From a virus, in IMG/VR virus record IMGVR_UViG_3300033984_000293, positions 92,627 through 156,626 of that record: a DNA stretch of 64,000 nt. One strand, written 5' to 3'. Position 1 is the first letter of the stretch. Each line of letters opens with the position of its first letter. The position numbers were made by a program, and so were the translations under genes. Shown piece by piece: positions 1-64,000 of the stretch. Below the pieces are notes generated by a model. It searched no databases and had not been told where the DNA came from. It saw only the letters and a program-made list of their open reading frames with translations.

Positions 1-2
1 GA

Positions 3-512
3 CGAAAAGCTAGATATATTAAACTAAACCCTCATTTAATTTTACCAACTCACGACATAAGTATTTGGATTGACCATTGTTATGTTCCAAGATTTTCTAA
101 TGCCGAAGAATTATTAAATGAAATTAAGTTTTTTAACAATGATATTATGTGTTATAAACATGATGTAAGACAGTGCTTATATTCAGAATCTGAAGAAGTT
201 AAATCTCAAGGATTAGACTATCCGGACATTGTTAATACTCAAATGAAAAAATATAGAATGGAAGGTTTTCCTCACAATTACAATCTATTCGATAGTGGTT
301 TCACCATTAGAAAAAATAATGAAAAAGTTAACGAATTTAATAATATTTGGTGGGATGAAGTTAAAAATTTTAGCGCTAGAGACCAATTATCTCAAGTTTA
401 TTCTTCATGGAAAACTGATACTCAAATATCCCCAATATCCATTGGTTCATCAATCTACATAAATAAATTTTTAAACCCTAAAATTAAACACCCTAAAAAA
501 TGGTTGATATAA
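3..512 (+). CDS. DUF616 (TOD1/MUCI70-like) glycosyltransferase, 5'-truncated
   Basis: The frame is open from the left edge, so the start lies outside the window. Visible signatures of the DUF616/TOD1-MUCI70 family are a 'WIDHCYV' acidic motif, 'HDVRQCLYSESEE', 'QMKKYRMEGFP', 'FDSGFTIRKNN' and 'WWDEV..FSARDQLS' near the C-terminus. Family members are GT-A type glycosyltransferases. It overlaps the next glycosyltransferase by 13 bp, so the two are probably co-translated and modify the same target, perhaps a virion glycan. The family call is fairly safe; the substrate is unknown. Confidence 0.75.
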   Translation, partial: RKARYIKLNPHLILPTHDISIWIDHCYVPRFSNAEELLNEIKFFNNDIMCYKHDVRQCLYSESEEVKSQGLDYPDIVNTQMKKYRMEGFPHNYNLFDSGFTIRKNNEKVNEFNNIWWDEVKNFSARDQLSQVYSSWKTDTQISPISIGSSIYINKFLNPKIKHPKKWLI

Positions 513-1084
513 TTGCTGTAACATACGGACAAAATGAAATATTAAAATGTTTCATTAATTCAATTAAATCTCAAACAAGTAATAATTGGAGATTAGTGAT
601 TATTCATGACGGTCCAAATCCAACATTACATAACGAACTTAGAAATGAAGGTTATTTAAATTCAGATAAAATTGAATTTATTGAGCATCCTGTAAGAACT
701 GAATATTACGGACATTTATTACGTAAATGGTCGTTAGAAAACGTTATTAAGAATGAATATGTCTTACTAACTAATGGAGATAATTATTATATGCCAACAA
801 TGGTTGATGAGATTAGTAAAAGAACGGAAGATTTAATATACTTTGATTTAATTCATTCACATAAAACACCATTTAATAGTAATAATTCGACTTACGGATT
901 AATGAATAGTCAATTAATTAGTTCCAAAGTTGATATGGGTAATGTTGTTATTAAAAGTGAGTTAGCTAAAAAAGTAGGTTTTAATTCTGTCGCATTTAAC
1001 GCCGATTGGATTTACTTTAGTGATATAATTAAATTATCACCAAGTATTTTTAAAATTGATAAAGTATTATTCGTACATAATTAA
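500..1084 (+). CDS. Family 2-like glycosyltransferase
   Basis: A 194-residue GT-A fold protein. It opens with the nucleotide-sugar binding strand 'MVDIIAVTYGQNEIL', followed by 'SIKSQTSNNWRLVIIHDG', and a DxD-like metal site 'LLTNGDNYYMP' near residue 95. This is shorter than typical GT2 enzymes, so it is a minimal catalytic domain. It overlaps the upstream DUF616 gene and is followed at once by a strong terminator, so it ends an operon that starts to the left of the window. Substrate unknown. Confidence 0.8.
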   Translation: MVDIIAVTYGQNEILKCFINSIKSQTSNNWRLVIIHDGPNPTLHNELRNEGYLNSDKIEFIEHPVRTEYYGHLLRKWSLENVIKNEYVLLTNGDNYYMPTMVDEISKRTEDLIYFDLIHSHKTPFNSNNSTYGLMNSQLISSKVDMGNVVIKSELAKKVGFNSVAFNADWIYFSDIIKLSPSIFKIDKVLFVHN

Positions 1085-1089
1085 AAAAC

Positions 1090-1116
1090 AAAAAGATGTC
1101 TCTCGACATCTTTTTG
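1090..1116 (+). terminator. Rho-independent terminator
   Basis: A 10-bp inverted repeat (AAAAGATGTC / GACATCTTTT) with a 4-base loop and T-run follows the glycosyltransferase stop codon. It separates the plus-strand operon from the convergent minus-strand block. Confidence 0.85.
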
Positions 1117-1183
1117 CTAGATTTGGAATTTTCCCCTTTCTTTTAGTTGGTTAATCCCATTCGGATTCTACTCCGAAGGTACT

Positions 1184-2800
1184 TTAATTAGACATTGCTT
1201 TATCTCTAATTTCATCATGAGCGTTATCTAACTTATCAGATAACCCATTTAATAATGGACATAATATTTTTGTGATATTACTTTCAAGTTTATTTAAAAA
1301 GTCATTATCGTTTACATAATCAAAAATGTTGTCTCTTACCATATCGTATAGACCACCATTCAAATCAGCATCTTTTTTTAATTTCCCAGCACTTCCATCA
1401 ACAATTGATTTTGAAATTGTTTTTGTCAAATAACTACAATCAAGTAATTTTTCAATATCACTAACTTTAATATCATCAAGTGAATTAATTATTAATTTAC
1501 TCATCCATCCATCAGAGTGTAATGGTGTTAATTTAGAAACTAACCATTCACCCATATATTCTTTAAATGTGTCAAAAATTGAATCGTAATCACCCTTGTC
1601 AAAAAACCCTTTTAACGTTTCAAAAAATTGTTCTTGGATAATATGTTTACTAAAATTTTGAGAATTTAAATAAATAGATTCTGTCAATATATCGTTAAAC
1701 AATCTTTTTTGTTGAGGTTTGGTTTTTAAATATAAAGTCTCTACTATAATAGACGTTCTACCTTTAACAATTTTAGATTCCGCAGAATATGTTCTTAATT
1801 TTTCAGTTTTAACTTTTGTTAAATTTTCCTTAATTAAAGATTTAATTTTTAAATCAGTAGATTCGTTAAGACCAATAATGTATGGACTAGGTGCTTTAAG
1901 ATATTTGGTTTTACCCGCTAAAATTCTAAATACTTGTCTTTTATCAATTTTTTTATTTAAGAATCCGTAAGGAGACAATTTACTCTTAACTTCAGCAGTT
2001 TCATCTTCTCTAAAACCATCAAAACTATCAAACTGTCCTGAACCATCACATTTAACTAATTGTTGTTTAAACTCTCTTAATTGAGGGATTGGTGTTGTTT
2101 CAACTCTCGCATTATATTGTAATGCTGCTCCAAGATATTGACCTAATATTGTTCTACAACCTTCAGCATCTAATTTGATACCTCCGGCAGCTCCCGCTTG
2201 TAAATCTTTAGTTTTACCTTTTGGTAAATAAAGAATTATGTTTTTCCAACCTTTATCTCTATCCAAAGCCGGTACTTGAGTAAATTGTGTTGTTAAAACA
2301 TCGCTATCCGGTAACACTTTATCTTCAATATTGGTTAATAATTTAGCCTTTGGATAATCCTTAGATAACAATTCATTCCATTGTTTAAAAATGTTTGACA
2401 CAGCTTCTTTATCAACATAAGTTTGTAAGTTAGCTGTTACATTATCCAATGTTTTTAATAAAGTCACCTCATCCAATTTTGGGTCAATATTAAATGATGT
2501 TAATAAAGGACTTGTTGAATATGATAATGCGTCACATGCCCATTTTTTTTTATTTTTAGTCACCATATTCTGCACAGTCATATCAGCAAAGAATACAACA
2601 TTCTCACCTTTACTATTTTGACCATACCAAATATCTTGATTATTTAATTTTCCTGGCTTACCATTCTTTAACCATTTAGGAAAACAACCCGATTTAAAGG
2701 CGTTTTGGAATAATAATTGTTCGTTAGTTTGAACTGGTCTAGCCTGTAATTGTTCTTTTATTGTATTTTTCATAATTGGTTGTTTTTTATACTTCTTCAT
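1184..2800 (-). CDS. Large hypothetical protein, possible virion protein
   Basis: A 538-residue protein I do not recognise. An in-frame ATG at 2773 would give an N-terminus 'MKNTIKEQLQ...TNEQ' resembling the tags of its neighbours; the longer start overlaps the upstream gene by 14 bp. Early on it has an aromatic 'PKWLKNGKPGKLNNQDIWYG' segment, and the two genes upstream have loosely similar 'YPNW' segments. The second half is helical and carries internal (I/L)xE sites ('ILTESI', 'IIQEQF'). It is last in a five-gene minus-strand run with late-type promoters, so a structural or injected role is inferred. Confidence 0.7.
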   Translation of the reverse strand: MKKYKKQPIMKNTIKEQLQARPVQTNEQLLFQNAFKSGCFPKWLKNGKPGKLNNQDIWYGQNSKGENVVFFADMTVQNMVTKNKKKWACDALSYSTSPLLTSFNIDPKLDEVTLLKTLDNVTANLQTYVDKEAVSNIFKQWNELLSKDYPKAKLLTNIEDKVLPDSDVLTTQFTQVPALDRDKGWKNIILYLPKGKTKDLQAGAAGGIKLDAEGCRTILGQYLGAALQYNARVETTPIPQLREFKQQLVKCDGSGQFDSFDGFREDETAEVKSKLSPYGFLNKKIDKRQVFRILAGKTKYLKAPSPYIIGLNESTDLKIKSLIKENLTKVKTEKLRTYSAESKIVKGRTSIIVETLYLKTKPQQKRLFNDILTESIYLNSQNFSKHIIQEQFFETLKGFFDKGDYDSIFDTFKEYMGEWLVSKLTPLHSDGWMSKLIINSLDDIKVSDIEKLLDCSYLTKTISKSIVDGSAGKLKKDADLNGGLYDMVRDNIFDYVNDNDFLNKLESNITKILCPLLNGLSDKLDNAHDEIRDKAMSN

Positions 2801-3590
2801 CGTCTGATATGGTACTTTGAATTTGTCCTTGTACCTGTGTATTAGAATCTGTTATTCCATCATTTTGTTGTTTAGGAGTTTCACCTCCTTGAACACCAGG
2901 TAATGTTTTAGGTAGATTTTGTGCGTCTTTAAGTTTTTGAGCAAAAAATTCTTTATATTTTTCAGCATTATCTGTCGGTGGAGTTGAGTTTTGTGGTGTT
3001 GTTGGTTCTACCGGTGTATCACCCTTCGGATTTTTATCAAACAACGCTTTTATAGAATCAATACCTTTTTGAGCTTTAGCTTCAACCCAATTTGGATATT
3101 TAGTTGCGAATTTACCACCCGACTTACCTTTAAAATAATATTTTCCGTTTTCTAATTTGTAATCATAAGATTTATCATTTTTAGTAATTAAAACCGATGT
3201 TGGTGGTGTCGTTCCTGCTGCCGGTGGCGTTGTTCCTGCTGCCGGTGGTGTAGTCCCTGATGCTGTAGTCCCTGCTGCTGTAGTTGTTCCTGCTGCCGGT
3301 GGTGTTGTTCCTGCTGATGTAGTCCCTGCTGCTGTAGTTGTTCCTGCTGCCGGTGGTGTTGTTCCTGCTACAGCCGCTTGTGCGTTTTTCAACATATCAG
3401 CCGGAGATGTTGGGGTATACTTAATACCAGCGTCTTGAGCCGAACCTGTATTAGATGTGAAATTAAATTTTTTATCACCAACAGTTTGTTCAACAATGTT
3501 TTCAGATAAAGTCTTTTTAGGGTCGTAATTAAATAAAAGAGCCGCTTTTTGTAGCTCTTCAGAAATTAAATTATTTATATTATTTTTCAT
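2787..3590 (-). CDS. Tagged protein with Gly-Thr-Pro-Ala linker
   Basis: 267 residues. The N-terminus ('LISEELQKAALLFNYDPKKTLSENIVEQ') is a variant of the tag ending in xEQ. Residues 75-130 are an AGTTPPA repeat linker, encoded by near-identical DNA units. A small domain follows with 'YDYKLENGKYYFKGK' and 'KYPNWVEAKAQKG'; the tail is Pro/Gln-rich. Linker plus small domain suits a flexible virion or packaged protein. No family recognised. Confidence 0.75.
   Translation of the reverse strand: MKNNINNLISEELQKAALLFNYDPKKTLSENIVEQTVGDKKFNFTSNTGSAQDAGIKYTPTSPADMLKNAQAAVAGTTPPAAGTTTAAGTTSAGTTPPAAGTTTAAGTTASGTTPPAAGTTPPAAGTTPPTSVLITKNDKSYDYKLENGKYYFKGKSGGKFATKYPNWVEAKAQKGIDSIKALFDKNPKGDTPVEPTTPQNSTPPTDNAEKYKEFFAQKLKDAQNLPKTLPGVQGGETPKQQNDGITDSNTQVQGQIQSTISDDEEV
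3205..3372 (-). repeat. Coding minisatellite (AGTTPPA units)
   Basis: Repeated blocks of about 21-24 bases encode alternating GTTPPA, GTTTAA and GTTSA peptides in the linker of the 2787-3590 gene. Several units are identical at DNA level, as expected of recent slippage expansion. Confidence 0.8.
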
Positions 3591-3601
3591 ATATTTTTTT
3601 T

Positions 3602-4822
3602 TTAAAGTTCAATATCGTCACCCACATTAGGGTCTAAATCGTCTTGTTTTATTTGAGTAACTTTACTCCACCCTTTAGATGATGTATATTGACCACCATC
3701 TTCGGTATTAATTACCATTTGATTACCATCACATTTCCAAGTCCCATTTAAAATAGTTCCATCTTCAAACTCATAGATAAATTTTAAATTTTTATAAAAA
3801 TTCAACGAATCTTTACCACTTGTTGATTTAAAAGATATTTTATTAGTTTGTGTTGTAGGTATATTCTTTCCAAAACCGTTAAAACAAGAATAATCATTTG
3901 TCCAAGTAGGTTTAGAAGATTCTGTTGTTGATGGTGCTGGTGGTGGAATCACCGGTGTTGATTGACCACATTCTTTTTTAGCATTAGGGAATCTTTTATC
4001 CAAGTCTCTAATTGCGTTAGGAAGATTTTTTAATGATTTCCAATCAGTAATTGATTTACCTTTTGTTTCCCATTCACAGTCATTTGATAATCTATATTGA
4101 TAAGGGTCTCCTGGTGTTGTATATATTTTTTTATCACTAGTTGATGTACTTGAGGATGATAATGAACCTAAATTACTTTTTCCGGTATTATCCCACCCAA
4201 ATTGTTTGGTATATTCATAACCATCTTCTGTTTTTATATATAATTTACCTGAAACACATTTCCATTTTCCATTTAATATAGCTTTAACTTCATTTTCATA
4301 AACAAATTTTCCGTCTTTATAAAAATATAAATTATCTTCACCATCTTGAGTTTTAACAACAACTTTATCATCACTATCACTTCTATTAATATTACCTATC
4401 TCGTTAATGCAAGGGTTATCTTTTACCCAATCAGGTAAAGTTGTCATGTCTTCCCACCAATTAGATAAACGGTCTCTAATATCACGATACCATACATTAC
4501 CTTCTTTCCATACTTTTTTACCGGCATCTTTCAATTTCTCAAGAAGAGCTGCGTCCGTAACCTTTTCCCAAAATATTCTTTCAATATCAGAAACGTTTGG
4601 AATTGGGTCCGGAGTTGGAGGTGCAGGTGTCGGAGGTGCAGGTGTCGGTGGAGATGGCGTTGGAGGAGCTGGTGTTGGTGTTGTAATTTTAGGTTTATAC
4701 CATTTACCATCACTACTAACATCATATTTAGACTTATCTATCTTACCAATTAAGGGTGGTGGAACTGCAGTCCAATCACCACTATTGTCAGGTTGTTCTA
4801 ATATAAGGGAATTTCTTTTCAT
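3602..4822 (-). CDS. Two-domain protein with proline-rich linker
   Basis: 406 residues. It starts 'MKRNSLILEQPD', a short form of the tag ending in ILEQ. A linker of about 25 residues of PPTPAPPTP repeats follows. Two homologous beta-type domains of about 75 residues follow (around 135-215 and 305-385), each with the pattern 'C.N..G', 'LYFYKDGKFVYE', 'ILNGKWKC', 'TEDG..Y', 'GW'. The domain is lipocalin/META-like in feel, but I cannot name it. A similar 'GTWEWDGTKPVLKF' segment occurs in the 45546-46619 protein. A TATTTAT box lies 5 bases upstream. Confidence 0.75.
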   Translation of the reverse strand: MKRNSLILEQPDNSGDWTAVPPPLIGKIDKSKYDVSSDGKWYKPKITTPTPAPPTPSPPTPAPPTPAPPTPDPIPNVSDIERIFWEKVTDAALLEKLKDAGKKVWKEGNVWYRDIRDRLSNWWEDMTTLPDWVKDNPCINEIGNINRSDSDDKVVVKTQDGEDNLYFYKDGKFVYENEVKAILNGKWKCVSGKLYIKTEDGYEYTKQFGWDNTGKSNLGSLSSSSTSTSDKKIYTTPGDPYQYRLSNDCEWETKGKSITDWKSLKNLPNAIRDLDKRFPNAKKECGQSTPVIPPPAPSTTESSKPTWTNDYSCFNGFGKNIPTTQTNKISFKSTSGKDSLNFYKNLKFIYEFEDGTILNGTWKCDGNQMVINTEDGGQYTSSKGWSKVTQIKQDDLDPNVGDDIEL

Positions 4823-4827
4823 ATTAC

Positions 4828-4834
4828 ATAAATA
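4828..4834 (-). promoter_or_regulatory. Late-type TATTTAT box
   Basis: Ends 5 bases before the ATG of the two-domain linker protein (start 4822). Confidence 0.5.
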
Positions 4835-4845
4835 TCAATAAAATA

Positions 4846-6741
4846 TTAATTACCTTTAGAGTAAGGAATAAATTTTTTACCATCCTTATCCCAATACCAA
4901 GTATCAAATCCAGTACTAGAATCAATTTCATTTGTTTGAGCTGAAACTCCATCATATTCTTTTTTAACGGTAAAACCATATTCTTTCATTTTAAGATTAA
5001 ATAATCCTTTTAAACCAGCATCCGTTGTATCATCAATTACTTCTTCAGATTTCTTTTTCGCTTCTTCCGTTGTCTTTTCAACCTCAACTTTAACATCGGT
5101 TTGCATACAATTAAAAATAATATTAATATTTTCTTCTCTTGATTTAGTTTTATCATAACATTTCAATTTAGATAACTCCTCATCTGTTAATTTAGACAAC
5201 GCCTCAATAAATTCTTTTTTACCTTTATTTAAAATACCTTCACCCGCTTTAACATCAAATTTAGAATTCATCCAATCATAAATGTCTAAACCTAGTAAAT
5301 GAGCCGGATTTAAATCTATTCTAGTTATTGGGAAGTCATCTGGAAAAGGTAAATGAACATCAAAATAAGTGTCAGTTTTTTTCCAATTATTATATCTTTC
5401 AACAAAATTTTTCCAATATAACTCAAAAATATTTTTAGTATCAGTGTCATTTCCATAACCAAAAATATTAAACCATTGAAATAATGTTTGAAAAGTAAGG
5501 ATGGTTGCGGGTAACCCTACGTGTGTAGCAACCCATAAATCTCGAACCAAGTCTTTTAATCCTGGTACTCCTCGTTTAAAATATGACGCCCATTCATCAA
5601 TACTTTTTGGTGCTCCCACAGTTAATAAACTAACCGTTCTTTCTAATAAAACTGGAATTTTATTTTTCATAAATTTAGGCATTACTGAACTAGCCAAATC
5701 TTTTAACGCGTTTGCCGATGAAGTATTATCCAAAAAATAAGTAAGAGAACCCCATCTTCCTGATTCAAAAGGATTATGACTTTTAACTTGAGTTAAAACT
5801 TCACTAACTTCAGTACTATTATTAGGGTATCTCTTTTTTAAATATTTTTCCATTGTAGAATAAAAAGCCTCTTGTCCTGTTTTATATTTTTGAATTAGAA
5901 CATCCATGTTAGTTCTAATATTACGAAACAAATTATCATCAATAGCCTCACCTCGTTTAAGTTGGTCAATTGATTGTGATAAAGCTTCATCAAATTTATT
6001 AAATAAATCTTGAGCAAATTTTTCATCACCTATTTTCCATAATCTAGCTTTATTCACATAATTATCTAATGCCGCACGAGTAAAGTCAATAAGAGTTTTA
6101 TCACTAGATAATATATTTTCCCACCATTTAAGTGTTTTTGGAGATAAATCTTTTAATGATTCTCTATACAGAACTGAACTTATTCCAATGCCTTCTTCAC
6201 CTAAATCAGACACGACTTCGGTAACAAATTTATCTTGTTTAAGGTCTCTAATTTTTTGAGCAATTTTTTGAATTAAAACTTCATTTAAAAATACATCTTC
6301 TTCTCCATTAAGGTCTGTTAACACATCTCCGATTTTTTTATTACCTTTTGCTTGATTTGAGATAAATTCTATTAAACCTTTTTCACTTTTATTTGTTGAT
6401 AACATAGCTTCACTCATTAATAGTTCGTAAATATCGTCAACAATACCTTGATTTTGACTAACTATTTGACCAAATATTTCTTTTTCTGCTTTACTTAAAG
6501 TATCATATAATGATGTGTTATCTAATACATCCATAATTTTTCTTAACACTCCTTTGTTAACTCTAATTGAATCAACCATTACCTCATCAACGACATTATC
6601 AATTACCTTTTGACTTTTATTAAAAAAACTTTTTATTAAATCACTACCTATTTCAACATACTTATTTTCTTTTAATATTTTTGCATCAACACCCATAAGT
6701 TGTTGTTGACGATAAATCTCATATATAATTTTTTTATTCAT
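4846..6741 (-). CDS. Large hypothetical helical protein
   Basis: A 631-residue, largely helical protein I do not recognise. The start 'MNKKIIYEIYRQQQLMGVDAKILKEN' resembles the longer tag class. A hydrophobic stretch around residues 410-425 ('LPATILTFQTLFQWFNIFGY') is the only candidate membrane segment. The rest is charged, with many Asn/Lys/Asp. Size and position between other late genes suggest a virion or injected protein; this is inference only. Confidence 0.7.
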   Translation of the reverse strand: MNKKIIYEIYRQQQLMGVDAKILKENKYVEIGSDLIKSFFNKSQKVIDNVVDEVMVDSIRVNKGVLRKIMDVLDNTSLYDTLSKAEKEIFGQIVSQNQGIVDDIYELLMSEAMLSTNKSEKGLIEFISNQAKGNKKIGDVLTDLNGEEDVFLNEVLIQKIAQKIRDLKQDKFVTEVVSDLGEEGIGISSVLYRESLKDLSPKTLKWWENILSSDKTLIDFTRAALDNYVNKARLWKIGDEKFAQDLFNKFDEALSQSIDQLKRGEAIDDNLFRNIRTNMDVLIQKYKTGQEAFYSTMEKYLKKRYPNNSTEVSEVLTQVKSHNPFESGRWGSLTYFLDNTSSANALKDLASSVMPKFMKNKIPVLLERTVSLLTVGAPKSIDEWASYFKRGVPGLKDLVRDLWVATHVGLPATILTFQTLFQWFNIFGYGNDTDTKNIFELYWKNFVERYNNWKKTDTYFDVHLPFPDDFPITRIDLNPAHLLGLDIYDWMNSKFDVKAGEGILNKGKKEFIEALSKLTDEELSKLKCYDKTKSREENINIIFNCMQTDVKVEVEKTTEEAKKKSEEVIDDTTDAGLKGLFNLKMKEYGFTVKKEYDGVSAQTNEIDSSTGFDTWYWDKDGKKFIPYSKGN

Positions 6742-6757
6742 AACTTATTATTTTAAT

Positions 6758-6764
6758 ATAAATA
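6758..6764 (-). promoter_or_regulatory. Late-type TATTTAT box
   Basis: Lies 16 bases upstream of the ATG at 6741. Confidence 0.4.
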
Positions 6765-6766
6765 CA

Positions 6767-8443
6767 TTATCTTTTAATCTTAAACCAATTAACCCCATTT
6801 ACTTGAGTATAATCATAAACCGTATTTTCATTTTTTAATTCTGATTCAGGAATAAATCCTTCTTTTCTTAATTTTTTTTCATCCTCAAGACTACCTTTTT
6901 TATTATCCACCGCTTTATTCTCATCCTCCGGTAATTCGGTATAAACACCTCCCGCTTCTTGAATACTATCTTTCATTACTGTGTTATAATATTTTCCCCA
7001 AGATTTTCCTTTTTTATTTAATTTTGTAAATGTTTCAATTTTTTTAACTGATTCGGTCTGTGGTAATTTTTTTAATACTTCCGCGTCATTAGACAATAAA
7101 TTAAACGCCATTTCTTTTTGAAGTTCTTCAGGAATATTTATATAAACACCTTTTAATTTTTCTAAATCTTCTGAATTAAGAACATCTCCCCACGCAGCAT
7201 TTACCAAAATACCCAATAAAATAAAAAACGCATTTGTACTTAATTCTCTAGCCCAAAGTTTATTAAAAAAAGAAATACTTTTTAATAATTCAGGTTTAGA
7301 TTTAACCATATTCTTAAGTTCTTTTATTATAATTTTAGGTAAATCATCCGAAACCGCAGTTTTCAATTCTTTTAATAATAAATTTTTTGTTACTTCATCT
7401 TGAGTTAATAATTTTGACATAACTAATTGTTCAGATTCAGATAAACCATTATAAAATTTAACATAATCTTCAACATTACTTGATTTAGTCAATCCTGCTT
7501 TTGATAATTTTTCAGATAATTCAGTGAAAACCCCTTCAGGTATTCCTCTAAACATTTTTGAAAGTTTTAACATTGGTAAAGCCCCTGTAATAAATGATAA
7601 TGCCGCTGAAACATTTTCACCTTTTTCAAGCTCTCTAAAACCAACCGCCGCACCTAAACCAGCTTCAAGTGCTATTTCCGCATATAAAACCCATGCGGCA
7701 CCACCCGTTAACATACCGGCAATTGCCGTTCCTAATGCAGCAGCTATTTGAATTGCAAAACCATAGTCGTCAACAAACCTTTGATAATCACTACGTTTAT
7801 CAACCCATTCAGGTGGAGTATAAGGTTCTTTTGTTTTTAAATTTCTATAATAACCAAATCTCCAAAGATTAGTTCCTTCTGTTTTAATTACATAACCAAT
7901 ATAAACTTCATCACCAATGGAGAATTGCCTTACAGAACCTATCGGAAATACTTTACTAAGATTACTAATTAATAGTTTTTTATCTTCTTTAGGGTGTTTT
8001 TTAACAAATTTATTAACAGTGTCACTAATTCCTTCTATATCCCAAAAATAAATTTTACTATCTTCCGGTATTGGGACACTATTAATGTCACCCATTTTTT
8101 GATTTGAAGGTGAAGGGTAATAACAAAACCTTTTTCCGGTTTCTTTGTCGACAAGAATAGCGTCTTCACCTTCAACCCCTTCAGGATTTTTAGGGATTCC
8201 TAATGCTTTATCGGGATATTTACACCAATTAGGGTATTTTTTAGATTTTTCTTCAGCACTTCGTTGTAAAATTTGTTGTTCCCCTCTTGCTAATATTTCT
8301 TTTGTTTGAGGATTTTCAAATCTACTATCAGGTTGTTCAAATATATATTGAGTATTTTCATTTAAAGTTTTGGACATATCATACCCCATCAATAGTTTAA
8401 CTCTATTAACAAGTAATTCACCCTCATTTAATTTATTGTCCAT
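6767..8443 (-). CDS. Tagged large protein with membrane-like segments
   Basis: 558 residues. The N-terminus is a clear long tag ('NEGELLVNRVKLLMGYDMS', then 'LNEN' and 'YIFEQPD'). A Gly/Ala-rich hydrophobic hairpin around residues 230-270 ('AAALGTAIAGMLTGGAAWVL') and another hydrophobic segment around 400-420 ('FFILLGILVNAAW') could insert into membranes. An early 'KYPNWCKYPDKALG' echoes the neighbouring genes. Holin-like or channel-forming packaged protein is one possibility; no family recognised. Confidence 0.72.
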   Translation of the reverse strand: MDNKLNEGELLVNRVKLLMGYDMSKTLNENTQYIFEQPDSRFENPQTKEILARGEQQILQRSAEEKSKKYPNWCKYPDKALGIPKNPEGVEGEDAILVDKETGKRFCYYPSPSNQKMGDINSVPIPEDSKIYFWDIEGISDTVNKFVKKHPKEDKKLLISNLSKVFPIGSVRQFSIGDEVYIGYVIKTEGTNLWRFGYYRNLKTKEPYTPPEWVDKRSDYQRFVDDYGFAIQIAAALGTAIAGMLTGGAAWVLYAEIALEAGLGAAVGFRELEKGENVSAALSFITGALPMLKLSKMFRGIPEGVFTELSEKLSKAGLTKSSNVEDYVKFYNGLSESEQLVMSKLLTQDEVTKNLLLKELKTAVSDDLPKIIIKELKNMVKSKPELLKSISFFNKLWARELSTNAFFILLGILVNAAWGDVLNSEDLEKLKGVYINIPEELQKEMAFNLLSNDAEVLKKLPQTESVKKIETFTKLNKKGKSWGKYYNTVMKDSIQEAGGVYTELPEDENKAVDNKKGSLEDEKKLRKEGFIPESELKNENTVYDYTQVNGVNWFKIKR

Positions 8444-8456
8444 AAAATGTTTTTTT

Positions 8457-8463
8457 ATAAATA
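8457..8463 (-). promoter_or_regulatory. Late-type TATTTAT box
   Basis: Lies 13 bases upstream of the ATG at 8443; probably drives the five-gene run down to 1184. Confidence 0.45.
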
Positions 8464-8488
8464 GTTTGGTTTATAAAAAAATAAAAAT

Positions 8489-8496
8489 TATCTTTG
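8489..8496 (+). promoter_or_regulatory. Bacteroidota-type -7 box
   Basis: TATCTTTG, 16 bases before the ATG at 8513, matches the Bacteroidota consensus TAnnTTTG. Confidence 0.55.
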
Positions 8497-8512
8497 ACCA
8501 AAATATAAGGAT

Positions 8513-8800
8513 ATGAGATATAAAATAAATGAATTAGTTTGTGTTAGAGGTACAAACACACCTAAAAAAATTACAGAATTTGAAAATATTTGTGGTACAG
8601 GGATTTATTATATGTCAGATAATACTTCATATTCTGAAGAACAAATTCTAATCGGTTATACGGATTATATTGATTTAAGTAATAAATGTGAATCTATTAT
8701 AGAGGAAAAAAAAGATGTTATAGTAAATTTGATTGACTATAAAAAATACGCCAAGAATTGGGCGAAGGTTATTTCAGAAACAGAAAATAGGGATAAATAA
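8513..8800 (+). CDS. Small SH3-like protein
   Basis: 95 residues. The first half ('YKINELVCVRG...KKITEF...GIYYMSDNTSYSEEQI') has the spacing of a small SH3/KOW-like beta barrel, similar to the small proteins at 17165 and 33951. The C-terminal half is helical. Driven by a host-like promoter, so probably expressed early. It ends 2 bp before the convergent 8802 gene. Function unknown. Confidence 0.65.
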   Translation: MRYKINELVCVRGTNTPKKITEFENICGTGIYYMSDNTSYSEEQILIGYTDYIDLSNKCESIIEEKKDVIVNLIDYKKYAKNWAKVISETENRDK

Positions 8801-8801
8801 T

Positions 8802-9053
8802 TTAAGGAACAGGATTCGCATGACCTCTTGTAAGTCCTGTCCCCCACTTTTCACCGGCAACACCTAACATATTTGCAGGACCTCTAGTTAATCCGGTCTC
8901 CCATTTTCTACCAGTATTTGTTGCAGTTCCACCACCACCGGCAGCTGCGGGTGCGGCATCAGGGGTTTCTTCTTGTTCACCAAGTTCTTCGTTTGAATTA
9001 CTTGTTGTGTATCGTTTCATTAAACTAATTATGTGGTCAATATCTGTTCTCAT
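8802..9053 (-). CDS. Small tagged Gly/Ala-rich protein
   Basis: 83 residues from the ATG at 9053, chosen over an upstream start because a TATTTAT box sits just before it. The N-terminus (DHIISLMKRY ... ELGEQEE) fits the longer tag class ending xEQ. The rest is an Ala/Gly linker and two copies of 'KW.TGLTRG.AN'. Likely a small virion or packaged protein; unrecognised. Confidence 0.65.
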   Translation of the reverse strand: MRTDIDHIISLMKRYTTSNSNEELGEQEETPDAAPAAAGGGGTATNTGRKWETGLTRGPANMLGVAGEKWGTGLTRGHANPVP

Positions 9054-9059
9054 ATGTTG

Positions 9060-9066
9060 ATAAATA
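9060..9066 (-). promoter_or_regulatory. Late-type TATTTAT box
   Basis: Ends 6 bases before the ATG at 9053. Confidence 0.5.
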
Positions 9067-9088
9067 TTTTTTGTTTTGAAAAAAATTG

Positions 9089-9096
9089 TATCTTTG
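9089..9096 (+). promoter_or_regulatory. Bacteroidota-type -7 box
   Basis: TATCTTTG 19 bases upstream of the lipoprotein start at 9116, with T-rich TTG elements further up. Confidence 0.6.
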
Positions 9097-9115
9097 TAAA
9101 ATAAAACCATAATAT

Positions 9116-9628
9116 ATGAAAAAAATAATTTTAAATTTAGTATTATTACTAACATTAGTATCCTGTGAAGTCTATGACCAACCAAAAACTTTAAGTTTAA
9201 GTGGTGAATACATTGTAGATAGAATCACCCGTACATCAACGGAAAATACATCAGGAACTCAACAATTAGTTGTTTATCAACCAGGAGACACTTTTATTAG
9301 CAATGCTGAATCATTTCCAATGGATATTATAGTTATTGGAGCAACACGATGGCACTTTGATTATAGTGTCATATCATTTAGTCCTGTTGGGTTAAACAAT
9401 GGTCAAGTATTGTGGCAATATCAATATTTTTATCAAGTTTATAATAATTGGTATAACACCGATTTAGGACATATTGAATTTGAGTTGAATAACGGGTCGA
9501 AAAGAATGTTTAAGATTATTGATGACGGGATGGAGAGTTTAACTCTTAGAACTACCGGACAATGGGCTGACGGACCATATGGACCTAACTCTAATATAAC
9601 ATTACATTTAACCCGAGTCGGTCCTTAA
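9116..9628 (+). CDS. Lipoprotein
   Basis: 170 residues. Signal peptide 'MKKIILNLVLLLTLVSC' with lipobox LVSC puts the lipidated Cys at about residue 17; the mature part is beta-rich with many aromatics. Host-like promoter upstream and terminator downstream make it a single-gene unit. Phage lipoproteins can block superinfection at the cell surface (e.g. T5 Llp); that role is inference. Two more lipoproteins occur in this window. Confidence 0.8.
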   Translation: MKKIILNLVLLLTLVSCEVYDQPKTLSLSGEYIVDRITRTSTENTSGTQQLVVYQPGDTFISNAESFPMDIIVIGATRWHFDYSVISFSPVGLNNGQVLWQYQYFYQVYNNWYNTDLGHIEFELNNGSKRMFKIIDDGMESLTLRTTGQWADGPYGPNSNITLHLTRVGP

Positions 9629-9630
9629 TA

Positions 9631-9657
9631 AAAAACCCACCTATTGGTGGGTTTTTG
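9631..9657 (+). terminator. Rho-independent terminator
   Basis: AAACCCACC / GGTGGGTTT hairpin with T-run directly after the lipoprotein gene; also faces the end of the 9660 gene. Confidence 0.85.
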
Positions 9658-9659
9658 TT

Positions 9660-9971
9660 TTAAAATAATTGAGTGTCTGGTAATTTTTTTGGATAGATTA
9701 AATAATATTCATTTAAAAAAGATATAATCTCATCTTCATCTAAAAAATCTTCATCAAAATCATCGTATACCTCATCAAACTCATCATCGTCTTCATCAAA
9801 AAAACTTTCATCAATTTTATTTGAGATATTATATCCAAATGTTTCTATCTCATCAAGTATTATTTGGTCTGTTCTTATTTCATCTTCATTATCACTTAAG
9901 ATTCTGAATGTCACATCTAAAGTATGAGATGTTTCATTTATGTAATAAGACACTAATTCTTTAATTTCCAT
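9660..9971 (-). CDS. Small acidic protein
   Basis: 103 residues, with a strongly acidic stretch ('FDEDDDEFDEVYDDFDEDF') around residues 58-78. The N-terminus is beta-like. No family recognised. Acidic proteins of this kind can mimic DNA, but nothing shows that directly. Confidence 0.6.
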   Translation of the reverse strand: MEIKELVSYYINETSHTLDVTFRILSDNEDEIRTDQIILDEIETFGYNISNKIDESFFDEDDDEFDEVYDDFDEDFLDEDEIISFLNEYYLIYPKKLPDTQLF

Positions 9972-10033
9972 TATTGTTTAATTTAACATTGTTTATTACA
10001 AAGAAATATCACAACTTTTTTGAAAGTTCTAAA

Positions 10034-10594
10034 TTAGTTATATTTTTTAAATCTTTTGAACATATCTAAAGATTCATTAATTTTATCTAAAATGTTCTCT
10101 TTTTCCTCTTCCTCAATTTCATTTTCTTCATCGCCTAAATCCATTAAATCATCAAGATTCATTTCAAAATCATCATCTTCATACATTTCAAATTCATCGT
10201 CAAAATCAACAGTACCATTAGTTAAGTCATCTTCACCATCACCAATCATATCAAGTTGTTCTTCAACTTCTTCAAAACTTTCGTCCGGAACAAATTGTGA
10301 ACCTGGTGAAATATATTCAACAACTTCATTATAATCTTCTTCTTCATCGGAAAATAAACCAGTACTTTTATTATCATGTTTCATCTCATTGATGTTCATG
10401 TTTCTATAAGTTGTTACCTCACCTTTATTATTAACTGTAAGACCTTCTTTATCGTTAGCGAAGTCTTGTACATATAATGGTTGTTCGTTTGATGGTTGGA
10501 TATAACTTGTTAAGTATCCATCATAAACTTCCTTATGTTGGTCAAGGATGTTATTTTTTTCCTCGTTTGTCATTTTAAAAAAATATGCGTTCAT
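10034..10594 (-). CDS. Acidic tagged protein
   Basis: 186 residues. An in-frame ATG at 10573 begins 'MTNEEKNNILDQHKEV', and an 'SNEQP' follows near residue 37, similar to the longer tag of the next gene. The C-terminal two thirds is very rich in Asp/Glu ('DDEFEMYEDDDFEMNLDDL'). Likely packaged or virion associated, by analogy with its neighbours. Function unknown. Confidence 0.65.
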   Translation of the reverse strand: MNAYFFKMTNEEKNNILDQHKEVYDGYLTSYIQPSNEQPLYVQDFANDKEGLTVNNKGEVTTYRNMNINEMKHDNKSTGLFSDEEEDYNEVVEYISPGSQFVPDESFEEVEEQLDMIGDGEDDLTNGTVDFDDEFEMYEDDDFEMNLDDLMDLGDEENEIEEEEKENILDKINESLDMFKRFKKYN

Positions 10595-10608
10595 ATATTT
10601 GTTTTGTG

Positions 10609-11097
10609 TTACGCAATACCTGTTGTGGTATCTGTTGGTTGATTATTCATTGCGAAGTCCGCTTTTGGAACAAATTTCCCACCACGACTAACTGTACAAT
10701 ATTGTTTTTCTAATGCTTTTAAAAATTTTAAATTAAATAATGTGAGAGGTTTAAGTTCTCTTTCTTTAAAGTTTTGAGGATTTTTACCTTTTAAAATTAC
10801 AATTGGTTCCGATGTACCACATTGAAATTCTAAAACTCTAGAAGCTCCTCCAGTTCTACCTTCATTATCTATTACGATTTTTATTGTGTTACCTTCTTTA
10901 ACCGGTTTAAGAATTTTAAAAGTCCCTAATAATTGTGTTTCACCTTTATCTTTATAAAGATTTACTGTTTTACCATCAATTGGTGTTGGTGTAGGTCTTA
11001 ATACACCCTGTTCAGAAATAATATTCTTTTTAACGGAGTGCATTTCTAAAATCCTATTTTTTTCATCTTGAGAAATATCATTAAATAAATTTTTCAT
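10609..11097 (-). CDS. Tagged small beta-rich protein
   Basis: 162 residues. The tag 'ISQDEKNRILEMHSVKKN' ends in IISEQG, a clear match to the xEQ class. After a TPTP linker comes a beta-rich domain ('VNLYKDKGETQLLGTFKIL', 'NTIKIVIDN'). No family recognised. A TATTTAT box lies 17 bases upstream. Confidence 0.7.
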   Translation of the reverse strand: MKNLFNDISQDEKNRILEMHSVKKNIISEQGVLRPTPTPIDGKTVNLYKDKGETQLLGTFKILKPVKEGNTIKIVIDNEGRTGGASRVLEFQCGTSEPIVILKGKNPQNFKERELKPLTLFNLKFLKALEKQYCTVSRGGKFVPKADFAMNNQPTDTTTGIA

Positions 11098-11114
11098 AAT
11101 AATTTGTTTTGTAT

Positions 11115-11121
11115 ATAAATA
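11115..11121 (-). promoter_or_regulatory. Late-type TATTTAT box
   Basis: Lies 17 bases upstream of the ATG at 11097. Confidence 0.4.
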
Positions 11122-11131
11122 TGTTTATGTA

Positions 11132-11713
11132 TTATAAAAGGGTATATGTTTGAACAATCTTGGTTGCAAACCTTTGTAGGTATTTATTAATACTTGACAT
11201 ATCCTCTTCAATCCCCTTATCATTTAAATAGTTTATAACCCCGTTAATCATTTCTGCTTGTGATTGGTTAGCGTGGTCTAACACTTCTTCAAAGGCTTCT
11301 TCATTATGTATGTCTTTGTATTTGAATTCGTGTTGGATTCTTTCTCGACCAATATAAAGATATGGGGATGCTCCCATCATATTGGTAATACCAGATTCTC
11401 TAACCATTAAAAGGTATTTTTTTAAAAATTTAATGTTGAAATATTTGAACAATTCAATATTGTTCATTATAAATTTATCTCTATCTTCAGTGATTCTTTT
11501 TTTGGATTTAAATCTCTCTTCTTTATCCCACATATCCGTATCAGACAATAACGCTAGTTTACTACCATTATCCCATTCAACACCATATTGAATATCACCA
11601 AATATTTTATCAACACTATATACTGTACCAAGAGTTCCATCAGGTACAGAATTTTCTTCTGACATGTGTAATAAAATTATTCTATCACCTTTTTTTAACT
11701 CTGGATTAATCAT
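11132..11713 (-). CDS. DUF4314-like N-terminal domain protein
   Basis: 193 residues. Residues 7-60 match the DUF4314 pattern: 'KGDRIILLHMSEENSVPDGTLGTV', then 'YGVEWDNGSKLALLSDTD'. This SH3-like domain is common in phage and conjugative elements. The rest is helical with no recognised domain. A TATTTAT box lies 21 bases upstream, and the gene is divergent from a tagged membrane protein at 11764. Confidence 0.7.
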   Translation of the reverse strand: MINPELKKGDRIILLHMSEENSVPDGTLGTVYSVDKIFGDIQYGVEWDNGSKLALLSDTDMWDKEERFKSKKRITEDRDKFIMNNIELFKYFNIKFLKKYLLMVRESGITNMMGASPYLYIGRERIQHEFKYKDIHNEEAFEEVLDHANQSQAEMINGVINYLNDKGIEEDMSSINKYLQRFATKIVQTYTLL

Positions 11714-11734
11714 ATTTAATAAATTTATTTAACA

Positions 11735-11741
11735 ATAAATA
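11735..11741 (-). promoter_or_regulatory. Late-type TATTTAT box
   Basis: Lies 21 bases upstream of the ATG at 11713, back to back with the box for the 11764 gene. Confidence 0.4.
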
Positions 11742-11750
11742 TAATTAAAG

Positions 11751-11757
11751 TATTTAT
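11751..11757 (+). promoter_or_regulatory. Late-type TATTTAT box
   Basis: Ends 6 bases before the ATG at 11764. Confidence 0.5.
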
Positions 11758-11763
11758 TGTTGT

Positions 11764-12393
11764 ATGAAAACCACATTAATAATAAATGAAAGTCAAAAAA
11801 AGATGATTCTTAAAGAATCTACAATTGACAATTTAACTAAATCCATTCAAGAGGGTTATGAATATTCGACCAAAGTCTTAAATGAGGTAAAAGAAAATTA
11901 CGGTCTTAATTTTGATTTCCTAATAACATGGGGAGCAAGTATTGGGGGTTTTATCTCACCAATTGGTGAATTTATTCAAGGTAAATACCCTGAGATATCA
12001 GATATTAATTTAAGTTTAATCTTAACTGGTATTATCGCTGTTCATTATTTAGATAACAAAAAAGATATTGAGAAAATTCTTACGAAGATAAAAGAAGAAG
12101 GATTGTCCGATGTTTTTAAAGTTGGGTTAGATAAATCGAAAGAATTAAAAGATACTTTATTTAATTTTCTTGAAAGTCTAAATGTGACATTTTTTAAGAT
12201 TTCAAAAATGATATCCTACGCATTTATTGTTCCGGTTCTACTTACCATCTTTACAATGGTTAAAAGTGGTCAAATAAATACTTCTGACGCAAAAGAAATT
12301 GCGGTAAGGGTTATTGGTAGTGGAGTTGTAAATCTGTCAGGTATTGTTGTTAGAGATTTAGTAACTAAATTAATTAAAAGATTCAAAGGTTAA
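11764..12393 (+). CDS. Tagged multi-pass membrane protein
   Basis: 209 residues. The tag 'MKTTLIINESQKKMILKES' opens the protein. Three hydrophobic segments follow, around residues 57-77 ('FLITWGASIGGFISPIGEFI'), 88-102 ('LSLILTGIIAVHYL') and 155-172 ('YAFIVPVLLTIFTMV'). A packaging-type tag on a membrane protein is odd; it could act on the host membrane after injection. It overlaps the convergent 12390 gene by 4 bp. Confidence 0.7.
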   Translation: MKTTLIINESQKKMILKESTIDNLTKSIQEGYEYSTKVLNEVKENYGLNFDFLITWGASIGGFISPIGEFIQGKYPEISDINLSLILTGIIAVHYLDNKKDIEKILTKIKEEGLSDVFKVGLDKSKELKDTLFNFLESLNVTFFKISKMISYAFIVPVLLTIFTMVKSGQINTSDAKEIAVRVIGSGVVNLSGIVVRDLVTKLIKRFKG

Positions 12394-13175
12394 TCTCCCG
12401 AAATAAAATCACATAATTTACTTGAAAATGTTGATTGATTTATATAATTAAAATCGTCAACCTCAATATCACCAATATTTCTAAGATATGTGTAAGTATG
12501 TGTCCATATCTCACAATCTTCTAAATTCATATATTTGGTAATTTCACCCCAAACAATACCATCTAACGGGACTCTAAGGTTATCGTCTTCACTCATATAC
12601 CCAACAATAGTTTCCGCAAGGTCTTGAGTTATGTTTTCTAAAGGTTCATTATCAACTAACACTTGATTACAATAAACTGAAATATCAGTTGTTATTCCAT
12701 CATCTATATAGACATCAGAAACTTCATAACTAACATTCAAGGTTAATGTTTTTCTTTCACCACCACAAAAAAAGTTAAGTCCTGTTTGTTTTGAACCTAA
12801 TCGGTCTATGTCTTTAGTAATTTTTTCATTAAACCATTTAGGGATATACCCACCATATTTACCAATTTTCTCCCCATCATAATAAATGTCATTAACTTTA
12901 GTAAAAACATTCGACCAATTAAGACCAACCATTTCACATCCATCTTGTACGATGTGTTTTGATTTACAATTAAAAAAATCCCACAAATAAGGGATATCTG
13001 ATTGTTTTGGTGTAATTTCTAAATCATATTGGATTTCAGGGTAAGATTCACCACCTCTAGTTGTTTTATCAACTTCAATATTAACAAATCTAAATCTAAA
13101 TGCGTCCACAGTGTGTGTTAATTTAGTTAGATATGATATAAGACCTTTTATTTCACCACTATTGACCATTGACAA
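12390..13175 (-). CDS. Hypothetical protein
   Basis: 261 residues, not recognised. The start overlaps the upstream metallopeptidase gene by 17 bp, so the pair is translationally coupled. The sequence alternates beta strands and acidic loops ('YPEIQYDLEITPKQ', 'TLNVSYEVSDVYIDDG'), broadly like the N-terminal beta region of the neighbouring zinc protein. It may be a partner or inhibitor of that protein; this is inferred from position only. Confidence 0.65.
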   Translation of the reverse strand: MSMVNSGEIKGLISYLTKLTHTVDAFRFRFVNIEVDKTTRGGESYPEIQYDLEITPKQSDIPYLWDFFNCKSKHIVQDGCEMVGLNWSNVFTKVNDIYYDGEKIGKYGGYIPKWFNEKITKDIDRLGSKQTGLNFFCGGERKTLTLNVSYEVSDVYIDDGITTDISVYCNQVLVDNEPLENITQDLAETIVGYMSEDDNLRVPLDGIVWGEITKYMNLEDCEIWTHTYTYLRNIGDIEVDDFNYINQSTFSSKLCDFISGD

Positions 13176-14130
13176 TGATTTGAATTACTTTTTCCATTTC
13201 ATCTTCAGTCAATTTATGGATATCTTTATGTGTTTCATACCAATCTCTAACAACATCATTAAATGGTAATTTTCTTAACTTGGCAACTCTTCTAAAACCA
13301 ACTCTTTGAGCTGTTATTTCATGTGGTTGAGTGTAATATTTAAATGGTTCTTCTGGTTCTTTTTTACGTTTACGTTCTCCTTTAAAATATTGGAAACCAT
13401 GTTCCAATTCATGAGCCATAATATCGTTTAATTCACCTATTATATTATAAAAATTTCTTTTTAATGTTTTTGGATTAAAAATTATTAAAACCTCAATTAC
13501 ATCTTCATCCGGAACAAAAGTTCCTGTCATTTTATACCCCTCTAATTTATTGTTAATTTTGATTGTTAAATCAATTGAAAATCCAAAAGGGAGATTTGTG
13601 AATGAGTAATTACGACCATCTTCAGGGTTTGGTAACATAAAACTACCGCGTTTTCCATTTTTTAAAACATTCACAATATCTTTTACTGTTGTTCTAACGG
13701 CTAATCTACTCATTCTTGATTCTGTTATGTTTTCAGGTTTTTTCACGTCAAATGTTAAACTATCAATTGTTGTTCTAATATTACTATCAAAGATACTTAA
13801 AAAATTGGTCATCTCCAAATTTAAATTTGAATAGAATTTGTATAATCTATTTTCAAAACTTCTAGCAATCATTTTACCTTGTTCATTGTCTTCAGGTGTA
13901 AATAATAATCGACTTAAATTATCATTAAGACCTATAATAACAACATTTAATAAGGCGTAATCATATTCCTCACCAACGCTAGTCATTTTTCTATAACCAT
14001 CAATTTTGAATTTATAATCAATATCCGAAATCATTGATTCCGGTAAATCATTAATTATTTGACCTTTAAACTTAAATGTCCGGGTTGATAATAGTTCATT
14101 AATTCTATTTAGTTGTTTTTCTGTTAACAT
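13159..14130 (-). CDS. Tagged zinc metallopeptidase (HExxH)
   Basis: 323 residues. It begins with the tag-like 'MLTEKQLNRINELLS'. The central region is beta-rich. The zincin motif 'IMAHELEHGFQ' places the zinc ligands H240 and H244 and catalytic E241; an acidic residue in 'HEITAQRVGF' downstream may be the third ligand. The architecture (long beta region, then 'L.AHEL.H') is shared with the 43397 protein, so they are probably paralogues. TATTTAT lies exactly 4 bases before the ATG. Substrate unknown. Confidence 0.75.
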   Translation of the reverse strand: MLTEKQLNRINELLSTRTFKFKGQIINDLPESMISDIDYKFKIDGYRKMTSVGEEYDYALLNVVIIGLNDNLSRLLFTPEDNEQGKMIARSFENRLYKFYSNLNLEMTNFLSIFDSNIRTTIDSLTFDVKKPENITESRMSRLAVRTTVKDIVNVLKNGKRGSFMLPNPEDGRNYSFTNLPFGFSIDLTIKINNKLEGYKMTGTFVPDEDVIEVLIIFNPKTLKRNFYNIIGELNDIMAHELEHGFQYFKGERKRKKEPEEPFKYYTQPHEITAQRVGFRRVAKLRKLPFNDVVRDWYETHKDIHKLTEDEMEKVIQIIVNGQ

Positions 14131-14134
14131 ATTT

Positions 14135-14141
14135 ATAAATA
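14135..14141 (-). promoter_or_regulatory. Late-type TATTTAT box
   Basis: Exactly 4 bases before the ATG of the metallopeptidase (start 14130). Confidence 0.6.
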
Positions 14142-14184
14142 CTTTAATAATCGATTAATGTTTTTTTTATCTTTATTTTTTATA

Positions 14185-14191
14185 TATTTAT
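14185..14191 (+). promoter_or_regulatory. Late-type TATTTAT box
   Basis: Lies 13 bases before the ATG of the 49-residue gene at 14205. Confidence 0.35.
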
Positions 14192-14204
14192 AAAAAAATA
14201 CAAT

Positions 14205-14354
14205 ATGTCTTGTTACGAAAAATTATTAGAATGGGTTGAGGATGAACAAAATAAATTCTCAGACGATGATTTTGAAATCTCACAACTAGTTGCCTACTCA
14301 ACTTTAGAGTTAGTCAAACGAAAAATAATAGAATTAAAGAATGAAGAATTATAG
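14205..14354 (+). CDS. Small acidic helical protein
   Basis: A 49-residue reading frame ('MSCYEKLLEWVEDEQNKF...') with a TATTTAT box upstream and a second one between it and the next gene. Predicted helical and acidic. No family recognised. Confidence 0.55.
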   Translation: MSCYEKLLEWVEDEQNKFSDDDFEISQLVAYSTLELVKRKIIELKNEEL

Positions 14355-14363
14355 ATATCCCTA

Positions 14364-14370
14364 TATTTAT
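14364..14370 (+). promoter_or_regulatory. Late-type TATTTAT box
   Basis: Lies 20 bases before the ATG at 14391. Confidence 0.4.
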
Positions 14371-14390
14371 AGTATAAAAACATTTCAGTT

Positions 14391-14903
14391 ATGAAAAAAA
14401 TACAAATAAACGAGACCGAACTTCGCAAATCAGTTAGAAAACATTTGTTGGAACAATCTGAATCCGGAGCGAAAGATAATAGAGAAGAAAAACAAAGATG
14501 TGTTTCTGGAAACATAATGCCATTAGATGAACTTGTTGGTCCTTCCGACAATTTTAGTGATTATACATCAGGTGTTTTAAAACGTGATGGTGGTATTAAC
14601 GGAATGGTTGACACATTAGATATGTTAAGAACATTACGTTTACATTCAAACATTAAAGATAATGGTGAACATTTGTCATATAATTTAATGAATCACCTAA
14701 ATAAATTTAGAAATAAAAATTTTCACGACGAAACAAACAATGGATGTTTAAAAGCGATGGATAAAGTAATTGAACTTTATAAAGAAAATGAACACGGTGA
14801 AGATTTAGTTAAAGACATTGAAAAAGTGTTAGCTCACAAAGACCCATCTCCAAGAGCAAAAGAATATCTGAAAAGATGTTTGGTTTTAGTTAAGGAGAAA
14901 TAA
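14391..14903 (+). CDS. Tagged helical protein
   Basis: 170 residues. The tag 'MKKIQINETELRKSVRKH' ends in LLEQ, one of the clearest matches to the (L/I)xE pattern. The rest is helical, with 'GPSDNFSDYTSG', two Cys and a basic C-terminus. Single-gene unit, closed by a terminator. Likely packaged internal protein; function unknown. Confidence 0.7.
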   Translation: MKKIQINETELRKSVRKHLLEQSESGAKDNREEKQRCVSGNIMPLDELVGPSDNFSDYTSGVLKRDGGINGMVDTLDMLRTLRLHSNIKDNGEHLSYNLMNHLNKFRNKNFHDETNNGCLKAMDKVIELYKENEHGEDLVKDIEKVLAHKDPSPRAKEYLKRCLVLVKEK

Positions 14904-14956
14904 TACACCCCGTCATTGGGGACATTTAGGACCGTTATCAGTGATGGTAACAAAAT

Positions 14957-14987
14957 AAAGGGGAAGTTCGCTACTATCCCCTTTTTT
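14957..14987 (+). terminator. Rho-independent terminator
   Basis: AAGGGGA / TCCCCTT stem around a 12-base loop, then six T, 54 bases after the 14391 gene. Confidence 0.75.
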
Positions 14988-15003
14988 AATTTATAAAAGT
15001 AAA

Positions 15004-15010
15004 TATTTAT
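15004..15010 (+). promoter_or_regulatory. Late-type TATTTAT box
   Basis: Lies 14 bases before the ATG at 15025. Confidence 0.4.
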
Positions 15011-15024
15011 TATAAAACATTATT

Positions 15025-15318
15025 ATGAAAAGTAACAAATATTTTTTTGGGTGGGATAACATTAAATGGTTCATTTCTGAAATTGGAAAACAATATAGTA
15101 ATTCGGATTCTTATTTTTCAAAAAAAAGAGTTGAATCGGGCGTGGCTTTTTCTGTTGGACAAATAGGTTTAATTTTCTTTTTATTTAAGAAATATGAGAC
15201 ATTATCGATGTCCGATGTTGTTATGTGGGCAACATTAGAATTCGCAATCGCTGGTTATATTATTAATCAAATCCAAAAGGAAAAAAAAGATGAATCAAAT
15301 GAAAACCCTCCTGTATAA
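15025..15318 (+). CDS. Small two-pass membrane protein
   Basis: 97 residues with two hydrophobic helices (about residues 40-55, 'FSVGQIGLIFFLF', and 63-80, 'VVMWATLEFAIAGYII') and a charged C-terminal tail ('QKEKKDESNENPPV'). Topology would suit a holin or other small phage membrane protein, but it is far from the endolysin gene. Its stop codon lies inside the following terminator. Confidence 0.65.
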   Translation: MKSNKYFFGWDNIKWFISEIGKQYSNSDSYFSKKRVESGVAFSVGQIGLIFFLFKKYETLSMSDVVMWATLEFAIAGYIINQIQKEKKDESNENPPV

Positions 15319-15330
15319 GGGGGTTTTTTA
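15303..15330 (+). terminator. Rho-independent terminator
   Basis: AAACCCTCC / AGGGGGTTT type hairpin and T-run overlapping the 15025 stop codon. Confidence 0.75.
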
Positions 15331-15331
15331 T

Positions 15332-15685
15332 TTATCGTTTTTGTGGTAAATGAAATTCTTGTTGGATAATATCTTTGGCTTGTTGACGTAATTCTTTAGC
15401 TTGTTGTTCTAAATCACGAGATTGTCTAATTAAATCATTTGCCTGTTCCGCTTGTTCATCAGATAGATAAAAAACTTCCGTTCTACTACCCCCGTGACGA
15501 GCAACACCTCTTTCTAATGGTTTCTTTTCTCTTTTTGTAAAAACACCATTACTATAAGTGTATATATTTTTACCCTCACTTTTATGTGTTAATACATCCG
15601 CAGACCAAGTCCCGGAATCGTCTAAATCAGATTTTTTAACAATTCTTAATTTATTAAATTGTTCTTCAGTTACAGTTATTTTCAT
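15332..15685 (-). CDS. Tagged coiled-coil protein
   Basis: 117 residues. The tag is 'MKITVTEEQFNKLRIVKKSD'. The C-terminal half ('EQANDLIRQSRDLEQQAKEL') is a Gln-rich coiled coil. It overlaps the upstream TM/coiled-coil gene by 4 bp, so the two are translated together and may interact through their coiled coils. Confidence 0.65.
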   Translation of the reverse strand: MKITVTEEQFNKLRIVKKSDLDDSGTWSADVLTHKSEGKNIYTYSNGVFTKREKKPLERGVARHGGSRTEVFYLSDEQAEQANDLIRQSRDLEQQAKELRQQAKDIIQQEFHLPQKR

Positions 15686-16182
15686 TTTTTATTTCTAATT
15701 TTATTCTTTAAGTTAGATAAAGCCGAAATAACAATATCTGTATTATCAATTTGAATTGGTATATTTTTAACTCTAACAATACTATCATTTTTAGGGTTTG
15801 ATGATGAACCATTACCGTTGTTACGTATCACCATTTGGTGTGGGCGACTACCTCTTAACATATTTTGTAATTCATCAATCTGAGCAATTATTTCTTTCTC
15901 TCTTTGAATCCTTTTATGAGAACATTCGGATTGTCCATCAATCACTTCCTGAGTCAAATTATCAATTCTAAGAGTTAAAGTATCCATTTGGGTATTCAGA
16001 GATATAATTTCTTTTTTTTGTCTCTGAATCACCAAATTCTGTTGTATTGGGTCCGGTTTTAATGCGTCGATAATATCTGAACCAAATGTTATAAAAAAGA
16101 CGGATATACATAAAATAATCAAAGCCCAAATACGTTGGGCTGTTGAAAATGTTTTAAGGATTTCGGTAAAGTATTGAATCAT
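15682..16182 (-). CDS. Membrane-anchored coiled-coil protein (spanin-like topology)
   Basis: 166 residues. One N-terminal membrane helix (about residues 18-36, 'IWALIILCISVFFITFGSDI') is followed by a long coiled coil ('VIQRQKKEIISLNTQMDTL') and a polar tail. This is the topology of an inner-membrane spanin (Rz-like). No lipoprotein o-spanin is adjacent, so the role is uncertain. TATTTAT lies exactly 4 bases before the ATG. Confidence 0.6.
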   Translation of the reverse strand: MIQYFTEILKTFSTAQRIWALIILCISVFFITFGSDIIDALKPDPIQQNLVIQRQKKEIISLNTQMDTLTLRIDNLTQEVIDGQSECSHKRIQREKEIIAQIDELQNMLRGSRPHQMVIRNNGNGSSSNPKNDSIVRVKNIPIQIDNTDIVISALSNLKNKIRNKK

Positions 16183-16186
16183 ACTG

Positions 16187-16193
16187 ATAAATA
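16187..16193 (-). promoter_or_regulatory. Late-type TATTTAT box
   Basis: Exactly 4 bases before the ATG at 16182, marking the boundary between the late block and the small-gene operon upstream. Confidence 0.55.
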
Positions 16194-16784
16194 TCAGTCA
16201 TTCAGGTATTGTAATAATTTTTCTTTAACACCCGCTTGTTTTATTCCTTCACTTTCTCTTGGTGTGTGAACGAAGTTGGATAATCCCCACTTTTGCTCAT
16301 AAAATCCGTTAGAATCTTTTTCACCTAACTCCAAATCATCAATACAAGCCCAATGTGTGATTTCAGGATGGTCAGTTAGATATTGTCTAACTTCGATACA
16401 TCTTTGTTGTTCGTACATTGTTCTTCTAACCCATTCAAACTCATCAGGTTTATCACAACCGATGTATCGTTTGGTGAATGCGATTGGAGCTTTTAAGATT
16501 CCTTTTGATAAAAAATATTCACCAAGTTCTTCTAATGTCGCAAATAATCTCCAATCAGAGGATACAACGATTTCAGCTCCGGTTTGTTCTAACACCTCAT
16601 TTAATACCTTAACGGCTTTCTTATCAAAATCGTCAAATCTAACATCAAGGGGCGCCTCCGAATCGTTGAGAGCTTCCGGATTAAGTTTTTTATACTTCTT
16701 CCATTTTTTAGCTCGTCCACCCCAATTATTGGAAAGACAGATTACCCCATCATTATCCAAAAACAATATTTTTTTAGTTTCCAT
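16194..16784 (-). CDS. HAD-family phosphatase (RNA-repair 'Swiss army knife' HAD type)
   Basis: 196 residues. HAD motif I is 'ILFLDNDGVI' (nucleophile Asp10, acid Asp12), motif II 'EIVVSSDWR', and a late acidic motif 'WACIDDLELG'. 'SSDWR' and the acidic 'DD' match the HAD domain found in phage polynucleotide-repair proteins. A paralogue lies at 18292. Substrate may be an RNA or DNA end; not proven by sequence. Confidence 0.8.
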   Translation of the reverse strand: METKKILFLDNDGVICLSNNWGGRAKKWKKYKKLNPEALNDSEAPLDVRFDDFDKKAVKVLNEVLEQTGAEIVVSSDWRLFATLEELGEYFLSKGILKAPIAFTKRYIGCDKPDEFEWVRRTMYEQQRCIEVRQYLTDHPEITHWACIDDLELGEKDSNGFYEQKWGLSNFVHTPRESEGIKQAGVKEKLLQYLND

Positions 16785-17157
16785 CTATTTCTCTTTTATT
16801 TATATAAGTTTTATACTTATCAATTATACTTACTTCATACGGAACCCGTAATATCGCTAAACGTGTGTTTGATAACATATTAACATAATTATTTACATCG
16901 TCCGGGAATAAAGGTAACTTTTTTTCTCTTGCCCGCATAACCCATTCCAACTTTCTTTCCTCAATATAGAGATATTTTCTTCTTTCAACTAAATCCCACA
17001 ATAACTCGGGGGTTAAAAGACCCAATTTCTCTAAGGTTACAATTGCCCGGTCGGTTGAACTATTTAAGGATGAAACACTTATACGTTTCCCTTTTGCTCG
17101 TTTGTAATTCAATTTCTTTAATGAATCAAAACTTCTAACTTTTATAATCCCTTTCAT
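16774..17157 (-). CDS. Small basic protein
   Basis: 127 residues, basic and helical ('LVERRKYLYIEERKLEWVMR'). It overlaps the HAD phosphatase start by 11 bp and follows the 17165 gene closely, so it is part of one operon. No family recognised. Confidence 0.6.
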   Translation of the reverse strand: MKGIIKVRSFDSLKKLNYKRAKGKRISVSSLNSSTDRAIVTLEKLGLLTPELLWDLVERRKYLYIEERKLEWVMRAREKKLPLFPDDVNNYVNMLSNTRLAILRVPYEVSIIDKYKTYINKREIDGN

Positions 17158-17164
17158 AATTTAC

Positions 17165-17377
17165 TTATTTCCACCCAATTTGTAAATCTGTTAAGTCAGT
17201 AAGTGCTGATGTGTAGTTTTGGTAATCATCCCAATTTCCCGCACAATTATAAACTACTCTTACAGATGTTGTGGTATGTTCAGGAATTTCTTTTACTACA
17301 CCATTTTCAATTCTATCTCCAATATGTTCCGGAACATAAGTAACTTTGTCCCCTACTTTTAAATCTGATTGTTTCAT
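17165..17377 (-). CDS. Small SH3/KOW-like protein
   Basis: 70 residues. 'LKVGDKVTYVPEHIGDR.ENGVVKEI' is the pattern of a small SH3-like barrel, similar to the 33951 protein. In the operon with 4-bp and 7-bp gaps on either side. Function unknown. Confidence 0.65.
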   Translation of the reverse strand: MKQSDLKVGDKVTYVPEHIGDRIENGVVKEIPEHTTTSVRVVYNCAGNWDDYQNYTSALTDLTDLQIGWK

Positions 17378-17381
17378 TTCT

Positions 17382-17672
17382 TTATTCTTCTTCGTTAAAT
17401 TTACTTATTTCGTCCCAAATTTCCTGTGATGTCGCAACTTCACCCATTTCCATAGTAAAACTCTTTAAACCTCTTCTATAATCATTACTAAACCATTTAC
17501 CCTCACCATTTAATCTGACATAGGTTCTGAAACCGTTTAAGTTCCAATGTGGTTTAATTTCACTATTCGGGTTATGAGCACAATCACCATACCAAACATC
17601 AATACACCCCTCTACACAAGGAACTCTACTGAATTTAACCCACCCTTCTTGTAAGTATTCAGGATTTATCAT
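17382..17672 (-). CDS. Hypothetical protein
   Basis: 96 residues with 'RVPCVEGCIDVWYGDCAHN', three Cys and a His that could bind a metal, and an acidic C-terminus. It overlaps the upstream gene's stop by one base. Not recognised. Confidence 0.6.
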   Translation of the reverse strand: MINPEYLQEGWVKFSRVPCVEGCIDVWYGDCAHNPNSEIKPHWNLNGFRTYVRLNGEGKWFSNDYRRGLKSFTMEMGEVATSQEIWDEISKFNEEE

Positions 17673-17848
17673 TATTGGTAAAATTTTATAATTTCATCAT
17701 CATCTAATTCATCCCAATCTTCTTCTTCCTCTTCCGGTTCATTCGCCTCAAGTATTTTTGAGACACTTAAATTGTATAGGACATCACCCAAGCTATCCTG
17801 TGATAGGATATACTTTCTAATCTCGTCTATTGTAAATGTGTTTTGCAT
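17672..17848 (-). CDS. Small acidic protein
   Basis: 58 residues from the ATG at 17848, which lies 1 base after the upstream stop codon and is preferred over longer in-frame starts that overlap the upstream gene. Helical N-terminus, then a Glu/Asp tail. Not recognised. Confidence 0.6.
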   Translation of the reverse strand: MQNTFTIDEIRKYILSQDSLGDVLYNLSVSKILEANEPEEEEEDWDELDDDEIIKFYQ

Positions 17849-17849
17849 C

Positions 17850-18107
17850 TTATATGTAGGTATTAACTTTATACGCTTCATAATCATAGAGATTTGCCGA
17901 ATACTGTAAATATTTTGGGTCGACCAAATATCGGATAACCCTACCTGTGTTCAGATTCTTACTTTCCCAAATGTATTGACCGGTTTCGTTTAATGTCGGT
18001 AATGTTGTTACCTCACTTTTAATACCAACCCCCAACTCATATTCATAATGAATATCACCAACTTTAATCTCTTCAACTATTACGTTTCCTTTTGTGTATG
18101 TTTTCAT
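17850..18107 (-). CDS. Hypothetical protein
   Basis: 85 residues from the ATG at 18107; the longer reading frame would overlap the zinc-ribbon gene. Beta-rich ('KTYTKGNVIVEEIKVGDIHY'). Not recognised. Confidence 0.6.
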   Translation of the reverse strand: MKTYTKGNVIVEEIKVGDIHYEYELGVGIKSEVTTLPTLNETGQYIWESKNLNTGRVIRYLVDPKYLQYSANLYDYEAYKVNTYI

Positions 18108-18114
18108 CTTATTT

Positions 18115-18288
18115 TTAACATTTATGTTCTTTATCTTTGTAGATGGAACAACCACAATTACTACAAATTTTTATACCCTTTTCTTTCATCTCTTTGAAGA
18201 TGTTTTCAATATTACCGGAATGGTAATTAAATTGGTTTTCAACTCGTTCCAAATATTCTGTAACTGTTTCTGTTTCTAACTTTTCCAT
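18115..18288 (-). CDS. Small protein with C-terminal zinc-ribbon half-site
   Basis: 57 residues. An N-terminal helix ('LETETVTEYLERVENQF') leads to 'KICSNCGCSIYKDKEHKC', a CxxCxC...HxxC cluster that could bind zinc. The tight gaps of 3 bp to the HAD gene and 7 bp to the next gene support it as a real operon member. Confidence 0.65.
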   Translation of the reverse strand: MEKLETETVTEYLERVENQFNYHSGNIENIFKEMKEKGIKICSNCGCSIYKDKEHKC

Positions 18289-18291
18289 CTA

Positions 18292-18792
18292 TTATCCTTT
18301 TAATATTCTAATTGCTCTGTTGGCACATTCATTTGTTAATCCATATCCGATATCCAACGCATCCGGATGATTGATGTTGTTAGCGGTTCTAACAAAATTC
18401 CCTCTCTGATTTGGTAAGAAATCATTATCGTCGTCAAAGATAACATATTTTTCCACTTCGGGATGTTCATTTAACCAATATTCAACTTCGTGACCTCTCT
18501 CAACTTGGTCTAACCATTCAAATAAACCTTCATTAAATAAGTAAGTACAATCCTCTGTGATATCAATCACCTCACCAGGTAAGTTTCTCTTTTCCCACAT
18601 TTCTTTCATCCTATCAAGACCCGCATATCTCCAAGTGGATGATATTACAATCTTGGCACCGGTTTCTTCAATAACTCGTTTAAGGTTATTGACGAATTGT
18701 GGCATAAATTGACTACCAAACTCATCGTGGTCGTGGGAGTAAACATTAAGAACCCCATCAATATCCAAAAATATGACCTTAATTTTTTCCAT
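18292..18792 (-). CDS. HAD-family phosphatase (RNA-repair 'Swiss army knife' HAD type)
   Basis: 166 residues. Motif I is 'VIFLDIDGVLN' (Asp10/Asp12), motif II 'KIVISSTWR', and the late motif is 'YVIFDDDNDF'. It shares these with the 16194 protein at low identity elsewhere, so the two are old paralogues. Likely a phosphatase on nucleic-acid or nucleotide phosphates. Its start overlaps a 29-residue membrane peptide gene. Confidence 0.82.
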   Translation of the reverse strand: MEKIKVIFLDIDGVLNVYSHDHDEFGSQFMPQFVNNLKRVIEETGAKIVISSTWRYAGLDRMKEMWEKRNLPGEVIDITEDCTYLFNEGLFEWLDQVERGHEVEYWLNEHPEVEKYVIFDDDNDFLPNQRGNFVRTANNINHPDALDIGYGLTNECANRAIRILKG

Positions 18793-18868
18793 TTTTAATT
18801 TCTTTTAAAATAATAGACACAATTGAACCTATTATTAACACTAAACCTATTACTCCAACTATACTCAT
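18779..18868 (-). CDS. 29-residue single-pass membrane peptide
   Basis: 'MSIVGVIGLVLIIGSIVSII' followed by a basic tail (KEIKNGKN). It overlaps the HAD gene start by 14 bp and ends the gap to the 18871 gene, which is the usual packing here. Very short, so moderate confidence. Confidence 0.5.
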   Translation of the reverse strand: MSIVGVIGLVLIIGSIVSIILKEIKNGKN

Positions 18869-18870
18869 TT

Positions 18871-19281
18871 TTATTCTTTTTTCTTTGGTATTTCGTAATT
18901 TTCTTTTAACCATTCAAATAATTCGTTTGGTAATATACACGGGTAAAAATCTATAAAATCAAATAAGATTTCTTCCCAATCCATTATAACAACATCAACA
19001 TTAATGTTATACATTTCCTCCATTTCTTCCGGCATTATACCATATAATGTGTTGATGTTTTCACTATTCCCACCTTTGAAATATTCACGAACCATATTTC
19101 GTCTTCTTTCTTCAGTTTGGTTTAACCACCAAGTTCTAATTTCTTTATTGGTGTAGGTGTCTTCATAAACCATATTCATCATTTCAATCTCAGTCAATTC
19201 CAACTCTTCCGGTGTAATTTTTGATATCATATCTTTTAAGATTTCTGAATTATACACTCTTGGTTTGTTATAATCACCCAT
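18871..19281 (-). CDS. Hypothetical protein
   Basis: 136 residues, acidic and helical, with 'TWWLNQTEERRRNMVREYF'-like basic patch in the middle (exact: WWLNQTEERRRNM). Not recognised. Confidence 0.6.
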   Translation of the reverse strand: MGDYNKPRVYNSEILKDMISKITPEELELTEIEMMNMVYEDTYTNKEIRTWWLNQTEERRRNMVREYFKGGNSENINTLYGIMPEEMEEMYNINVDVVIMDWEEILFDFIDFYPCILPNELFEWLKENYEIPKKKE

Positions 19282-19294
19282 TTCTTATTTTTTT

Positions 19295-19555
19295 TTATTT
19301 TTTTTCATACAATATGTCTTTTATTTTTCTTAACTTCTCCCCTGAAGGGTCTGTTATATGTAAAATTCTAATTAAAGAATTTATCTCCTTAATTTCATAT
19401 GGTAATCCCCAACCGGAAGAACAGGTTAGGGCATCCCTACCGGTTAATTCTTCAAATTTATCTCTTACTATAGACCTTAACGGCCAATCACCAATACTTT
19501 CTCCCTCGTGTAGTGGACCAATCTCACAAAACCAATAGTTGTTAATTTCTTCCAT
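19295..19555 (-). CDS. Hypothetical protein
   Basis: 86 residues with a Trp/Gly/Cys motif 'CSSGWGLPYEI'. In the same minus-strand operon with short gaps. Not recognised. Confidence 0.6.
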   Translation of the reverse strand: MEEINNYWFCEIGPLHEGESIGDWPLRSIVRDKFEELTGRDALTCSSGWGLPYEIKEINSLIRILHITDPSGEKLRKIKDILYEKK

Positions 19556-19567
19556 ATGAAATATTTT

Positions 19568-20179
19568 TTATTCTTTATTTAATTGTTTAATAATATATTG
19601 AATACCTTTATCAGTTAATTTATAACCATCCGGAAATTCACCATAACCATCACTTGTCATTTCCAAATGAGCAGGGTTGATTAAATACAAACCTTTCAAA
19701 ACTTTATGTTGATGAATTACTCTTTTAGCTCCTTCTCTTTTCTCATCGTTAAAGATATCCTCAAGTTTAATTTCTTTAACTAAAGCAGTACTACCTTTTG
19801 TGACAGGGTTATTTTGGTCAATTTGTTCATATAACCCCAATTCTTCATCACCCTTCATCATATCAATTAGATGTTGTTTTTGTTCTTCTTTATGAGGAAT
19901 TATAATACCTCTTTCTAATAAATGGGGTCTAGCATACCATTTACAAAGAGAATGGTTTTGTCCTAAATCATTTGGGTCAACATCTCTTCCCATAGGATTA
20001 ACTAATGCTTCGGTAAAGTCAATTTCATTACCATCGTAAAATCTCTCATTCTTAATATAAACAAAATCCGTCATTTCCACAAAATTCGGATGTAATGGTA
20101 ATCTAAAAGAACCACCACCTTCAGACCTCACATACCTTACAAACCACTTATCACCTATTTTTTCTAATTTACCTTTCAT
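19568..20179 (-). CDS. Hypothetical protein
   Basis: 203 residues from the ATG at 20179. This start is preferred over one at 20221 because the promoter box at 20199-20206 would lie inside the longer gene. Beta-rich N-terminus ('LEKIGDKWFVRYVRSEGGG'), helical C-terminus. First gene of the operon running to 16194. Not recognised. Confidence 0.6.
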   Translation of the reverse strand: MKGKLEKIGDKWFVRYVRSEGGGSFRLPLHPNFVEMTDFVYIKNERFYDGNEIDFTEALVNPMGRDVDPNDLGQNHSLCKWYARPHLLERGIIIPHKEEQKQHLIDMMKGDEELGLYEQIDQNNPVTKGSTALVKEIKLEDIFNDEKREGAKRVIHQHKVLKGLYLINPAHLEMTSDGYGEFPDGYKLTDKGIQYIIKQLNKE

Positions 20180-20198
20180 ATTCAATTGTTTTATGGGA

Positions 20199-20206
20199 CA
20201 AAGATA
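20199..20206 (-). promoter_or_regulatory. Bacteroidota-type -7 box
   Basis: TATCTTTG, 19 bases upstream of the ATG at 20179; a TTTTTTG element lies further upstream. Confidence 0.6.
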
Positions 20207-20212
20207 AACAAA

Positions 20213-20246
20213 AAATCCCAATAAAAAAATTATTGGGATTAAAAAA
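20213..20246 (-). terminator. Rho-independent terminator
   Basis: AATCCCAATAA / TTATTGGGATT perfect 11-bp stem after the dnaK stop codon, separating it from the next operon. Confidence 0.8.
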
Positions 20247-20262
20247 ACATTATTGTAAAATG

Positions 20263-22131
20263 TTATTCAGGTTTAACTTCTTCAAACTCTACATCTGAAG
20301 CGTTTATATCTGATTCCGGTGTCTCACTCTCATTTACACTATTGTATAATTCCTGTGTGATGGTTTGGAACTTTTGAGTAAGTTCTTCCATAATCGTTTT
20401 AACATTTTCCACATCTTTATTAGAATGAGATTCTTTCAAAGTATCAAGAATAGTTGTTATTTCTGTTTTTTGTTCTTCAGAAATCTTATCCTCTAAATCC
20501 GTTAAAGATTTACCTGTTTGGAATATCAGGTTGTCAGCAGAGTTTAATGTATCCACATCTTCTTTAACTTTTTTGTCCGCTTCAGCATTTTCTTCAGCTT
20601 CAGCCTTCATTCTTTCAATGTCTTCTTGAGATAGTCCCGTTGAACCCTCAATTCTAATTGATTGTGTTTTGTTTGTTGCTTTGTCAACCGCAGATACGTT
20701 GATGATACCATTCGCATCAATATCAAAGATAACCTCAATCTGAGGAACACCTCTCATCGATGGTGGTAAACCATCTAAATGGAATCTTCCCATCGTTCTG
20801 TTGTCTTTCGCCATTGGTCTCTCCCCTTGTAAGACGTGAATCTCCACAGAAGGTTGATTATCAACAGCCGTTGAGAAAACTTGTGACTTTTTGGTTGGGA
20901 TTGTGGTATTTGATTCAATAAGTCGAGTTAAAATCCCACCCATCGTTTCAATACCTAATGAAAGTGGTGTTACGTCTAATAACAACACGTCTTTCACATC
21001 ACCAGCCAATACACCCCCTTGAATAGCCGCTCCTAACGCAACTACTTCATCCGGATTAACACCTTTTGATGGTTCTTTACCAAAGAACTTCTTAACCGCC
21101 TCTTGTATTGCTGGGATTCTTGTTGTTCCACCAACAAGGATAACCTCATCAATATCGGAAATCTTAAGTTTCGCGTTTTTCAATGCCGTTTTACAAGGGT
21201 CAATCGTTCTTTTGATTAAATCAGTAGCAAGTTGTTCAAACTTAGCTCTTGATAAAGTTTTAACCAAGTGTTTTGGTCCGGTCGCATCAGCACTTAAATA
21301 AGGTAAGTTGATTTCTGTCTGAGGAGATGAAGATAATTCAACCTTCGCTTTCTCAGCACCTTCTCTTAACCTTTGTAATGCCATTGCGTCTTTTGAGATG
21401 TCTATACCACCATTATCGTTCTTAAATTCTTCAACCAAGTAATCGATAATGACTCTGTCAAAGTCGTCCCCTCCTAAGTGAGTGTCTCCATCGGTAGATA
21501 ATACCTCAAACACACCTCCACCTAAGTCAAGAATAGACACGTCGTGAGTTCCCCCTCCGCAGTCAAACACAACAATTTTACTATCACCCTTTTTGTCAAG
21601 ACCGTACGCAAGAGCCGCCGCGGTTGGTTCGTTGATAATACGACGAACATTTAATCCGGCAATTTCACCCGCCTCTTTTGTAGCCTGACGTTGGGCGTCG
21701 TTAAAGTAAGCTGGAACGGTGATTACCGCATCAGTTACTGATTCACCCAAATAATCTTCAGCAGTTTGTTTCATCTTTTGTAAGATGATTGCCGATAATT
21801 CTTGTGGTGAGTATTTTCTATCATCAATTTGAACTCTTGGTTGTGAGTTTTCATTTACAACTGAGTAAGGAACTTTTCCAATTTCGTTTTTACTCTCGTT
21901 ATAGGTGGAACCCATAAATCGTTTAATTGATGATATTGTTTTAGTCGGATTGGTTACCGCCTGTCTTTTTGCCGGGTCACCAACTTTTCTTTCTCCTTCG
22001 TTGATGAAACCGATGATTGAAGGTGTTGTTCTTTTACCTTCTGAATTTGCTATTACAACAGGTTCGTTCCCCTCCATTACAGAGACACACGAGTTTGTTG
22101 TTCCTAAGTCAATTCCAATAATTTTTCCCAT
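20263..22131 (-). CDS. dnaK: Chaperone DnaK (Hsp70)
   Basis: 622 residues, full-length bacterial Hsp70. The ATPase domain has '[16 protein letters not shown]' (residues 6-21), '[20 protein letters not shown]', '[20 protein letters not shown]', a '[17 protein letters not shown]' phosphate loop and '[13 protein letters not shown]'. The peptide-binding domain starts about residue 385 ('[17 protein letters not shown]'); the helical lid ends in '[10 protein letters not shown]', close to the usual FEEVK tail. It folds proteins in the cytoplasm with DnaJ and GrpE, neither of which is in the window, so host co-chaperones are probably used. The sequence resembles Bacteroidota DnaK, suggesting acquisition from a host. 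Has its own promoter and terminator. Unusual in phages. Confidence 0.97.
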
Positions 22132-22151
22132 AGTTAAATAAGTTTTGTTAA

Positions 22152-22180
22152 AGTATATGTGTTTAATTTTATTGTGTCAA
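22152..22180 (-). promoter_or_regulatory. Sigma70-like promoter of dnaK
   Basis: TTGACA, exactly 17 bases, TATACT on the minus strand, ending 20 bases before the dnaK start. It differs from the TAnnTTTG boxes of other genes here. Confidence 0.55.
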
Positions 22181-22213
22181 GCACAACCCACATATTATCA
22201 AAATTGTGCCAAA

Positions 22214-22240
22214 ACAAAAAACCTGACAAAAAGTCAGGTT
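22214..22240 (-). terminator. Rho-independent terminator
   Basis: AACCTGAC / GTCAGGTT stem with 5-base loop and T-run, downstream of the 22264 gene. Confidence 0.8.
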
Positions 22241-22263
22241 CGTATGTTATTGTGTCAGGTTGA

Positions 22264-22722
22264 TTACATTCTTTCTTTTATGTCGTCCAACATACTCTCA
22301 TCAAATTCTACTCCGTGTCTCTCTTGGAAGTGGTCCAATAATGTCCGAACTGATTCATAATAACCTTTATCTTGTAATAATAGGTAAGCTCCTAAATCGG
22401 CTTCCAGTTCATCTTTCTCGTCTCTTGGTCCATCGTGACCTAATAATACGTGGGTAACCTCGTGAGCTTCAATAAATTTCAATATACTTTTAGCGTCCGG
22501 TTGTCCCGTCAATATCTCACCATCAATAATGATTAAATTCTTACCAGGAACCATAAATCCAAAACCATATTCTTCAAAGTATCCTTTAACTTGTTCGTAT
22601 AATGGGTCTTCCTCAAATACCACAACAACCGTAACACCATCTAAAAATTCGCTGGTGTATTCCAATTGAGTATTTTCGTTAATTAATTTTTTATATTGAG
22701 ATTCTGTAATTATTAATTTCAT
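22264..22722 (-). CDS. Tagged ImmA/IrrE-like zinc metallopeptidase
   Basis: 152 residues from the ATG at 22722, 4 bases after the upstream stop codon; the longer start overlaps the neighbour. The tag is 'MKLIITESQYKKLINEN'. The zinc site 'FIEAHEVTHVLLGH' (H87, E88, H91) is followed by 'ELEADLGAYLL', the HExxH...ExxA(D/N) arrangement of the ImmA/IrrE (M78, DUF955) family, whose members cleave repressors or regulators. A packaging tag on such an enzyme suggests it acts in the host right after injection; that is inference. Last gene of a three-gene tagged operon. Confidence 0.72.
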   Translation of the reverse strand: MKLIITESQYKKLINENTQLEYTSEFLDGVTVVVVFEEDPLYEQVKGYFEEYGFGFMVPGKNLIIIDGEILTGQPDAKSILKFIEAHEVTHVLLGHDGPRDEKDELEADLGAYLLLQDKGYYESVRTLLDHFQERHGVEFDESMLDDIKERM

Positions 22723-22726
22723 ATTT

Positions 22727-23887
22727 TCACCATTTATAATTACTTTCCTCACCGTGCATAGTCACAAAGTCAGACAATGTAAGGTTTAATTTTGGAAATT
22801 TTTTATTAATCATATTAATAAATAATTCATTACTTATTTTACCCATACCAGGATAGTAATTAATATTATTTGGTCTAAAAATTTTTCCTAATGACCCAAA
22901 TATTATTATAAGGTCATTTTCTAATCCAATTAAAAATTTTTTATTATACTCATCAATATTTGATATAAACCATTTACGTCCTTTCTCTAATTTATCATCT
23001 AATGTTATGTTATTAACAATATCAGTTAAAACATATTTAATACCTTTTATTGTATTTTTTTCATCATCTGTTATCTCTAAACCTAATTTTTCTTTATAAT
23101 AAATTGGTATTAACTTTTCACTTAACCCTTTTTTTAGTAAAAATTTAGTTAAATTAATAAATAATTCACTTTCACTAATGTCGTCATCATTTTTATCCAT
23201 AAATTGAGTAGAATCATAATGAAATTGGTAAGGAGATTTTGGGTCTCCTAAATTATAAAAAACATAATAGGATGAACCTGGTGAGTTTTTAAGATATTCT
23301 TTAAAACTATCAAATCCCGCCATAGTGCAAATTGATACTATCTGCCCTTTATCTCTACCCGAACATTTACCAAGAATCTCCCGATACACATTCCAAGCTT
23401 CTTTACTATCCTTCACTTCCGGTGGAACTTGAAAAGATTGTAATCCATCGACCATCCCCAAATATTTAATACCAACAGACTCTAATTTTTGAATATCGTT
23501 TGTGCTAACTAAGTTTTTTTTATCAGAAATATCACCTTGTTCATTATCTTGTTGTTTTATTAAAATATCTTTTGACTTTCTTTCAAACTTATCAACATCT
23601 TGTAATGTTTTAATTTGACCTAAATCTTTAATAGGGTAGTGTTGTTTAAATTTTTCAAAAATATTAAAGTAATTTTTAAATTTATAAGCGTCCTCATATT
23701 TTATGAAACCGGAACTTAACATTTTTAACAACCATCCGACATAAAATGGTTTTTTTATATTATTAAGAATTTCATTAAACTGATTTTCAGGGATTAACTC
23801 TGAATCAACATATTTAACCCTTAACTCATCTTCTGAGTATTGCTCGGTAAGTATTCTATACTGCGTTTCTGTAATTATTAGTTTCAT
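22727..23887 (-). CDS. Tagged protein of unknown function
   Basis: 386 residues. The tag 'MKLIITETQYRILTEQY' ends in ILTEQ. Middle part has 'GIKYLGMVDGLQSFQVPPEV', 'SICTMAGF', and 'YYVFYNLGDPKSPYQFHYDS', a distinctive segment I believe recurs in phage proteins but cannot name. It overlaps the upstream gene by 4 bp (ATGA). Confidence 0.65.
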   Translation of the reverse strand: MKLIITETQYRILTEQYSEDELRVKYVDSELIPENQFNEILNNIKKPFYVGWLLKMLSSGFIKYEDAYKFKNYFNIFEKFKQHYPIKDLGQIKTLQDVDKFERKSKDILIKQQDNEQGDISDKKNLVSTNDIQKLESVGIKYLGMVDGLQSFQVPPEVKDSKEAWNVYREILGKCSGRDKGQIVSICTMAGFDSFKEYLKNSPGSSYYVFYNLGDPKSPYQFHYDSTQFMDKNDDDISESELFINLTKFLLKKGLSEKLIPIYYKEKLGLEITDDEKNTIKGIKYVLTDIVNNITLDDKLEKGRKWFISNIDEYNKKFLIGLENDLIIIFGSLGKIFRPNNINYYPGMGKISNELFINMINKKFPKLNLTLSDFVTMHGEESNYKW

Positions 23888-24123
23888 ATTTTATCAACCT
23901 TAGCTTTAAATTTAACGCCATTTGTTCTTAATATATAAACTAATCTATGATATTGAATTGAGTCCGTCAATGTTATTGAAAATGGCTCTATTACCTCAAT
24001 ATTAAAAACTTCTTTTTGTTGTTTGGTTCCCGTAATACCTTTTAACGCATTTAAGTTATCCTCATCCCAAAAGATACCCTCTTTAATTTTTTTCATCTGA
24101 GATTCTGTAATTATTAATTTCAT
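23884..24123 (-). CDS. Tagged small protein
   Basis: 79 residues with the tag 'MKLIITESQMKKIKEG', then a small beta domain ('FNIEVIEPFSITLTDSI'). TATTTAT stands exactly 4 bases before the ATG. First gene of the 24123-22264 tagged operon. Confidence 0.65.
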   Translation of the reverse strand: MKLIITESQMKKIKEGIFWDEDNLNALKGITGTKQQKEVFNIEVIEPFSITLTDSIQYHRLVYILRTNGVKFKAKVDKI

Positions 24124-24127
24124 ATTG

Positions 24128-24134
24128 ATAAATA
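24128..24134 (-). promoter_or_regulatory. Late-type TATTTAT box
   Basis: Exactly 4 bases before the ATG at 24123. Confidence 0.6.
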
Positions 24135-24171
24135 CCTTAAAATTTCATATCATTACACAAAAGTATAAATT

Positions 24172-24870
24172 ATGATAAAAAATACCACACCTTATATCGG
24201 AAAACTTAAATTAAAATTTGAAAAGTTCCCTGAATATACCGGAAAATCAAAATTAAATAAAATTCACTTGAATTTAGGCTTCACAAAATTGGTTTCAAGG
24301 ATTACTCCCGTTAGAACATTGTCTGGATGGGTCGTTAATCCTGAATGTGTTTATTTAATCCAAAAATACACCGGAGGTGTTATTGGTGAGCATACTTTTG
24401 GAGATGAAAACGAATATAGTTTACCTAATTCATTTTTAACTAAAGACGGTAAATATATCGGAGATATTGATAGAGGTTGGTGGTATTATAAAAACAATAT
24501 GGTTGTAAACGAGAGTTATCCTCACGGAGTTGCCACAATTATTGAATATAATGATATGTATCCCGACCAACAATTCATTACCGGATATCACGGATATACC
24601 CACAGAGGTGGTCAAACATTTAAAATTGGTGATAGATTATTTGACCCATCTTATATACCAAAAGAAGAAGATTACGAAGAGTGGGAATGGGCTGGTTGGA
24701 AACAAAAATATGATAAATCATTTAGTGAAGGTGATGACTTCGATAAAAAATGGATGGCAGAATCAGGAATTGCTTATGTTATACCATATACAAAAAGGGG
24801 TACTAAAGTAATTGAGACTAATCCAGAAGCTTTACAAGCAGCAATCAATATGTCGAAGGACTTATCATAA
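24172..24870 (+). CDS. Hypothetical protein
   Basis: 232 residues, beta-rich and aromatic, with 'QFITGYHGYTHRGGQTFKIG' and 'WEWAGWKQKYDKS'. The repeated Gly/His/Tyr pattern suggests a compact enzyme or binding domain, but no family is recognised. It stands alone between divergent tagged genes and a terminator. Confidence 0.65.
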   Translation: MIKNTTPYIGKLKLKFEKFPEYTGKSKLNKIHLNLGFTKLVSRITPVRTLSGWVVNPECVYLIQKYTGGVIGEHTFGDENEYSLPNSFLTKDGKYIGDIDRGWWYYKNNMVVNESYPHGVATIIEYNDMYPDQQFITGYHGYTHRGGQTFKIGDRLFDPSYIPKEEDYEEWEWAGWKQKYDKSFSEGDDFDKKWMAESGIAYVIPYTKRGTKVIETNPEALQAAINMSKDLS

Positions 24871-24877
24871 AAAAATA

Positions 24878-24907
24878 AACCCCTACTTTACAGTGGGGGT
24901 TTTTTAT
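24878..24907 (+). terminator. Rho-independent terminator
   Basis: AAACCCCTAC...GTGGGGGTTT hairpin and T-run between convergent genes. Confidence 0.75.
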
Positions 24908-25212
24908 TATCTAAATCTACGTGGTAATCTATCCTCATATTCATTATCTTCACTATCAAAGTCATCCATTTCATCTTCATCATCAAGACCTAATTTACTT
25001 AAGTCAAAATCACTAAAATCATCATCCTCAATATCGTCCGGATTAGTTTCATCAACATCATCGTATTTATAACCTTTATCCAAATCTTCAGTATCACCAT
25101 AAAAATATTCATCTATTTCTGGTTGTTCTTGTTCTGAAATAACTCTACCCGCCTTATACCCTAAAAGGTACTTCATATTGGCAATATCTTCGTTAATTAA
25201 TTTCTTATCCAT
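24907..25212 (-). CDS. Tagged acidic protein
   Basis: 101 residues. The long tag reads 'LINEDIANMKYLLGYKAGRV' then ISEQEQ, almost the same as that of the 45546 protein. The rest is Asp/Glu-rich with a short basic end. TATTTAT lies 17 bases upstream. Function unknown. Confidence 0.65.
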   Translation of the reverse strand: MDKKLINEDIANMKYLLGYKAGRVISEQEQPEIDEYFYGDTEDLDKGYKYDDVDETNPDDIEDDDFSDFDLSKLGLDDEDEMDDFDSEDNEYEDRLPRRFR

Positions 25213-25229
25213 TTTAATTGTTTTTTATT

Positions 25230-25236
25230 ATAAATA
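25230..25236 (-). promoter_or_regulatory. Late-type TATTTAT box
   Basis: Lies 17 bases before the ATG at 25212. Confidence 0.4.
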
Positions 25237-25241
25237 TACCA

Positions 25242-26039
25242 TTATTTTAATAAGTTATAATATTCTTTGAAGTGTTTGAGTCTATCAGGTAATCCAATAG
25301 TTCCCCCGTTTACTCTTTTAGTTACCTCAGTTACTGTGGTATCATCCGCCCCTTTATCACAAATAGACCATAGTTTATTTGAGTCAAAGAAGAATGCCGC
25401 TGACGCCAATGGATATTTTGTAGCGACCAAATCAGGGTTTGTGATAGTATCTTCTCCGATGAATTTTGCGAAGTTTTTATAGTTGTCTTTACCAGTTAAT
25501 TGAATATATCCACGTCCTCTAAATTTGAAACCCTCTTTTGTTGATTCATCCCCATTACCCATTCTACCACCATATACTTTTGACGCAATTTTTTCAGGGT
25601 TTCTTGCGTAAGATTCTGATAAGTTACCAGGAAAGTATTTTGGGAATATCTTTTTAAGACCATCCGCAGAATAGTTAACATTTTCGGAAACCAATTTAAA
25701 TCCTCCTGATTCGTGACCACATTGGGATAAGAAGTGAGCCAATCTTAATGGTGTTGTAATATTGAATTTTTTTGCCGTATCCGGAATCTGAGCAATTACT
25801 GAATCAGGGACATGACCTTTTAAATTTTCTAATTTAAAGATTCCTTTAATAACTTCACCCAAAAACATTTTTTCCCATGTCTCATCACCAATAACCCCAT
25901 CTGACGTTAATCCATTTTTAGTTTGCCATTCTTTAACTAATTTTTCGGTACCAACACCAAAATCACCATCAACCACAGTACCTAATTTTGTTTGTAGTTT
26001 TTTCACATCTTCCCCTTTTGACCCAACTTTCAATAACAT
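25242..26039 (-). CDS. Endolysin: peptidoglycan-binding domain plus GH19 catalytic domain
   Basis: 265 residues. Residues 3-60 are a peptidoglycan-binding domain ('VGSKGEDVKKLQTKLG', 'DGDFGVGTEKLVKEWQ', 'DGVIGDETW'). Residues 70-265 are a GH19 chitinase/lysozyme-like domain with the general acid in 'FLSQCGHESGGF' (Glu110), followed by 'GNGDESTKEGFKFRGRGYIQ' and 'KRVNGGTIGLPDR'. It cleaves the host cell wall at lysis. No signal peptide, so it needs a holin; a small membrane protein at 26384 is a candidate. TATTTAT lies 31 bases upstream. Confidence 0.92.
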   Translation of the reverse strand: MLLKVGSKGEDVKKLQTKLGTVVDGDFGVGTEKLVKEWQTKNGLTSDGVIGDETWEKMFLGEVIKGIFKLENLKGHVPDSVIAQIPDTAKKFNITTPLRLAHFLSQCGHESGGFKLVSENVNYSADGLKKIFPKYFPGNLSESYARNPEKIASKVYGGRMGNGDESTKEGFKFRGRGYIQLTGKDNYKNFAKFIGEDTITNPDLVATKYPLASAAFFFDSNKLWSICDKGADDTTVTEVTKRVNGGTIGLPDRLKHFKEYYNLLK

Positions 26040-26070
26040 AATCTCTAATTTTACAATTGTTTATATGTCA

Positions 26071-26077
26071 ATAAATA
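26071..26077 (-). promoter_or_regulatory. Late-type TATTTAT box
   Basis: Lies 31 bases before the endolysin ATG. Confidence 0.35.
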
Positions 26078-26100
26078 CCTACTCAACAAATTTTACGTAT

Positions 26101-26148
26101 TTGTGGGTTTATTAGTTTTTGGTGTTGTGGGTTTATTAGTTTTTGGTG
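26101..26148. repeat. Exact tandem duplication of 24 bp
   Basis: TTGTGGGTTTATTAGTTTTT plus GGTG occurs twice in direct tandem in the gap between the endolysin and the 26162 gene. Not coding in any convincing frame. Confidence 0.85.
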
Positions 26149-26155
26149 CATAAAA

Positions 26156-26184
26156 AAAAGGTTACTTTTTTAGAGTAACCTTTC
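26156..26184 (-). terminator. Terminator hairpin overlapping a stop codon
   Basis: AAAGGTTACT / AGAGTAACCTTT stem covers the 3' end of the 26162 gene, with a T-run on the minus strand. Confidence 0.6.
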
Positions 26185-26347
26185 TTGTAACCTTTTTATT
26201 TTTAACAATTGGTTTTTTATACTTAATTTCAACCTCATAAGGACCAAACTTATTTTTTGATGTGTCATATCTCCAAATAATTATCTCATCTGGGTCATCG
26301 TAAACTTGTTCCCACTTTTTACCTAAATCTTTTACTATTATACTCAT
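26162..26347 (-). CDS. Small basic protein
   Basis: 61 residues with a Lys-rich C-terminus ('IVKNKKVTRKVTLKK'). The last codons lie inside a hairpin (AAGGTTACT / AGTAACCTT) that doubles as terminator. Not recognised. Confidence 0.6.
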   Translation of the reverse strand: MSIIVKDLGKKWEQVYDDPDEIIIWRYDTSKNKFGPYEVEIKYKKPIVKNKKVTRKVTLKK

Positions 26348-26383
26348 AGGACAAAATTAAACAATATTTACAATATTTCAAAA

Positions 26384-26581
26384 TTATTCATCTTCTTTTT
26401 TATGTTTTTTCCATTCAAACCAAAACGCCATTAAAACTAATAGATTCATACCAAATGACGCAATAATTTCATATAAATCTTCATAAACATTCATCGTTAG
26501 ATGAACATGACCAATAACCCAAAAAGGTACCGCTAAATTACTACCCATCCAAATAATAAAAAACAATAAAAATTTCTTCAT
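26384..26581 (-). CDS. Small two-pass membrane protein, holin candidate
   Basis: 65 residues with two hydrophobic helices ('FLLFFIIWMGSNLAVPFWV' and 'MNLLVLMAFWFEW') and a charged tail (KKHKKEDE). Class II holin-like topology two genes from the endolysin. TATTTAT is exactly 4 bases upstream. The holin role is inferred from topology and position only. Confidence 0.6.
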   Translation of the reverse strand: MKKFLLFFIIWMGSNLAVPFWVIGHVHLTMNVYEDLYEIIASFGMNLLVLMAFWFEWKKHKKEDE

Positions 26582-26585
26582 ATTA

Positions 26586-26592
26586 ATAAATA
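26586..26592 (-). promoter_or_regulatory. Late-type TATTTAT box
   Basis: Exactly 4 bases before the ATG at 26581. Confidence 0.55.
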
Positions 26593-27405
26593 CTACTTAT
26601 TTAATAAATCCCAAGCTCTTGCCAATCTTGTTAAACCAATACCAGCACCAAATCTTGGAAAGAAGTCCAAAGATAAGAATTCTTCCAATTCTTTTTCCAC
26701 TCTATCTTTTCCAAATAACTCAAATAACTTGGAAGAATACCCACCACCTTCGATTGAGTAGAACATCTCTCTCATTTTAACAACATCACAACTTCTCTCA
26801 GCAGAACCAATAGTTTCTTGACCAAAAAGGATTACGTCAACCTTATTGAAGATGTTGTCTGAATCGTGTTTCATATTCCAAAATGGGTTTGTTCTAATTG
26901 GAAAGTTTTGTAATGATATAACCTCACTTTTTTCTTTCCACATTCTTGATTCGTGTTCATCTTCTAAAATAGAAACATCTCCATATTCTTTACAAACTTG
27001 TTCGTAATCTACGGGAACTGGTTCTGAGAAACCTAAATATTGTAATAATTCACGTTCTAATACAAGTAAATGAAGCATACCACCCTTTGATTCAAATTCA
27101 AACATTGGAAAGATTAACTCGTGACGACCCGGAATTGGATTTTTCTCTTCTCTATATGATGTTGAAATACAGAACACTCCATCCCACTCAGGATTCTTCA
27201 ATAATTCCAATTCTAACCACATTTGTCCTGTTTGTGGTAATGGCCAAATTTCACCCCCATATTCAAAGGTTTTTACTGAATGTGGGTTTTCACAAGCAGC
27301 TAAAATAGATAATCTTGATTGAGTTGGGACCTCAATAAAATTCTTACTAACGAAGAATGTTCTTAATTTTTGTACCAGTTCGTGGTAAGTTTTTGTGTTT
27401 TTCAT
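26593..27405 (-). CDS. Class II aminoacyl-tRNA synthetase-like catalytic core
   Basis: 270 residues. Motif 2 is visible as 'VFCISTSYREEKNPIPGRHE' leading into 'FPMFEFES', and motif 3 as 'FGAGIGLTRLARAW' at the C-terminus; 'GSAERSCDV' matches the Asp/Asn-type active-site loop. There is no anticodon-binding domain, so it is a stand-alone class IIb core like asparagine synthetase A or its relatives. It probably activates an amino acid, perhaps Asp/Asn. The product and any tRNA partner are unknown. Flanked by a TATTTAT box on one side and a hairpin upstream. Confidence 0.78.
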   Translation of the reverse strand: MKNTKTYHELVQKLRTFFVSKNFIEVPTQSRLSILAACENPHSVKTFEYGGEIWPLPQTGQMWLELELLKNPEWDGVFCISTSYREEKNPIPGRHELIFPMFEFESKGGMLHLLVLERELLQYLGFSEPVPVDYEQVCKEYGDVSILEDEHESRMWKEKSEVISLQNFPIRTNPFWNMKHDSDNIFNKVDVILFGQETIGSAERSCDVVKMREMFYSIEGGGYSSKLFELFGKDRVEKELEEFLSLDFFPRFGAGIGLTRLARAWDLLNK

Positions 27406-27442
27406 TGTTTTAATATTTAATTTTTATTGTTTACGTATGGGC

Positions 27443-27474
27443 AAAAAAAAGTCCCTAAAATAAAATAGGGACTT
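27443..27474 (-). terminator. Hairpin upstream of the synthetase-like gene
   Basis: AAGTCCCT / AGGGACTT stem, followed on the minus strand by eight T. It lies 38 bases upstream of the start at 27405 with no minus-strand gene just before it. It may insulate the gene or act as an attenuator. Confidence 0.6.
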
Positions 27475-27588
27475 ACATTTAAGTAATATAGTTGTTCGGC
27501 ATGTATAATTCATATCTCTTCATTGGTAATAAATATACTATATTAAGATAAAAAATCAATAAGCTTTACATTTTAATATTTGAGAATA

Positions 27589-27595
27589 TATTTAT
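27589..27595 (+). promoter_or_regulatory. Late-type TATTTAT box
   Basis: Ends 3 bases before the ATG at 27599. Confidence 0.5.
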
Positions 27596-27598
27596 AGT

Positions 27599-27784
27599 AT
27601 GAACGATGAACAAAAAGCCCAATTGTATAGCCAACTAACATATAATTATGATAGATTAGCTAATGAAATCTCCTCAATTAAAGGTGAGAGTATTGATTTA
27701 AATCAACCACAAAAAGAAAGAATTCAAAAACTTCAGGTTGAACAGCATAAAATTATGAGTCGAGTTCAACAATTAATGAATTAG
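27599..27784 (+). CDS. Small coiled-coil protein
   Basis: 61 residues, helical, Gln/Glu-rich ('QLTYNYDRLANEISSIKGES'). No family recognised. Confidence 0.6.
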   Translation: MNDEQKAQLYSQLTYNYDRLANEISSIKGESIDLNQPQKERIQKLQVEQHKIMSRVQQLMN

Positions 27785-27788
27785 ACTA

Positions 27789-27795
27789 TATTTAT
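27789..27795 (+). promoter_or_regulatory. Late-type TATTTAT box
   Basis: Lies 17 bases before the ATG at 27813. Confidence 0.4.
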
Positions 27796-27812
27796 AAACA
27801 AAAACAAAAATT

Positions 27813-28145
27813 ATGTTATTAGCAAAAATTAATCCATCAGCAGAAAAAATTTCAGAAATTACACCATTTAGTTCGGTAACTATATCTTTAGATTATATGA
27901 CCGCAATTGCAAGACCGTATGTAGCAGGAGCTACTCAAACAAATTTCTCAATTGAATTTGGTGCTATTACTAAAGTTGACGGTGTTCCTACATCATTTCG
28001 AGCTCAAAATCAAAGTAACCTAACATTAACCTCAGAAGAATTATCTTCATGGGGAACTAACGACGAAGTTTTATTAACTATCATAGCTAGTAAATTAGGT
28101 GTTGCGATTGAAGGTTACGAAAACGTAGACAACGGAAATTTCTAA
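27813..28145 (+). CDS. Small beta-rich protein, possible virion protein
   Basis: 110 residues, mostly beta ('SVTISLDYMTAIARPYVAGA', 'NFSIEFGAITKVDGVPTSF'), polar, no Cys. Late-type promoter box and terminator. Composition suits a small virion decoration protein; inference only. Confidence 0.65.
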   Translation: MLLAKINPSAEKISEITPFSSVTISLDYMTAIARPYVAGATQTNFSIEFGAITKVDGVPTSFRAQNQSNLTLTSEELSSWGTNDEVLLTIIASKLGVAIEGYENVDNGNF

Positions 28146-28147
28146 AA

Positions 28148-28176
28148 AACAAACCCCCAATTAAGGGGGTTTTTTA
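28148..28176 (+). terminator. Rho-independent terminator
   Basis: AAACCCCCAA / TTAAGGGGGTTT hairpin with T-run between convergent genes. Confidence 0.85.
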
Positions 28177-28869
28177 TTACACAAACTCTACTTCGTTTGT
28201 ATCCGGATTCCAATCAACGGTTAATGGTTTTTGAGTATATATGTATCTCTCATCTAAAACCGCAGTGTTAAAGTGGTGTGTGTCTCCTTTTCTAACGTAA
28301 CCATATCCGGTGTGGATGTGACCAACATTATGAAGTTTAACATTCAATCTCTCTAATCTTTCAGTCAATAACTCACAACCCAAATTATCGTATCTTCTAC
28401 CATCAACGGTGTCTAATATTCCAAATGCCGGACAGTGAGTAAGTAAGATGTCAGTATCATCAGGGATTCCTTCCCATTTACCCGCCAATCCCATACCATT
28501 TTTAGGTAAGTTAAACGCCCATCCGTGAAATTCAGGTTGCCAAGGACTACCGTAGATTTTTACTTCTCTTTCGTCACCAATTTGGATTTTGAATTCACTA
28601 TCTTGAAGATATGTGATACCGGTGTAGAAATCTAATATTTCTTTTACCTTATCAACATTATCTTGAAAACCCCAATCGTGATTTCCGGCTACGAATACCT
28701 TGTGAGTATAACCTTTAATGTCGTTAAACCATTTACAGAACTCTCTGATTTCGTGTTCGTAACCCATAGATGATATATCACCACTATGGACTAGTAAGTC
28801 ACCACCAGGTAAGTCGGCAGTTATTTGTTTGTGTTTGTTGTGTGTGTCACTTATTAATGTTATTTTCAT
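28177..28869 (-). CDS. Calcineurin-like metallophosphoesterase
   Basis: 230 residues. All metal-binding motifs are present: 'ISDTHNKH' (D8, H10), 'DLLVHSGDISS', 'VFVAGNHDWG', 'ILLTHCPAFG' and 'NVGHIHTGYG'. The set matches the MPPED/239AB-like branch. It hydrolyses a phosphoester, possibly a nucleotide or nucleic acid. Part of a minus-strand operon from 30305 to 28177. Confidence 0.9.
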   Translation of the reverse strand: MKITLISDTHNKHKQITADLPGGDLLVHSGDISSMGYEHEIREFCKWFNDIKGYTHKVFVAGNHDWGFQDNVDKVKEILDFYTGITYLQDSEFKIQIGDEREVKIYGSPWQPEFHGWAFNLPKNGMGLAGKWEGIPDDTDILLTHCPAFGILDTVDGRRYDNLGCELLTERLERLNVKLHNVGHIHTGYGYVRKGDTHHFNTAVLDERYIYTQKPLTVDWNPDTNEVEFV

Positions 28870-28887
28870 AATTTCTAAATTTCTATA

Positions 28888-29088
28888 TCATTTGTTTAAA
28901 TTTTTATACTCTGTTAATGTTAGGTATAAATCAATTCCCAATTTTTTTTTTAACATAGTGTTAATCTCATCTTGATTACCGGCGTACGTATTTGAATTAA
29001 ATAATAATTCGTGCATTATTTCAAGTGTCTTTTCTTTTTCTACCCCAATATTTGCTAAAGTTTCAATAATGTATTTTTCTTCTTCCAT
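28888..29088 (-). CDS. Small helical protein
   Basis: 66 residues, acidic helical ('IIETLANIGVEKEKTLEIMH'). Between other operon genes with gaps of 3-19 bp. Not recognised. Confidence 0.6.
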   Translation of the reverse strand: MEEEKYIIETLANIGVEKEKTLEIMHELLFNSNTYAGNQDEINTMLKKKLGIDLYLTLTEYKNLNK

Positions 29089-29091
29089 AAT

Positions 29092-29328
29092 CTAAATTTC
29101 TATAACATTTGTCATTATATCTCCGACACTGTAATATCCGGTTAATGATTCAAAATTTGGGGGACACACATCACTATTTTGAAACTCAATTTCGTAATGT
29201 CTATCTTCTTCGGGGCTAGATTCAACCATCCCTTTTTTTAACGCCTCATATTTGTCTTCAGCCTCAACTTTAAATAATTGTAAGTCGTTATCAAACAAAC
29301 TTAAAATTCCTACTACATAATTTTTCAT
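29092..29328 (-). CDS. Hypothetical protein
   Basis: 78 residues. Starts 'MKNYVVGILSLFDNDLQLFK' with 'VEAEDKYEALKKGM', a small alpha/beta pattern frequent in phage. ATGA overlap with the upstream membrane protein gene. Confidence 0.6.
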   Translation of the reverse strand: MKNYVVGILSLFDNDLQLFKVEAEDKYEALKKGMVESSPEEDRHYEIEFQNSDVCPPNFESLTGYYSVGDIMTNVIEI

Positions 29329-29486
29329 TCTTCTTCTTCTTTTTTATCGTCAAAATCAAATCCATCTCCAAATAAATCATCACCTTTATAATCGGGATGT
29401 TTTTCGTGCATATCGGTAATACCTTTAACCCAAAGGGCGGATACTCCAATAACAACAAACGCCATTAATCCATATACTTCTAACAT
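29325..29486 (-). CDS. Small single-pass membrane protein
   Basis: 53 residues: an N-terminal helix 'VYGLMAFVVIGVSALWV', then an acidic cytoplasmic-type tail ending in four Glu. ATGA overlap downstream and a 7-bp overlap upstream support it. Confidence 0.6.
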   Translation of the reverse strand: MLEVYGLMAFVVIGVSALWVKGITDMHEKHPDYKGDDLFGDGFDFDDKKEEEE

Positions 29487-29656
29487 AACTTATTTTTTTT
29501 ATTACTTAATTCTTTATGTCGTTCTTCATCACCCGGTTTATCATAATTCCAAGTTAAAACATATTCAAGTGTGATTAACTCTTTATATTCATCAACAGTT
29601 AAATTACCTCTGAGTTCTTCTGCAACTTTATTCCAAACTTCTTCAAATGTGCTCAT
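29480..29656 (-). CDS. Small helical protein
   Basis: 58 residues ('MSTFEEVWNKVAEELRGN...'), charged and helical. Lies between 29658 and 29486 with typical 1-7 bp packing. Not recognised. Confidence 0.6.
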   Translation of the reverse strand: MSTFEEVWNKVAEELRGNLTVDEYKELITLEYVLTWNYDKPGDEERHKELSNKKNKLC

Positions 29657-29657
29657 A

Positions 29658-30305
29658 TTAATCCCACCATCTCTCGATGTTTTTTTCCATTATTTTGAAT
29701 AACAATTTTCTTGCTCTGTCGTGGTTGATATGTCCGATATTCATAGCGATTCTTTGTTTTTTATCGGTACTGACGTTATTGTGGTCTTCTAATGAAAAAA
29801 TACCTTCACCATTTAAAACCCTTTTGTAGATTAGTGGATATTTCTTGAAGTAATCGTCAAAATTCTCTTCCAATAATCGTGATTCCCAAGAACTATAACC
29901 TTCTTTTCCCGGCACGGGTTCAAACCAATGTTTTGTATTATGATAGTCAGTGTATTCACCTGAATAAAACTCATCTTGAACTAACCCCATCAATTTTACA
30001 CACAATCTCATTCTTTTTGCATCTTCTTGAGCTCGAGTATGTATGTCCCTACGACCAATATAGTCAGCTTGTCCTGATAACTTATGTTTCATTATATCAA
30101 AGATGTAATGACTGTCCCAGTTTCGGTCTTTCCATATGATTGGGAACCAATAAATTAAGTTTTTTACACCCATTTTAATATATTTGTGGTAATATTGACC
30201 ATCGTGATACCACCATAACGGTATAAATCGTAATTTTCTCATAATCCACGATTCTTTTTCTCTTTCTTCCGACCATTGGTCAAATATGTCTTTTTCTGGT
30301 TCCAT
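29658..30305 (-). CDS. Hypothetical protein rich in aromatic residues
   Basis: 215 residues, with 'RFIPLWWYHDGQYYHKYIKM' and 'WFPIIWKDRNWDSHYIFDI'. I believe such proteins recur in phages, but have no function for it. First gene of the operon to 28177, with a host-like promoter box 15 bases upstream. Confidence 0.65.
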   Translation of the reverse strand: MEPEKDIFDQWSEEREKESWIMRKLRFIPLWWYHDGQYYHKYIKMGVKNLIYWFPIIWKDRNWDSHYIFDIMKHKLSGQADYIGRRDIHTRAQEDAKRMRLCVKLMGLVQDEFYSGEYTDYHNTKHWFEPVPGKEGYSSWESRLLEENFDDYFKKYPLIYKRVLNGEGIFSLEDHNNVSTDKKQRIAMNIGHINHDRARKLLFKIMEKNIERWWD

Positions 30306-30320
30306 TTTTAATATTTTCTA

Positions 30321-30328
30321 CAAAGATA
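30321..30328 (-). promoter_or_regulatory. Bacteroidota-type -7 box
   Basis: TATCTTTG 15 bases upstream of the ATG at 30305. Confidence 0.6.
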
Positions 30329-30348
30329 AGTAATTATTTAAAATAAAA

Positions 30349-30382
30349 AAAGGAATTAGTAAAACTAACTCCTTTTTTTTTT
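30349..30382 (-). terminator. Bidirectional terminator hairpin
   Basis: AGGAATTAGT / ACTAACTCCT stem (one mismatch) with T-runs on both strands, downstream of the 30462 gene. Confidence 0.7.
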
Positions 30383-30461
30383 GGGTAAGATATGTAGGCA
30401 CTCAGATGTGAGTGATAGAACTTATAAATATACGTAAATTAAAAAAAATACGTATAAATCA

Positions 30462-30683
30462 CTATATAACACCATTTTTTTGAATATCTTCACTATGTTC
30501 ACTATAATTGTTATTAAAATCCTTTAATAATGTGATTTTTAAATCCTTACTCATCTCAAAACTCCATTTATTCATAAAATTATTAAATAAGTTAAGAGAA
30601 CCTTCTATGTGGTCCTTTGTTTTAGAGGAAAATAATACTTTATTAACCCAATCAAATTCCTGATAGATATTATATACGTCCAT
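30462..30683 (-). CDS. Hypothetical protein
   Basis: 73 residues, helical ('MDVYNIYQEFDWVNKVLFSS'). Shares one base with the stop of the upstream membrane protein gene. Not recognised. Confidence 0.6.
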   Translation of the reverse strand: MDVYNIYQEFDWVNKVLFSSKTKDHIEGSLNLFNNFMNKWSFEMSKDLKITLLKDFNNNYSEHSEDIQKNGVI

Positions 30684-30925
30684 TATTTTTTAGTTCTCAT
30701 AATTTTACTTAAATTTTGAAACTCTGACATCATTTTATTCATATCAGGCAACCCATTCATTATCTCTGTAGGATTAATGTTAAACATTTGAGTTGGAATT
30801 GATTTTTTCATTTCCATATATGTGTTAAACAGTTGTTTACCATATTTTTTCCAAAATTTATACCCCAAAATAATCATGGTTAGTTGCAGAATCACGAAAA
30901 TCGTTAAAATTACATTTAGATACAT
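30683..30925 (-). CDS. Single-pass membrane protein
   Basis: 80 residues from the ATG at 30925 (a longer start exists at 30967). N-terminal membrane helix 'LNVILTIFVILQLTMIILGY', then a polar Met/Asn-rich region. Function unknown. Confidence 0.6.
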   Translation of the reverse strand: MYLNVILTIFVILQLTMIILGYKFWKKYGKQLFNTYMEMKKSIPTQMFNINPTEIMNGLPDMNKMMSEFQNLSKIMRTKK

Positions 30926-30978
30926 AGTTTTTTTCTTAATGATAAGGCGTTTCTTGATAAATGTCAAATATTAAACTA

Positions 30979-30985
30979 TATTTAT
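30979..30985 (+). promoter_or_regulatory. Late-type TATTTAT box
   Basis: Ends 5 bases before the ATG at 30991, which decides that start over the one at 30961. Confidence 0.5.
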
Positions 30986-30990
30986 CACAT

Positions 30991-31260
30991 ATGAAGAAAG
31001 CGTTTGAATTTTTCTTAAATAAACTCTTGAAAAAAGAGATTGACCTACTTTTTGGGGTTGATAGTATTATTGTTGTTAATTATATCAAATATTCCACAAA
31101 TAATAAATCATTAACCATTGATTGCAAGTTATTAACTACCGACCCTGAGATATGTATTGAAACATATCCTGTAGGGTTAGAATGTCTAGTGATGGAAAGT
31201 TGGGGATGGATGGGTTGTCAGGAAAATATTACCTTAACCCATTCAATAGACCTTAAATAA
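30991..31260 (+). CDS. Hypothetical protein
   Basis: 89 residues starting 'MKKAFEFFLNKLLKKEIDLL'. The helix-then-beta layout ('SLTIDCKLLTTDPEICIE') resembles the short family proteins of the 43-60 kb cluster. It overlaps the convergent gene at 31253 by 8 bp. Confidence 0.6.
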   Translation: MKKAFEFFLNKLLKKEIDLLFGVDSIIVVNYIKYSTNNKSLTIDCKLLTTDPEICIETYPVGLECLVMESWGWMGCQENITLTHSIDLK

Positions 31261-31447
31261 ATAAGTGTACGTCAGATTGAATTAACCCTTCTATCACAAA
31301 TTCATCAAACACGTCTTGGACGACCTCAGAAAAATTTCTTTTTGAGTCGTTATTTCTAATTTTAGTTACTTCATTAGAGAATTCTTTGAATACTCCTGAA
31401 ATATGAGCGAAATAGTACATTTCCTCAACGTGTTCTTCGTTTGACAT
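31253..31447 (-). CDS. Small acidic protein
   Basis: 64 residues ('MSNEEHVEEMYYFAHISGVF...'), helical. Not recognised. Confidence 0.55.
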   Translation of the reverse strand: MSNEEHVEEMYYFAHISGVFKEFSNEVTKIRNNDSKRNFSEVVQDVFDEFVIEGLIQSDVHLFI

Positions 31448-31568
31448 GATATTATAAAGGGTTTAAGGGGTTATTTATACCCATAATTATAGTCTTTTTT
31501 ATTTTTTTTGTCAATTACATTTGATTATTATTTAATTTAAACTTATATTTTCTAAAAATACTTAAAAT

Positions 31569-31994
31569 ATGAAAAAAATTCAAACAGGTGATACAGTAAA
31601 AGTACACTACACAGGGAAATTAGAAGATGGGTCTATTTTTGATACGTCATTAGCTGAAGGTCGTGAGCCGATTGAAGTAACTTTAGGTCAGGGACAATTA
31701 ATTCCGGGATTTGAAGCTGGGTTAATTGACATGAGTGAAGGTGAGAAAAAAACAGTTGAGATTGAATCTGCGGACGCTTATGGTGACCCAAGACCTGAAA
31801 TGATTAATGAAGTACCTAAAGCTAATGTTCCTGAAGGAGTACAATCTGGAGAAATGTTACAAGGTATGGGACCACAAGGACCAGTTAATGTAAAGGTGGT
31901 ATCTGTAACTGAAGAAACTGTTACATTAGATGCTAATCACCCATTAGCAGGTAAAAAATTAATTTTTGATTTAGAAATTGTTAGTATCTCTTAA
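31569..31994 (+). CDS. FKBP-type peptidyl-prolyl isomerase (SlyD-like)
   Basis: 141 residues. FKBP core: 'VKVHYTGKLEDGSIFDTS', 'PIEVTLGQGQLIPGFE', then an insert-in-flap region ('SADAYGDPRPEMINEVPK') and 'LDANHPLAGKKLIFDLEI' at the end, the SlyD/FKBP layout. It speeds up proline isomerisation and acts as a chaperone in the cytoplasm. The His-rich metal tail of SlyD is missing. With DnaK and ClpP it forms a phage protein-quality set. Confidence 0.93.
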   Translation: MKKIQTGDTVKVHYTGKLEDGSIFDTSLAEGREPIEVTLGQGQLIPGFEAGLIDMSEGEKKTVEIESADAYGDPRPEMINEVPKANVPEGVQSGEMLQGMGPQGPVNVKVVSVTEETVTLDANHPLAGKKLIFDLEIVSIS

Positions 31995-32019
31995 TGAGAT
32001 ATTAACAATTTTTTGTTAT

Positions 32020-32409
32020 TTAATCATACATTTTATCAGCATCTTTCGGGTGCGATTTTTCGTATTTTTTAATTATTGAACCGGACTTTGCGTTAGCCTC
32101 ATCTTCATTTTTACCACCAATATCACCACCTCTATCTCTATTGAGAATTGTTCGTTGATATTCATGAATCCACTCATGAGTTAATGTTCTTAAAATATCG
32201 CGATTCATTCTCCCTTTAGATAAGACGAATATTTCACTATTGTCATTTCTAAGACCTGTAGTCATATTTGTGTCTCTCTTACCTACAAAAATAATGGTTA
32301 AGTCTCTTTTCAAGGGGCATTCTGTTTGCAAGTAACTAATGAAATTATTAAAAAATTTAAAATTATCTTTAGGTATATCAGAATTAATATGTTTAATTGT
32401 AATTTTCAT
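32020..32409 (-). CDS. Zinc metallopeptidase-like protein (HExxH)
   Basis: 129 residues. 'LTHEWIHEYQRTIL' (H78, E79, H82) is a zincin motif; 'NEDEANAKSG' about 20 residues later could supply the third ligand. The N-terminus lacks the MKIIITES tag, but a TATTTAT box lies 5 bases upstream as for tagged genes. Small single-domain peptidase; substrate unknown. Confidence 0.65.
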   Translation of the reverse strand: MKITIKHINSDIPKDNFKFFNNFISYLQTECPLKRDLTIIFVGKRDTNMTTGLRNDNSEIFVLSKGRMNRDILRTLTHEWIHEYQRTILNRDRGGDIGGKNEDEANAKSGSIIKKYEKSHPKDADKMYD

Positions 32410-32414
32410 ATTTT

Positions 32415-32421
32415 ATAAATA
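32415..32421 (-). promoter_or_regulatory. Late-type TATTTAT box
   Basis: Ends 5 bases before the ATG at 32409. Confidence 0.5.
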
Positions 32422-32437
32422 TATCACAATTGCTAAG

Positions 32438-32444
32438 TATTTAT
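32438..32444 (+). promoter_or_regulatory. Late-type TATTTAT box
   Basis: Lies 16 bases before the ATG at 32461. Confidence 0.45.
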
Positions 32445-32460
32445 ATATAAAAGATTAAAC

Positions 32461-33051
32461 ATGTCAAAAAAATTAATAATAACTGAAGAAGAAAAAGATG
32501 AAATAAAATCTTTACACAATATTAATGAACAAATTGGGTTTGAGGAAATTATTAACTATGTTAAAAATTTATTAAATAATATGGGTAAGGGAACTGAGTC
32601 TAAACCAAACACCAATATTGTTACAAGTAATATAACATCTGATGATGACATTTATAAGGGTATTTTAGAATGTATCGGGGCTAAACCAACAAAAAATAAT
32701 ATGTTATTTATGTATGCTTGGAGACAAGCCGAAGGAGGTGGGTCATCAAACAACCCCTTTAATACCACTCAAAAATGGGCAAATGCAACAATTCTTAAAA
32801 ATAGTTCTGCTGGTGTTAAAAACTATAAAACACCTGAAGATGGAATACAAGCAACTTGTAAAACATTAAAAAATGGTAGGTACCAAAGTATTATAGACGG
32901 GTTTAAAAATGATGTGGGACTATCCAAATTAACAGATGCTGTTGTAAATTCGCCTTGGGGTACTAAGGATTTATTACGTACAGTAACTCAAGGATATATC
33001 GCTGGTAATACACCAAAACCAAAACCAATTAATAGAACTGAAATCGTTTAA
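32461..33051 (+). CDS. Tagged lysozyme-like murein hydrolase
   Basis: 196 residues. The tag joins both classes: 'MSKKLIITEEEKDEIKSLHN' then INEQ. After a linker, the domain has 'MYAWRQAEGGGSSNNPFNTT' and 'GVKNYKTPEDGIQATCKTLK', the pattern of lysozyme-like phage wall hydrolases with a putative catalytic Glu in 'QAEGGG'. A tagged, second cell-wall enzyme besides the GH19 endolysin suggests a virion-carried enzyme used during entry. The tail is Lys/Pro-rich. Confidence 0.72.
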   Translation: MSKKLIITEEEKDEIKSLHNINEQIGFEEIINYVKNLLNNMGKGTESKPNTNIVTSNITSDDDIYKGILECIGAKPTKNNMLFMYAWRQAEGGGSSNNPFNTTQKWANATILKNSSAGVKNYKTPEDGIQATCKTLKNGRYQSIIDGFKNDVGLSKLTDAVVNSPWGTKDLLRTVTQGYIAGNTPKPKPINRTEIV

Positions 33052-33056
33052 ACAAG

Positions 33057-33078
33057 AAAACCGACATCAGTCGGTTTT
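33057..33078 (+). terminator. Rho-independent terminator
   Basis: AAACCGAC / GTCGGTTT stem with T-run after the 32461 gene. Confidence 0.85.
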
Positions 33079-33079
33079 T

Positions 33080-33433
33080 TTATTTAATAAATTGTAGTAA
33101 AACATAACATAGTTTGTATCCTGTGAACGCCCCTAAAGCGGAAGGTATCGGGAACACAATTAATTTACCCAAGTCAGTTACGTATTTTGGACGGTTCACA
33201 ATTTTACCCATATAGAAGTAATATACAATATACCCCACCAAAACAGCAATATCTGTTCGTGTTGCAATAAAAACCACTAAGGTGGCACCTAAGAATCCAA
33301 AAGTAAAATTGTCTCTTACACCTTCCCAAACTTCTTTGTTTGAGGCGGACTCATACTCCTTAACAATTTTTTTAATTTTTACTTTATTCTTTTTAAAGTA
33401 ATTATTCTCCGATTCTATATTTTGCTCTTCCAT
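33080..33433 (-). CDS. Multi-pass membrane protein
   Basis: 117 residues: a charged N-terminus, then two to three hydrophobic segments ('FGFLGATLVVFIATRTDIAV', 'VGYIVYYFYM', 'ALGAFTGYKLCYVLL'). Last gene of the long minus-strand operon that starts near 41094. Function unknown. Confidence 0.65.
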   Translation of the reverse strand: MEEQNIESENNYFKKNKVKIKKIVKEYESASNKEVWEGVRDNFTFGFLGATLVVFIATRTDIAVLVGYIVYYFYMGKIVNRPKYVTDLGKLIVFPIPSALGAFTGYKLCYVLLQFIK

Positions 33434-33590
33434 CTAATGTTTCCGCTGTAAATTTATCCTTATTTAAGAATGTTAGTTCTAATTGAATACTTGCTATTAA
33501 TAATTCTTCAACTTGGTCCCAAGTTATCAAACCTTTCATCCATAATGTATGGAGTGACCTCATTATTTCAAATTCTGTTGCTTCGTTCAT
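33402..33590 (-). CDS. Hypothetical protein
   Basis: 62 residues, helical ('LHTLWMKGLITWDQVEELLI'). Overlaps both neighbours by more than 20 bp. Not recognised. Confidence 0.55.
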   Translation of the reverse strand: MNEATEFEIMRSLHTLWMKGLITWDQVEELLIASIQLELTFLNKDKFTAETLDGRAKYRIGE

Positions 33591-33771
33591 TTTCTACTTG
33601 TTTATATAATTCGCTTAAATTTTGTTCATCCAATTCTGTTGTTGTGAATGTTTCGTTTGTTAACTCACATAAATAAAAGTGATGTGTTACATCATATTCT
33701 TTTTCTCTGTATGTTAATGTGGATGGTTCCGACATTAACTTCATTTCCTTTCCGGATAATGGACTTTTCAT
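33568..33771 (-). CDS. Hypothetical protein
   Basis: 67 residues; 'KSPLSGKEMKLMSEPSTLTY' and 'VTHHFYLCELTNETFTTTEL' look like a small beta fold with a Cys. Not recognised. Confidence 0.55.
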   Translation of the reverse strand: MKSPLSGKEMKLMSEPSTLTYREKEYDVTHHFYLCELTNETFTTTELDEQNLSELYKQVENERSNRI

Positions 33772-33777
33772 AATACT

Positions 33778-33936
33778 CTATGTTTTTTGTTTTACTTCTT
33801 CCTCATCAATAAGTTGATTAAGCTCTTTTGTGACCCAATCTAAATTATCTTCGGATATGGGTAATTCTTTTAATTCCCCAATTAATTCATTCTTATTCTG
33901 TTCCGCGTCTTCCCTTGACCATTTTTTGTTTTCCAT
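33778..33936 (-). CDS. Small charged protein
   Basis: 52 residues ('MENKKWSREDAEQNKNELIG...'), acidic and helical. Fits the gap between its operon neighbours. Not recognised. Confidence 0.55.
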   Translation of the reverse strand: MENKKWSREDAEQNKNELIGELKELPISEDNLDWVTKELNQLIDEEEVKQKT

Positions 33937-33950
33937 AATTTGTTTGTTTT

Positions 33951-34157
33951 TTAATAATTTTCAATTTTTAATACTAAATTTTTTTCACTTGAAATTTCAT
34001 AGTCACGATAGTCACTACAATTGTCCATTGAATTTATTTTATATGTGTGGTAATCATCACTATAAATTGTGATAGCAATTACTATGTTTGGTATTTGATT
34101 TACATCTGTTCTAACATAAACAGTGTCTCCTATGTTGTATTTATTATTTATTTTCAT
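33951..34157 (-). CDS. Small SH3/KOW-like protein
   Basis: 68 residues; 'YNIGDTVYVRTDVNQIPNIV' and 'YKINSMDNCSDYRDYEISSE' suggest a small beta barrel related to the 17165 and 8513 proteins. Three gaps of a few bp around it. Confidence 0.6.
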   Translation of the reverse strand: MKINNKYNIGDTVYVRTDVNQIPNIVIAITIYSDDYHTYKINSMDNCSDYRDYEISSEKNLVLKIENY

Positions 34158-34160
34158 AAC

Positions 34161-34346
34161 TTAATTTAAAACCCAATTGATTAACGCATTCATTTGATGT
34201 TGTTCTTCTCTTATTCTAATATGCGTTTGAATGTTTTCAACATTAATCTTGTCATATTTACTTGGATTTTTAACCATATCATCTAAATCTTCAGTATGTT
34301 TCAACATTTCTTCGTATTTTTCTCTAATTTCTTTTTCTGTTTTCAT
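34161..34346 (-). CDS. Small helical protein
   Basis: 61 residues, charged helix ('EIREKYEEMLKHTEDLDDMV'). ATGA-type overlap with the upstream gene. Not recognised. Confidence 0.55.
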   Translation of the reverse strand: MKTEKEIREKYEEMLKHTEDLDDMVKNPSKYDKINVENIQTHIRIREEQHQMNALINWVLN

Positions 34347-34561
34347 ATTATTTGTTCTTCTTTACCATCGTTCCAAACGATTTTACTTGTTTTACTTATT
34401 AAATCCGTAATAATTTTATAAAAAGGTGAGTCACTTCTTTTTTGGGTTACGGTTTGATTTTTATCGTCATATATAAAACTCCAAATGGAATTATAGTAAG
34501 GACCTGTTATTTTCTTTTCAACAACTCTACCTTTATCATCTACCTTTTCGTTAACTATCAT
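34343..34561 (-). CDS. Hypothetical protein
   Basis: 72 residues, beta-rich ('KVDDKGRVVEKKITGPYYNS'). Overlaps both neighbours by 4 bp. Not recognised. Confidence 0.58.
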   Translation of the reverse strand: MIVNEKVDDKGRVVEKKITGPYYNSIWSFIYDDKNQTVTQKRSDSPFYKIITDLISKTSKIVWNDGKEEQII

Positions 34562-34794
34562 AATAATATTTCAATTGTTATACCTGCTGGACCTAATGAT
34601 AGGTTGTAGGTGTTAAATCTGTTATCGTTTAACCATCCATACTTTTTGAAGTTAAAGATTATCACATCTTTTCCTTCGTATTGTGCGTGGATGGCATTTG
34701 TTTGGTAATCAATCGCCGGATGAGACACAAACCCATTTTTAACCGGATTTATAAACTCTTTTTCCAATTCCCGTATCTGAATATGTATTAACAT
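34558..34794 (-). CDS. Hypothetical protein
   Basis: 78 residues ('MLIHIQIRELEKEFINPVKN...'). Directly follows thyA by 2 bp and overlaps the next gene by 4 bp. Not recognised. Confidence 0.58.
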   Translation of the reverse strand: MLIHIQIRELEKEFINPVKNGFVSHPAIDYQTNAIHAQYEGKDVIIFNFKKYGWLNDNRFNTYNLSLGPAGITIEILL

Positions 34795-34796
34795 TT

Positions 34797-36083
34797 TTAA
34801 TTACTTAAAGGTGCTTTAATTGTTGGATGTGATTGATAGTTCTCTAACGTAAAATCTCCTATATCATATGTAAATATCCCACCACCAATTCTCATTTTGT
34901 TATTGGGGTTAATTGTTATATTTGGTAACTCATAAGGTTCTCTTGTTGTATAAGGAATTTTATACGAATCATAATATTCGCTTAATCCACCGCCAAACGG
35001 CATTAATTCATCAACCGCTTTATTATAATTTTCTTCACCCATCGCTTGTTTTAACAATTCTGTTCTTTCTTCGTGAGTATATTTTCTTCCAATTTGTTCT
35101 TTAGCTGCATCAATATGATTTGAATATAAATGGACATCCCCTAAATTTCCAATCAACTGGTCAGGAACCATATTAACTTCTTTTGCAATTATCACCAATA
35201 ACAATCCATATGAAGCAATGTTGAATGGTAAACCTAAGAATGTATCTACTGAACGTTGATTCCACATTAAAGAGATTGCTCTGGTTGGTATGTTTAATTC
35301 ATCTAAAACATCAGATGTTATTCTTTTATCAGGAGTCCAATCAAATTTTCTTTCATTTTTTAAAATGAAAATTTCAAATCTTTGGTCGTAACTTAATTCT
35401 CTTGTATAAACTTGAAATCCATAATGACAAGGTGGAAGAACCATTTGGTCTAATTCTCCAACATTCCAAGCATTAACCATTAATCGTCTTGAGTCTGGGT
35501 TTGTTTTAAGGTCGTTGATTAGGTTTTGGATTTGGTCTATTCCATTTTTTAATCGAAATATTTCATTTACTGTGTAACTACTTATAAAGTTTTCAATTGT
35601 ATGCGGCACTAGAATATCTTTACCACCCCAATTTCTCCATTGCTTACCATAAATTGGACCTAACTCACCCCACTTATTAGCAAACTCATCATCTGTTTTG
35701 ATTTTGTTAATGAAAATTGTTTGTGTCATAATTTCATCAGAACCAGTTTTAGTTCCGATAAATCCACCATTAACACTTGAAATTGGAAACCAATCTGAAT
35801 TAAATAAATAATTCTTATAAGCATCACCATTCCAAATATGACAATTATTATCAACCAAATACTTAATGTTGGTATCACCTCGAAGGAACCAAAGAAGTTC
35901 TGTGACGATTGATTTCCACGGCATCTTTTTGGTTGTAAGTAATGGGAATCCTTCTGACATTTTATGTCTGATTTGTCTTCCAAATACTGATATTGTCCCC
36001 GTCCCGGTTCTGTCTTTCTTTTCTATCCCGTTATCCAAGATATCTTGGAGTAAGTCTGTGTATGTTTTGTCTAATTTATTCAT
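34797..36083 (-). CDS. thyA: Thymidylate synthase with large insertions
   Basis: 428 residues against about 264 for E. coli ThyA. Core motifs are intact: 'KKDRTGTGTISVFG', 'LGPIYGKQWRNWGG', 'PDSRRLMVNAWN', catalytic Cys219 in 'LPPCHYGFQVY', 'NQRSVDTFLGLPFNIASYG' and 'GDVHLYSNH'. It converts dUMP to dTMP using methylene-tetrahydrofolate. Extra residues fall at about 92-134, 228-270 and 330-385, all outside the catalytic motifs, so they are probably surface insertions rather than an intein or intron. It likely feeds phage DNA synthesis. Overlaps the 36076 gene by 8 bp. Confidence 0.95.
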   Translation of the reverse strand: MNKLDKTYTDLLQDILDNGIEKKDRTGTGTISVFGRQIRHKMSEGFPLLTTKKMPWKSIVTELLWFLRGDTNIKYLVDNNCHIWNGDAYKNYLFNSDWFPISSVNGGFIGTKTGSDEIMTQTIFINKIKTDDEFANKWGELGPIYGKQWRNWGGKDILVPHTIENFISSYTVNEIFRLKNGIDQIQNLINDLKTNPDSRRLMVNAWNVGELDQMVLPPCHYGFQVYTRELSYDQRFEIFILKNERKFDWTPDKRITSDVLDELNIPTRAISLMWNQRSVDTFLGLPFNIASYGLLLVIIAKEVNMVPDQLIGNLGDVHLYSNHIDAAKEQIGRKYTHEERTELLKQAMGEENYNKAVDELMPFGGGLSEYYDSYKIPYTTREPYELPNITINPNNKMRIGGGIFTYDIGDFTLENYQSHPTIKAPLSN

Positions 36084-36249
36084 ATTTCAAAATATCTACG
36101 TAATAATTATCGGTGTTATAACCATATTTAATTCTGCTTTGTTCTGCCTCTTCTTTAGTTTTGAAAGGAGCCAAGATTACATTATGTTCTTTACTCCCGT
36201 GGGCTGGTGATTTTTCATACACAGCATAAAGATTATCTATAAGTCCCAT
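36076..36249 (-). CDS. Small alpha/beta protein
   Basis: 57 residues: 'MGLIDNLYAVYEKSPAHGSK' then 'APFKTKEEAEQSRIKYGYN'. The layout (strand, basic loop, 'F.T.EEA' helix, strand) is shared with the interrupted gene at 38267. Overlaps thyA by 8 bp. Not recognised. Confidence 0.6.
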   Translation of the reverse strand: MGLIDNLYAVYEKSPAHGSKEHNVILAPFKTKEEAEQSRIKYGYNTDNYYVDILKYE

Positions 36250-36273
36250 ATACTTTTTCTTTTTCGTTTTATT

Positions 36274-36420
36274 TTATTCAGTAGTAACTTCAGTATCATC
36301 GCCATCACTTGTATCTTCTTCTTCATCGTCTATTTCTGTAATATGTTGATACCACATTGGATTTGGTAATCCGCTGTAATGGTCCCACAATTCGTCGTCA
36401 ATCACTTCCGAGTTATTCAT
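36274..36420 (-). CDS. Small acidic protein
   Basis: 48 residues ('MNNSEVIDDELWDHYSGLPN...') with an Asp/Glu/Thr-rich tail. Its ATG overlaps the upstream stop codon. Not recognised. Confidence 0.55.
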   Translation of the reverse strand: MNNSEVIDDELWDHYSGLPNPMWYQHITEIDDEEEDTSDGDDTEVTTE

Positions 36421-36604
36421 CCAAATACTTGTTAAACATTTCTTTTGCTTTACCTAAATTTTCAACATCTTCATCAAAAATAGTGTTAATAATAAATTCC
36501 GCTTCTTCTTCGGTACATTTTTCAATTATATCAATGTAAGTTTCTACTGAGACACCCAATCCCCGAGCAATTCCCAAATCTATTAAGTCATATAATCCAC
36601 TCAT
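36413..36604 (-). CDS. Small helical protein
   Basis: 63 residues, helical ('YDLIDLGIARGLGVSVETYI'). Shares one base with the upstream gene. Not recognised. Confidence 0.58.
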   Translation of the reverse strand: MSGLYDLIDLGIARGLGVSVETYIDIIEKCTEEEAEFIINTIFDEDVENLGKAKEMFNKYLDE

Positions 36605-36888
36605 TATTCATCTTTTTTATTTTGTTTTGATATGTAAAAATAAAGAGCTGTGATGGCATTACCCCACTCTTTATACAATTCACTATTTGTGTTCATCTCA
36701 TTATAGAATTCTTCTTTTGTTAGAAGTTCACCCGGATTAGGTGGTTGACAGGAATTGTCCTTACTATACGTTCCGTTTTGAAACATCGGATGAATCCACC
36801 GATTAGTCGCCATAGAATGTTCTACTTCATAACATTCATACACTTGGTCTATGGTCTCAACCATATTGGGGTCTATATTATTCTCCAT
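36604..36888 (-). CDS. Hypothetical protein
   Basis: 94 residues from the ATG at 36888, which gives a normal 11-bp overlap with the upstream gene. Contains 'YECYEVEHSMATNRWIHPMF' and 'FYNEMNTNSELYKEWGNAIT', a pattern similar to parts of the 38446 protein ('DEFYQKWGENC'). Not recognised. Confidence 0.6.
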   Translation of the reverse strand: MENNIDPNMVETIDQVYECYEVEHSMATNRWIHPMFQNGTYSKDNSCQPPNPGELLTKEEFYNEMNTNSELYKEWGNAITALYFYISKQNKKDE

Positions 36889-37384
36889 CCAATTCTTTTT
36901 CTCTACCTTCTTCAACTTTTTTATCAATATAATTTCTAAGGTCTTCCATAGATTGTAAGAACCCCAATCTCAACCGGTGGAACTCCTCATCTTTGATTTC
37001 ATCCCAATTGGAATAATTCTCAAAACAATAATCAAAACCTTCTTCATCCATTCTATATTGAACGGATTCCCAAAGTTCCAAATCATCTTCCTCATCAATT
37101 TCTAAAGAAGTTAATCCCAAGAAACTTAATAATTTATCCGGTTTTGGTCTTGCGTTCTCGTGTTCATTTGGAATGGTGTATGTTCTACCATAACTTGTTG
37201 TTAAAGATTTACCACCATTCATAATGTAGATGATACCTTTTGTATTGGTCATCTCAATTATCTCGTGTTGGTCATCCACAATTACGTAATCAGAGACACC
37301 AATTTTGTATGCTCTGAATGTATCCCCTTCAAAATTTAGTAACCCTAAATGGGGTTTTCTGTTTTTATTCTCGTATTTCGCCAT
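36878..37384 (-). CDS. Hypothetical protein
   Basis: 168 residues, beta-rich first half ('DYVIVDDQHEIIEMTNTKGI') and acidic helical second half. Overlaps both neighbours. Not recognised. Confidence 0.6.
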   Translation of the reverse strand: MAKYENKNRKPHLGLLNFEGDTFRAYKIGVSDYVIVDDQHEIIEMTNTKGIIYIMNGGKSLTTSYGRTYTIPNEHENARPKPDKLLSFLGLTSLEIDEEDDLELWESVQYRMDEEGFDYCFENYSNWDEIKDEEFHRLRLGFLQSMEDLRNYIDKKVEEGREKELDGE

Positions 37385-37547
37385 TTGTGTGTTTTATTAT
37401 TAATCTGTTTATTTTTCCTATTTTATTAAAACTATCCGCCCATTCTGCGTGGGTCTTTGGCTCACCAAAAACATCCAAATATATTTCTTTGGACAAAGAT
37501 AAGGTTTTAGAATAAGATTTCCAATTACTTTCTAATTTTTTATCCAT
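37365..37547 (-). CDS. Small hypothetical protein
   Basis: 60 residues from the ATG at 37547, which overlaps the stop of the repeat protein in the form ATGGATAA. Longer in-frame starts would read back into the repeat array. Sequence 'MDKKLESNWKSYSKTLSLSK' then 'FGEPKTHAEWADSFNKIG'. Not recognised. Confidence 0.55.
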   Translation of the reverse strand: MDKKLESNWKSYSKTLSLSKEIYLDVFGEPKTHAEWADSFNKIGKINRLIIKHTNGEIRE

Positions 37548-38274
37548 TTGTGTGTAAATCATAGTGTTCCTCCACCTGTTCTTGTATACGCCAACCAAAC
37601 TCCTGTATTGATGTTACACCCATTTTGTAGTGTTCCTCCACCTTAAATGGTAAATCATATTTAAAAAATAGTGTTGATGTTACCCCCACTTTGTAGTGTT
37701 CCTCCACCGTGTGGTTCCAACATTTCCTGGATTCAATGGTTGTTGTTACCCCCACTTTGTAATGTTCCTCCACCCCATTGATATAACCATACATACTGCC
37801 TGAAGTTGATATTACCCCCACTTTGTAGTGTTCCTCCACCTCCAAAGAAGCTTCTTTAATAAGTAATTCTGTTGATGTTACCCCCACTTTGTAGTGTTCC
37901 TCCACCCAATGGAGATTGTGGTCCGCCTTGGCAATAGTTGATGTTACCCCCACTTTGTAGTGTTCCTCCACCCTTGGGGTAAGATAGTTGTTCTCAACCA
38001 ACGTTGATGTTACCCCCACTTTGTAGTGTTCCTCCACCCATATCTTTGTGATGTCCTTAATTTGTTGGTTAGACATACTAAAATAGGATTCAAAAAACTT
38101 CCATATTTCTCTATAACTCACATAAACATACCCATTTTTTTTATTGTGTTGCAAGATACATCTCCCATCTTTCATATGAAAGATATAATCAGGGTATTCT
38201 TTCATAATGAATGGTTCCATAGGGTTAAAATTCGCATTCAACCACTTGATACAAAGTTTTTCTAATTTAGTCAT
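37540..38274 (-). CDS. Repeat protein: N-terminal domain plus 12+10 residue array
   Basis: 244 residues from the ATG at 38274, 7 bp inside the neighbouring gene; a longer frame to 38415 would run through that gene. Residues 1-78 are a small domain ('LEKLCIKWLNANF', 'CILQHNKKNGYVYVSYREIW', 'FFESYFSMSNQQIKDITKIW'). The rest is seven units of a constant 'VEEHYKVGVTST' (12 residues) plus 10 variable residues, ending with a decayed eighth. The variable parts (e.g. LVENNYLTPR, IAKADHNLHW, SGSMYGYING) show no similarity to each other. Period is exactly 22 codons. A diverged homologue lies at 50093. Function unknown; a scaffold displaying variable peptides is one reading. Confidence 0.75.
   Translation of the reverse strand: MTKLEKLCIKWLNANFNPMEPFIMKEYPDYIFHMKDGRCILQHNKKNGYVYVSYREIWKFFESYFSMSNQQIKDITKIWVEEHYKVGVTSTLVENNYLTPRVEEHYKVGVTSTIAKADHNLHWVEEHYKVGVTSTELLIKEASLEVEEHYKVGVISTSGSMYGYINGVEEHYKVGVTTTIESRKCWNHTVEEHYKVGVTSTLFFKYDLPFKVEEHYKMGVTSIQEFGWRIQEQVEEHYDLHTNG
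37562..38038 (-). repeat. 66-bp tandem array: 36 bp constant, 30 bp unique
   Basis: Constant 36-bp segments sit at 38003-38038, 37937-37972, 37871-37906, 37805-37840, 37739-37774, 37673-37708 and 37607-37642, with a partial copy at 37562-37576. The intervals are exactly 30 bp each and unrelated to each other. Copies are identical or differ at 1-3 positions. The copy nearest the gene's 3' end and its truncated neighbour are the most degenerate. Confidence 0.95.
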
Positions 38275-38458
38275 TACTCTCTTTATAAATTTTATAATCA
38301 AAATACCAGGGACTTTGTTCCCCCTCATTTTCGTTTTTAACAATTTCTTCGGCAGCAGCCTTAGCCTCCTCGTAACTATAATACGATTCCATAAATTGAC
38401 GAAAATCCACATCAATAAATGGTTCCCGGTGACTATTTCACCAAACTATAATATACAT
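38267..38458 (-). pseudogene. Small gene interrupted by an in-frame TGA
   Basis: From an ATG at 38458, coupled to the upstream stop codon, the frame reads 'MYIIVW', then TGA (38438-38440), then continues open to 38267. After the stop, 'NSHREPFIDVDFRQFMESYY' and 'YSYEEAKAAAEEIVKNENEG' follow, the same layout as the intact 36076 protein. Translation could still start at the ATG at 38392 (41 residues). Either a real nonsense mutation or a sequencing error. Confidence 0.5.
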
Positions 38459-39006
38459 AATTTTCTTTTTGGTGTTGGTTCCCAATATGGGTCATCAAAA
38501 TCAGGGGGATTATTTGGAGTATACTCCATTCCGGTTTCATAGTTTTTTGCTAACCATAAATCATATCGTCTAATATATGATAATTCCTCACAACAATTCT
38601 CACCCCACTTTTGGTAGAACTCATCATCAGTTAATAACATATGAACGAATTGGTTTTTACCCCATATTACGTCCGGGTCAGCATCCGGGTCAGGTGCATC
38701 CAAAAATTTATGAAATAACCTATCAATCGTATTCATCGGAATGATATCAGGATTCGGTTCACCACCTCGTAATTGATTTAGAATCTCTTGGTTAATTTCT
38801 TTTTGAACTTCTTTGAAAATTTCCGACGTTAACTCATCGTGTACTTTTTGTTTTTGAATTTCTCTCTCAAAAGTTTCCGGAGTTAATTGATGTAATGAAT
38901 CCATTTTGAAATGTTGGGTCGGTATTGTGAAAACAGTGTAACCTTCCGTTGGATTACCTTTGATTGTAATTCCGTCCTTTATGTATTCGTAAATTGTGTT
39001 ATCCAT
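38446..39006 (-). CDS. Hypothetical protein
   Basis: 186 residues, helical centre ('DELTSEIFKEVQKEINQEIL') and 'DAPDPDADPDVIWGKNQFVH'. Overlaps the cytidylyltransferase gene by 8 bp. Not recognised. Confidence 0.62.
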   Translation of the reverse strand: MDNTIYEYIKDGITIKGNPTEGYTVFTIPTQHFKMDSLHQLTPETFEREIQKQKVHDELTSEIFKEVQKEINQEILNQLRGGEPNPDIIPMNTIDRLFHKFLDAPDPDADPDVIWGKNQFVHMLLTDDEFYQKWGENCCEELSYIRRYDLWLAKNYETGMEYTPNNPPDFDDPYWEPTPKRKLCIL

Positions 39007-39409
39007 TATTTGAAACCCTTTCTCTCAATTCTGTTGAACTATATCCGTGTGTTCTTTTATTGTAATGATATTCCATATCTAAATAACTTCCGGTAAAATC
39101 TCTACCTTTATACTCATCACCTAAAATTCTAATGTCAATTTCATAGTTCTGTAATATAGTATCCAACTCATATTCAGTTGTGTATGGAATAATCTCATCC
39201 ACATATTTAACCGCCGATAATTGAACCCATCTTTCATAAAACGATTGGATTGGTTGATTTTTAGTCGGTCTATCTATTGTTGGGTTAACCTGTAACGCAA
39301 CAATTAAATAATTACAAACCGATTTTGCTTCTTTCAACATTAAGATGTGACCTGCATGAAGTAAGTCAAAAGTACTTGCCGTTATTCCTCTTTTAATTTT
39401 CTTTCCCAT
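38999..39409 (-). CDS. Glycerol-3-phosphate cytidylyltransferase-like nucleotidyltransferase
   Basis: 136 residues. 'GITASTFDLLHAGHILML' holds the HxGH nucleotide-binding motif (H18, H21); 'DIRILGDEYKGRDF' and 'HGYSSTELRERV' match later TagD-type motifs (normally RTxGISTT). Likely makes a CDP-alcohol from CTP, perhaps for surface glycan changes. The altered last motif leaves the substrate open. Confidence 0.85.
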   Translation of the reverse strand: MGKKIKRGITASTFDLLHAGHILMLKEAKSVCNYLIVALQVNPTIDRPTKNQPIQSFYERWVQLSAVKYVDEIIPYTTEYELDTILQNYEIDIRILGDEYKGRDFTGSYLDMEYHYNKRTHGYSSTELRERVSNNG

Positions 39410-39412
39410 TTC

Positions 39413-39862
39413 TTATATTTTATTCATCCACAAGTAATATTCCGTAGTATTTGAAGACCCGACTGAGATGTCCACAAATCTTGTTCCGACAATTTGACCT
39501 GACGTTATATTGTAATCGTTTATATTTCCACTTAAATTACCCCAAGGCGTATAGTTTAATGTTAAATTATAACCTGACCCTGTAAGATATAAACTATAGG
39601 TGGTTTGATAGTTATTGTACTTATATGTTGTTGGTGTCAGAAAACGAATTGTATCGTTTTTTGGGAGTATTTGTCCCATCTGTCCAATTCTATAATTTGT
39701 AACAACCCACGTTTGACCAACTAAACTTTGATTTGTTGTTCCAGTACCGTTTGGTGGTGGAACAATAATAATATCCCCACTATGTTCGTTTGGACCATTT
39801 GGTAATTCTTGAACATAACACGACGATAAAATTAAACACAATAATAATATTAACTTTTTCAT
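39413..39862 (-). CDS. Lipoprotein
   Basis: 149 residues. Signal peptide 'MKKLILLLCLILSSC' with lipobox LSSC at the lipidated Cys15. The mature part has a Pro/Gly/Thr linker, then a beta-rich domain ('WVVTNYRIGQMGQILPKNDT'). Second of three lipoproteins in the window; possible cell-surface exclusion factor. Confidence 0.78.
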   Translation of the reverse strand: MKKLILLLCLILSSCYVQELPNGPNEHSGDIIIVPPPNGTGTTNQSLVGQTWVVTNYRIGQMGQILPKNDTIRFLTPTTYKYNNYQTTYSLYLTGSGYNLTLNYTPWGNLSGNINDYNITSGQIVGTRFVDISVGSSNTTEYYLWMNKI

Positions 39863-39865
39863 GTC

Positions 39866-40114
39866 TTAATTAATTAATTCGTCCACATCTATACTATGGT
39901 CTGTTAATACTTCGTAAATTCTATCAAACACTTCTTGAATCACATCGAAAGAGTCATACTCTGTTGTATCATCTTCAAATCTTCTTATTACCTTTTTTCT
40001 TAAATTTTGGGTTATTTCAAATAATGCTGACGCCATATCCAAAGATTTAACTGCTCTCATATGAGCCATTCTGTCATCCGGGTCGTTTAAATTATACGAT
40101 AATGTTGCTTTCAT
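39866..40114 (-). CDS. Small phage protein (MKATL..DPDDRMAH type)
   Basis: 82 residues from the ATG at 40114; the longer start overlaps the upstream gene heavily. 'MKATLSYNLNDPDDRMAHMR' followed by 'AVKSLDMASALFEI' is a sequence type I associate with many phages. Function unknown. Confidence 0.7.
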   Translation of the reverse strand: MKATLSYNLNDPDDRMAHMRAVKSLDMASALFEITQNLRKKVIRRFEDDTTEYDSFDVIQEVFDRIYEVLTDHSIDVDELIN

Positions 40115-40313
40115 ATTCTTGTTGTTTTTCAAATTGTTTTCTACCAATACATTTAGTTTCTTCTTTTGTTTCCCACAGACCACCTCTTTTCTCCGGAGGT
40201 ATCATATGACAATTGTGGGACTTGTCGTGTTTCATTGAATGTCCGACAATCATATCATTAAAATGATTTCTAACTATCCAGGGACATTCTTTGCAAGATT
40301 TTTTGTTATCCAT
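40092..40313 (-). CDS. DUF6283-like cysteine/histidine protein
   Basis: 73 residues. 'SCKECPWIVRNHFNDMIVGH' and 'HNCHM' carry the CxxCPW and HxCH residues typical of DUF6283, probably metal-binding. Overlaps the next gene by 23 bp. Confidence 0.7.
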   Translation of the reverse strand: MDNKKSCKECPWIVRNHFNDMIVGHSMKHDKSHNCHMIPPEKRGGLWETKEETKCIGRKQFEKQQEYESNIIV

Positions 40314-40693
40314 TTGTTATCAGAATTTAATAAATACTCACCAACAAAATCTTTTCCTCGTGTCCATTCGTTGGGTGCGATAAGTGATAATGTTAATTCT
40401 CCAGCAAAGTTATATAAAAAATATGACTTTCCAACTATTGGTTCAAAAGAAATTTTAGATTCCCACACCATTATTGATGTGTTGTATTCGTCATACATCT
40501 TTTCTATTCTTTCTTTTATCTCTTGATGCTCTCTATTAAAGACATCCATCATCTTTTTTGATGACTGTTCCCTAAACAACGGAACATTAGGTAAGTCAAA
40601 TCCTTGACTACCCGCACTTGTGGGGTATGACTTTAATTTTGAGTCATAACCATCTTTCTCACTCCAAACAACTAAATCCGGTTTCTTCTCCAT
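40274..40693 (-). CDS. DUF2452-like protein
   Basis: 139 residues. Pattern 'YPTSAGSQGFDLPNVPLF', 'ISFEPIVGKSYFLY' and 'LSLIAPNEW' matches DUF2452 proteins. Function of the family is unknown to me. Its 3' end overlaps the 40092 gene by 40 bp in another frame. Confidence 0.65.
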   Translation of the reverse strand: MEKKPDLVVWSEKDGYDSKLKSYPTSAGSQGFDLPNVPLFREQSSKKMMDVFNREHQEIKERIEKMYDEYNTSIMVWESKISFEPIVGKSYFLYNFAGELTLSLIAPNEWTRGKDFVGEYLLNSDNKWITKNLAKNVPG

Positions 40694-40696
40694 TTT

Positions 40697-40954
40697 TTAT
40701 TCTAAATAATTTAAATTTGAACTATGTTCAATCATAATTTCATGACTTAATAAACCTGATAATTGTTCAGAAAGGTTGTTACACTTTAAATCAGTGTCTG
40801 TTTTTTCAAAAGTTATCACAACAAATAAAGCGGGAGAATCCTTAACCCATTTATTGTTTTCATCCAACCTACTTCTTTCCCAAGTATTATATTCTTTAAT
40901 TTTTGCTTTAGAACAAAAACACTTTAATACTTTTTCAAATATCTCCCGTTTCAT
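40697..40954 (-). CDS. Hypothetical protein
   Basis: 85 residues: 'FEKVLKCFCSKAKIKEYNTW', then a beta region and 'LLSHEIMIEHS'. Not recognised. Its ATG overlaps the stop of the 40954 membrane gene (TAATG). Confidence 0.6.
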   Translation of the reverse strand: MKREIFEKVLKCFCSKAKIKEYNTWERSRLDENNKWVKDSPALFVVITFEKTDTDLKCNNLSEQLSGLLSHEIMIEHSSNLNYLE

Positions 40955-41094
40955 TAAGTAAAAATATAATACAGAAAACAGGCAACAATAATATTGTAAA
41001 CATAGTTTTCCATCTCCTGTTTAAAGGAAGGTTTAGGATTTGAGAATCCGTAAATAATCAATCTAAAAATTGTTATCCAAAAAATAACGGACAT
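40954..41094 (-). CDS. Small two-pass membrane protein
   Basis: 46 residues with two hydrophobic helices ('SVIFWITIFRLIIYGF' and 'NIIVACFLYYIF'). First gene of the minus-strand operon that runs to 33080; TAATG coupling to the next gene supports it. Confidence 0.55.
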   Translation of the reverse strand: MSVIFWITIFRLIIYGFSNPKPSFKQEMENYVYNIIVACFLYYIFT

Positions 41095-41141
41095 ATAATG
41101 TATCATACCACAAGTATAATAAAAATATTTTTAATAAAAAG

Positions 41142-41172
41142 TTGTTGTAATGAGATTTTTTATATATCTTTG
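41142..41172 (+). promoter_or_regulatory. Bacteroidota-type promoter of the clpP operon
   Basis: TTG elements (41142-41147), spacer of about 17-20 bases, TATCTTTG at 41165-41172; the first gene starts at 41203. Confidence 0.7.
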
Positions 41173-41202
41173 TCAAATAATAATAATCTAAAACACTTAA
41201 AA

Positions 41203-41427
41203 ATGGGAAAACCAAGTTCAAAAGGAAAGTATGTTGTTAAAGCGAATCTTTACGACATTTATGTATTAGCAACGTCAAGACCGGACACAACAAAAAAACA
41301 CGGGTATTCAATGGGTTTTGATTTCCGAATCTATAAAAATGGAAAACTTGTTGAGAAAGGATTAAAATCTAAAGATGCTGCCGTTGCCAAAGCATTAACA
41401 TTAGTTCCAAAAAAACAAAAAGCATAA
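41203..41427 (+). CDS. Small basic protein
   Basis: 74 residues from the ATG at 41203, downstream of the promoter. 'KYVVKANLYDIYVLATSRPD' and 'FRIYKNGKLVEKGLKSKDAA' form a small beta/alpha unit with Lys-rich ends. Its stop overlaps the clpP start by one base. Not recognised. Confidence 0.62.
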   Translation: MGKPSSKGKYVVKANLYDIYVLATSRPDTTKKHGYSMGFDFRIYKNGKLVEKGLKSKDAAVAKALTLVPKKQKA

Positions 41428-42161
41428 TGAATTACGGAAGAGAGTTTCAAAAGTTCGCAATGAGCGAAAGAGGGGTTTCAAGTCTTAACTTAGATTACTA
41501 CCAAAAACATATTGAGAGTGTTACCCCATATATCTTGGAAGAAAGAGAGATGAGAGCAACTCAACTTGATATCTTTTCTCGACTTATGATGGACCGAATT
41601 ATTTGGGTTTCAGGACCGGTTGAGAGTCAGATGGCATCTATTATCCAAGCACAACTTATCTTCTTGGAAACGACCGATAAAAAGGATATCAGTATGTATC
41701 TTGACACACCGGGAGGTTCCGTATTGTCAGGTCTTGGAATCCGAGATACTATGAACTACATCAAACCGGATGTTGCAACATTAAATGTTGGAATGTGTGC
41801 GTCTATGGGTTCTGTGTTAGTATCTTCAGGAACAAAAGGAAAAAGAAGTTCATTAATCTTCTCAAAGATTATGACACATATGGTGTCTCACGGAACACAA
41901 GGAAATGTTCAGGACACTCGTATTAACCAATTCGAGGCAGAGAAATATAACTATATGTTATTCAAAATCTTGGCAGAGAACTGCGGGAAAACATTTGATG
42001 AGATGTATGAGTCATCAAGAAATGACAAATGGTTCAACTCGGATGAGGCAAAATCATTTGGTTTAATTGACAACATCGTTGGATTAGAGACAAACAAATC
42101 TATGACAGAAATGATGGTTGGGTTTGATGAGTTCTACACTAAAGAAATCTTAAAACGATAA
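41427..42161 (+). CDS. clpP: ClpP-like serine protease
   Basis: 244 residues. The catalytic triad is in place: Ser126 in 'GMCASMGS', His151 in 'MTHMVSHG', Asp200 in 'SSRNDKW', with the ClpP spacings of 25 and 49. N-terminal 'VTPYILEEREMRATQLDIFS' and 'SIIQAQLIFLETTDKKDISM' match Bacteroidota ClpP. It degrades proteins with a Clp ATPase, or alone as a phage protease; no ClpX/ClpA is in the window. Could also serve as a prohead protease, as ClpP-like folds do in lambdoid phages. Confidence 0.93.
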   Translation: MNYGREFQKFAMSERGVSSLNLDYYQKHIESVTPYILEEREMRATQLDIFSRLMMDRIIWVSGPVESQMASIIQAQLIFLETTDKKDISMYLDTPGGSVLSGLGIRDTMNYIKPDVATLNVGMCASMGSVLVSSGTKGKRSSLIFSKIMTHMVSHGTQGNVQDTRINQFEAEKYNYMLFKILAENCGKTFDEMYESSRNDKWFNSDEAKSFGLIDNIVGLETNKSMTEMMVGFDEFYTKEILKR

Positions 42162-42165
42162 TACG

Positions 42166-42720
42166 ATGGCAAACACGATGACAACTTATGTTAAGGTTGG
42201 AAACCTTAACGAAGAAACTTTTAACAAATTAAATGGTCTTCTTGAAAAAGATAGTGATAATACTTCATATGTAGATATTATAAATCACGTCAATAAATTA
42301 TACGGAACTGAATTTAGTGAACCTGATAATTTTATGGATAGAGGATGGATGGAAGAGAATGTTGGTTCTAAATGGTTCACCATTGAATGTGATGTGGATG
42401 AATATTCGTCAGAGGTTGATTTAGTTATAGAAACTGCTTGGACAGTTCCAACGGAATATCTTCAAAAGATTGTTGAGTACATAGGTGGTGATGTTGTGGT
42501 ATACGGAACTTATGAAGACGAGTCATACGACCCAATAGGAGCATTTGTATACGCGGTGGACTACGATGATATTGAAGATTACGAAGAAGTGGAACACGAT
42601 AGAATCTTTGAGGACGATGATTATTTGGAAGAGATGTACGATGGATTATACGAACTTCGTGATTCTCTATATGAAGGTTATCGTGAAGTTATGGACGAAA
42701 GAAGTATTGAGGAAGATTAA
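42166..42720 (+). CDS. DUF1281/Api92-like ferredoxin-fold protein
   Basis: 184 residues. 'TTYVKVGNLNEETFNKLNGL', then 'NVGSKWFTIECDV', 'VDLVIETAWTVP' and 'YEDESYDPIGAFVY' follow the order seen in Api92-like/DUF1281 proteins of phages and mobile elements. Acidic C-terminal tail. In the clpP operon, 4 bp after it. Family call moderately sure. Confidence 0.6.
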   Translation: MANTMTTYVKVGNLNEETFNKLNGLLEKDSDNTSYVDIINHVNKLYGTEFSEPDNFMDRGWMEENVGSKWFTIECDVDEYSSEVDLVIETAWTVPTEYLQKIVEYIGGDVVVYGTYEDESYDPIGAFVYAVDYDDIEDYEEVEHDRIFEDDDYLEEMYDGLYELRDSLYEGYREVMDERSIEED

Positions 42721-42739
42721 ACCATTATAAAAAACAAAT

Positions 42740-43081
42740 ATGAAATCACATTTTAGAAAAACGGAGTATTACACCTCCCACAACGCCAACGCTCCGGTGG
42801 AGTTAGATAGCGAAAAATTCCCTGAATTCAAGGGAGAAACTGAAGAAGAATTTTTACAATACGTCTACGATAATTTAGACGGATGGATTGACGGAGAAGG
42901 AGAACCATTGTTTGACGAAGAAACACAAGACGCATTGTATGAATTACAACACGGGTCAATGGAAGAATATTGGGGGTCTTATCAAAACTATTTTGAGGGA
43001 GAACTGCAAGTAGGAGAACCAACACCTAAAGATAATTACAAAAACGGTAATTTCAAAACAATAGATTCAATCTCAATTTAA
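42740..43081 (+). CDS. Hypothetical protein
   Basis: 113 residues: 'TEYYTSHNANAPVELDSEKF', 'PEFKGETEEEFLQYVYDN'. The 58936 protein has the same order of motifs ('REYYETSITKQPVEL', 'PELDGMTQEEAINYVEVN'), so they are paralogues. Function unknown. Confidence 0.65.
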   Translation: MKSHFRKTEYYTSHNANAPVELDSEKFPEFKGETEEEFLQYVYDNLDGWIDGEGEPLFDEETQDALYELQHGSMEEYWGSYQNYFEGELQVGEPTPKDNYKNGNFKTIDSISI

Positions 43082-43088
43082 TAATTTT

Positions 43089-43379
43089 ATGAAAAAAATA
43101 CTTATAATACTTACATTATTGTTATCTGCTCAAATTTATTCACAATCAACTCAGGTAGATAAACTTCCGGAACCAATGGAATACGGACAAAAGATTTTCT
43201 ACGATAAAGAAGGTCATTTAATTGTTGAAACAAAAAAGAATTTGAATCAGGAAGAGATTGAAACCGTAAAACAATATGTTAAGACATATTACAAAAAATA
43301 TGATTGGTCTTCACCCGAGATTTTTGATAAGTCATTTTTTTCAAGAAAAGAAATTTTACGTTTTTACCGAATTAAATAA
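43089..43379 (+). CDS. Small secreted protein
   Basis: 96 residues with a signal peptide ('MKKILIILTLLLSAQIYSQS', cleavage near residue 18-19). The rest is charged and helical. Would be exported to the periplasm. Last gene of the clpP operon. Not recognised. Confidence 0.68.
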   Translation: MKKILIILTLLLSAQIYSQSTQVDKLPEPMEYGQKIFYDKEGHLIVETKKNLNQEEIETVKQYVKTYYKKYDWSSPEIFDKSFFSRKEILRFYRIK

Positions 43380-43385
43380 TAAAAA

Positions 43386-43416
43386 GAAACCCTCAACTAT
43401 TGTTGGGGGTTTTTAT
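43386..43416 (+). terminator. Rho-independent terminator
   Basis: AAACCCTCAAC / GTTGGGGGTTT stem and T-run, closing the clpP operon and facing the 43397 gene. Confidence 0.8.
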
Positions 43417-44515
43417 CTTTTAATAGGTAATATAACTTACTTAATTTCTTTGTCATCTTAAGACAAATGTTTCTCGTTTGATTAATTTCATATTTGAAGA
43501 ATCGTTCATAATCTTTACCAAACCTTGTTATCTTACCTAAATATTTATCAAAATATTTTTGTTTATCACCACTGAATCCCATCATTGATTCAAAAAAGTT
43601 GTCCGATAAAAAGTCCCTCATTCCACCAGCCTTCCAATTTAATAACGTTTTGAAAAATTTTTGTAATGTAATGTCAACCATTTCTTCATCGGTTGCGTCC
43701 TTTGGATAATCTATATTGTTATCATCAAATGTTTCTTTTATTTGAGGAATAATTACTTTTAAATCTTCTCTTAATTTTTCATAACTTAAGTTAGCCCCTT
43801 CTCTATAATTCTCATAAACTTTATGATTTGTTATGAATTTATAAAACTCCTCTTTTGTTATACCACTCTCTTTTAATGCCGCGAAAATTTCAGTTGCTCT
43901 AACCAAATTTTCTGTGGTGTGAGCAAAATACATATAACCCAATAATTGATTCAATGGTGGTATGTTTCCAAATTTTCTTTGTGAACCAATATTATAATTA
44001 ACTCTTTTATGTGTTTTGACTATTGAGTTAACGGATTCATCATAAGCGTGTTTTAGTTCGTGAGCTAAACTTGAAACCATAATAGTTCGTTCTTTTTTGA
44101 ACTCATCAATCACTTCTTGAGTTGTCACATCATTGTCAATTACAAAACTAATTGATAATATAACCTTGTTCATATTTTGGTTTGATTCAAAATTAAACTT
44201 GGCATTCATTTTAACCTTCCCGTGATGAGTCATACCTATTAATGAAATTTTAGGTAATTCACCGTCTGCACTACGATAGTCGTTTATATCATCAACATTA
44301 AAAGACACCTTTATTGTCTTAAATTTATAATCATTAATTTGGAAATCACCTTTTAAAGTAATTGTCTTTGTTAGAAAAGAATTTATGTCATCATTAGGGT
44401 TAATTCCGGATATAATTTTGTCGTATAGTTGTTGAGCAATTTCAACGATGTTAGTTGGAACACCTACGGCTTCGGTCAATTTAATATATTGTTTTTCGTT
44501 GATTCTAATTTTCAT
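43397..44515 (-). CDS. Tagged zinc metallopeptidase (HExxH)
   Basis: 372 residues. The tag 'MKIRINEKQYIKLTEAVG' ends in LTE. A beta-rich region follows, then 'MVSSLAHELKHAYDESVNSI' with H152, E153 and H156 as the zincin site. The layout matches the 13159 protein, which is probably a paralogue. The C-terminal 200 residues are helical. TATTTAT lies exactly 4 bases before the ATG. Likely packaged; substrate unknown. Confidence 0.75.
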   Translation of the reverse strand: MKIRINEKQYIKLTEAVGVPTNIVEIAQQLYDKIISGINPNDDINSFLTKTITLKGDFQINDYKFKTIKVSFNVDDINDYRSADGELPKISLIGMTHHGKVKMNAKFNFESNQNMNKVILSISFVIDNDVTTQEVIDEFKKERTIMVSSLAHELKHAYDESVNSIVKTHKRVNYNIGSQRKFGNIPPLNQLLGYMYFAHTTENLVRATEIFAALKESGITKEEFYKFITNHKVYENYREGANLSYEKLREDLKVIIPQIKETFDDNNIDYPKDATDEEMVDITLQKFFKTLLNWKAGGMRDFLSDNFFESMMGFSGDKQKYFDKYLGKITRFGKDYERFFKYEINQTRNICLKMTKKLSKLYYLLKDKNPQQ

Positions 44516-44519
44516 AATT

Positions 44520-44526
44520 ATAAATA
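44520..44526 (-). promoter_or_regulatory. Late-type TATTTAT box
   Basis: Exactly 4 bases before the ATG at 44515. Confidence 0.6.
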
Positions 44527-44537
44527 CTCGTAAAAAT

Positions 44538-44566
44538 AAAAAACCCTCTGATTCAGAGGGAATTTG
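44538..44566 (-). terminator. Rho-independent terminator
   Basis: CCCTCTGATTCAGAGGG palindrome followed by a T-run on the minus strand, about 110 bases after the 44678 gene. The rest of this gap (44567-44677) is AT-rich with nothing recognised. Confidence 0.75.
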
Positions 44567-44677
44567 GGTCTTGATAATTTATTAATTCTATTGATAATAA
44601 ATAATATTTTAAAAATAATAACTAGTTAATATTGCTCTAGTAAAAAATAAATATCTTAAATTTTATAAAAATTCCGA

Positions 44678-45094
44678 TTATTTTAAAATTGTTTTTACAC
44701 GAATGTGAAAATTATCTTCAAACCATTTTTTGAACGGTTCTTCCCATCTGTCACCAAAAATACTATCTAATTGATTTGATAAATGAGTATTCTCAAATTC
44801 AAGTATTGGGGAATCTTTAATATTTTTTTTTAATTGATGGCGGTCATACTCATGTCCTGTTGGTGGCAAAGCACTCTCATCTTCAATCCAATATTCTTTA
44901 TCATACCATCTAAATAAAGTATTCTCGCCCCACCCTTCTTCATAATCACCTTCATAGAATTCCACAGCGTAATCAACCTCATTACCCATATCGTCAGAAC
45001 CAGGTGTCCAACCAATATTATTAACATCAAACATATTGTTAAGATGTTTAACGACTAAGTCATTAATTTTATTTTCAGTTATAATAAATTTCAT
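44678..45094 (-). CDS. Tagged protein with KWxEExF..V C-terminal motif
   Basis: 138 residues from the ATG at 45094, fixed by the TATTTAT box 4 bases upstream. Tag 'MKFIITENKINDLVVKHL'. An acidic centre leads to 'FKKWFEDNFHIRVKTILK', the C-terminal motif shared with 47458, 49079 and 54577, and the constant unit of the repeat proteins. Function unknown. Confidence 0.68.
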   Translation of the reverse strand: MKFIITENKINDLVVKHLNNMFDVNNIGWTPGSDDMGNEVDYAVEFYEGDYEEGWGENTLFRWYDKEYWIEDESALPPTGHEYDRHQLKKNIKDSPILEFENTHLSNQLDSIFGDRWEEPFKKWFEDNFHIRVKTILK

Positions 45095-45098
45095 ATCA

Positions 45099-45105
45099 AT
45101 AAATA
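45099..45105 (-). promoter_or_regulatory. Late-type TATTTAT box
   Basis: Exactly 4 bases before the ATG at 45094. Confidence 0.6.
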
Positions 45106-45128
45106 TTTGATTTTCCATTATAAAACAA

Positions 45129-45150
45129 AAAATCACCAATTAAGGTGATT
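45129..45150 (-). terminator. Weak terminator hairpin
   Basis: AATCACC / GGTGATT stem between the 45190 and 44678 genes. Confidence 0.5.
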
Positions 45151-45189
45151 ATTTTCCACTAAAACAGATATTTTAGTCATTATTTTCCA

Positions 45190-45483
45190 TTAAGGGTTGT
45201 GTAATATATGTGTCTTATCTTTTGTTAAATACTTAAAAACACAATTATCTTCAGTAACAAATGGGTAAAATCCCGTAATATCACTAATAAAATTATCAAT
45301 TATTAACTCATTACCATTTTTAAAGACTAAAATTCGGTGAAAAGTTAATGGATTATACTCAATATTTTTCACGTTTTTAACAATTATTTCGTAATTCTTC
45401 TTTTTATCAATGCGAACCACAAATTTAATATCCGGATAAAATACTTTTATAACCTTCCTTAAACCATTTAACTTATCCATCAT
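45190..45483 (-). CDS. Hypothetical protein
   Basis: 97 residues, beta-rich and basic ('VIKVFYPDIKFVVRIDKKKN'). The start could be the next Met. No tag. Not recognised. Confidence 0.58.
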   Translation of the reverse strand: MMDKLNGLRKVIKVFYPDIKFVVRIDKKKNYEIIVKNVKNIEYNPLTFHRILVFKNGNELIIDNFISDITGFYPFVTEDNCVFKYLTKDKTHILHNP

Positions 45484-45499
45484 AGTTTAATTATAAGAA

Positions 45500-45526
45500 A
45501 CAAAAACCCCCAATCAAGGGGGTTAT
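45500..45526 (-). terminator. Rho-independent terminator
   Basis: AACCCCC / GGGGGTT stem with T-run on the minus strand after the 45546 gene. Confidence 0.8.
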
Positions 45527-45545
45527 TGTTTTATTAATTTAAATA

Positions 45546-46619
45546 TTAAATCAACGAATCATATGTTTGTTGTCCAACAATTCCATCTACCGCAAGACCA
45601 TTATCTTTTTGATATTGTTTAACCATTTCTTTTGTGGTTGGTCCATAAATACCGTCACATTTTTCAACATCATCTTTACATGCTTCAACATCAGTAGTTA
45701 TAGAACCCGAAGTTGTTCCACTATATCCAATTTCAATTAATATTTTTTGAACTTGTTTAACTAAATGACCTTTCGCATTTAACCCAATGACTTTATTATC
45801 TTCAGTTACCGCTGACCAATCTGTATCAGTTGGTTGTACATATCCGGATGCGTTTTTTGAAATATCTTTAAATTTAAGTACAGGTTTTGTTCCATCCCAC
45901 TCCCAAGTACCTCTACTTTTACCAGTTCCTTGACCTTTATTCCAAACATAAACATCACCATCATCATAAATTCTCATTTGGCTATCAGTATCATTTGGGT
46001 CAGTAGAATTGACTATCACTAAATCCCATATATTTTCATCATCTTCTAATTTATCCATTTTATCAAATTTCCAATTTGAGTCTTTATTACCTTCATAATA
46101 TTTAACAACATCTTCCCATTTATCTTTATTTGTAGATTCAGTTTTTGCTGGTGCCGCAGCCGCAGGTGCAACATCTTTCAATGGTTTTGTTATTTTTTTA
46201 AATGTTAATACCGGAAATTCATCACCATCAATATTTAGTTTAATAGGTGTTGTAATAACAGATTTAAACTTATTTAGTCTTGTAATAATTTTATTTAAAT
46301 CATCTCCTTGACTAAATTCTCCTTTAATCATATCGGTAAAACTAGAATAACCTGTTTTTTTATCGGCAAATAATGTTAGTAATCGATGAAGTTCACTTGC
46401 ATATGTAATCTTATTAAGACCATCTATTATATCTTGAGGCTCAGTTCCCATTCCGGATGCACCATCAATCATATTTTTGTATGCAAGTTGAGCGTTTTGT
46501 TCTTTTTTACTAACAGGGGGGCGTTGTTCACCAATTTCTTGTTCTGAAATAACAACACCTCGTTGATATCCCAAAAGGTATTTCATATACCCAAGTTCTT
46601 CTGTAATTATATTTTTCAT
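45546..46619 (-). CDS. Tagged protein with C-terminal peptidoglycan-binding domain
   Basis: 357 residues. The long tag 'IITEELGYMKYLLGYQRG' runs into VISEQE. A helical region follows, then an Ala-rich linker, a small beta domain ('MRIYDDGDVYVWNKGQGTGK', similar to domains of the 3602 protein), and a peptidoglycan-binding domain over residues 283-357 ('GHLVKQVQKILIEIGY', 'DGIYGPTTKEMVKQYQKDNG', 'DGIVGQQTYDSL'). Probably a virion protein that binds the host cell wall. No catalytic domain seen. Confidence 0.78.
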   Translation of the reverse strand: MKNIITEELGYMKYLLGYQRGVVISEQEIGEQRPPVSKKEQNAQLAYKNMIDGASGMGTEPQDIIDGLNKITYASELHRLLTLFADKKTGYSSFTDMIKGEFSQGDDLNKIITRLNKFKSVITTPIKLNIDGDEFPVLTFKKITKPLKDVAPAAAAPAKTESTNKDKWEDVVKYYEGNKDSNWKFDKMDKLEDDENIWDLVIVNSTDPNDTDSQMRIYDDGDVYVWNKGQGTGKSRGTWEWDGTKPVLKFKDISKNASGYVQPTDTDWSAVTEDNKVIGLNAKGHLVKQVQKILIEIGYSGTTSGSITTDVEACKDDVEKCDGIYGPTTKEMVKQYQKDNGLAVDGIVGQQTYDSLI

Positions 46620-46637
46620 AATTTAAATTTCTTTATT

Positions 46638-46644
46638 ATAAATA
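46638..46644 (-). promoter_or_regulatory. Late-type TATTTAT box
   Basis: Lies 18 bases before the ATG at 46619. Confidence 0.45.
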
Positions 46645-46656
46645 TACCAATAAAGA

Positions 46657-46686
46657 AAAAACCCCACTTTATAGGTGGGGTTTTTA
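46657..46686 (-). terminator. Rho-independent terminator
   Basis: AAACCCCAC / GTGGGGTTT stem with T-runs, right after the 46687 gene. Confidence 0.85.
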
Positions 46687-46872
46687 TTAATCTTCAGATG
46701 ATACCATTAAGTAGTAGTTAATTCCTTGATACTTAAAAAAGATATTTCTTAAATTTGTCACAGGAGGAGCTGAGGACCATAATTCTGTTTTACCTATTTG
46801 TCCCTCCATAGGTTTAATTATACATTTTTTATCCGTGAACTTAATTGTTCTTGTAATTTGTGATTCTTCCAT
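46687..46872 (-). CDS. Small hypothetical protein
   Basis: 61 residues, beta-rich ('RTIKFTDKKCIIKPMEGQIG'). Single gene closed by a strong terminator. Not recognised. Confidence 0.58.
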   Translation of the reverse strand: MEESQITRTIKFTDKKCIIKPMEGQIGKTELWSSAPPVTNLRNIFFKYQGINYYLMVSSED

Positions 46873-46923
46873 ATAGTCGTTTTTAAAAAAATAGTCAATA
46901 TGTTTGAAACAGTAAATGTATTT

Positions 46924-47040
46924 TTATAATTGTGACTTTAATCTTGAAAGGATTTCGTTGTTTTTATTCATTATTTTTAATTTCTTAACAACATTCACTC
47001 TGTTTTTTTTAGGTTTCCCTGGTTTTCTTGATTTTGACAT
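46924..47040 (-). CDS. Very small basic protein
   Basis: 38 residues: 'MSKSRKPGKPKKNRVNVVKK' then 'LKIMNKNNEILSRLKSQL'. Strongly basic N-terminus suggests nucleic-acid binding. Lies 25 bp after the 47066 gene. Short, so moderate confidence. Confidence 0.5.
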   Translation of the reverse strand: MSKSRKPGKPKKNRVNVVKKLKIMNKNNEILSRLKSQL

Positions 47041-47065
47041 AATAATGATTTACTAATAAGTATTG

Positions 47066-47458
47066 CTATTCTTCATTTTTAAAATGTAGTCCCGCCTTAC
47101 CAAACGACCAAGAGGTTAAATCAATCCCCATATATTTCAAATCATCTACCATTTCAGGTTCAAAAGCCCAATTTAACGGGTATTTTTTTGCAACGGAATT
47201 TTTAAAATGTTTTTCTTTATACTCATCACATAACTCTACAGGAATTGGAACTTCAGAATCAATTACAAGTATGTAATCGTATTTATCCCTCCAACTATCG
47301 GCAAACTTCCAACGTTCCTCACCTTTATATAAATTAACAATATGAACACTGAAGTTATACTTCGTGTCGGAACAAGTCATTTTATTTATCCTCTTATTAC
47401 CAAACGTGTTCATATATTTGGTAATCATTCTAGGGACTGCTTCGTCTTCTATATTCAT
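47066..47458 (-). CDS. Hypothetical protein
   Basis: 130 residues, with 'KMTCSDTKYNFSVHIVNLYK' and 'WAFEPEMVDDLKYMGIDL'. Shares one base with the stop of 47458. Not recognised. Confidence 0.62.
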   Translation of the reverse strand: MNIEDEAVPRMITKYMNTFGNKRINKMTCSDTKYNFSVHIVNLYKGEERWKFADSWRDKYDYILVIDSEVPIPVELCDEYKEKHFKNSVAKKYPLNWAFEPEMVDDLKYMGIDLTSWSFGKAGLHFKNEE

Positions 47459-47829
47459 TATATCCTTTCAATTGTTTTAACATTATAACCGTATACCTTT
47501 TCAAACCAATCTTTTAATAACTCATCAAAATATTGACTAAACATAGATTCTATATTTGGGAATGAATAATGTTCTCCGTATCGTAGTATTGGTAAATCTT
47601 CTTCTTCACCCTCATCACCCGGTTCACTTTGATATTGCATAACCCAATCGTCATCTTCGTAATCTTCTTCAATATCATTATAAAAATTCAAAACATCCCA
47701 ATCAACATAATCTCCTTTTTCTTGAACCCAATAATCATAAGATTTTTCGGTGTGGTCTAAATTTGAATAGGGTTGCATTACTTTATCAAAGATAGAGAAC
47801 AACTTATCATATTTAATTTTAATATCCAT
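47458..47829 (-). CDS. Acidic protein with KWxEExF..V-type C-terminal motif
   Basis: 123 residues from the ATG at 47829, 1 base after the upstream stop. The end 'FSQYFDELLKDWFEKVYGYN' then 'VKTIERI' matches the C-terminal motif of its relatives. No MKIIITES tag; translated from the tagged operon 49038-47066. Confidence 0.63.
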   Translation of the reverse strand: MDIKIKYDKLFSIFDKVMQPYSNLDHTEKSYDYWVQEKGDYVDWDVLNFYNDIEEDYEDDDWVMQYQSEPGDEGEEEDLPILRYGEHYSFPNIESMFSQYFDELLKDWFEKVYGYNVKTIERI

Positions 47830-47830
47830 A

Positions 47831-48202
47831 TTACCAAGTTCTGCAAGCCCAATATTTAGCTTTCCATCTTGGTCCCGGATTATCACAATTCATTCTTGCT
47901 CTAAAAGATTTTCTTCTAGCAGGATTATTTTTCTTAATGACCATTCGTTTTCCTTTTGCAGATTTTCCACCAAAACCAAAGTTAACCTTAACAACATTTC
48001 CTTTGTCGTTCTTAACATAAACTTTGAATTTCTTAATATCTCCTTGCATAATTTTACCAAGTTGAACTTTACGTCCCTGATATTCCGCCTCAGTCAACAA
48101 ATCACCAACAACAAAGTTGGTCTCCTCAACTGAACCATAAAAACTATCATCTAATTCATTGAATAGTCTATTGTATTGTGATTCTGTAATTATTATTTTC
48201 AT
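47831..48202 (-). CDS. Tagged basic protein with Cys-rich C-terminal tail
   Basis: 123 residues. The tag is 'MKIIITESQYNRLFNELD'. The basic C-terminus 'RRKSFRARMNCDNPGPRWKA' then 'KYWACRTW' is a motif type I associate with phage proteins. Probably packaged; the basic tail could bind DNA. Confidence 0.68.
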   Translation of the reverse strand: MKIIITESQYNRLFNELDDSFYGSVEETNFVVGDLLTEAEYQGRKVQLGKIMQGDIKKFKVYVKNDKGNVVKVNFGFGGKSAKGKRMVIKKNNPARRKSFRARMNCDNPGPRWKAKYWACRTW

Positions 48203-49038
48203 TTTTTATAACTTGTCATTGTCGGTTTATTTCCTGTTCCCACTTTTGGGTCTTTCTTTTCTGCTCTTCTCTTTTGTTGAGTCATCGCTTTCTTCTCATC
48301 CTTATCATACGATGAAGCCACCTTAGGTGTTTCAGATGAAACCTTTTTTGATGGACGACATTTTGGATATGACTTACCATCAGCATCCTTTCTTCCACAA
48401 GGTGGATGTTTCCCGTCAACTTTTTTGCTTACATCAACCCACTTTTCCTTAAACCAATTACGCAAATCTTCATTAACATTTTCGTTCTTTGGTTTAATTC
48501 CTTTTTTCTTCATGTTGATTGCAATTGCTGCTTGTTGTGCCGGACTTGAAGCTTCATTAGTTTCCTCAGATTCGTTAGCCGATTTTTTAACTGTTCTCCA
48601 TCCACCACCTTTTGATTTATATCGTTTGGCTGCAGCACCATTACAATATGCACTCGGACAAACTTTATATTTTGACCTTGCCCAAGCCAAACTTCGAGAC
48701 CATAACTCAGGATTGGTTGGTTTATTCTTACCTTCGGTTAACTGATTATCACCGGAACAATGTTTATCAAAATAATTATAAATTAGTTCTTTAAATTCAT
48801 TTTCAAGTAGTTCTAAAAAATCATCTTTATCCATACCATCAAAATCATTAATGTCCGTAAAATAATCTTCAGCGTTGTATTTAACACCTTCCATAAAATG
48901 CTCATCATTGTCATAATCACAAACATACATACCATCCATTAAGTTGTATAGGAAATTTTCAATTCTATGTATTCTTCTTCTAATTGAAGAATCCATCTCC
49001 AATAACTTGTATTGTCTTTCTGTAATTATAACTTTCAT
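48199..49038 (-). CDS. Tagged protein with DUF5872-like region
   Basis: 279 residues. Tag 'MKVIITERQYKLLEMDSSIR'. Residues about 10-95 are an acidic helical domain related to the 53904 protein ('IRRRIHRIENFLYNL'). Then 'LWSRSLAWARSKYKVCPSAY' and 'GGGWRTVKK', followed by 'DGKSYPKCRPSKKV': the DUF5872-like patterns found in phages and giant viruses. The tail is very basic. TATTTAT is 4 bases upstream. Likely a packaged DNA-associated protein (inference). Confidence 0.7.
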   Translation of the reverse strand: MKVIITERQYKLLEMDSSIRRRIHRIENFLYNLMDGMYVCDYDNDEHFMEGVKYNAEDYFTDINDFDGMDKDDFLELLENEFKELIYNYFDKHCSGDNQLTEGKNKPTNPELWSRSLAWARSKYKVCPSAYCNGAAAKRYKSKGGGWRTVKKSANESEETNEASSPAQQAAIAINMKKKGIKPKNENVNEDLRNWFKEKWVDVSKKVDGKHPPCGRKDADGKSYPKCRPSKKVSSETPKVASSYDKDEKKAMTQQKRRAEKKDPKVGTGNKPTMTSYKK

Positions 49039-49042
49039 ATAA

Positions 49043-49077
49043 ATAAATATCCCCCAACTACTAAATAGTAATGGGGG
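49043..49077 (-). promoter_or_regulatory. Terminator fused to a late-type promoter box
   Basis: A CCCCCA...TGGGGG hairpin (49051-49077) ends the 49079 gene; the TATTTAT box at 49043-49049 follows at once, exactly 4 bases before the ATG at 49038. The same arrangement occurs at 55661-55695. Confidence 0.6.
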
Positions 49078-49078
49078 A

Positions 49079-49321
49079 TTATTTAAGTTCTACATTAAAT
49101 TTATTGGAGAACCATTTATGTAATTGAGGGTAGTATGTTCCGTCACCAAACCAACCATTTAAATCTGAATGAACCTCACCTGCAAATCCAACTTGTTTAC
49201 TGATTTTATAATATATACAAACACCACCAATACTCATAGAATTTTCTAAATCACACATCTCTCTATCACCATAGGTAAGTTCCAAATATTTGATAATTAA
49301 CTCTTCTTTTTTAGGATTCAC
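49079..49321 (-). CDS. Small protein with KWF..KF C-terminal motif
   Basis: 80 residues: 'MNPKKEELIIKYLELTYGDR' and end 'YYPQLHKWFSNKFNVELK'. The N-terminus matches that of the 54923 protein ('MNRKKELIFKYFDMTF'). Untagged family member. Overlaps upstream gene by 11 bp. Confidence 0.65.
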   Translation of the reverse strand: MNPKKEELIIKYLELTYGDREMCDLENSMSIGGVCIYYKISKQVGFAGEVHSDLNGWFGDGTYYPQLHKWFSNKFNVELK

Positions 49322-49592
49322 TCTTTAAAGTATTTGGTTGGATGGTAGCATCTTCAAAAGATTCTGTGGAAACAAACTCACTTTTCATATATTCAATTAC
49401 GTGTTCAAACATTTCATAATCTTTAAAATCACCTCGTTTGTGTCCAGCCTTCATTAATAATGACATACCCGCAGCCAACATCATTGTTGTTTGCTTGACT
49501 GATAATAATTCTTGGTCTTTTGGGAATCCAATATCAAAATAGTTTCTCTTATCTTCTCGTCTCCAAGTTACTCCAACTGTTAAACTGTCCAT
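49311..49592 (-). CDS. Hypothetical protein
   Basis: 93 residues with 'QTTMMLAAGMSLLMKAGHKR', a mildly hydrophobic Met-rich helix. Not recognised. Confidence 0.6.
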   Translation of the reverse strand: MDSLTVGVTWRREDKRNYFDIGFPKDQELLSVKQTTMMLAAGMSLLMKAGHKRGDFKDYEMFEHVIEYMKSEFVSTESFEDATIQPNTLKSES

Positions 49593-49597
49593 AATTT

Positions 49598-50023
49598 TTA
49601 TATTTGAATTGGTAATAATCTCTCAGGTAAGTATTGTTCCGGACATACGATGGTAACGCTTTCAATATAATACGGATACTTCAATAAGTAATCCATTGAC
49701 ATTTTAGAAGTATCTCTATAATTCAAAACTATATACGGAGTGGTTACTTTATTATCAATTTTGATTCTAACCTTTTCAAAATCAAATTGCATAAAACGAT
49801 ATTCCCCATTAACATCCCCCATAAGTTTTACAACTGTATTGGTTTCAGTATTTGAATTAACCGAACCGGCAATCAAAAAGAACGAACCCGATGTATGGGT
49901 TTGTGTGATATCCCGGTTAACCAACTGTCTTAAATAAATTTTATCACTATGTAAATCTTTATATTCAATTGGTTGACACCCAATCATAAACAACACCACT
50001 AATAACCCTAATACTTTTTTCAT
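49598..50023 (-). CDS. Lipoprotein
   Basis: 141 residues from the ATG at 50023. Signal peptide 'MKKVLGLLVVLFMIGC' with lipobox MIGC; lipidated Cys16. Mature part is beta-rich ('SGSFFLIAGSVNSNTETNTV'). Host-like promoter upstream, divergent from the 50093 repeat gene, so both are probably early genes. Third lipoprotein of the window. Confidence 0.78.
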   Translation of the reverse strand: MKKVLGLLVVLFMIGCQPIEYKDLHSDKIYLRQLVNRDITQTHTSGSFFLIAGSVNSNTETNTVVKLMGDVNGEYRFMQFDFEKVRIKIDNKVTTPYIVLNYRDTSKMSMDYLLKYPYYIESVTIVCPEQYLPERLLPIQI

Positions 50024-50039
50024 CTCTATTATTTTTTCA

Positions 50040-50047
50040 CAAAGATA
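50040..50047 (-). promoter_or_regulatory. Bacteroidota-type -7 box
   Basis: TATCTTTG 16 bases upstream of the lipoprotein start at 50023. Confidence 0.6.
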
Positions 50048-50057
50048 CAAATAATAT

Positions 50058-50088
50058 TTGAAACTATCCAAAAAAAATATTATATTTG
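50058..50088 (+). promoter_or_regulatory. Bacteroidota-type promoter of the repeat gene
   Basis: TTG (50058-50060), 20 bases, TATATTTG (50081-50088), 4 bases before the ATG at 50093; the mRNA would have almost no leader. Confidence 0.55.
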
Positions 50089-50092
50089 TTAT

Positions 50093-51499
50093 ATGAAAAA
50101 TGCAATTAATTTATTAATGGAAAAGTGGATTAAAGGTGTGGATACATATACCCACAATGGTTCTACTTGGTTAATATTTACCGATTCCAAAAAATGGGTA
50201 ATTGAACTAACCGATTCTAAAACCCTATGGTATAACTACAACTTCTTCAAACAAATATTTGATTTCACTTCGTTGGATGTTGTGGAGAATCAATCATACA
50301 TCACCAAATGGGTGGAAGATAATATTATCAATGGGGTAAACCATACCGGAGCACCTGATTGGAATAGAGATAAGGTTGCCAAATATGCAATTGAAAATGG
50401 TGTGAAGAACACCAAACAATCACATATAGATAACCGAATCCAAGAACGTGTTGAAGGTACCATTGAAAATGGGGTAAAGAAAACCAATTATAAATCTCTA
50501 GTGACAAGAGGTAATATTGAAGACATCATTGATGGCGGGGTTAAGGAAACTATTAGTACACTACGACGTACTCTTCTTGGGGTTGACGATATCATTCAAA
50601 ATGGAATAAAAGAAACCCGTTTGGAAATGAACATTACTGAAGGAGAAGTTGATGACATCATTCAAGATGGGGTGAAACACACCTTTGGTGATAAGTGGCA
50701 TAAGCATAATTTTGTTGAAGACATAATTCAAAATGGTGTAAGAGATACACAGAGTAACCCGTATGAAAATACAAGTTGGATTGAAGGTGTTATTAAAAAA
50801 GGTGTAAAACTTACCGGACGCATTCATAAAGATTATACTGAAGTTGTTGAATACCTTATTGAAAATGGTGTGAGGAAAACCTATCACGACACAGATAACT
50901 ATACTGACGATGTGAAAGAAGTCATTAGAGAAGGTGTGAAAGAAACAAAGGAGATGTTGGATTGGGTTTGTACCGACCGAATGTTATCTAATGTTCTTGA
51001 AAATGGTGTGAGAACTTCCCACCCACGTGCATATGTAGATGAAAAAATGATTGATAAGGTGATTGATAAGGGTGTAATAGAAACCCACGATGATGTATAT
51101 CACCACAAAGGAAGAATTGATGGTGTGATTAAGAATGGTATTAAAGAAACGTTGAAAGCATCATATCTTAATGTTGATGATGTAATTCAAGATGGTGTTA
51201 AAGAAACAAAAACACCCGGTGATTGTGACCTTGTATCAACCATTGAATGGATGAATGAAAATAATACCAGTAATGTTCCCATAATGATTGATGATGTTAT
51301 TGAGAATGGTGTTAAAGAAACTGTGGCAGCCGGATGTGTTGACAAAAAGACGGGTATTTTTCATTATCGGATTCAAGAACAAGTTGATGATGTTGTTGAC
51401 AATGGTGAAAAAGTTAACGGAACTTACGCTGGCGGTCAACGTCAAAGTGAAAAATGTAAATCCGTTGTTGAATATGGAACAAAAAACCCCACCGATTAG
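50093..51499 (+). CDS. Repeat protein: N-terminal domain plus diverged 12+10 residue array
   Basis: 468 residues. The N-terminal 75 residues ('INLLMEKWIKGVDTYTHNGS', 'SLDVVENQSYITKWVEDNII') parallel those of the 37540 protein. About 15 units follow of a constant 12 (consensus VDDIIQNGVKET) plus 10 variable residues (e.g. ISTLRRTLLG, FGDKWHKHNF, QSNPYENTSW); four late units have spacers of 12, 7, 26 and 20. Constant units vary mostly at synonymous sites, so the protein sequence is under selection. Both repeat proteins end their array with a 'RIQEQV' join. Host-like promoter suggests early expression. Function unknown. Confidence 0.8.
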   Translation: MKNAINLLMEKWIKGVDTYTHNGSTWLIFTDSKKWVIELTDSKTLWYNYNFFKQIFDFTSLDVVENQSYITKWVEDNIINGVNHTGAPDWNRDKVAKYAIENGVKNTKQSHIDNRIQERVEGTIENGVKKTNYKSLVTRGNIEDIIDGGVKETISTLRRTLLGVDDIIQNGIKETRLEMNITEGEVDDIIQDGVKHTFGDKWHKHNFVEDIIQNGVRDTQSNPYENTSWIEGVIKKGVKLTGRIHKDYTEVVEYLIENGVRKTYHDTDNYTDDVKEVIREGVKETKEMLDWVCTDRMLSNVLENGVRTSHPRAYVDEKMIDKVIDKGVIETHDDVYHHKGRIDGVIKNGIKETLKASYLNVDDVIQDGVKETKTPGDCDLVSTIEWMNENNTSNVPIMIDDVIENGVKETVAAGCVDKKTGIFHYRIQEQVDDVVDNGEKVNGTYAGGQRQSEKCKSVVEYGTKNPTD

Positions 51500-51511
51500 G
51501 ATGGGGTTTTA
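51483..51511 (+). terminator. Rho-independent terminator
   Basis: AAACCCCACC / ATGGGGTTT hairpin overlapping the 50093 stop codon, then convergent genes. Confidence 0.75.
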
Positions 51512-51513
51512 AA

Positions 51514-51972
51514 TTATATTTCTTCTCCGAAAATATCATCGGTCCAATTCTCGGGAATCATTACAATAATATATCCTTGTCTAACTTCAATTAATGATTC
51601 CGGAACCACACCATTAAGTTGTTCCATTATTTCAGGTCGTTCTTTAAAAACAACTCTCAACTTACCATCAGGAGCAGTATCAACAACTTTGTGGTTAAAC
51701 CCATCCATAATTTCCTTGAATTTATCAAGTCCTCCGAAATCTTCAGATTCTTCAGAATCAATATCCAATTCACCACCCAAAAATCTTTCAGGTACATTAC
51801 TCTCACCACCACTCTTTAAATATTTAATTTCTTCATCAGTCATACCCTCAAGTCCAACCTCATTATATAAATCTAAAATAATATCGTAGTAGTCATAATC
51901 AAATTGTTCATCCAAAAGTTTTAACACAATTTTTTTTAAATCCGATTCCGTTAATTTTATAATCTTTTTCAT
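51514..51972 (-). CDS. Tagged acidic protein
   Basis: 152 residues. The tag 'MKKIIKLTESDLKKIVLKLL' ends in DEQ; I recall very similar N-termini in other phage proteins. An acidic helical body and a beta-rich end ('VPESLIEVRQGYIIVMIPEN') follow. TATTTAT is 4 bases upstream. Function unknown. Confidence 0.7.
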   Translation of the reverse strand: MKKIIKLTESDLKKIVLKLLDEQFDYDYYDIILDLYNEVGLEGMTDEEIKYLKSGGESNVPERFLGGELDIDSEESEDFGGLDKFKEIMDGFNHKVVDTAPDGKLRVVFKERPEIMEQLNGVVPESLIEVRQGYIIVMIPENWTDDIFGEEI

Positions 51973-51976
51973 ATCA

Positions 51977-51983
51977 ATAAATA
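51977..51983 (-). promoter_or_regulatory. Late-type TATTTAT box
   Basis: Exactly 4 bases before the ATG at 51972. Confidence 0.6.
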
Positions 51984-52033
51984 TGCAAAAAAAATATTAA
52001 AAACAAAGGGGCGTTAATTTTAAATCTATTAAG

Positions 52034-52040
52034 TATTTAT
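52034..52040 (+). promoter_or_regulatory. Late-type TATTTAT box
   Basis: Exactly 4 bases before the ATG at 52045. Confidence 0.6.
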
Positions 52041-52044
52041 AGAT

Positions 52045-53631
52045 ATGTCAAATATCATAAAATATAATTTAAGTACATCACCAAATTCAATACAATCAGG
52101 TAATTTTAATGTTGCTGTTAATAATACTCCAACAAATTTAACCGGATTTTATAACGGAATTTCCCCAATAAATGGGGGTTACACCATTTACATTAATAAA
52201 GAGTCTAATGGACCATCCATTTACGTCCCACAAAATGATAGTGATTTAATTCAAATAGTTAAACAATTGGGGGGTAATGTTTCAACTGCAGCGGAAGCTT
52301 TGGTTTGGATTAATTCTCAAAGTAATATGACGGTTCTAAATAATAATTACCCCTCAATTGTAACCAGTGGACTTGTATTAAATGTAGATGCAGGATTTGT
52401 ATCTTCATACCCAAAAACCGGAACAACTTGGAAAGATTTGAGCGGTGGTGGAAATAACGGTACTTTAGTTAATGGACCAACTTATAGTAGTGGGAGTATA
52501 GTTTTTGATGGCGCGGATGATAGAGTTCAGACAACATATTCTCCAAATTTTGGGGATTTTACAGTTTGTCTTATTTTTAAAGATAATGGTTCAAATGCTT
52601 GGGGGAGATTAGTAGATAAATTATATACTACAGGTTTTTTCATTTCAAGCTATTTTGCATCATCAGGCGCTAATTACGTAGGCGCCGGAATAATAGAGCC
52701 TAATTATCCTTACGGAATAGCACTTCCTTATGAATCAGGAAAGTATCACTATTTCGCCTCAGTTAGAAACGGAACAACTCATACAATCTACCTAGATGGT
52801 ATTACCCAAACCACAAGCAAAACAGTATCTTCTAATCTTCTAGATAGTACTTCTATCGCCTTTGGGGATTGGAGCGGGGGGGTAAGTCAACCTTTTAAAG
52901 GTGATTTACCATATGTTCAAATTTACAACAGAGCACTCTCAGCCGCTGAGGTTCTACAAAACTATTACGCAGGACTACAAAGATTTATACCAACAGACGG
53001 ATTAGTACTTTCATTAGATGCTCAAAATACAAATTTATATGCAATCTCTCCAACCACAGCATACGATGTGAGTGGGAATAATATAAATGGTACATTAACA
53101 AATGGTGTTCAATATGTTGGTGATGGAAATGGTTCATGGAGATTTGACGGGGTTGATGATGTGATAACATTAGGTTATCAACCATTATTAAATAATACTG
53201 ATATAACACAGGAAGCTTGGGTTAATGGAAATTCTTTTACGAGTTGGCACGGAATTATTTCAAACATGCCTTCTTGGGGGACAGGGTTTAGTTTACAAAT
53301 TGGTATAATACAAAATATTGCGGCAATGGTTAGTGGGACTTATTTGAAAACTTCTTGGGCGCCCTCTGTAAATGTTTGGTATCACATTGTGGCAACACAT
53401 AGAAGTAGTGATAATTTCACTGCATTATATGTTAATGGTGTTTTAGAAAATACAACAACGCAAGCGGTAACTTATTCTGAAAATGCGATAACAACAATAG
53501 GGGTTTTTTATACTTCAGGGTCATTACCATTTAATGGTGAGATTGGGTCTGTTAAAACATACAACAGAGCATTAACGGCAACAGAAGTAACAACAATATA
53601 TAACGCAACTAAATCAAGATACGGATTATAA
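52045..53631 (+). CDS. LamG/concanavalin-type adhesin, probable tail or virion surface protein
   Basis: 528 residues with two LamG-like lectin domains (about 110-310 and 325-525). Each begins 'GLVL..DA', has 'W.DLSG..NNGTL.NG' or 'YDVSGNNINGTLTNG', then 'FDGADDRV' or 'FDGVDDVI', and ends 'IYNRALSAAEV' or 'TYNRALTATEV'. Such domains occur in Bacteroidota surface proteins and phage tail proteins, binding glycans. The N-terminal 100 residues may attach to the virion. Late-type box 4 bases upstream supports a structural role. Confidence 0.85.
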   Translation: MSNIIKYNLSTSPNSIQSGNFNVAVNNTPTNLTGFYNGISPINGGYTIYINKESNGPSIYVPQNDSDLIQIVKQLGGNVSTAAEALVWINSQSNMTVLNNNYPSIVTSGLVLNVDAGFVSSYPKTGTTWKDLSGGGNNGTLVNGPTYSSGSIVFDGADDRVQTTYSPNFGDFTVCLIFKDNGSNAWGRLVDKLYTTGFFISSYFASSGANYVGAGIIEPNYPYGIALPYESGKYHYFASVRNGTTHTIYLDGITQTTSKTVSSNLLDSTSIAFGDWSGGVSQPFKGDLPYVQIYNRALSAAEVLQNYYAGLQRFIPTDGLVLSLDAQNTNLYAISPTTAYDVSGNNINGTLTNGVQYVGDGNGSWRFDGVDDVITLGYQPLLNNTDITQEAWVNGNSFTSWHGIISNMPSWGTGFSLQIGIIQNIAAMVSGTYLKTSWAPSVNVWYHIVATHRSSDNFTALYVNGVLENTTTQAVTYSENAITTIGVFYTSGSLPFNGEIGSVKTYNRALTATEVTTIYNATKSRYGL

Positions 53632-53897
53632 TGGAAATACAAGAATACGACAACAGAGAATTTATGATTTTTAATGTTAATGAATTATCTAACATTAATT
53701 TTGAAGAGGTTTTAGAAACCTCAATTGACACGGTTAGAAAATCGGTTGACCTAACAAAAACATTTGTTAAATGGGATGGTGTGATGCCAATATGTGTGTC
53801 AGATTTAACGACAAAAGAAGGTCCTTATACATATGATGAGATATTACAAATTCTATCAACACCTGAATGGACTATGCCAATGCCGGATATGTTATAA
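53631..53897 (+). CDS. Small protein downstream of the adhesin
   Basis: 88 residues. 'TKTFVKWDGVMPICVSDLTT' and 'EGPYTYDEILQILSTPEWTM' end the protein. It overlaps the adhesin stop by one base, so it may be an assembly partner or chaperone for it. Not recognised. Confidence 0.65.
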   Translation: MEIQEYDNREFMIFNVNELSNINFEEVLETSIDTVRKSVDLTKTFVKWDGVMPICVSDLTTKEGPYTYDEILQILSTPEWTMPMPDML

Positions 53898-53903
53898 TTT
53901 ATA

Positions 53904-54221
53904 TTACACACATTCCTTATCGTAAATACCTTGTAGATAATCGGCAAAATTATCTACCATAAAATAATACAAAGTATCTTTGGTTTTAGAATCAATCTTT
54001 CCGCCGTTTTCATAATAGTAATCATCAATTAAATCCAATACCAGCATATCACACATTTCACCAATAAAATCACCCAAACTTCCATAATCACAAGGATTAT
54101 AATTCTGTATAACAAAATCTAAATGACCTTTAATTTCGTCATAATTAAACCTTCTACGAAGTGATGCCGGGATATTCTCCATTAACAAGTTATGCTGTCT
54201 TTCAGTGATTATAATTTTCAT
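53904..54221 (-). CDS. Tagged small protein
   Basis: 105 residues. Tag 'MKIIITERQHNLLMENIPAS'. The body 'LRRRFNYDEIKGHLDFVIQN' is related to the first domain of the 48199 protein. Overlaps the upstream tagged gene by 4 bp. Function unknown. Confidence 0.68.
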   Translation of the reverse strand: MKIIITERQHNLLMENIPASLRRRFNYDEIKGHLDFVIQNYNPCDYGSLGDFIGEMCDMLVLDLIDDYYYENGGKIDSKTKDTLYYFMVDNFADYLQGIYDKECV

Positions 54222-54580
54222 TCCTCAACAAATTCCTCAATTAATTTATTCAAACTTATTCCCAACATATCAAGACCAAGTATTTTTAAAAAATTATTTT
54301 CGCTAATTTTACGATTGTGAGATTCACTTAAAACTAAGGTACCATATTCTTTACCTTGAGGGTGAAGATAATAATTATTTCCATTAACCTTAAACAAATA
54401 CATTGGACCATAATTATTAAGTAACCACCTAAACTCATCTCTACCATCAGTAAACAAGTTTTGACCTTTAGGACCTAATTCAATCCAATTTGTAATTATT
54501 TCAATATTGTCGGATAAGTTATAACCCAATATATTATTGATTAACCCTTTTAATCTGTTTTCTGTTATTATTATTTTCAT
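54218..54580 (-). CDS. Tagged protein, paralogue of 59580
   Basis: 120 residues from the ATG at 54580. Tag 'MKIIITENRLKGLINNILGY'. The rest ('NLSDNIEIITNWIELGPKGQ', 'RWLLNNYGPMYLFKVNGNNY', 'LGLDMLGISLNKLIEEFVEE') aligns along its whole length with the 59580 protein. Part of a five-gene tagged operon (55656-53904). Confidence 0.7.
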   Translation of the reverse strand: MKIIITENRLKGLINNILGYNLSDNIEIITNWIELGPKGQNLFTDGRDEFRWLLNNYGPMYLFKVNGNNYYLHPQGKEYGTLVLSESHNRKISENNFLKILGLDMLGISLNKLIEEFVEE

Positions 54581-54921
54581 AATTCTTCCTCCACTCTTTT
54601 CCACCACCAGGGGTTATCGTCTCTCGCCGAAACATTATTTGAATGTAAACCATATTCCTCCAATAACCATTTTTTTAATATTGTTTGAACATCAGAAAAA
54701 TCTAATCCAAATATTTTGGTTAACCCACTCCATATATTAAACACATCAACATACACATTAGTGTTTGTTAAATGATAGTCAATCATTACCTTACCGTCTT
54801 TAACATAGAAAAGACGAGTTGGGTTGGATTCGCTTGTAACCGAAGGTAACCCTCCAAATTTATCGGTCAACCATTTTAGGACCAATCTATGTAATCTATC
54901 TTCAGTAATTATCATTCTCAT
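54577..54921 (-). CDS. Tagged protein with KKWLLEEYG motif
   Basis: 114 residues. Tag 'MRMIITEDRLHRLVLKWLTD'. Then 'MIDYHLTNTNVYVDVFNIWS' and 'DVQTILKKWLLEEYGLHSNN', the same domain order as the N-terminal domain of the 37540 repeat protein, where the matching segment leads into the array. Function unknown. Confidence 0.7.
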   Translation of the reverse strand: MRMIITEDRLHRLVLKWLTDKFGGLPSVTSESNPTRLFYVKDGKVMIDYHLTNTNVYVDVFNIWSGLTKIFGLDFSDVQTILKKWLLEEYGLHSNNVSARDDNPWWWKRVEEEL

Positions 54922-54922
54922 A

Positions 54923-55240
54923 TTAATTTAATCTTCTAGTAAAAAAAGTTGATTTTAATGCTGACGGTTCATTAAATTTAATTGAAACATATTCTTTACA
55001 GATATCCACCAAATCAGGTATAGACATCCCTAACATATTTTTAGCGGTATAAAAATCATCGTAGTCAAATCGTATTGATTCTTGTTTGGTATCATATTCA
55101 AAAGCGGTACGACCATTATCATCCATATATTCATATAGAACGTGAGGATACCCCATACGTATCGGTCGTCTCCCGTGTTTCTCATAACCCCTAAAGGTCA
55201 TATCAAAATATTTAAAGATGAGTTCTTTCTTTCTGTTCAT
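54923..55240 (-). CDS. Hypothetical protein of the tagged cluster
   Basis: 105 residues, start 'MNRKKELIFKYFDMTFRGYE' like 49079. 'KNMLGMSIPDLVDICKEYVS' near the end resembles the domain of 54577. No tag. Function unknown. Confidence 0.62.
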   Translation of the reverse strand: MNRKKELIFKYFDMTFRGYEKHGRRPIRMGYPHVLYEYMDDNGRTAFEYDTKQESIRFDYDDFYTAKNMLGMSIPDLVDICKEYVSIKFNEPSALKSTFFTRRLN

Positions 55241-55251
55241 AATTAACTACT

Positions 55252-55656
55252 CTAATTTAATCCGGAACAACGTCCACCTTTACACGGGGACTTAGGACCA
55301 TTATCTCCAGCCCAAAAAGTTCTTTCTCCTTTAGGTTCAGGATTTTCAGCAGCGTTCTTTTTTGTTCTATCATCAAATTCTTTATACCATTGGTCAAAAG
55401 TTTGTCCGGGTTTTTTATACTTTTCGTAAGATTTTGTCCAAACAAGTTTATTTCGTTCTTTCTTTAAAGAATCTTTAATAGCAAATGCTTTAGCCCGTTC
55501 TTGACGTAGAGCCTCCGCTTTTTCTTTATTAAGTTCAATTTGTTTTAATCTTTGTTGTTGAGGTGTTAAAACGGTAGTTGTCCCCCCACTAGTTACCGGA
55601 GGAGTGGTTTGTTCAATCAAAAAATTATACTGTGATTCTGTAATTAATATCTTCAT
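55252..55656 (-). CDS. Tagged basic protein with Cys/Gly tail
   Basis: 134 residues. Tag 'MKILITESQYNFLIEQTTPP' ends in LIEQ. A charged helical coil ('RQERAKAFAIKDSLKKERNK') leads to 'GERTFWAGDNGPKSPCKGGR' and a final CSGLN. Unrecognised. First gene of its operon, TATTTAT 4 bases upstream. Confidence 0.68.
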   Translation of the reverse strand: MKILITESQYNFLIEQTTPPVTSGGTTTVLTPQQQRLKQIELNKEKAEALRQERAKAFAIKDSLKKERNKLVWTKSYEKYKKPGQTFDQWYKEFDDRTKKNAAENPEPKGERTFWAGDNGPKSPCKGGRCSGLN

Positions 55657-55660
55657 ACAA

Positions 55661-55695
55661 ATAAATATCCCCCAACACCGAAATAAAAGGGGGGT
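55661..55695 (-). promoter_or_regulatory. Terminator fused to a late-type promoter box
   Basis: AACCCCCC...GGGGG hairpin after the 55700 gene runs straight into TATTTAT (55661-55667), 4 bases before the ATG at 55656. Confidence 0.55.
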
Positions 55696-55699
55696 TAAA

Positions 55700-56737
55700 T
55701 TAATCTACGTTAGTTATTTCGGTGGGGTGCTCTGTAAATACAGCAGAATTAAAACTGTGGGTATAATTTTTATTATCAAATTCCAACATTTTATTTGGAT
55801 TAACAAATAATATTTTATCAACCAATGATTTTCCCTTATAATCTCTCATACCATAAGTTTTAATGAAAAAAGGACCTTCTTTTTTACCGGCATACGAGAC
55901 CAATGGTTTAATTTGATAGTTTATACCATCAATAGTAGCATCAACCCCTTCATATCTATCCATTATAGAACCCGATGGATAAAATGTAGTATTACTACCT
56001 TTTTTTAATATTTTAGCCAATTCTTCACTTTTATATCCATTCTCAATGGATTGCCATTGACGTTCAACTAAAGGTTCAATAAAAGATGGATTATCTCTAA
56101 GTTCATTAGCCAACCAATTAACAATATCCAAATCACTGTCCGATTTAGAGTATCTTTTGTTTATCAGTTCCTGAATTTCTTTTTTGGTATCAAAATAATT
56201 TAAAATAGACCAATCATCTTCATTACCCAATTTTTCACCAATGGTATAGACACCTCTCACACCAGCAGAAAATATGTTATCTTGATAGTTCCATTTACCC
56301 GGACCATCATTATCCGGTGGGAACGCCAATTCCAAAGCCTTACGAATTTGATAAGATGTTATCTCCTGTTTAATATTGGTTTTAGAATCATCAAGTAAAT
56401 TGAATAATATGTTATAGTATTTCCTATCCTTATAATATAATTCATCACTAAAAATAAATGGAACTCCTCCCTTATATCTAATATCATTTTTATCCAATTC
56501 AAATACCCCGTTAGGACCTCTAAAGATTACAAATTGAGGTTCGTTTGGTTTTTTATAATCCGATTTTCCAAATTCAGTACCATTAAAAAATGCAATAAAT
56601 TTTTTAGGGTATTTTTTATCAGGAACAACACCGATTGATTTATACTCATATTCAGGATTCTCATCCGAATAATCAAACGCACGATTAACCTCACTAACTA
56701 ATACTTTATATTGTCGTTCTTTTATTAATATATTCAT
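55700..56737 (-). CDS. Tagged protein, possible PD-(D/E)xK nuclease
   Basis: 345 residues. Tag 'MNILIKERQYKVLVSEVNRA'. Near residue 260, 'GSIMDRYEGVDATIDGINYQ' followed by IKPL gives the D...(Q)xK arrangement of PD-(D/E)xK nucleases, with a following 'FFIKTYGMRD'. The rest is helical. If right, an injected nuclease could attack host DNA or protect phage DNA. The nuclease call rests on one motif. Confidence 0.55.
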   Translation of the reverse strand: MNILIKERQYKVLVSEVNRAFDYSDENPEYEYKSIGVVPDKKYPKKFIAFFNGTEFGKSDYKKPNEPQFVIFRGPNGVFELDKNDIRYKGGVPFIFSDELYYKDRKYYNILFNLLDDSKTNIKQEITSYQIRKALELAFPPDNDGPGKWNYQDNIFSAGVRGVYTIGEKLGNEDDWSILNYFDTKKEIQELINKRYSKSDSDLDIVNWLANELRDNPSFIEPLVERQWQSIENGYKSEELAKILKKGSNTTFYPSGSIMDRYEGVDATIDGINYQIKPLVSYAGKKEGPFFIKTYGMRDYKGKSLVDKILFVNPNKMLEFDNKNYTHSFNSAVFTEHPTEITNVD

Positions 56738-56741
56738 AATA

Positions 56742-56748
56742 ATAAATA
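56742..56748 (-). promoter_or_regulatory. Late-type TATTTAT box
   Basis: Exactly 4 bases before the ATG at 56737, just after a GC-rich repeat. Confidence 0.6.
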
Positions 56749-56760
56749 TCTATGTTTTCA

Positions 56761-56810
56761 AAAAAAGGGGCGGGGGGATTTTAATTCGACCGGAGGAAGA
56801 TTGGGTGGGG
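56761..56810. repeat. GC-rich intergenic repeat, copy 1
   Basis: A-run, GGGGCGGGGGGATT, a few bases, CGACCG and G-rich tail. The most diverged of three copies (others at 59977 and 60674). Very GC-rich against its surroundings. Confidence 0.75.
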
Positions 56811-56817
56811 AATAACG

Positions 56818-56949
56818 TTACCACCAACCTTTAAATTTTCCATTTAAGAAAACTGTACCCACAATGGGTATTAATATTCGTAGAACTAATAGACCCAAAC
56901 ATATAAAACCTATGGTCTCCAAAAAATTATATTTCCAAATTATCTCCAT
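56818..56949 (-). CDS. Small single-pass membrane protein
   Basis: 43 residues with one hydrophobic helix ('IGFICLGLLVLRILIPIVGT') and a basic end (GKFKGWW). Its ATG overlaps the stop of 56949 (TAATG). Function unknown. Confidence 0.55.
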   Translation of the reverse strand: MEIIWKYNFLETIGFICLGLLVLRILIPIVGTVFLNGKFKGWW

Positions 56950-57755
56950 TACTTATTTAAATATTCTTTATACTCTTTCTCTAACACTTCTCTACTATCC
57001 GTTAAATAATCATTTTTAGATAACCAATCAAATAACCACCTTGTTTGGTAATGAAATACATTATTATAAACTTTCTCTTCTCTAATTCTAAATCTCTCAT
57101 TACTCTCCTCAACAAACTTACTTGGTTCCTTAGATACAATCTTTTCCAACTTCTCACTAAGGGTTTCTACTTTACCAAAATATTTCTTTGGAACCATAAG
57201 TGGTCTAACTATTTCGTCCTTAACCTCAATACCCACCTTAGTTATGTACCCATAATCAACTCCAGTACAGTCATTACAATTTTCACACTGAAAACTACAT
57301 TGTTCTCCGTAGTCAACCTCATCACCACAATAGAAATTCTTTATTGGAAGAATGATTTTGTAAAATGAAGATTCATAAAATTCCATTGCCCCATCATAAT
57401 GACCTCCTGTTCTATATATCTCAACTTCCTCACATCTTTGATTCTTCACAAACCACTTAAGGAACTCATCACTAATTTCCTGAACACCATCTTTTTGAAG
57501 GTCTAAGTCTGTTGTTAATATCACTTTGTTTTTAAAATTACCTTCATCTCTTGGTCTTGCTTGAAACACACTTCCTTCATATACATAATAGTCTTTATCA
57601 TATACGCCTTCTTCATCATTAGTGATGTACAAATTATGTGTAGATTTAATGTCTGTATGATACTTTGGAAACTCACATAGTTGATATGTTCTTTCTTGGC
57701 TATTGTAATATAGCCTACTTGTGTGTTCCGTTGGTAATACGTGTATGTTTTTCAT
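56949..57755 (-). CDS. Phage protein of the MKNI.LPT..SRL type
   Basis: 268 residues from the ATG at 57755. N-terminal domain 'MKNIHVLPTEHTSRLYYNSQ', 'YITNDEEGVYDKDYYVYEGS', 'KVILTTDLDLQKDGVQEISD' and 'EFLKWFVKNQRCEEVE' is a type I know from Bacteroidota phages, function unknown. A Cys-cluster 'CSFQCENCNDCTG' near residue 165-180 could bind zinc. Very similar at DNA level to 57757 over the shared region. Confidence 0.72.
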   Translation of the reverse strand: MKNIHVLPTEHTSRLYYNSQERTYQLCEFPKYHTDIKSTHNLYITNDEEGVYDKDYYVYEGSVFQARPRDEGNFKNKVILTTDLDLQKDGVQEISDEFLKWFVKNQRCEEVEIYRTGGHYDGAMEFYESSFYKIILPIKNFYCGDEVDYGEQCSFQCENCNDCTGVDYGYITKVGIEVKDEIVRPLMVPKKYFGKVETLSEKLEKIVSKEPSKFVEESNERFRIREEKVYNNVFHYQTRWLFDWLSKNDYLTDSREVLEKEYKEYLNK

Positions 57756-57756
57756 T

Positions 57757-58437
57757 TTATTTCTTTTTAAATTGTTCAAACCATCCTAATTTAACAGTAT
57801 CTTTATGTTTTTGTTCAAAGTAAGTACAGTGCTTTTCAACTATCTCATTAATCATCACTATAACTTCTTCCTCACTATAACTTCTTTTTTGTTGCCATTT
57901 AGCACCAAATTTCATAGCTCCTAATACAAATCCTTTAGTAAGTTGTCCACAAAAATTAGTTTCCATAAATTTTTCAAAAGCTTCTTCAAGTGTTTCTTTA
58001 GATTCTTGTTTTGGTTCATCAGCAAAGTACATTCTTCTAATATGATATTTCCCAAATGTATATTTTCCGTTTATAAAATCTCCTTCTACTATTTCAACTT
58101 CCTCACAACTTGGATTCTTTACAAAAAATTGTAAAAACTCATCATCAATCTTTTGCACACCATCTTTGATTAAGTCTTGGTCTGTTGTTAATATCACTTT
58201 GTTTTTAAAATTACCTTCATCTCTTGGTCTTGCTTGAAACACACTTCCTTCATATAGATAATAGTCTTTATCATATATACCTTCTTCATCAGATGTTATA
58301 TACACATACTCGTGGGAACACTTGGTACATTCGTTACTATTGGAATGGGATAAATTATCAAACCTCAATTTATTGGAATCCAAATCTCTCCACAATCTAC
58401 TCTCCTTATCGGTGGGAATTAAAAATATGTTTTTCAT
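57757..58437 (-). CDS. Phage protein of the MKNI.LPT..SRL type
   Basis: 226 residues. The N-terminus 'MKNIFLIPTDKESRLWRDLD', 'YITSDEEGIYDKDYYLYEGS', 'KVILTTDQDLIKDGVQKIDD' and 'EFLQFFVKNPSCEEVE' is the same domain as in 56949. A 'CTKC' pair lies at residues 37-40. The C-terminus is a charged helix ('YSEEEVIVMINEIVEKHCTY'). Host-like promoter 14 bases upstream. Confidence 0.75.
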   Translation of the reverse strand: MKNIFLIPTDKESRLWRDLDSNKLRFDNLSHSNSNECTKCSHEYVYITSDEEGIYDKDYYLYEGSVFQARPRDEGNFKNKVILTTDQDLIKDGVQKIDDEFLQFFVKNPSCEEVEIVEGDFINGKYTFGKYHIRRMYFADEPKQESKETLEEAFEKFMETNFCGQLTKGFVLGAMKFGAKWQQKRSYSEEEVIVMINEIVEKHCTYFEQKHKDTVKLGWFEQFKKK

Positions 58438-58451
58438 AAATTATTTTTTTA

Positions 58452-58459
58452 CAAAGATA
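58452..58459 (-). promoter_or_regulatory. Bacteroidota-type -7 box
   Basis: TATCTTTG 14 bases before the ATG at 58437; a TTTTTTG element lies 20 bases further up. Confidence 0.65.
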
Positions 58460-58462
58460 ACA

Positions 58463-58927
58463 TTATTTTCCAAACAATTCAAAAAATTTATCCTTATTTG
58501 TTTTCTCGGGTGGAAAAATAAATGATTGAACGTGAAAGGTTATATAATCCATATCACTATAGGTCATCTTAAAATAATCATCAATCTCCTTACCGTATTC
58601 ATTCTTACTTTTCTTCATACCATTATGATTATTAAAATAGATATCAATACCAACCAAATACTTATATATCGGATTAAATGTCATAGGGTCATACACAGTT
58701 TGTTCTCTATAACCAACTGAAACAACATCGTTAATCTCGGGACATAACTTCAAGATAACATCCTTGAATGTTTCGGGGATTGAAATCACCTTATTATCAG
58801 GAGACCCGTTGAGGTCAGGTTCAACACCTTTTTGTAATTCTCGTATAGGTTCATAATAATCCCGATAACATCCAGCAGGTCCGGTATCTATAATCCTATA
58901 TGCCCCGTTTTCGTCTTCGTTTTCCAT
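58463..58927 (-). CDS. Hypothetical protein
   Basis: 154 residues from the ATG at 58927. 'YRIIDTGPAGCYRDYYEPIR' and 'PMTFNPIYKYLVGIDIYFNN'. Beta-rich; not recognised. Confidence 0.6.
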   Translation of the reverse strand: MENEDENGAYRIIDTGPAGCYRDYYEPIRELQKGVEPDLNGSPDNKVISIPETFKDVILKLCPEINDVVSVGYREQTVYDPMTFNPIYKYLVGIDIYFNNHNGMKKSKNEYGKEIDDYFKMTYSDMDYITFHVQSFIFPPEKTNKDKFFELFGK

Positions 58928-58935
58928 AATAACAA

Positions 58936-59232
58936 TTAGAACATTTCTTTTACTGCACAAATATCTTGTGTTTCGTTTGTGATTTTATCTCTACGAATAT
59001 CCATTTCGTTAAGTTGTTCGGCTAATGAGGCATAACCATATTCATCATTGGTCGGTTTCATTTCCCAAGCATTTACTTCAACATAATTAATAGCTTCCTC
59101 TTGAGTCATACCATCTAATTCCGGATAATCAGAAAGGGTTAATTCTACCGGTTGTTTAGTGATTGATGTTTCATAATATTCTCTTGAGAATACTGCAATT
59201 GTTTTTGGGGTTTGTTCTGTTTGTTCTGACAT
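58936..59232 (-). CDS. Hypothetical protein, paralogue of 42740
   Basis: 98 residues; 'FSREYYETSITKQPVELTLS' and 'PELDGMTQEEAINYVEVN' correspond to the motifs of the 42740 protein. Function unknown. TATATCTTTA, a weak match to the host-like -7 box, lies upstream. Confidence 0.63.
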   Translation of the reverse strand: MSEQTEQTPKTIAVFSREYYETSITKQPVELTLSDYPELDGMTQEEAINYVEVNAWEMKPTNDEYGYASLAEQLNEMDIRRDKITNETQDICAVKEMF

Positions 59233-59262
59233 GATATATAATTTTAGATAAAGATATAAATA

Positions 59263-59290
59263 AAAAACCCCACAATCAAGTGGGGGTTAA
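59263..59290 (-). terminator. Rho-independent terminator
   Basis: AACCCCAC / GTGGGGGTT stem with T-run on the minus strand, overlapping the 59287 stop codon. Confidence 0.8.
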
Positions 59291-59577
59291 TAAAGTTCCT
59301 GGTAATTACGATAATAATCAATCCTATTACCAAAATTTTTTCTAATTAAATCAGTTACATAAACTTTCTGTCCTAATGTTAAATCCTGTCTATCCGTTAA
59401 GTCGGAAATAACACGACGAACAACCTCATCAAAATAATCATCACGATAATAAAATCTGGATACAATTGTAGGTTCACCCATAGAAACCAAATACTTGTCA
59501 ACAAGTTTTCTGATAAGGTCAATTCTTCTCTTAAACCATATGTTATTAAATTGATTCTCTGTAATTATTATTTTCAT
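59287..59577 (-). CDS. Tagged small protein
   Basis: 96 residues. Tag 'MKIIITENQFNNIWFKRRID'. Body is basic and helical ('VRRVISDLTDRQDLTLGQKV'). It follows the 59580 gene by 2 bp. Function unknown. Confidence 0.66.
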   Translation of the reverse strand: MKIIITENQFNNIWFKRRIDLIRKLVDKYLVSMGEPTIVSRFYYRDDYFDEVVRRVISDLTDRQDLTLGQKVYVTDLIRKNFGNRIDYYRNYQELY

Positions 59578-59579
59578 AT

Positions 59580-59954
59580 CTATTCTTCTTTTACAAAATT
59601 ATCAATAATAGTGCTAAGAGGAATTCCAAACATATCAATACCCATATAAGATAATAGTCGATGTTCATCAATACGTTCAACATATTCGGGTTTATAACCA
59701 CCTTCATAAATAAACCATTCACGACCTTCACGTTGTTGAGCCAACCACTTGCCATTTCCGGGTGTCTTAATCCAAAACATAGGTCCCCAATGATTTAATA
59801 GTGTATTAAATTCTCCTTTACTCTCAAACATACGACGTATAAGAACATTAGCTTCCCAATAATTTGTAATCATTTCAATCGTATCCGACAAGTCATACCC
59901 CAATGTGTTGTTGACCATATTCATCAACTTACTTTCTGCAATAATAATTCTCAT
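59580..59954 (-). CDS. Tagged protein, paralogue of 54218
   Basis: 124 residues. Tag 'MRIIIAESKLMNMVNNTLGY', then 'DLSDTIEMITNYWEANVLIR', 'FNTLLNHWGPMFWIKTPGNG' and 'MGIDMFGIPLSTIIDNFVKE', aligning with 54218 over the full length. TATTTAT lies 4 bases upstream. Confidence 0.7.
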   Translation of the reverse strand: MRIIIAESKLMNMVNNTLGYDLSDTIEMITNYWEANVLIRRMFESKGEFNTLLNHWGPMFWIKTPGNGKWLAQQREGREWFIYEGGYKPEYVERIDEHRLLSYMGIDMFGIPLSTIIDNFVKEE

Positions 59955-59958
59955 AATG

Positions 59959-59965
59959 ATAAATA
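59959..59965 (-). promoter_or_regulatory. Late-type TATTTAT box
   Basis: Exactly 4 bases before the ATG at 59954. Confidence 0.6.
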
Positions 59966-59976
59966 TACATCATTCC

Positions 59977-60023
59977 AAAAAAAGGGGGCGGGGGGATTTG
60001 AGAACGACCGAAGGGAGTCCGGG
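59977..60023. repeat. GC-rich intergenic repeat, copy 2
   Basis: A-run, GGGGGCGGGGGGATT, 7 bases, CGACCGAAGGGAGTCCGGGT. It starts at the stop codon of the 60024 gene and ends beside the late promoter of 59580. Confidence 0.85.
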
Positions 60024-60629
60024 TTATCTTTCATTATAAAAATCATCTAAAAATATTTCCAAAGAAGTTTTAGTATTATTTCTCATCATACTAAGTTTTA
60101 TTAATCTATTGTAATCATCACTCCCCTTAACAAATGTTTTAGAAAGACCAACTTGGGTATTACCCTCATTTGACTTTTTTGTCCCATTTTGATATGTTAA
60201 ATTAAACTCTTTCACAAATGAATATAATGGAATACAGTAGTATTCCGTATTAAAATTATCTAAAGCGTCTACGAAGGTAATTAATAAAAAATCAAAATGT
60301 TGATAAGGTCTAATATTCTTAACATTAAACTTCTTATTTACACTTATTGATAATTTATTTTCAAAAACAATATTCTCTTTAGTTTTTTTGGTTCTAAGAA
60401 AAAAATCACCATACCCTAATGATGCGGGAATAGGATACAAATACTTAAAATGATATAATAATTTATCCGTCCATTTATTACCATAAGACTGTGAATTACA
60501 ATACAAGTAACAATTAATAAAAAATCTAATCCAATCCCCTTTGAATACAATATCTGAAATTACATTATGACTAACTAATTTCTTATTAGCTAATACCAAT
60601 TCTTTTAATACGTTTTTTCTCATTATCAA
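60024..60629 (-). CDS. Possible PD-(D/E)xK restriction-type endonuclease
   Basis: 201 residues. 'GYGDFFLRTKKTKENIVFEN' then 'KLS' fits the D...ExK-like core of PD-(D/E)xK nucleases (here ENK), followed by 'IRPYQHFDFLLITFVD', a pattern seen after the core in type II restriction enzymes. Could be a restriction or homing-type nuclease used against competing phages or host DNA. No methylase partner in the window. Its promoter is host-like. Confidence 0.58.
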   Translation of the reverse strand: MIMRKNVLKELVLANKKLVSHNVISDIVFKGDWIRFFINCYLYCNSQSYGNKWTDKLLYHFKYLYPIPASLGYGDFFLRTKKTKENIVFENKLSISVNKKFNVKNIRPYQHFDFLLITFVDALDNFNTEYYCIPLYSFVKEFNLTYQNGTKKSNEGNTQVGLSKTFVKGSDDYNRLIKLSMMRNNTKTSLEIFLDDFYNER

Positions 60630-60640
60630 TTTATTTTTGA

Positions 60641-60671
60641 CAAAGATATAAATAATATTTTAATTATCCAA
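60641..60671 (-). promoter_or_regulatory. Bacteroidota-type promoter
   Basis: TTTG, 20 bases, TATCTTTG (60641-60648) on the minus strand, 11 bases before the ATG at 60629. Confidence 0.65.
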
Positions 60672-60673
60672 AC

Positions 60674-60720
60674 AAAAAAGGGGGCGGGGGGATTGAACCC
60701 GACCGAAGGGAGTCCGGGTC
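60674..60720. repeat. GC-rich intergenic repeat, copy 3
   Basis: A-run, GGGGGCGGGGGGATT, 6-7 bases, CGACCGAAGGGAGTCCGGGT; nearly identical to copy 2. Lies between the 60733 stop codon and the promoter of 60024. Confidence 0.85.
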
Positions 60721-60732
60721 CACAGAGGTCCG

Positions 60733-61140
60733 TCATTCCCGACCCCAACCGTAATGAATAATCTTACCATTCACGTATTCCTTCCAAGTTTTATTCCAAC
60801 GTCCCGAGAACAATACCGTCATACATCCGGAACTATTAGATATCCGATGATAGGAATCACGGGGGAAATAAACCAACACCTTCTCACGTCTAGCAATACG
60901 ATATTCCCCACTAATCTCATCATCCAAGATGTGCTCGTCATACCCCCCAAACAGTTTCACAGACCACGCGTTAAAAGCGTGGGTATGAAACCTATCCTGA
61001 CTACCAAAGGATTTATGAAAATAAAAGAAGATGATGGAGAATAGCCACTTACATTCAAAGACCACGAATTGACTAACGATTTGTTCCCCAAACTCAAACC
61101 TGTTGTATTTGAGAAATGAAATTGATTTTGTTTTTACCAT
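60733..61140 (-). CDS. Cupin-like protein
   Basis: 135 residues. 'SQDRFHTHAFNAWSVKLFGG' has the HxH metal-binding start of a cupin barrel; 'VLVYFPRDSYHRISNSSGCM' gives the later His. Likely a small metal- or sugar-binding enzyme or sensor. Substrate unknown. Confidence 0.7.
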   Translation of the reverse strand: MVKTKSISFLKYNRFEFGEQIVSQFVVFECKWLFSIIFFYFHKSFGSQDRFHTHAFNAWSVKLFGGYDEHILDDEISGEYRIARREKVLVYFPRDSYHRISNSSGCMTVLFSGRWNKTWKEYVNGKIIHYGWGRE

Positions 61141-61211
61141 AATTGTTATATACCTTATGGAATTAAATGATAATCAATTATATTCCGGATGTCAACCAAT
61201 CAAAGCGGGGG

Positions 61212-62474
61212 TTAATGTCTATTCCCTTGACTCTTGTTATCAGAACTCTCCTGTAACACCAAGTTATCATACGTACTATCACCACCTTTAGAATGTGGTT
61301 TATCCTTATGACCCCCATTTATAACCTTACCGTTCTTAACCTGAAGGGGGGTGTAAATCTCAACACTACCATCCAACCTCGTAACAACACCTCCGGTCTC
61401 AATACACTTAGCCAACTTCTCCATCTCAGTGAACAATCTCTTAGAATCCAACTCATAGAAGTATTCCCCAATAAACGGGTGGAAATCATTATACATACAC
61501 TCAAACTTATATTTCAAATTCTTAGTCATAGAACGACATAGATATGTCCAATTACTATTCATAGGATTCTTAAAGGTATCAATTATCCTCTGATTGTCCA
61601 ATTCCAAATACTTATCAACAAACTCAGATATCAAATCCTTATTCAATACACAGTTGTATTCACGACTCATATCCAATAAGAACATAAACAAATTAAATGA
61701 ATTACCCTTAGTAATATCCGATTTAGTTTCGTGTATCAAATTAATACACTTACCCCATACCTTCATAATGTCATTGAAATTCTTCTCATTGAATATTTCA
61801 ACATTCTTATACATCAAATCCAAATTAGTAGTGTTCAATGTCTTGTCCTTTGATTGGTGATAAGATAAAAACTGACTAACCAATTCCAAATCTTTCATCC
61901 TTGAAAAGGTCAACCCACTTATCTTTAATAACTCCCCACTATAATCAATACCGTTCTTACGAATAAACTCAGAAATAATCCCCTCCTCAGCATTCCTTCT
62001 CTCTTGGGGATTAGCAGATGTATTACTGTTCAAATTAATGAAGGTTCTATGTAATTGATTCTTCGTAGCATTGAAAATATACTTTAAACTAATCTCACTA
62101 TTGAAGAAGTCAAACATCATATCACTCAATGGGGAATTCCAATCAATCTCATTATACTTCTCAATCAAAAACTCAGTCCTGTTCCCCCCATCTATTGAAA
62201 TGTAACGATACCCCTGATTCCATAAACTTGAAAAATATTCATAGTCCTTCGTATTATTCTGACTAAAGGAATATTCCATTGAAGACTTAATGTCACACAA
62301 TACAATGTTACTCGCATCTGTACCATCTAACAATGATAAATGATAACTAACCTTGTCGGTTTTCTTCCACACTTTTCTTCTTTGAATAGTTGGGTCATAA
62401 TATACCCTATTCCCCTTAACAATGTGAATGAACCCCTGAATTGTTTTTGACTCGTACTTCTTAATGATTCCCAT
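61212..62474 (-). CDS. DUF262 + HNH nuclease (GmrSD-like)
   Basis: 420 residues. The DUF262/ParB-like domain shows 'YYDPTIQRRKVWKKTDKVSY', 'YISIDGGNRTEFLIEKY' (the DGQQR-type motif) and 'RTFINLNSNTSANPQERRNA'. The end, 'VINGGHKDKPHSKGGDSTYD' then 'NLVLQ', is an HNH nuclease core. This pairing is that of GmrSD-type modification-dependent enzymes; a phage copy may be a defence gene or a mobile nuclease. Host-like promoter upstream. Confidence 0.8.
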   Translation of the reverse strand: MGIIKKYESKTIQGFIHIVKGNRVYYDPTIQRRKVWKKTDKVSYHLSLLDGTDASNIVLCDIKSSMEYSFSQNNTKDYEYFSSLWNQGYRYISIDGGNRTEFLIEKYNEIDWNSPLSDMMFDFFNSEISLKYIFNATKNQLHRTFINLNSNTSANPQERRNAEEGIISEFIRKNGIDYSGELLKISGLTFSRMKDLELVSQFLSYHQSKDKTLNTTNLDLMYKNVEIFNEKNFNDIMKVWGKCINLIHETKSDITKGNSFNLFMFLLDMSREYNCVLNKDLISEFVDKYLELDNQRIIDTFKNPMNSNWTYLCRSMTKNLKYKFECMYNDFHPFIGEYFYELDSKRLFTEMEKLAKCIETGGVVTRLDGSVEIYTPLQVKNGKVINGGHKDKPHSKGGDSTYDNLVLQESSDNKSQGNRH

Positions 62475-62502
62475 AACGTTTATGTTTTAAAGTTTAACGG
62501 GA

Positions 62503-62510
62503 CAAAGATA
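62503..62510 (-). promoter_or_regulatory. Bacteroidota-type -7 box
   Basis: TATCTTTG 28 bases upstream of the ATG at 62474. Confidence 0.6.
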
Positions 62511-62559
62511 ATACTTTTTTTTTAATAACCAAATTTTTTCCAGAATTTTTTTTTTCATA

Positions 62560-62852
62560 TCTCATATTCCAATATACGATATGACCCCATCCGGAAATTT
62601 TCCGGATTACTAATCATTATTTCCGGATACCCAATTAACAGGGGGGATTTTCCCCAATTTTTTTCCAAAAATTTTTTAAGGTTTTTTTTCTCGAATACTT
62701 TGTTTAAGGGATTATCCCCCCTATTTGACTGTCAATATGTCATATATGGAGGGGGGATACGGGGGAGGGAGGGGGTATGCCCCCACATAGGGGGTAAGAT
62801 GGGAGGAGTTATCATAAGTTATGAACACTCCCTCCGGTATGATGTTAATAAG
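62560..62852. other. Non-coding GC-skewed intergenic region
   Basis: No convincing gene here (62475-62852). It holds a CCGGAAATTTTCCGG palindrome (62591-62605), further CCGGA sites, GGGGGGATTTTCCCC at 62641, T-rich runs, and a dense G-tract. It could be a replication or regulatory site; nothing identifies it. Confidence 0.55.
62751..62775 (+). other. Putative G-quadruplex motif
   Basis: Four G-runs with loops of 4, 1 and 1 bases (G6-ATAC-G5-A-G3-A-G5), a textbook four-tract motif in otherwise AT-rich DNA. Confidence 0.65.
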
Positions 62853-63293
62853 TTATTGCATTATGTAATGGTCACGACGTATTCGTCTTGGTACATTAAC
62901 TATCTCCCCTCTGAAGTTTTCGTAAGGGTAATTGATTTGGAATTCTTCCGGTAGTTGTTCATTGACATCAGTCATTAGACGTTCCATGTTATCTGTTGTA
63001 TCATATGATAGGTCTTTAAGTTGGGGGTTGTCATCGTAACTGAATAGACCACCCAATGTATATGTTTCATATGGACCTTGTGTATCAAGATGTTCTACCC
63101 AATGTTTATTGGTTTCAATACCAAAGAAGTTAGCTAACATCTTATAGTCCACCATGAAGTCAATGTTTAACATGGTATCATACTTAAGGAAGTCATTAGA
63201 TGGTTTCCATCCTAAGATGAAAGGGTATTTCTTTTTGATAGCGTTGACCATCATGTCCACACTTCTCATTTGTTTTTTAGTTAATTGTTCCAT
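62853..63293 (-). CDS. Hypothetical protein
   Basis: 146 residues: 'VNAIKKKYPFILGWKPSNDF' and 'FMVDYKMLANFFGIETNKHW'. Helical start and acidic middle. The late-type box 6 bases upstream suggests late expression, but there is no clear tag. Not recognised. Confidence 0.63.
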   Translation of the reverse strand: MEQLTKKQMRSVDMMVNAIKKKYPFILGWKPSNDFLKYDTMLNIDFMVDYKMLANFFGIETNKHWVEHLDTQGPYETYTLGGLFSYDDNPQLKDLSYDTTDNMERLMTDVNEQLPEEFQINYPYENFRGEIVNVPRRIRRDHYIMQ

Positions 63294-63299
63294 ATGTTA

Positions 63300-63306
63300 A
63301 TAAATA
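63300..63306 (-). promoter_or_regulatory. Late-type TATTTAT box
   Basis: Ends 6 bases before the ATG at 63293. Confidence 0.45.
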
Positions 63307-63318
63307 TAATGAAATTTG

Positions 63319-63349
63319 TTTGTGGATACAAATCTTTTTTGTATCTTTG
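63319..63349 (+). promoter_or_regulatory. Bacteroidota-type promoter without a gene
   Basis: TTTG (63319-63322), exactly 19 bases, TATCTTTG (63342-63349): the best match in the window to the Bacteroidota consensus. No convincing reading frame follows for 230 bases. Confidence 0.65.
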
Positions 63350-63354
63350 TACCA

Positions 63355-63435
63355 CAGAATCGGTAATCAGTCCGGATGGGGGCGAACCTTAAGGGTGGAA
63401 GAGTAGACTCCACAGCGCTCTATATTTATATATAT
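63355..63435 (+). ncRNA. Possible small non-coding RNA
   Basis: GC-richer segment right after the promoter at 63319, containing GGATGGGGGCGAACCTTAAG and a possible GTGGA / TCCAC stem-loop. The only reading frame is 24 codons (from the ATG in GGATGGGGG). No terminator is obvious. Function and ends unknown. Confidence 0.35.
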
Positions 63436-63510
63436 CCCCCCATTTACTGAGAATATGATAATGGAGTATATATACTTCTGAAAATAATTGTTAATGAATC
63501 CCCCATTTTG

Positions 63511-63541
63511 TTGAGAATGTCATAATTTATTTATATCTTTG
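63511..63541 (+). promoter_or_regulatory. Bacteroidota-type promoter
   Basis: TTG (63511-63513), 20 bases, TATCTTTG (63534-63541), 45 bases before the ATG at 63587. The leader contains a short GGTGAT / ATCGCC inverted repeat. Confidence 0.6.
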
Positions 63542-63586
63542 TTAATTGACGGTGATTATCGCCGGTAACTATTAAACATTTAAACT

Positions 63587-63739
63587 ATGATGATACTATT
63601 TAATATACTAATTGTGATGGGGGTTCTTATTTTCATTGGTGAAGTTGTGGCTCAGAAACTACCTAAAGACAATTCCTTTGTTATATGGTGGAGGAAACAT
63701 ATCATCGAACATTTATCCGATGATGACCCCCGATTCTAA
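63587..63739 (+). CDS. Small single-pass membrane protein
   Basis: 50 residues; helix 'MILFNILIVMGVLIFIGEVV', then a polar tail ('LPKDNSFVIWWRKHIIEHLS'). A second ATG directly follows the first. Host-like promoter. Overlaps the convergent 63736 gene by 4 bp. Function unknown. Confidence 0.6.
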   Translation: MMILFNILIVMGVLIFIGEVVAQKLPKDNSFVIWWRKHIIEHLSDDDPRF

Positions 63740-64000
63740 TTCCCGTTGATGATATAGTCCTCGACACATTGAAGGGAATGTTCCCTTATCTCCATAGTCA
63801 TCCCTGTTAAGTCCTCACTTGATAGGGGGGAATCTATATTTATCTTTTCTATAATATCCCCCATCTCACATGCCGTTAGAAGTAAAATCTTTTGACTGAT
63901 TGGTTTTCTCTGTCCCGGAAGACTAACATAATTATACTCACACACTCCTGTGTACTGCTCATAACTATAATTTACAATATACTTTTCCCCCTCACAAACA
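63736..64000 (-). CDS. Hypothetical protein, 5'-truncated by window edge
   Basis: The frame is open to the right edge, so the start lies outside the window. The visible part has 'GEKYIVNYSYEQYTGVCEYN' and 'LLLTACEMGDIIEKINIDSP'. Not recognised. Confidence 0.55.
   Translation of the reverse strand, partial: VCEGEKYIVNYSYEQYTGVCEYNYVSLPGQRKPISQKILLLTACEMGDIIEKINIDSPLSSEDLTGMTMEIREHSLQCVEDYIINGN

What the first reader, a model, noticed from the sequence alone, without database searches (positions are those of the whole stretch)
37540..38274. CRISPR-like 36+30 bp array inside an open reading frame
Seven near-identical 36-bp segments alternate with seven unrelated segments, all exactly 30 bp. The 66-bp period equals 22 codons, so the whole array reads as 'VEEHYKVGVTST' plus 10 variable residues. 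Repeat and spacer lengths equal those of typical type II CRISPR arrays, and the copy nearest the gene's 3' end is the most degenerate. Yet the frame is open throughout and continues from a domain with homologues nearby. Strict spacer length with unrelated content is hard to explain by simple tandem duplication; it suggests a process that inserts or replaces 30-bp cassettes, or strong selection for diversity of the 10-residue segments. I know of no described system like this.
Basis: partly seen in the sequence, partly recalled or inferred. Interest (0 to 1): 0.92.

Follow-up and report, generated by a model that had tools for sequence, protein, structure and literature searches.

The report
Shuffled peptide cassettes in phage genes
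Large phages, probably of Bacteroidota, carry genes built like CRISPR arrays but read as protein: a fixed 12-residue piece alternates with unrelated 10-residue pieces, and phages swap, gain and lose these pieces, which looks like an undescribed way of keeping a stock of variable peptides.

Summary
In detail: a 244-codon ORF, complement(37540..38274), has an ~80-residue domain followed by seven 36-bp repeats and seven unrelated 30-bp segments, plus a truncated eighth repeat. It is not isolated. IMG/VR relatives keep domain and repeat but carry almost entirely different segments, in 2-7 units. A second, unreported ORF (50093..51499) has the same plan; its family has at least 109 arrays with 489 segment clusters, 286 of them seen once.

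In that second family every inter-repeat distance is a multiple of three, no segment has a stop, old repeats keep their peptide but not their codons, and shared segments have pN/pS 0.36. The product is therefore a protein, not a guide-RNA array. Shared segments bring the adjoining halves of both flanking repeats with them, so cassettes are exchanged by crossover inside the repeat. Unique segments lie near the domain, conserved ones at the far end, as in CRISPR. I found no Cas1, reverse transcriptase or credible protospacer. Some relatives of the first family lose the frame while repeats stay near-identical, so the copying acts on DNA. The source of new segments and the job of the peptides are unknown. 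I found no described system like it.

The parts
37540..38274 (-). family-1 array ORF, 244 aa: conserved domain plus 7 full units of 36+30 nt and a truncated eighth repeat with the stop
   Evidence: relatives
38038..38274 (-). conserved N-terminal domain (79 codons, MTKLEK...DITKIW)
   Evidence: alignments; pN/pS 0.20
38002..38037 (-). repeat 1, VEEHYKVGVTST (C-terminal end of the domain in homologues that have no array)
37972..38001 (-). variable segment 1, LVENNYLTPR
37936..37971 (-). repeat 2
37906..37935 (-). variable segment 2, IAKADHNLHW (in IMG/VR found only in its own array)
37870..37905 (-). repeat 3
37840..37869 (-). variable segment 3, ELLIKEASLE
37804..37839 (-). repeat 4
37774..37803 (-). 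variable segment 4, SGSMYGYING
37738..37773 (-). repeat 5
37708..37737 (-). variable segment 5, IESRKCWNHT
37672..37707 (-). repeat 6
37642..37671 (-). variable segment 6, LFFKYDLPFK
37606..37641 (-). repeat 7, degenerate (VEEHYKMGVTSI)
37576..37605 (-). variable segment 7, QEFGWRIQEQ; the only one with relatives in other phages (90% identical in L014/L017, also L012)
37540..37575 (-). truncated repeat 8 with the stop codon
37365..37547 (-). next gene (MDKKLESNWK...), whose ATG overlaps the end of the array ORF; the overlap recurs in L016, and a similar arrangement is seen in L013
50093..51499 (+). family-2 array ORF, 468 aa: N-domain (50093-50311) plus 16 scored repeats of 12 residues (VDDIIQNGVKET-like) separated by 7-12 (mostly 10) or 20-26 variable residues
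54577..54921 (-). single-domain homologue of the family-1 domain, without an array

Best explanation
This is a hypervariable, modular protein gene. Shown: in two phage gene families, a 36-bp stretch that begins as the last 12 codons of a small conserved domain recurs, with unrelated segments of about 30 bp between copies, as an open frame of [12 constant + about 10 variable residues] repeated from 2 to about 30 times. The frame and the older peptides are kept by selection on the protein. Whole cassettes are gained, lost and swapped between phages by crossover inside the 36-bp repeat, with most novelty near the domain and the oldest, shared cassettes at the C-terminal end. Inferred: the domain serves as a carrier and the array as a flexible chain presenting many short, essentially unconstrained peptides, so that a phage population keeps a shuffled repertoire of binding or inhibitory decapeptides against varying host or competitor molecules. 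Not known: where new segments come from and what they bind.
For: Relatives share domain and repeats but not segments. In a DNA-level scan of family 2, 1,024 of about 1,320 gaps are exactly 30 nt and all are multiples of three. 110 array ORFs, no repeat beyond a stop, 381 distinct segments of 9-12 aa without a stop. Old repeats keep the peptide with near-genomic codon use; pN/pS is 0.36 for shared segments and 0.38-0.60 for repeats. Segments travel with the adjoining halves of both flanking repeats, with a gradual transition inside the repeat. Repeat identity does not depend on domain divergence. Polarity of unique versus shared segments, Mann-Whitney p 5e-8. Near-random residues at every segment position, entropy 4.0-4.3 bits against 4.21 overall, and no fold predicted for the array although the domain has pLDDT about 95.
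Against: No binding partner, expression or display evidence. In relatives of family 1 the repeats continue out of frame, so the array can grow without coding. The segment clusters used for pN/pS were formed by peptide similarity, which lowers pN. The source of new segments was not found. The number of units varies from 2 to about 30, which sits oddly with a fixed function. Loci come from metagenome contigs, mostly partial.
Confidence: 0.55

Rival explanations
1. A tolerated, self-expanding tail. A recombination-prone 36-bp repeat at the end of a gene keeps gaining cassettes. Stops and frameshifts are removed because they harm the domain or the next gene, but the variable peptides have no job.
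For: Arrays grow without translation in L264 and others. Array-less homologues exist. Segment positions are unconstrained and no array fold is predicted. The array end overlaps the next gene's start.
Against: More than 1,000 exact in-frame units in family 2, and conserved old segments with pN/pS 0.36 that recur in many phages.
Confidence: 0.22
2. A guide-RNA (CRISPR-like) array that is also an ORF: the segments match target nucleic acid and the transcript is processed at the repeats, using a host or unknown effector.
For: 36+30 nt geometry, unrelated segments, polarity of novelty, and persistence of near-identical repeats out of frame in family-1 relatives with 29-32-nt segments.
Against: Multiples of three only in family 2, protein-level selection, no Cas1 in 19 records, no repeat stem above shuffles, and no protospacer in related phages, in INPHARED, or for three segments tested in IMG/VR.
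Confidence: 0.09
3. Product of, or decoy for, host CRISPR adaptation: the repeat imitates a host CRISPR repeat (Bacteroidota type VI-B also has 36-nt repeats and about 30-nt spacers), so host Cas1-Cas2 inserts 30-bp pieces into it; the phage tolerates or uses this.
For: The length rule of 30 nt with a 36-nt duplicated repeat. The reverse complements of both repeats match remembered Cas13b repeats at 21-22 of 36 positions (shuffle p 5e-5 and below 5e-5; p 0.006-0.013 if the ends are kept). Segment GC is 38-40% against 31-32% in the phages.
Against: The Cas13b repeats are from memory and were not found in the literature searched. The similarity is weak once the ends are held and the typical stem is absent. 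Half-repeats travel with segments, which fits crossover rather than integration with full repeat duplication. No host is known.
Confidence: 0.09
4. A multi-core peptide precursor: the constant 12-mers are processing sites and the variable 10-mers are released as separate peptides.
For: Leader-like domain, constant recognition-like segments and hypervariable cores of nearly fixed length in one ORF.
Against: The cores lack the biased composition expected of modified peptides (Cys 2.3%). No maturase was identified beside the array, though neighbours were read by eye only.
Confidence: 0.04

Closest known systems
CRISPR arrays (types II and VI-B: 36-nt repeats, about 30-nt spacers; lengths from general knowledge)
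   Same: repeat and segment lengths, unrelated segments, novelty at one end and degeneration at the other
   Different: open reading frame kept in threes, protein-level selection, cassette exchange by crossover within the repeat, no Cas1 found, no protospacer found
False-CRISPR elements (PMC5294841): coding tandem repeats such as sdrC that resemble CRISPRs
   Same: repeats inside a protein gene, without cas genes
   Different: those were defined by lack of spacer diversity; here diversity is extreme
Diversity-generating retroelements
   Same: a phage process that diversifies a protein segment
   Different: no reverse transcriptase found; whole cassettes are swapped instead of residues being mutated from a template
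Cassette-assembled repeat proteins such as lamprey variable lymphocyte receptors (general knowledge)
   Same: variable modules combined through shared flanks by recombination
   Different: here the variable part keeps no structural residues and variation is heritable between phages
VIPR vrRNAs (PMC13142463)
   Same: phage-borne tandem repeats that alternate fixed and hypervariable parts, suggested to act in phage-phage conflict
   Different: vrRNAs are intergenic RNAs of 9-16 five-nucleotide YNNGG units; here the unit is 66 nt and coding

Membership tests
CRISPR array | near-identical direct repeats separated by unrelated spacers of similar length | tested here: met
CRISPR array | spacer length free of codon phase; array not coding | tested here: not met
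   family 2: all of about 1,320 gaps are multiples of three, no stops. Family 1 main clade: 0 stops in 341 codons. Some family-1 relatives do lose the frame
CRISPR array | adaptation gene cas1 in the same genome | tested here: not met
   PF01867: 0 of 19 phage records, most of them partial; the control rang in 10 of 14 known genomes. Arrays without cas genes do exist, so this alone does not decide
CRISPR array | spacers match foreign DNA | tested here: inconclusive
   no credible match in related phages, INPHARED, or IMG/VR for three segments; most segments could not be searched in IMG/VR
CRISPR array | novelty at one end, degeneration at the other | tested here: met
   changes also occur mid-array
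CRISPR type VI-B repeat | similarity to Cas13b direct repeats, stem-loop | tested here: inconclusive
   21-22 of 36 identical to repeats recalled from memory; p 0.006-0.013 with ends kept; no typical stem; not confirmed in literature
Diversity-generating retroelement | reverse transcriptase gene | tested here: not met
   PF00078: 0 of 19 records, most of them partial
Diversity-generating retroelement | template repeat with adenine-specific changes | not tested
   no template was looked for beyond the BLAST searches, which found no second copy of the segments
False-CRISPR tandem repeat (PMC5294841) | no spacer diversity, no cas genes | tested here: not met
   489 segment clusters in 109 arrays; the lack of cas1 is met
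VIPR vrRNA (PMC13142463) | tandem YNNGG units in an intergenic RNA | tested here: not met
   sequence read directly against the definition; the Vipr protein itself was not searched for
Known structural repeat protein | match to a Pfam or PDB repeat family | tested here: not met
   no Pfam match above its cut-off, no PDB fold match; the array itself gave no confident model

The most novel reading that the evidence does not exclude
A heritable, peptide-level counterpart of CRISPR. Phages capture 30-bp pieces of outside DNA into in-frame arrays beside a carrier domain, trade them through the repeats, and keep those whose decapeptide is useful, so that the array is a growing, polar memory written as protein.
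Probability: 0.15. Interest if true: 0.96.

Novelty: categorically new. Interest (0 to 1): 0.88.

Why it matters
If the product is used, it shows that a virus can keep and trade a large library of random-looking peptides of fixed length inside one gene, with the layout and polarity of a CRISPR array but acting as protein. It gives a directly testable case for how new coding sequence is born (segments of unknown origin that later come under peptide-level selection), and perhaps a new form of phage-host or phage-phage conflict. It also warns that CRISPR finders may call such genes arrays.

Tried and rejected
(1) Segments copied from the phage's own genome: no DNA or peptide match beyond chance outside arrays in about 3 Mb. 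(2) Segments shared between the two families: 5 weak matches against 3.9 expected. (3) New segments arising by duplication and drift: within-array duplicates are 6 of 932. (4) Bacterial or prophage copies: none in GTDB genomes. (5) Relatives in cultured phages: no family-1 hit, and only tape-measure-like chance hits for family 2. (6) Known domain: no Pfam match above cut-off and only weak PHROG matches of unknown function; no PDB fold match, only uncultured phage proteins in BFVD. (7) Six-frame codon model: singleton segments fit 39% in-frame, 27% other sense frames and 34% antisense, but overall worse than phage DNA does; this suggests an outside or mixed origin but is not conclusive, because host codon use is unknown. 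(8) AlphaFold2 of the window protein from 7 sequences was useless, pLDDT 38. (9) Resemblance to Cas13b repeats rests on remembered sequences that a literature search did not confirm. (10) Rfam gave no meaningful match to the array. (11) Literature searches found no description; the held library has open-licence papers only. (12) No ORF over 600 aa in the 318-kb contig shows the paired HEPN motif of Cas13 (a motif search only).

Full report
What is there. The window is bases 92,627-156,626 of a 156.6-kb virus record; an IMG/VR contig of 318 kb carries the identical locus. The ORF complement(37540..38274) encodes 244 residues: a domain ending DITKIW, then VEEHYKVGVTST plus 10 variable residues, seven times, then a truncated copy with the stop. 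The next gene's ATG overlaps its end, and similar arrangements recur in relatives, which suggests that the whole array is translated. The promoter-like TANNTTTG box is 2-3 times commoner upstream of ORFs than in genome tiles in four related contigs, which points to a Bacteroidota host (the motif is from general knowledge).

Eleven IMG/VR loci (one of them the window's own array in the 318-kb contig, four near-identical to each other) and one more (L256) carry the same domain (86-92% identical to the window) and repeats that are nearly constant within a phage, but almost entirely different segments, in numbers from 2 to 7 units. Only far-end segments recur (QEFGWR......QFYSEKDVEELY). Four near-identical contigs from different samples (L008-L011) carry the same array, so change is not instantaneous. 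Two phages that are mostly 93-99% identical over aligned stretches differ by exactly one unit, next to the domain (L014 against L017); a deletion by crossover explains this as well as a gain does.

A second family in the same window. ORF 50093..51499 has the same plan with VDDIIQNGVKET-like repeats. Its relatives and a DNA scan for the core repeat (stopped at 120 stretches) give 185 array tracts, 110 distinct ORFs, and 109 analysed arrays with 489 segment clusters, 286 of them unique. Some loci carry two family-2 arrays (for example L171, L200, L205).

The product is protein. In family 2, 1,024 of about 1,320 gaps are exactly 30 nt and every gap is a multiple of three although no frame was imposed on the scan. 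No segment has a stop and no array runs past its stop. Repeats that have drifted keep [VI][ED]Dx-I-x-N-G-V-K-E-T with near-genomic codon use at most positions. Segments shared by several arrays have pN/pS 0.36, with the caveat that clusters were formed by peptide similarity. RNA folding of the repeat is at most marginally better than shuffles (z -0.1 to -1.8).

Cassettes are exchanged by crossover in the repeat. For the same segment found with different neighbours on both sides (893 pairs; 74 clusters at nucleotide level), codons 9-12 of the preceding repeat and codons 1-6 of the following repeat go with the segment, while the outer halves are near background, with a gradual change across the repeat. 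That is what homologous recombination within 36 bp would leave; a site-specific enzyme would give a sharp step. Repeat identity between arrays does not fall with domain divergence, which fits continued exchange or homogenisation. Segments shared by three or more arrays rise from 30% to 60% from the N- to the C-terminal fifth, and the share of exact 10-mers falls from 84% to 50%. Changes also occur mid-array (L133/L135/L193; L200/L218/L219/L228).

The copying acts on DNA. In relatives of family 1 the array goes on after the ORF has stopped or shifted frame: L264 has five repeats with 31-, 29-, 30- and 30-nt segments and three identical repeats; L263, L265, L269 and a further array in G008/G011 have 29-nt segments. 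In L263 and L265 the two repeats of one locus match each other better than they match the other locus (sequence read directly). Translation is therefore not needed for growth, and the frame in family 2 and in the main family-1 clade is best explained by selection. Homologues with a single repeat show the likely starting point: the repeat is the C-terminal end of the domain.

Where new segments come from is open. No source was found in related phage genomes, in INPHARED or, for three segments, in IMG/VR. Singletons are 38% GC against 31-32% for the phages, near-random at each position, and fit a mixture of coding frames better than shuffles but worse than phage DNA. Three of 179 contain perfect 10-bp inverted repeats, against 17 in 20,000 genomic 30-mers. 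Two look, to me, like in-frame pieces of surface-protein motifs (PIGKWNTSNV, VYAGPDQTFC); this is from memory and untested beyond.

How it most likely works. Shown: domain plus cassette array, protein-level selection, exchange through repeats, polarity. Inferred: the array presents many short peptides, probably without a fold of its own (AlphaFold2: domain pLDDT about 95, array about 30-36), as a population-level repertoire. The neutral-tail rival is the strongest, and a guide-RNA role is disfavoured but not excluded, especially for the untranslated relatives.

Membership. It resembles a CRISPR array in layout and polarity, but fails the tests of frame-independence and Cas1 and showed no targets. 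It is not a diversity-generating retroelement as far as tested (no reverse transcriptase), not a false-CRISPR tandem repeat as defined in PMC5294841 (its spacers are diverse), and not VIPR (PMC13142463). I therefore rate it categorically new, with the function unproven. The absence of a description rests on an open-licence library only.

Noticed in passing
window 50093-51499 (+): A second cassette-array ORF of the same plan, with more units and more divergent repeats, not listed in the finding; member of a family of at least 109 arrays in IMG/VR.
   Followed up: yes
L264 267-860; L263, L265, L269; L111 about 8560-8955 (-) (G008) and its copy in G011: Arrays related to family 1 that run on out of frame after the ORF stop, with 29-32-nt segments. 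Several ORFs end by reading the second repeat in another frame, giving '...WRN(I/V)T(N/I)*'.
   Followed up: partly
L148, L163, L208 (segments VSTCKEYLQV, EVENFDFIKS, YSDVIYHVSY): Three of 179 unique segments are near-complete palindromes with 10-bp perfect arms, against 17 of 20,000 genomic 30-mers. They might be captured operators or terminators, or products of fold-back synthesis.
   Followed up: partly
L229 and L190: Segments PIGKWNTSNV and VYAGPDQTFC look like in-frame sense pieces of BspA/DUF285-type and PKD/CHU-type surface-protein motifs (from memory). If confirmed they would point to capture from coding DNA.
   Followed up: partly
window 22264-24123, 32461, 47831-49038, 53904-54580, 55252, 59287-59954: Eleven otherwise different ORFs begin with the same motif, M-K-(I/L/V)-I-I-T-E-(S/N/R)..., possibly a packaging or processing signal. 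Array-less homologues of the family-1 domain carry it too, the array proteins do not.
   Followed up: no
window 20263-22131 (-), 31569-31994 (+), 41427-42161 (+): The phage carries its own Hsp70 (PF00012, E 2e-256), FKBP-type isomerase and Clp protease, an unusual chaperone set for a phage.
   Followed up: no
window 26593-27405 (-): A class II tRNA-synthetase-like protein (PF00152, 270 aa) without an evident anticodon-binding part, possibly an asparagine or NAD-related ligase.
   Followed up: no
window 2787-3590 (-): ORF with a low-complexity GTTPPAAGTTTAAGTT repeat (tandem repeats at 3202-3369), of a different kind from the cassette arrays.
   Followed up: no
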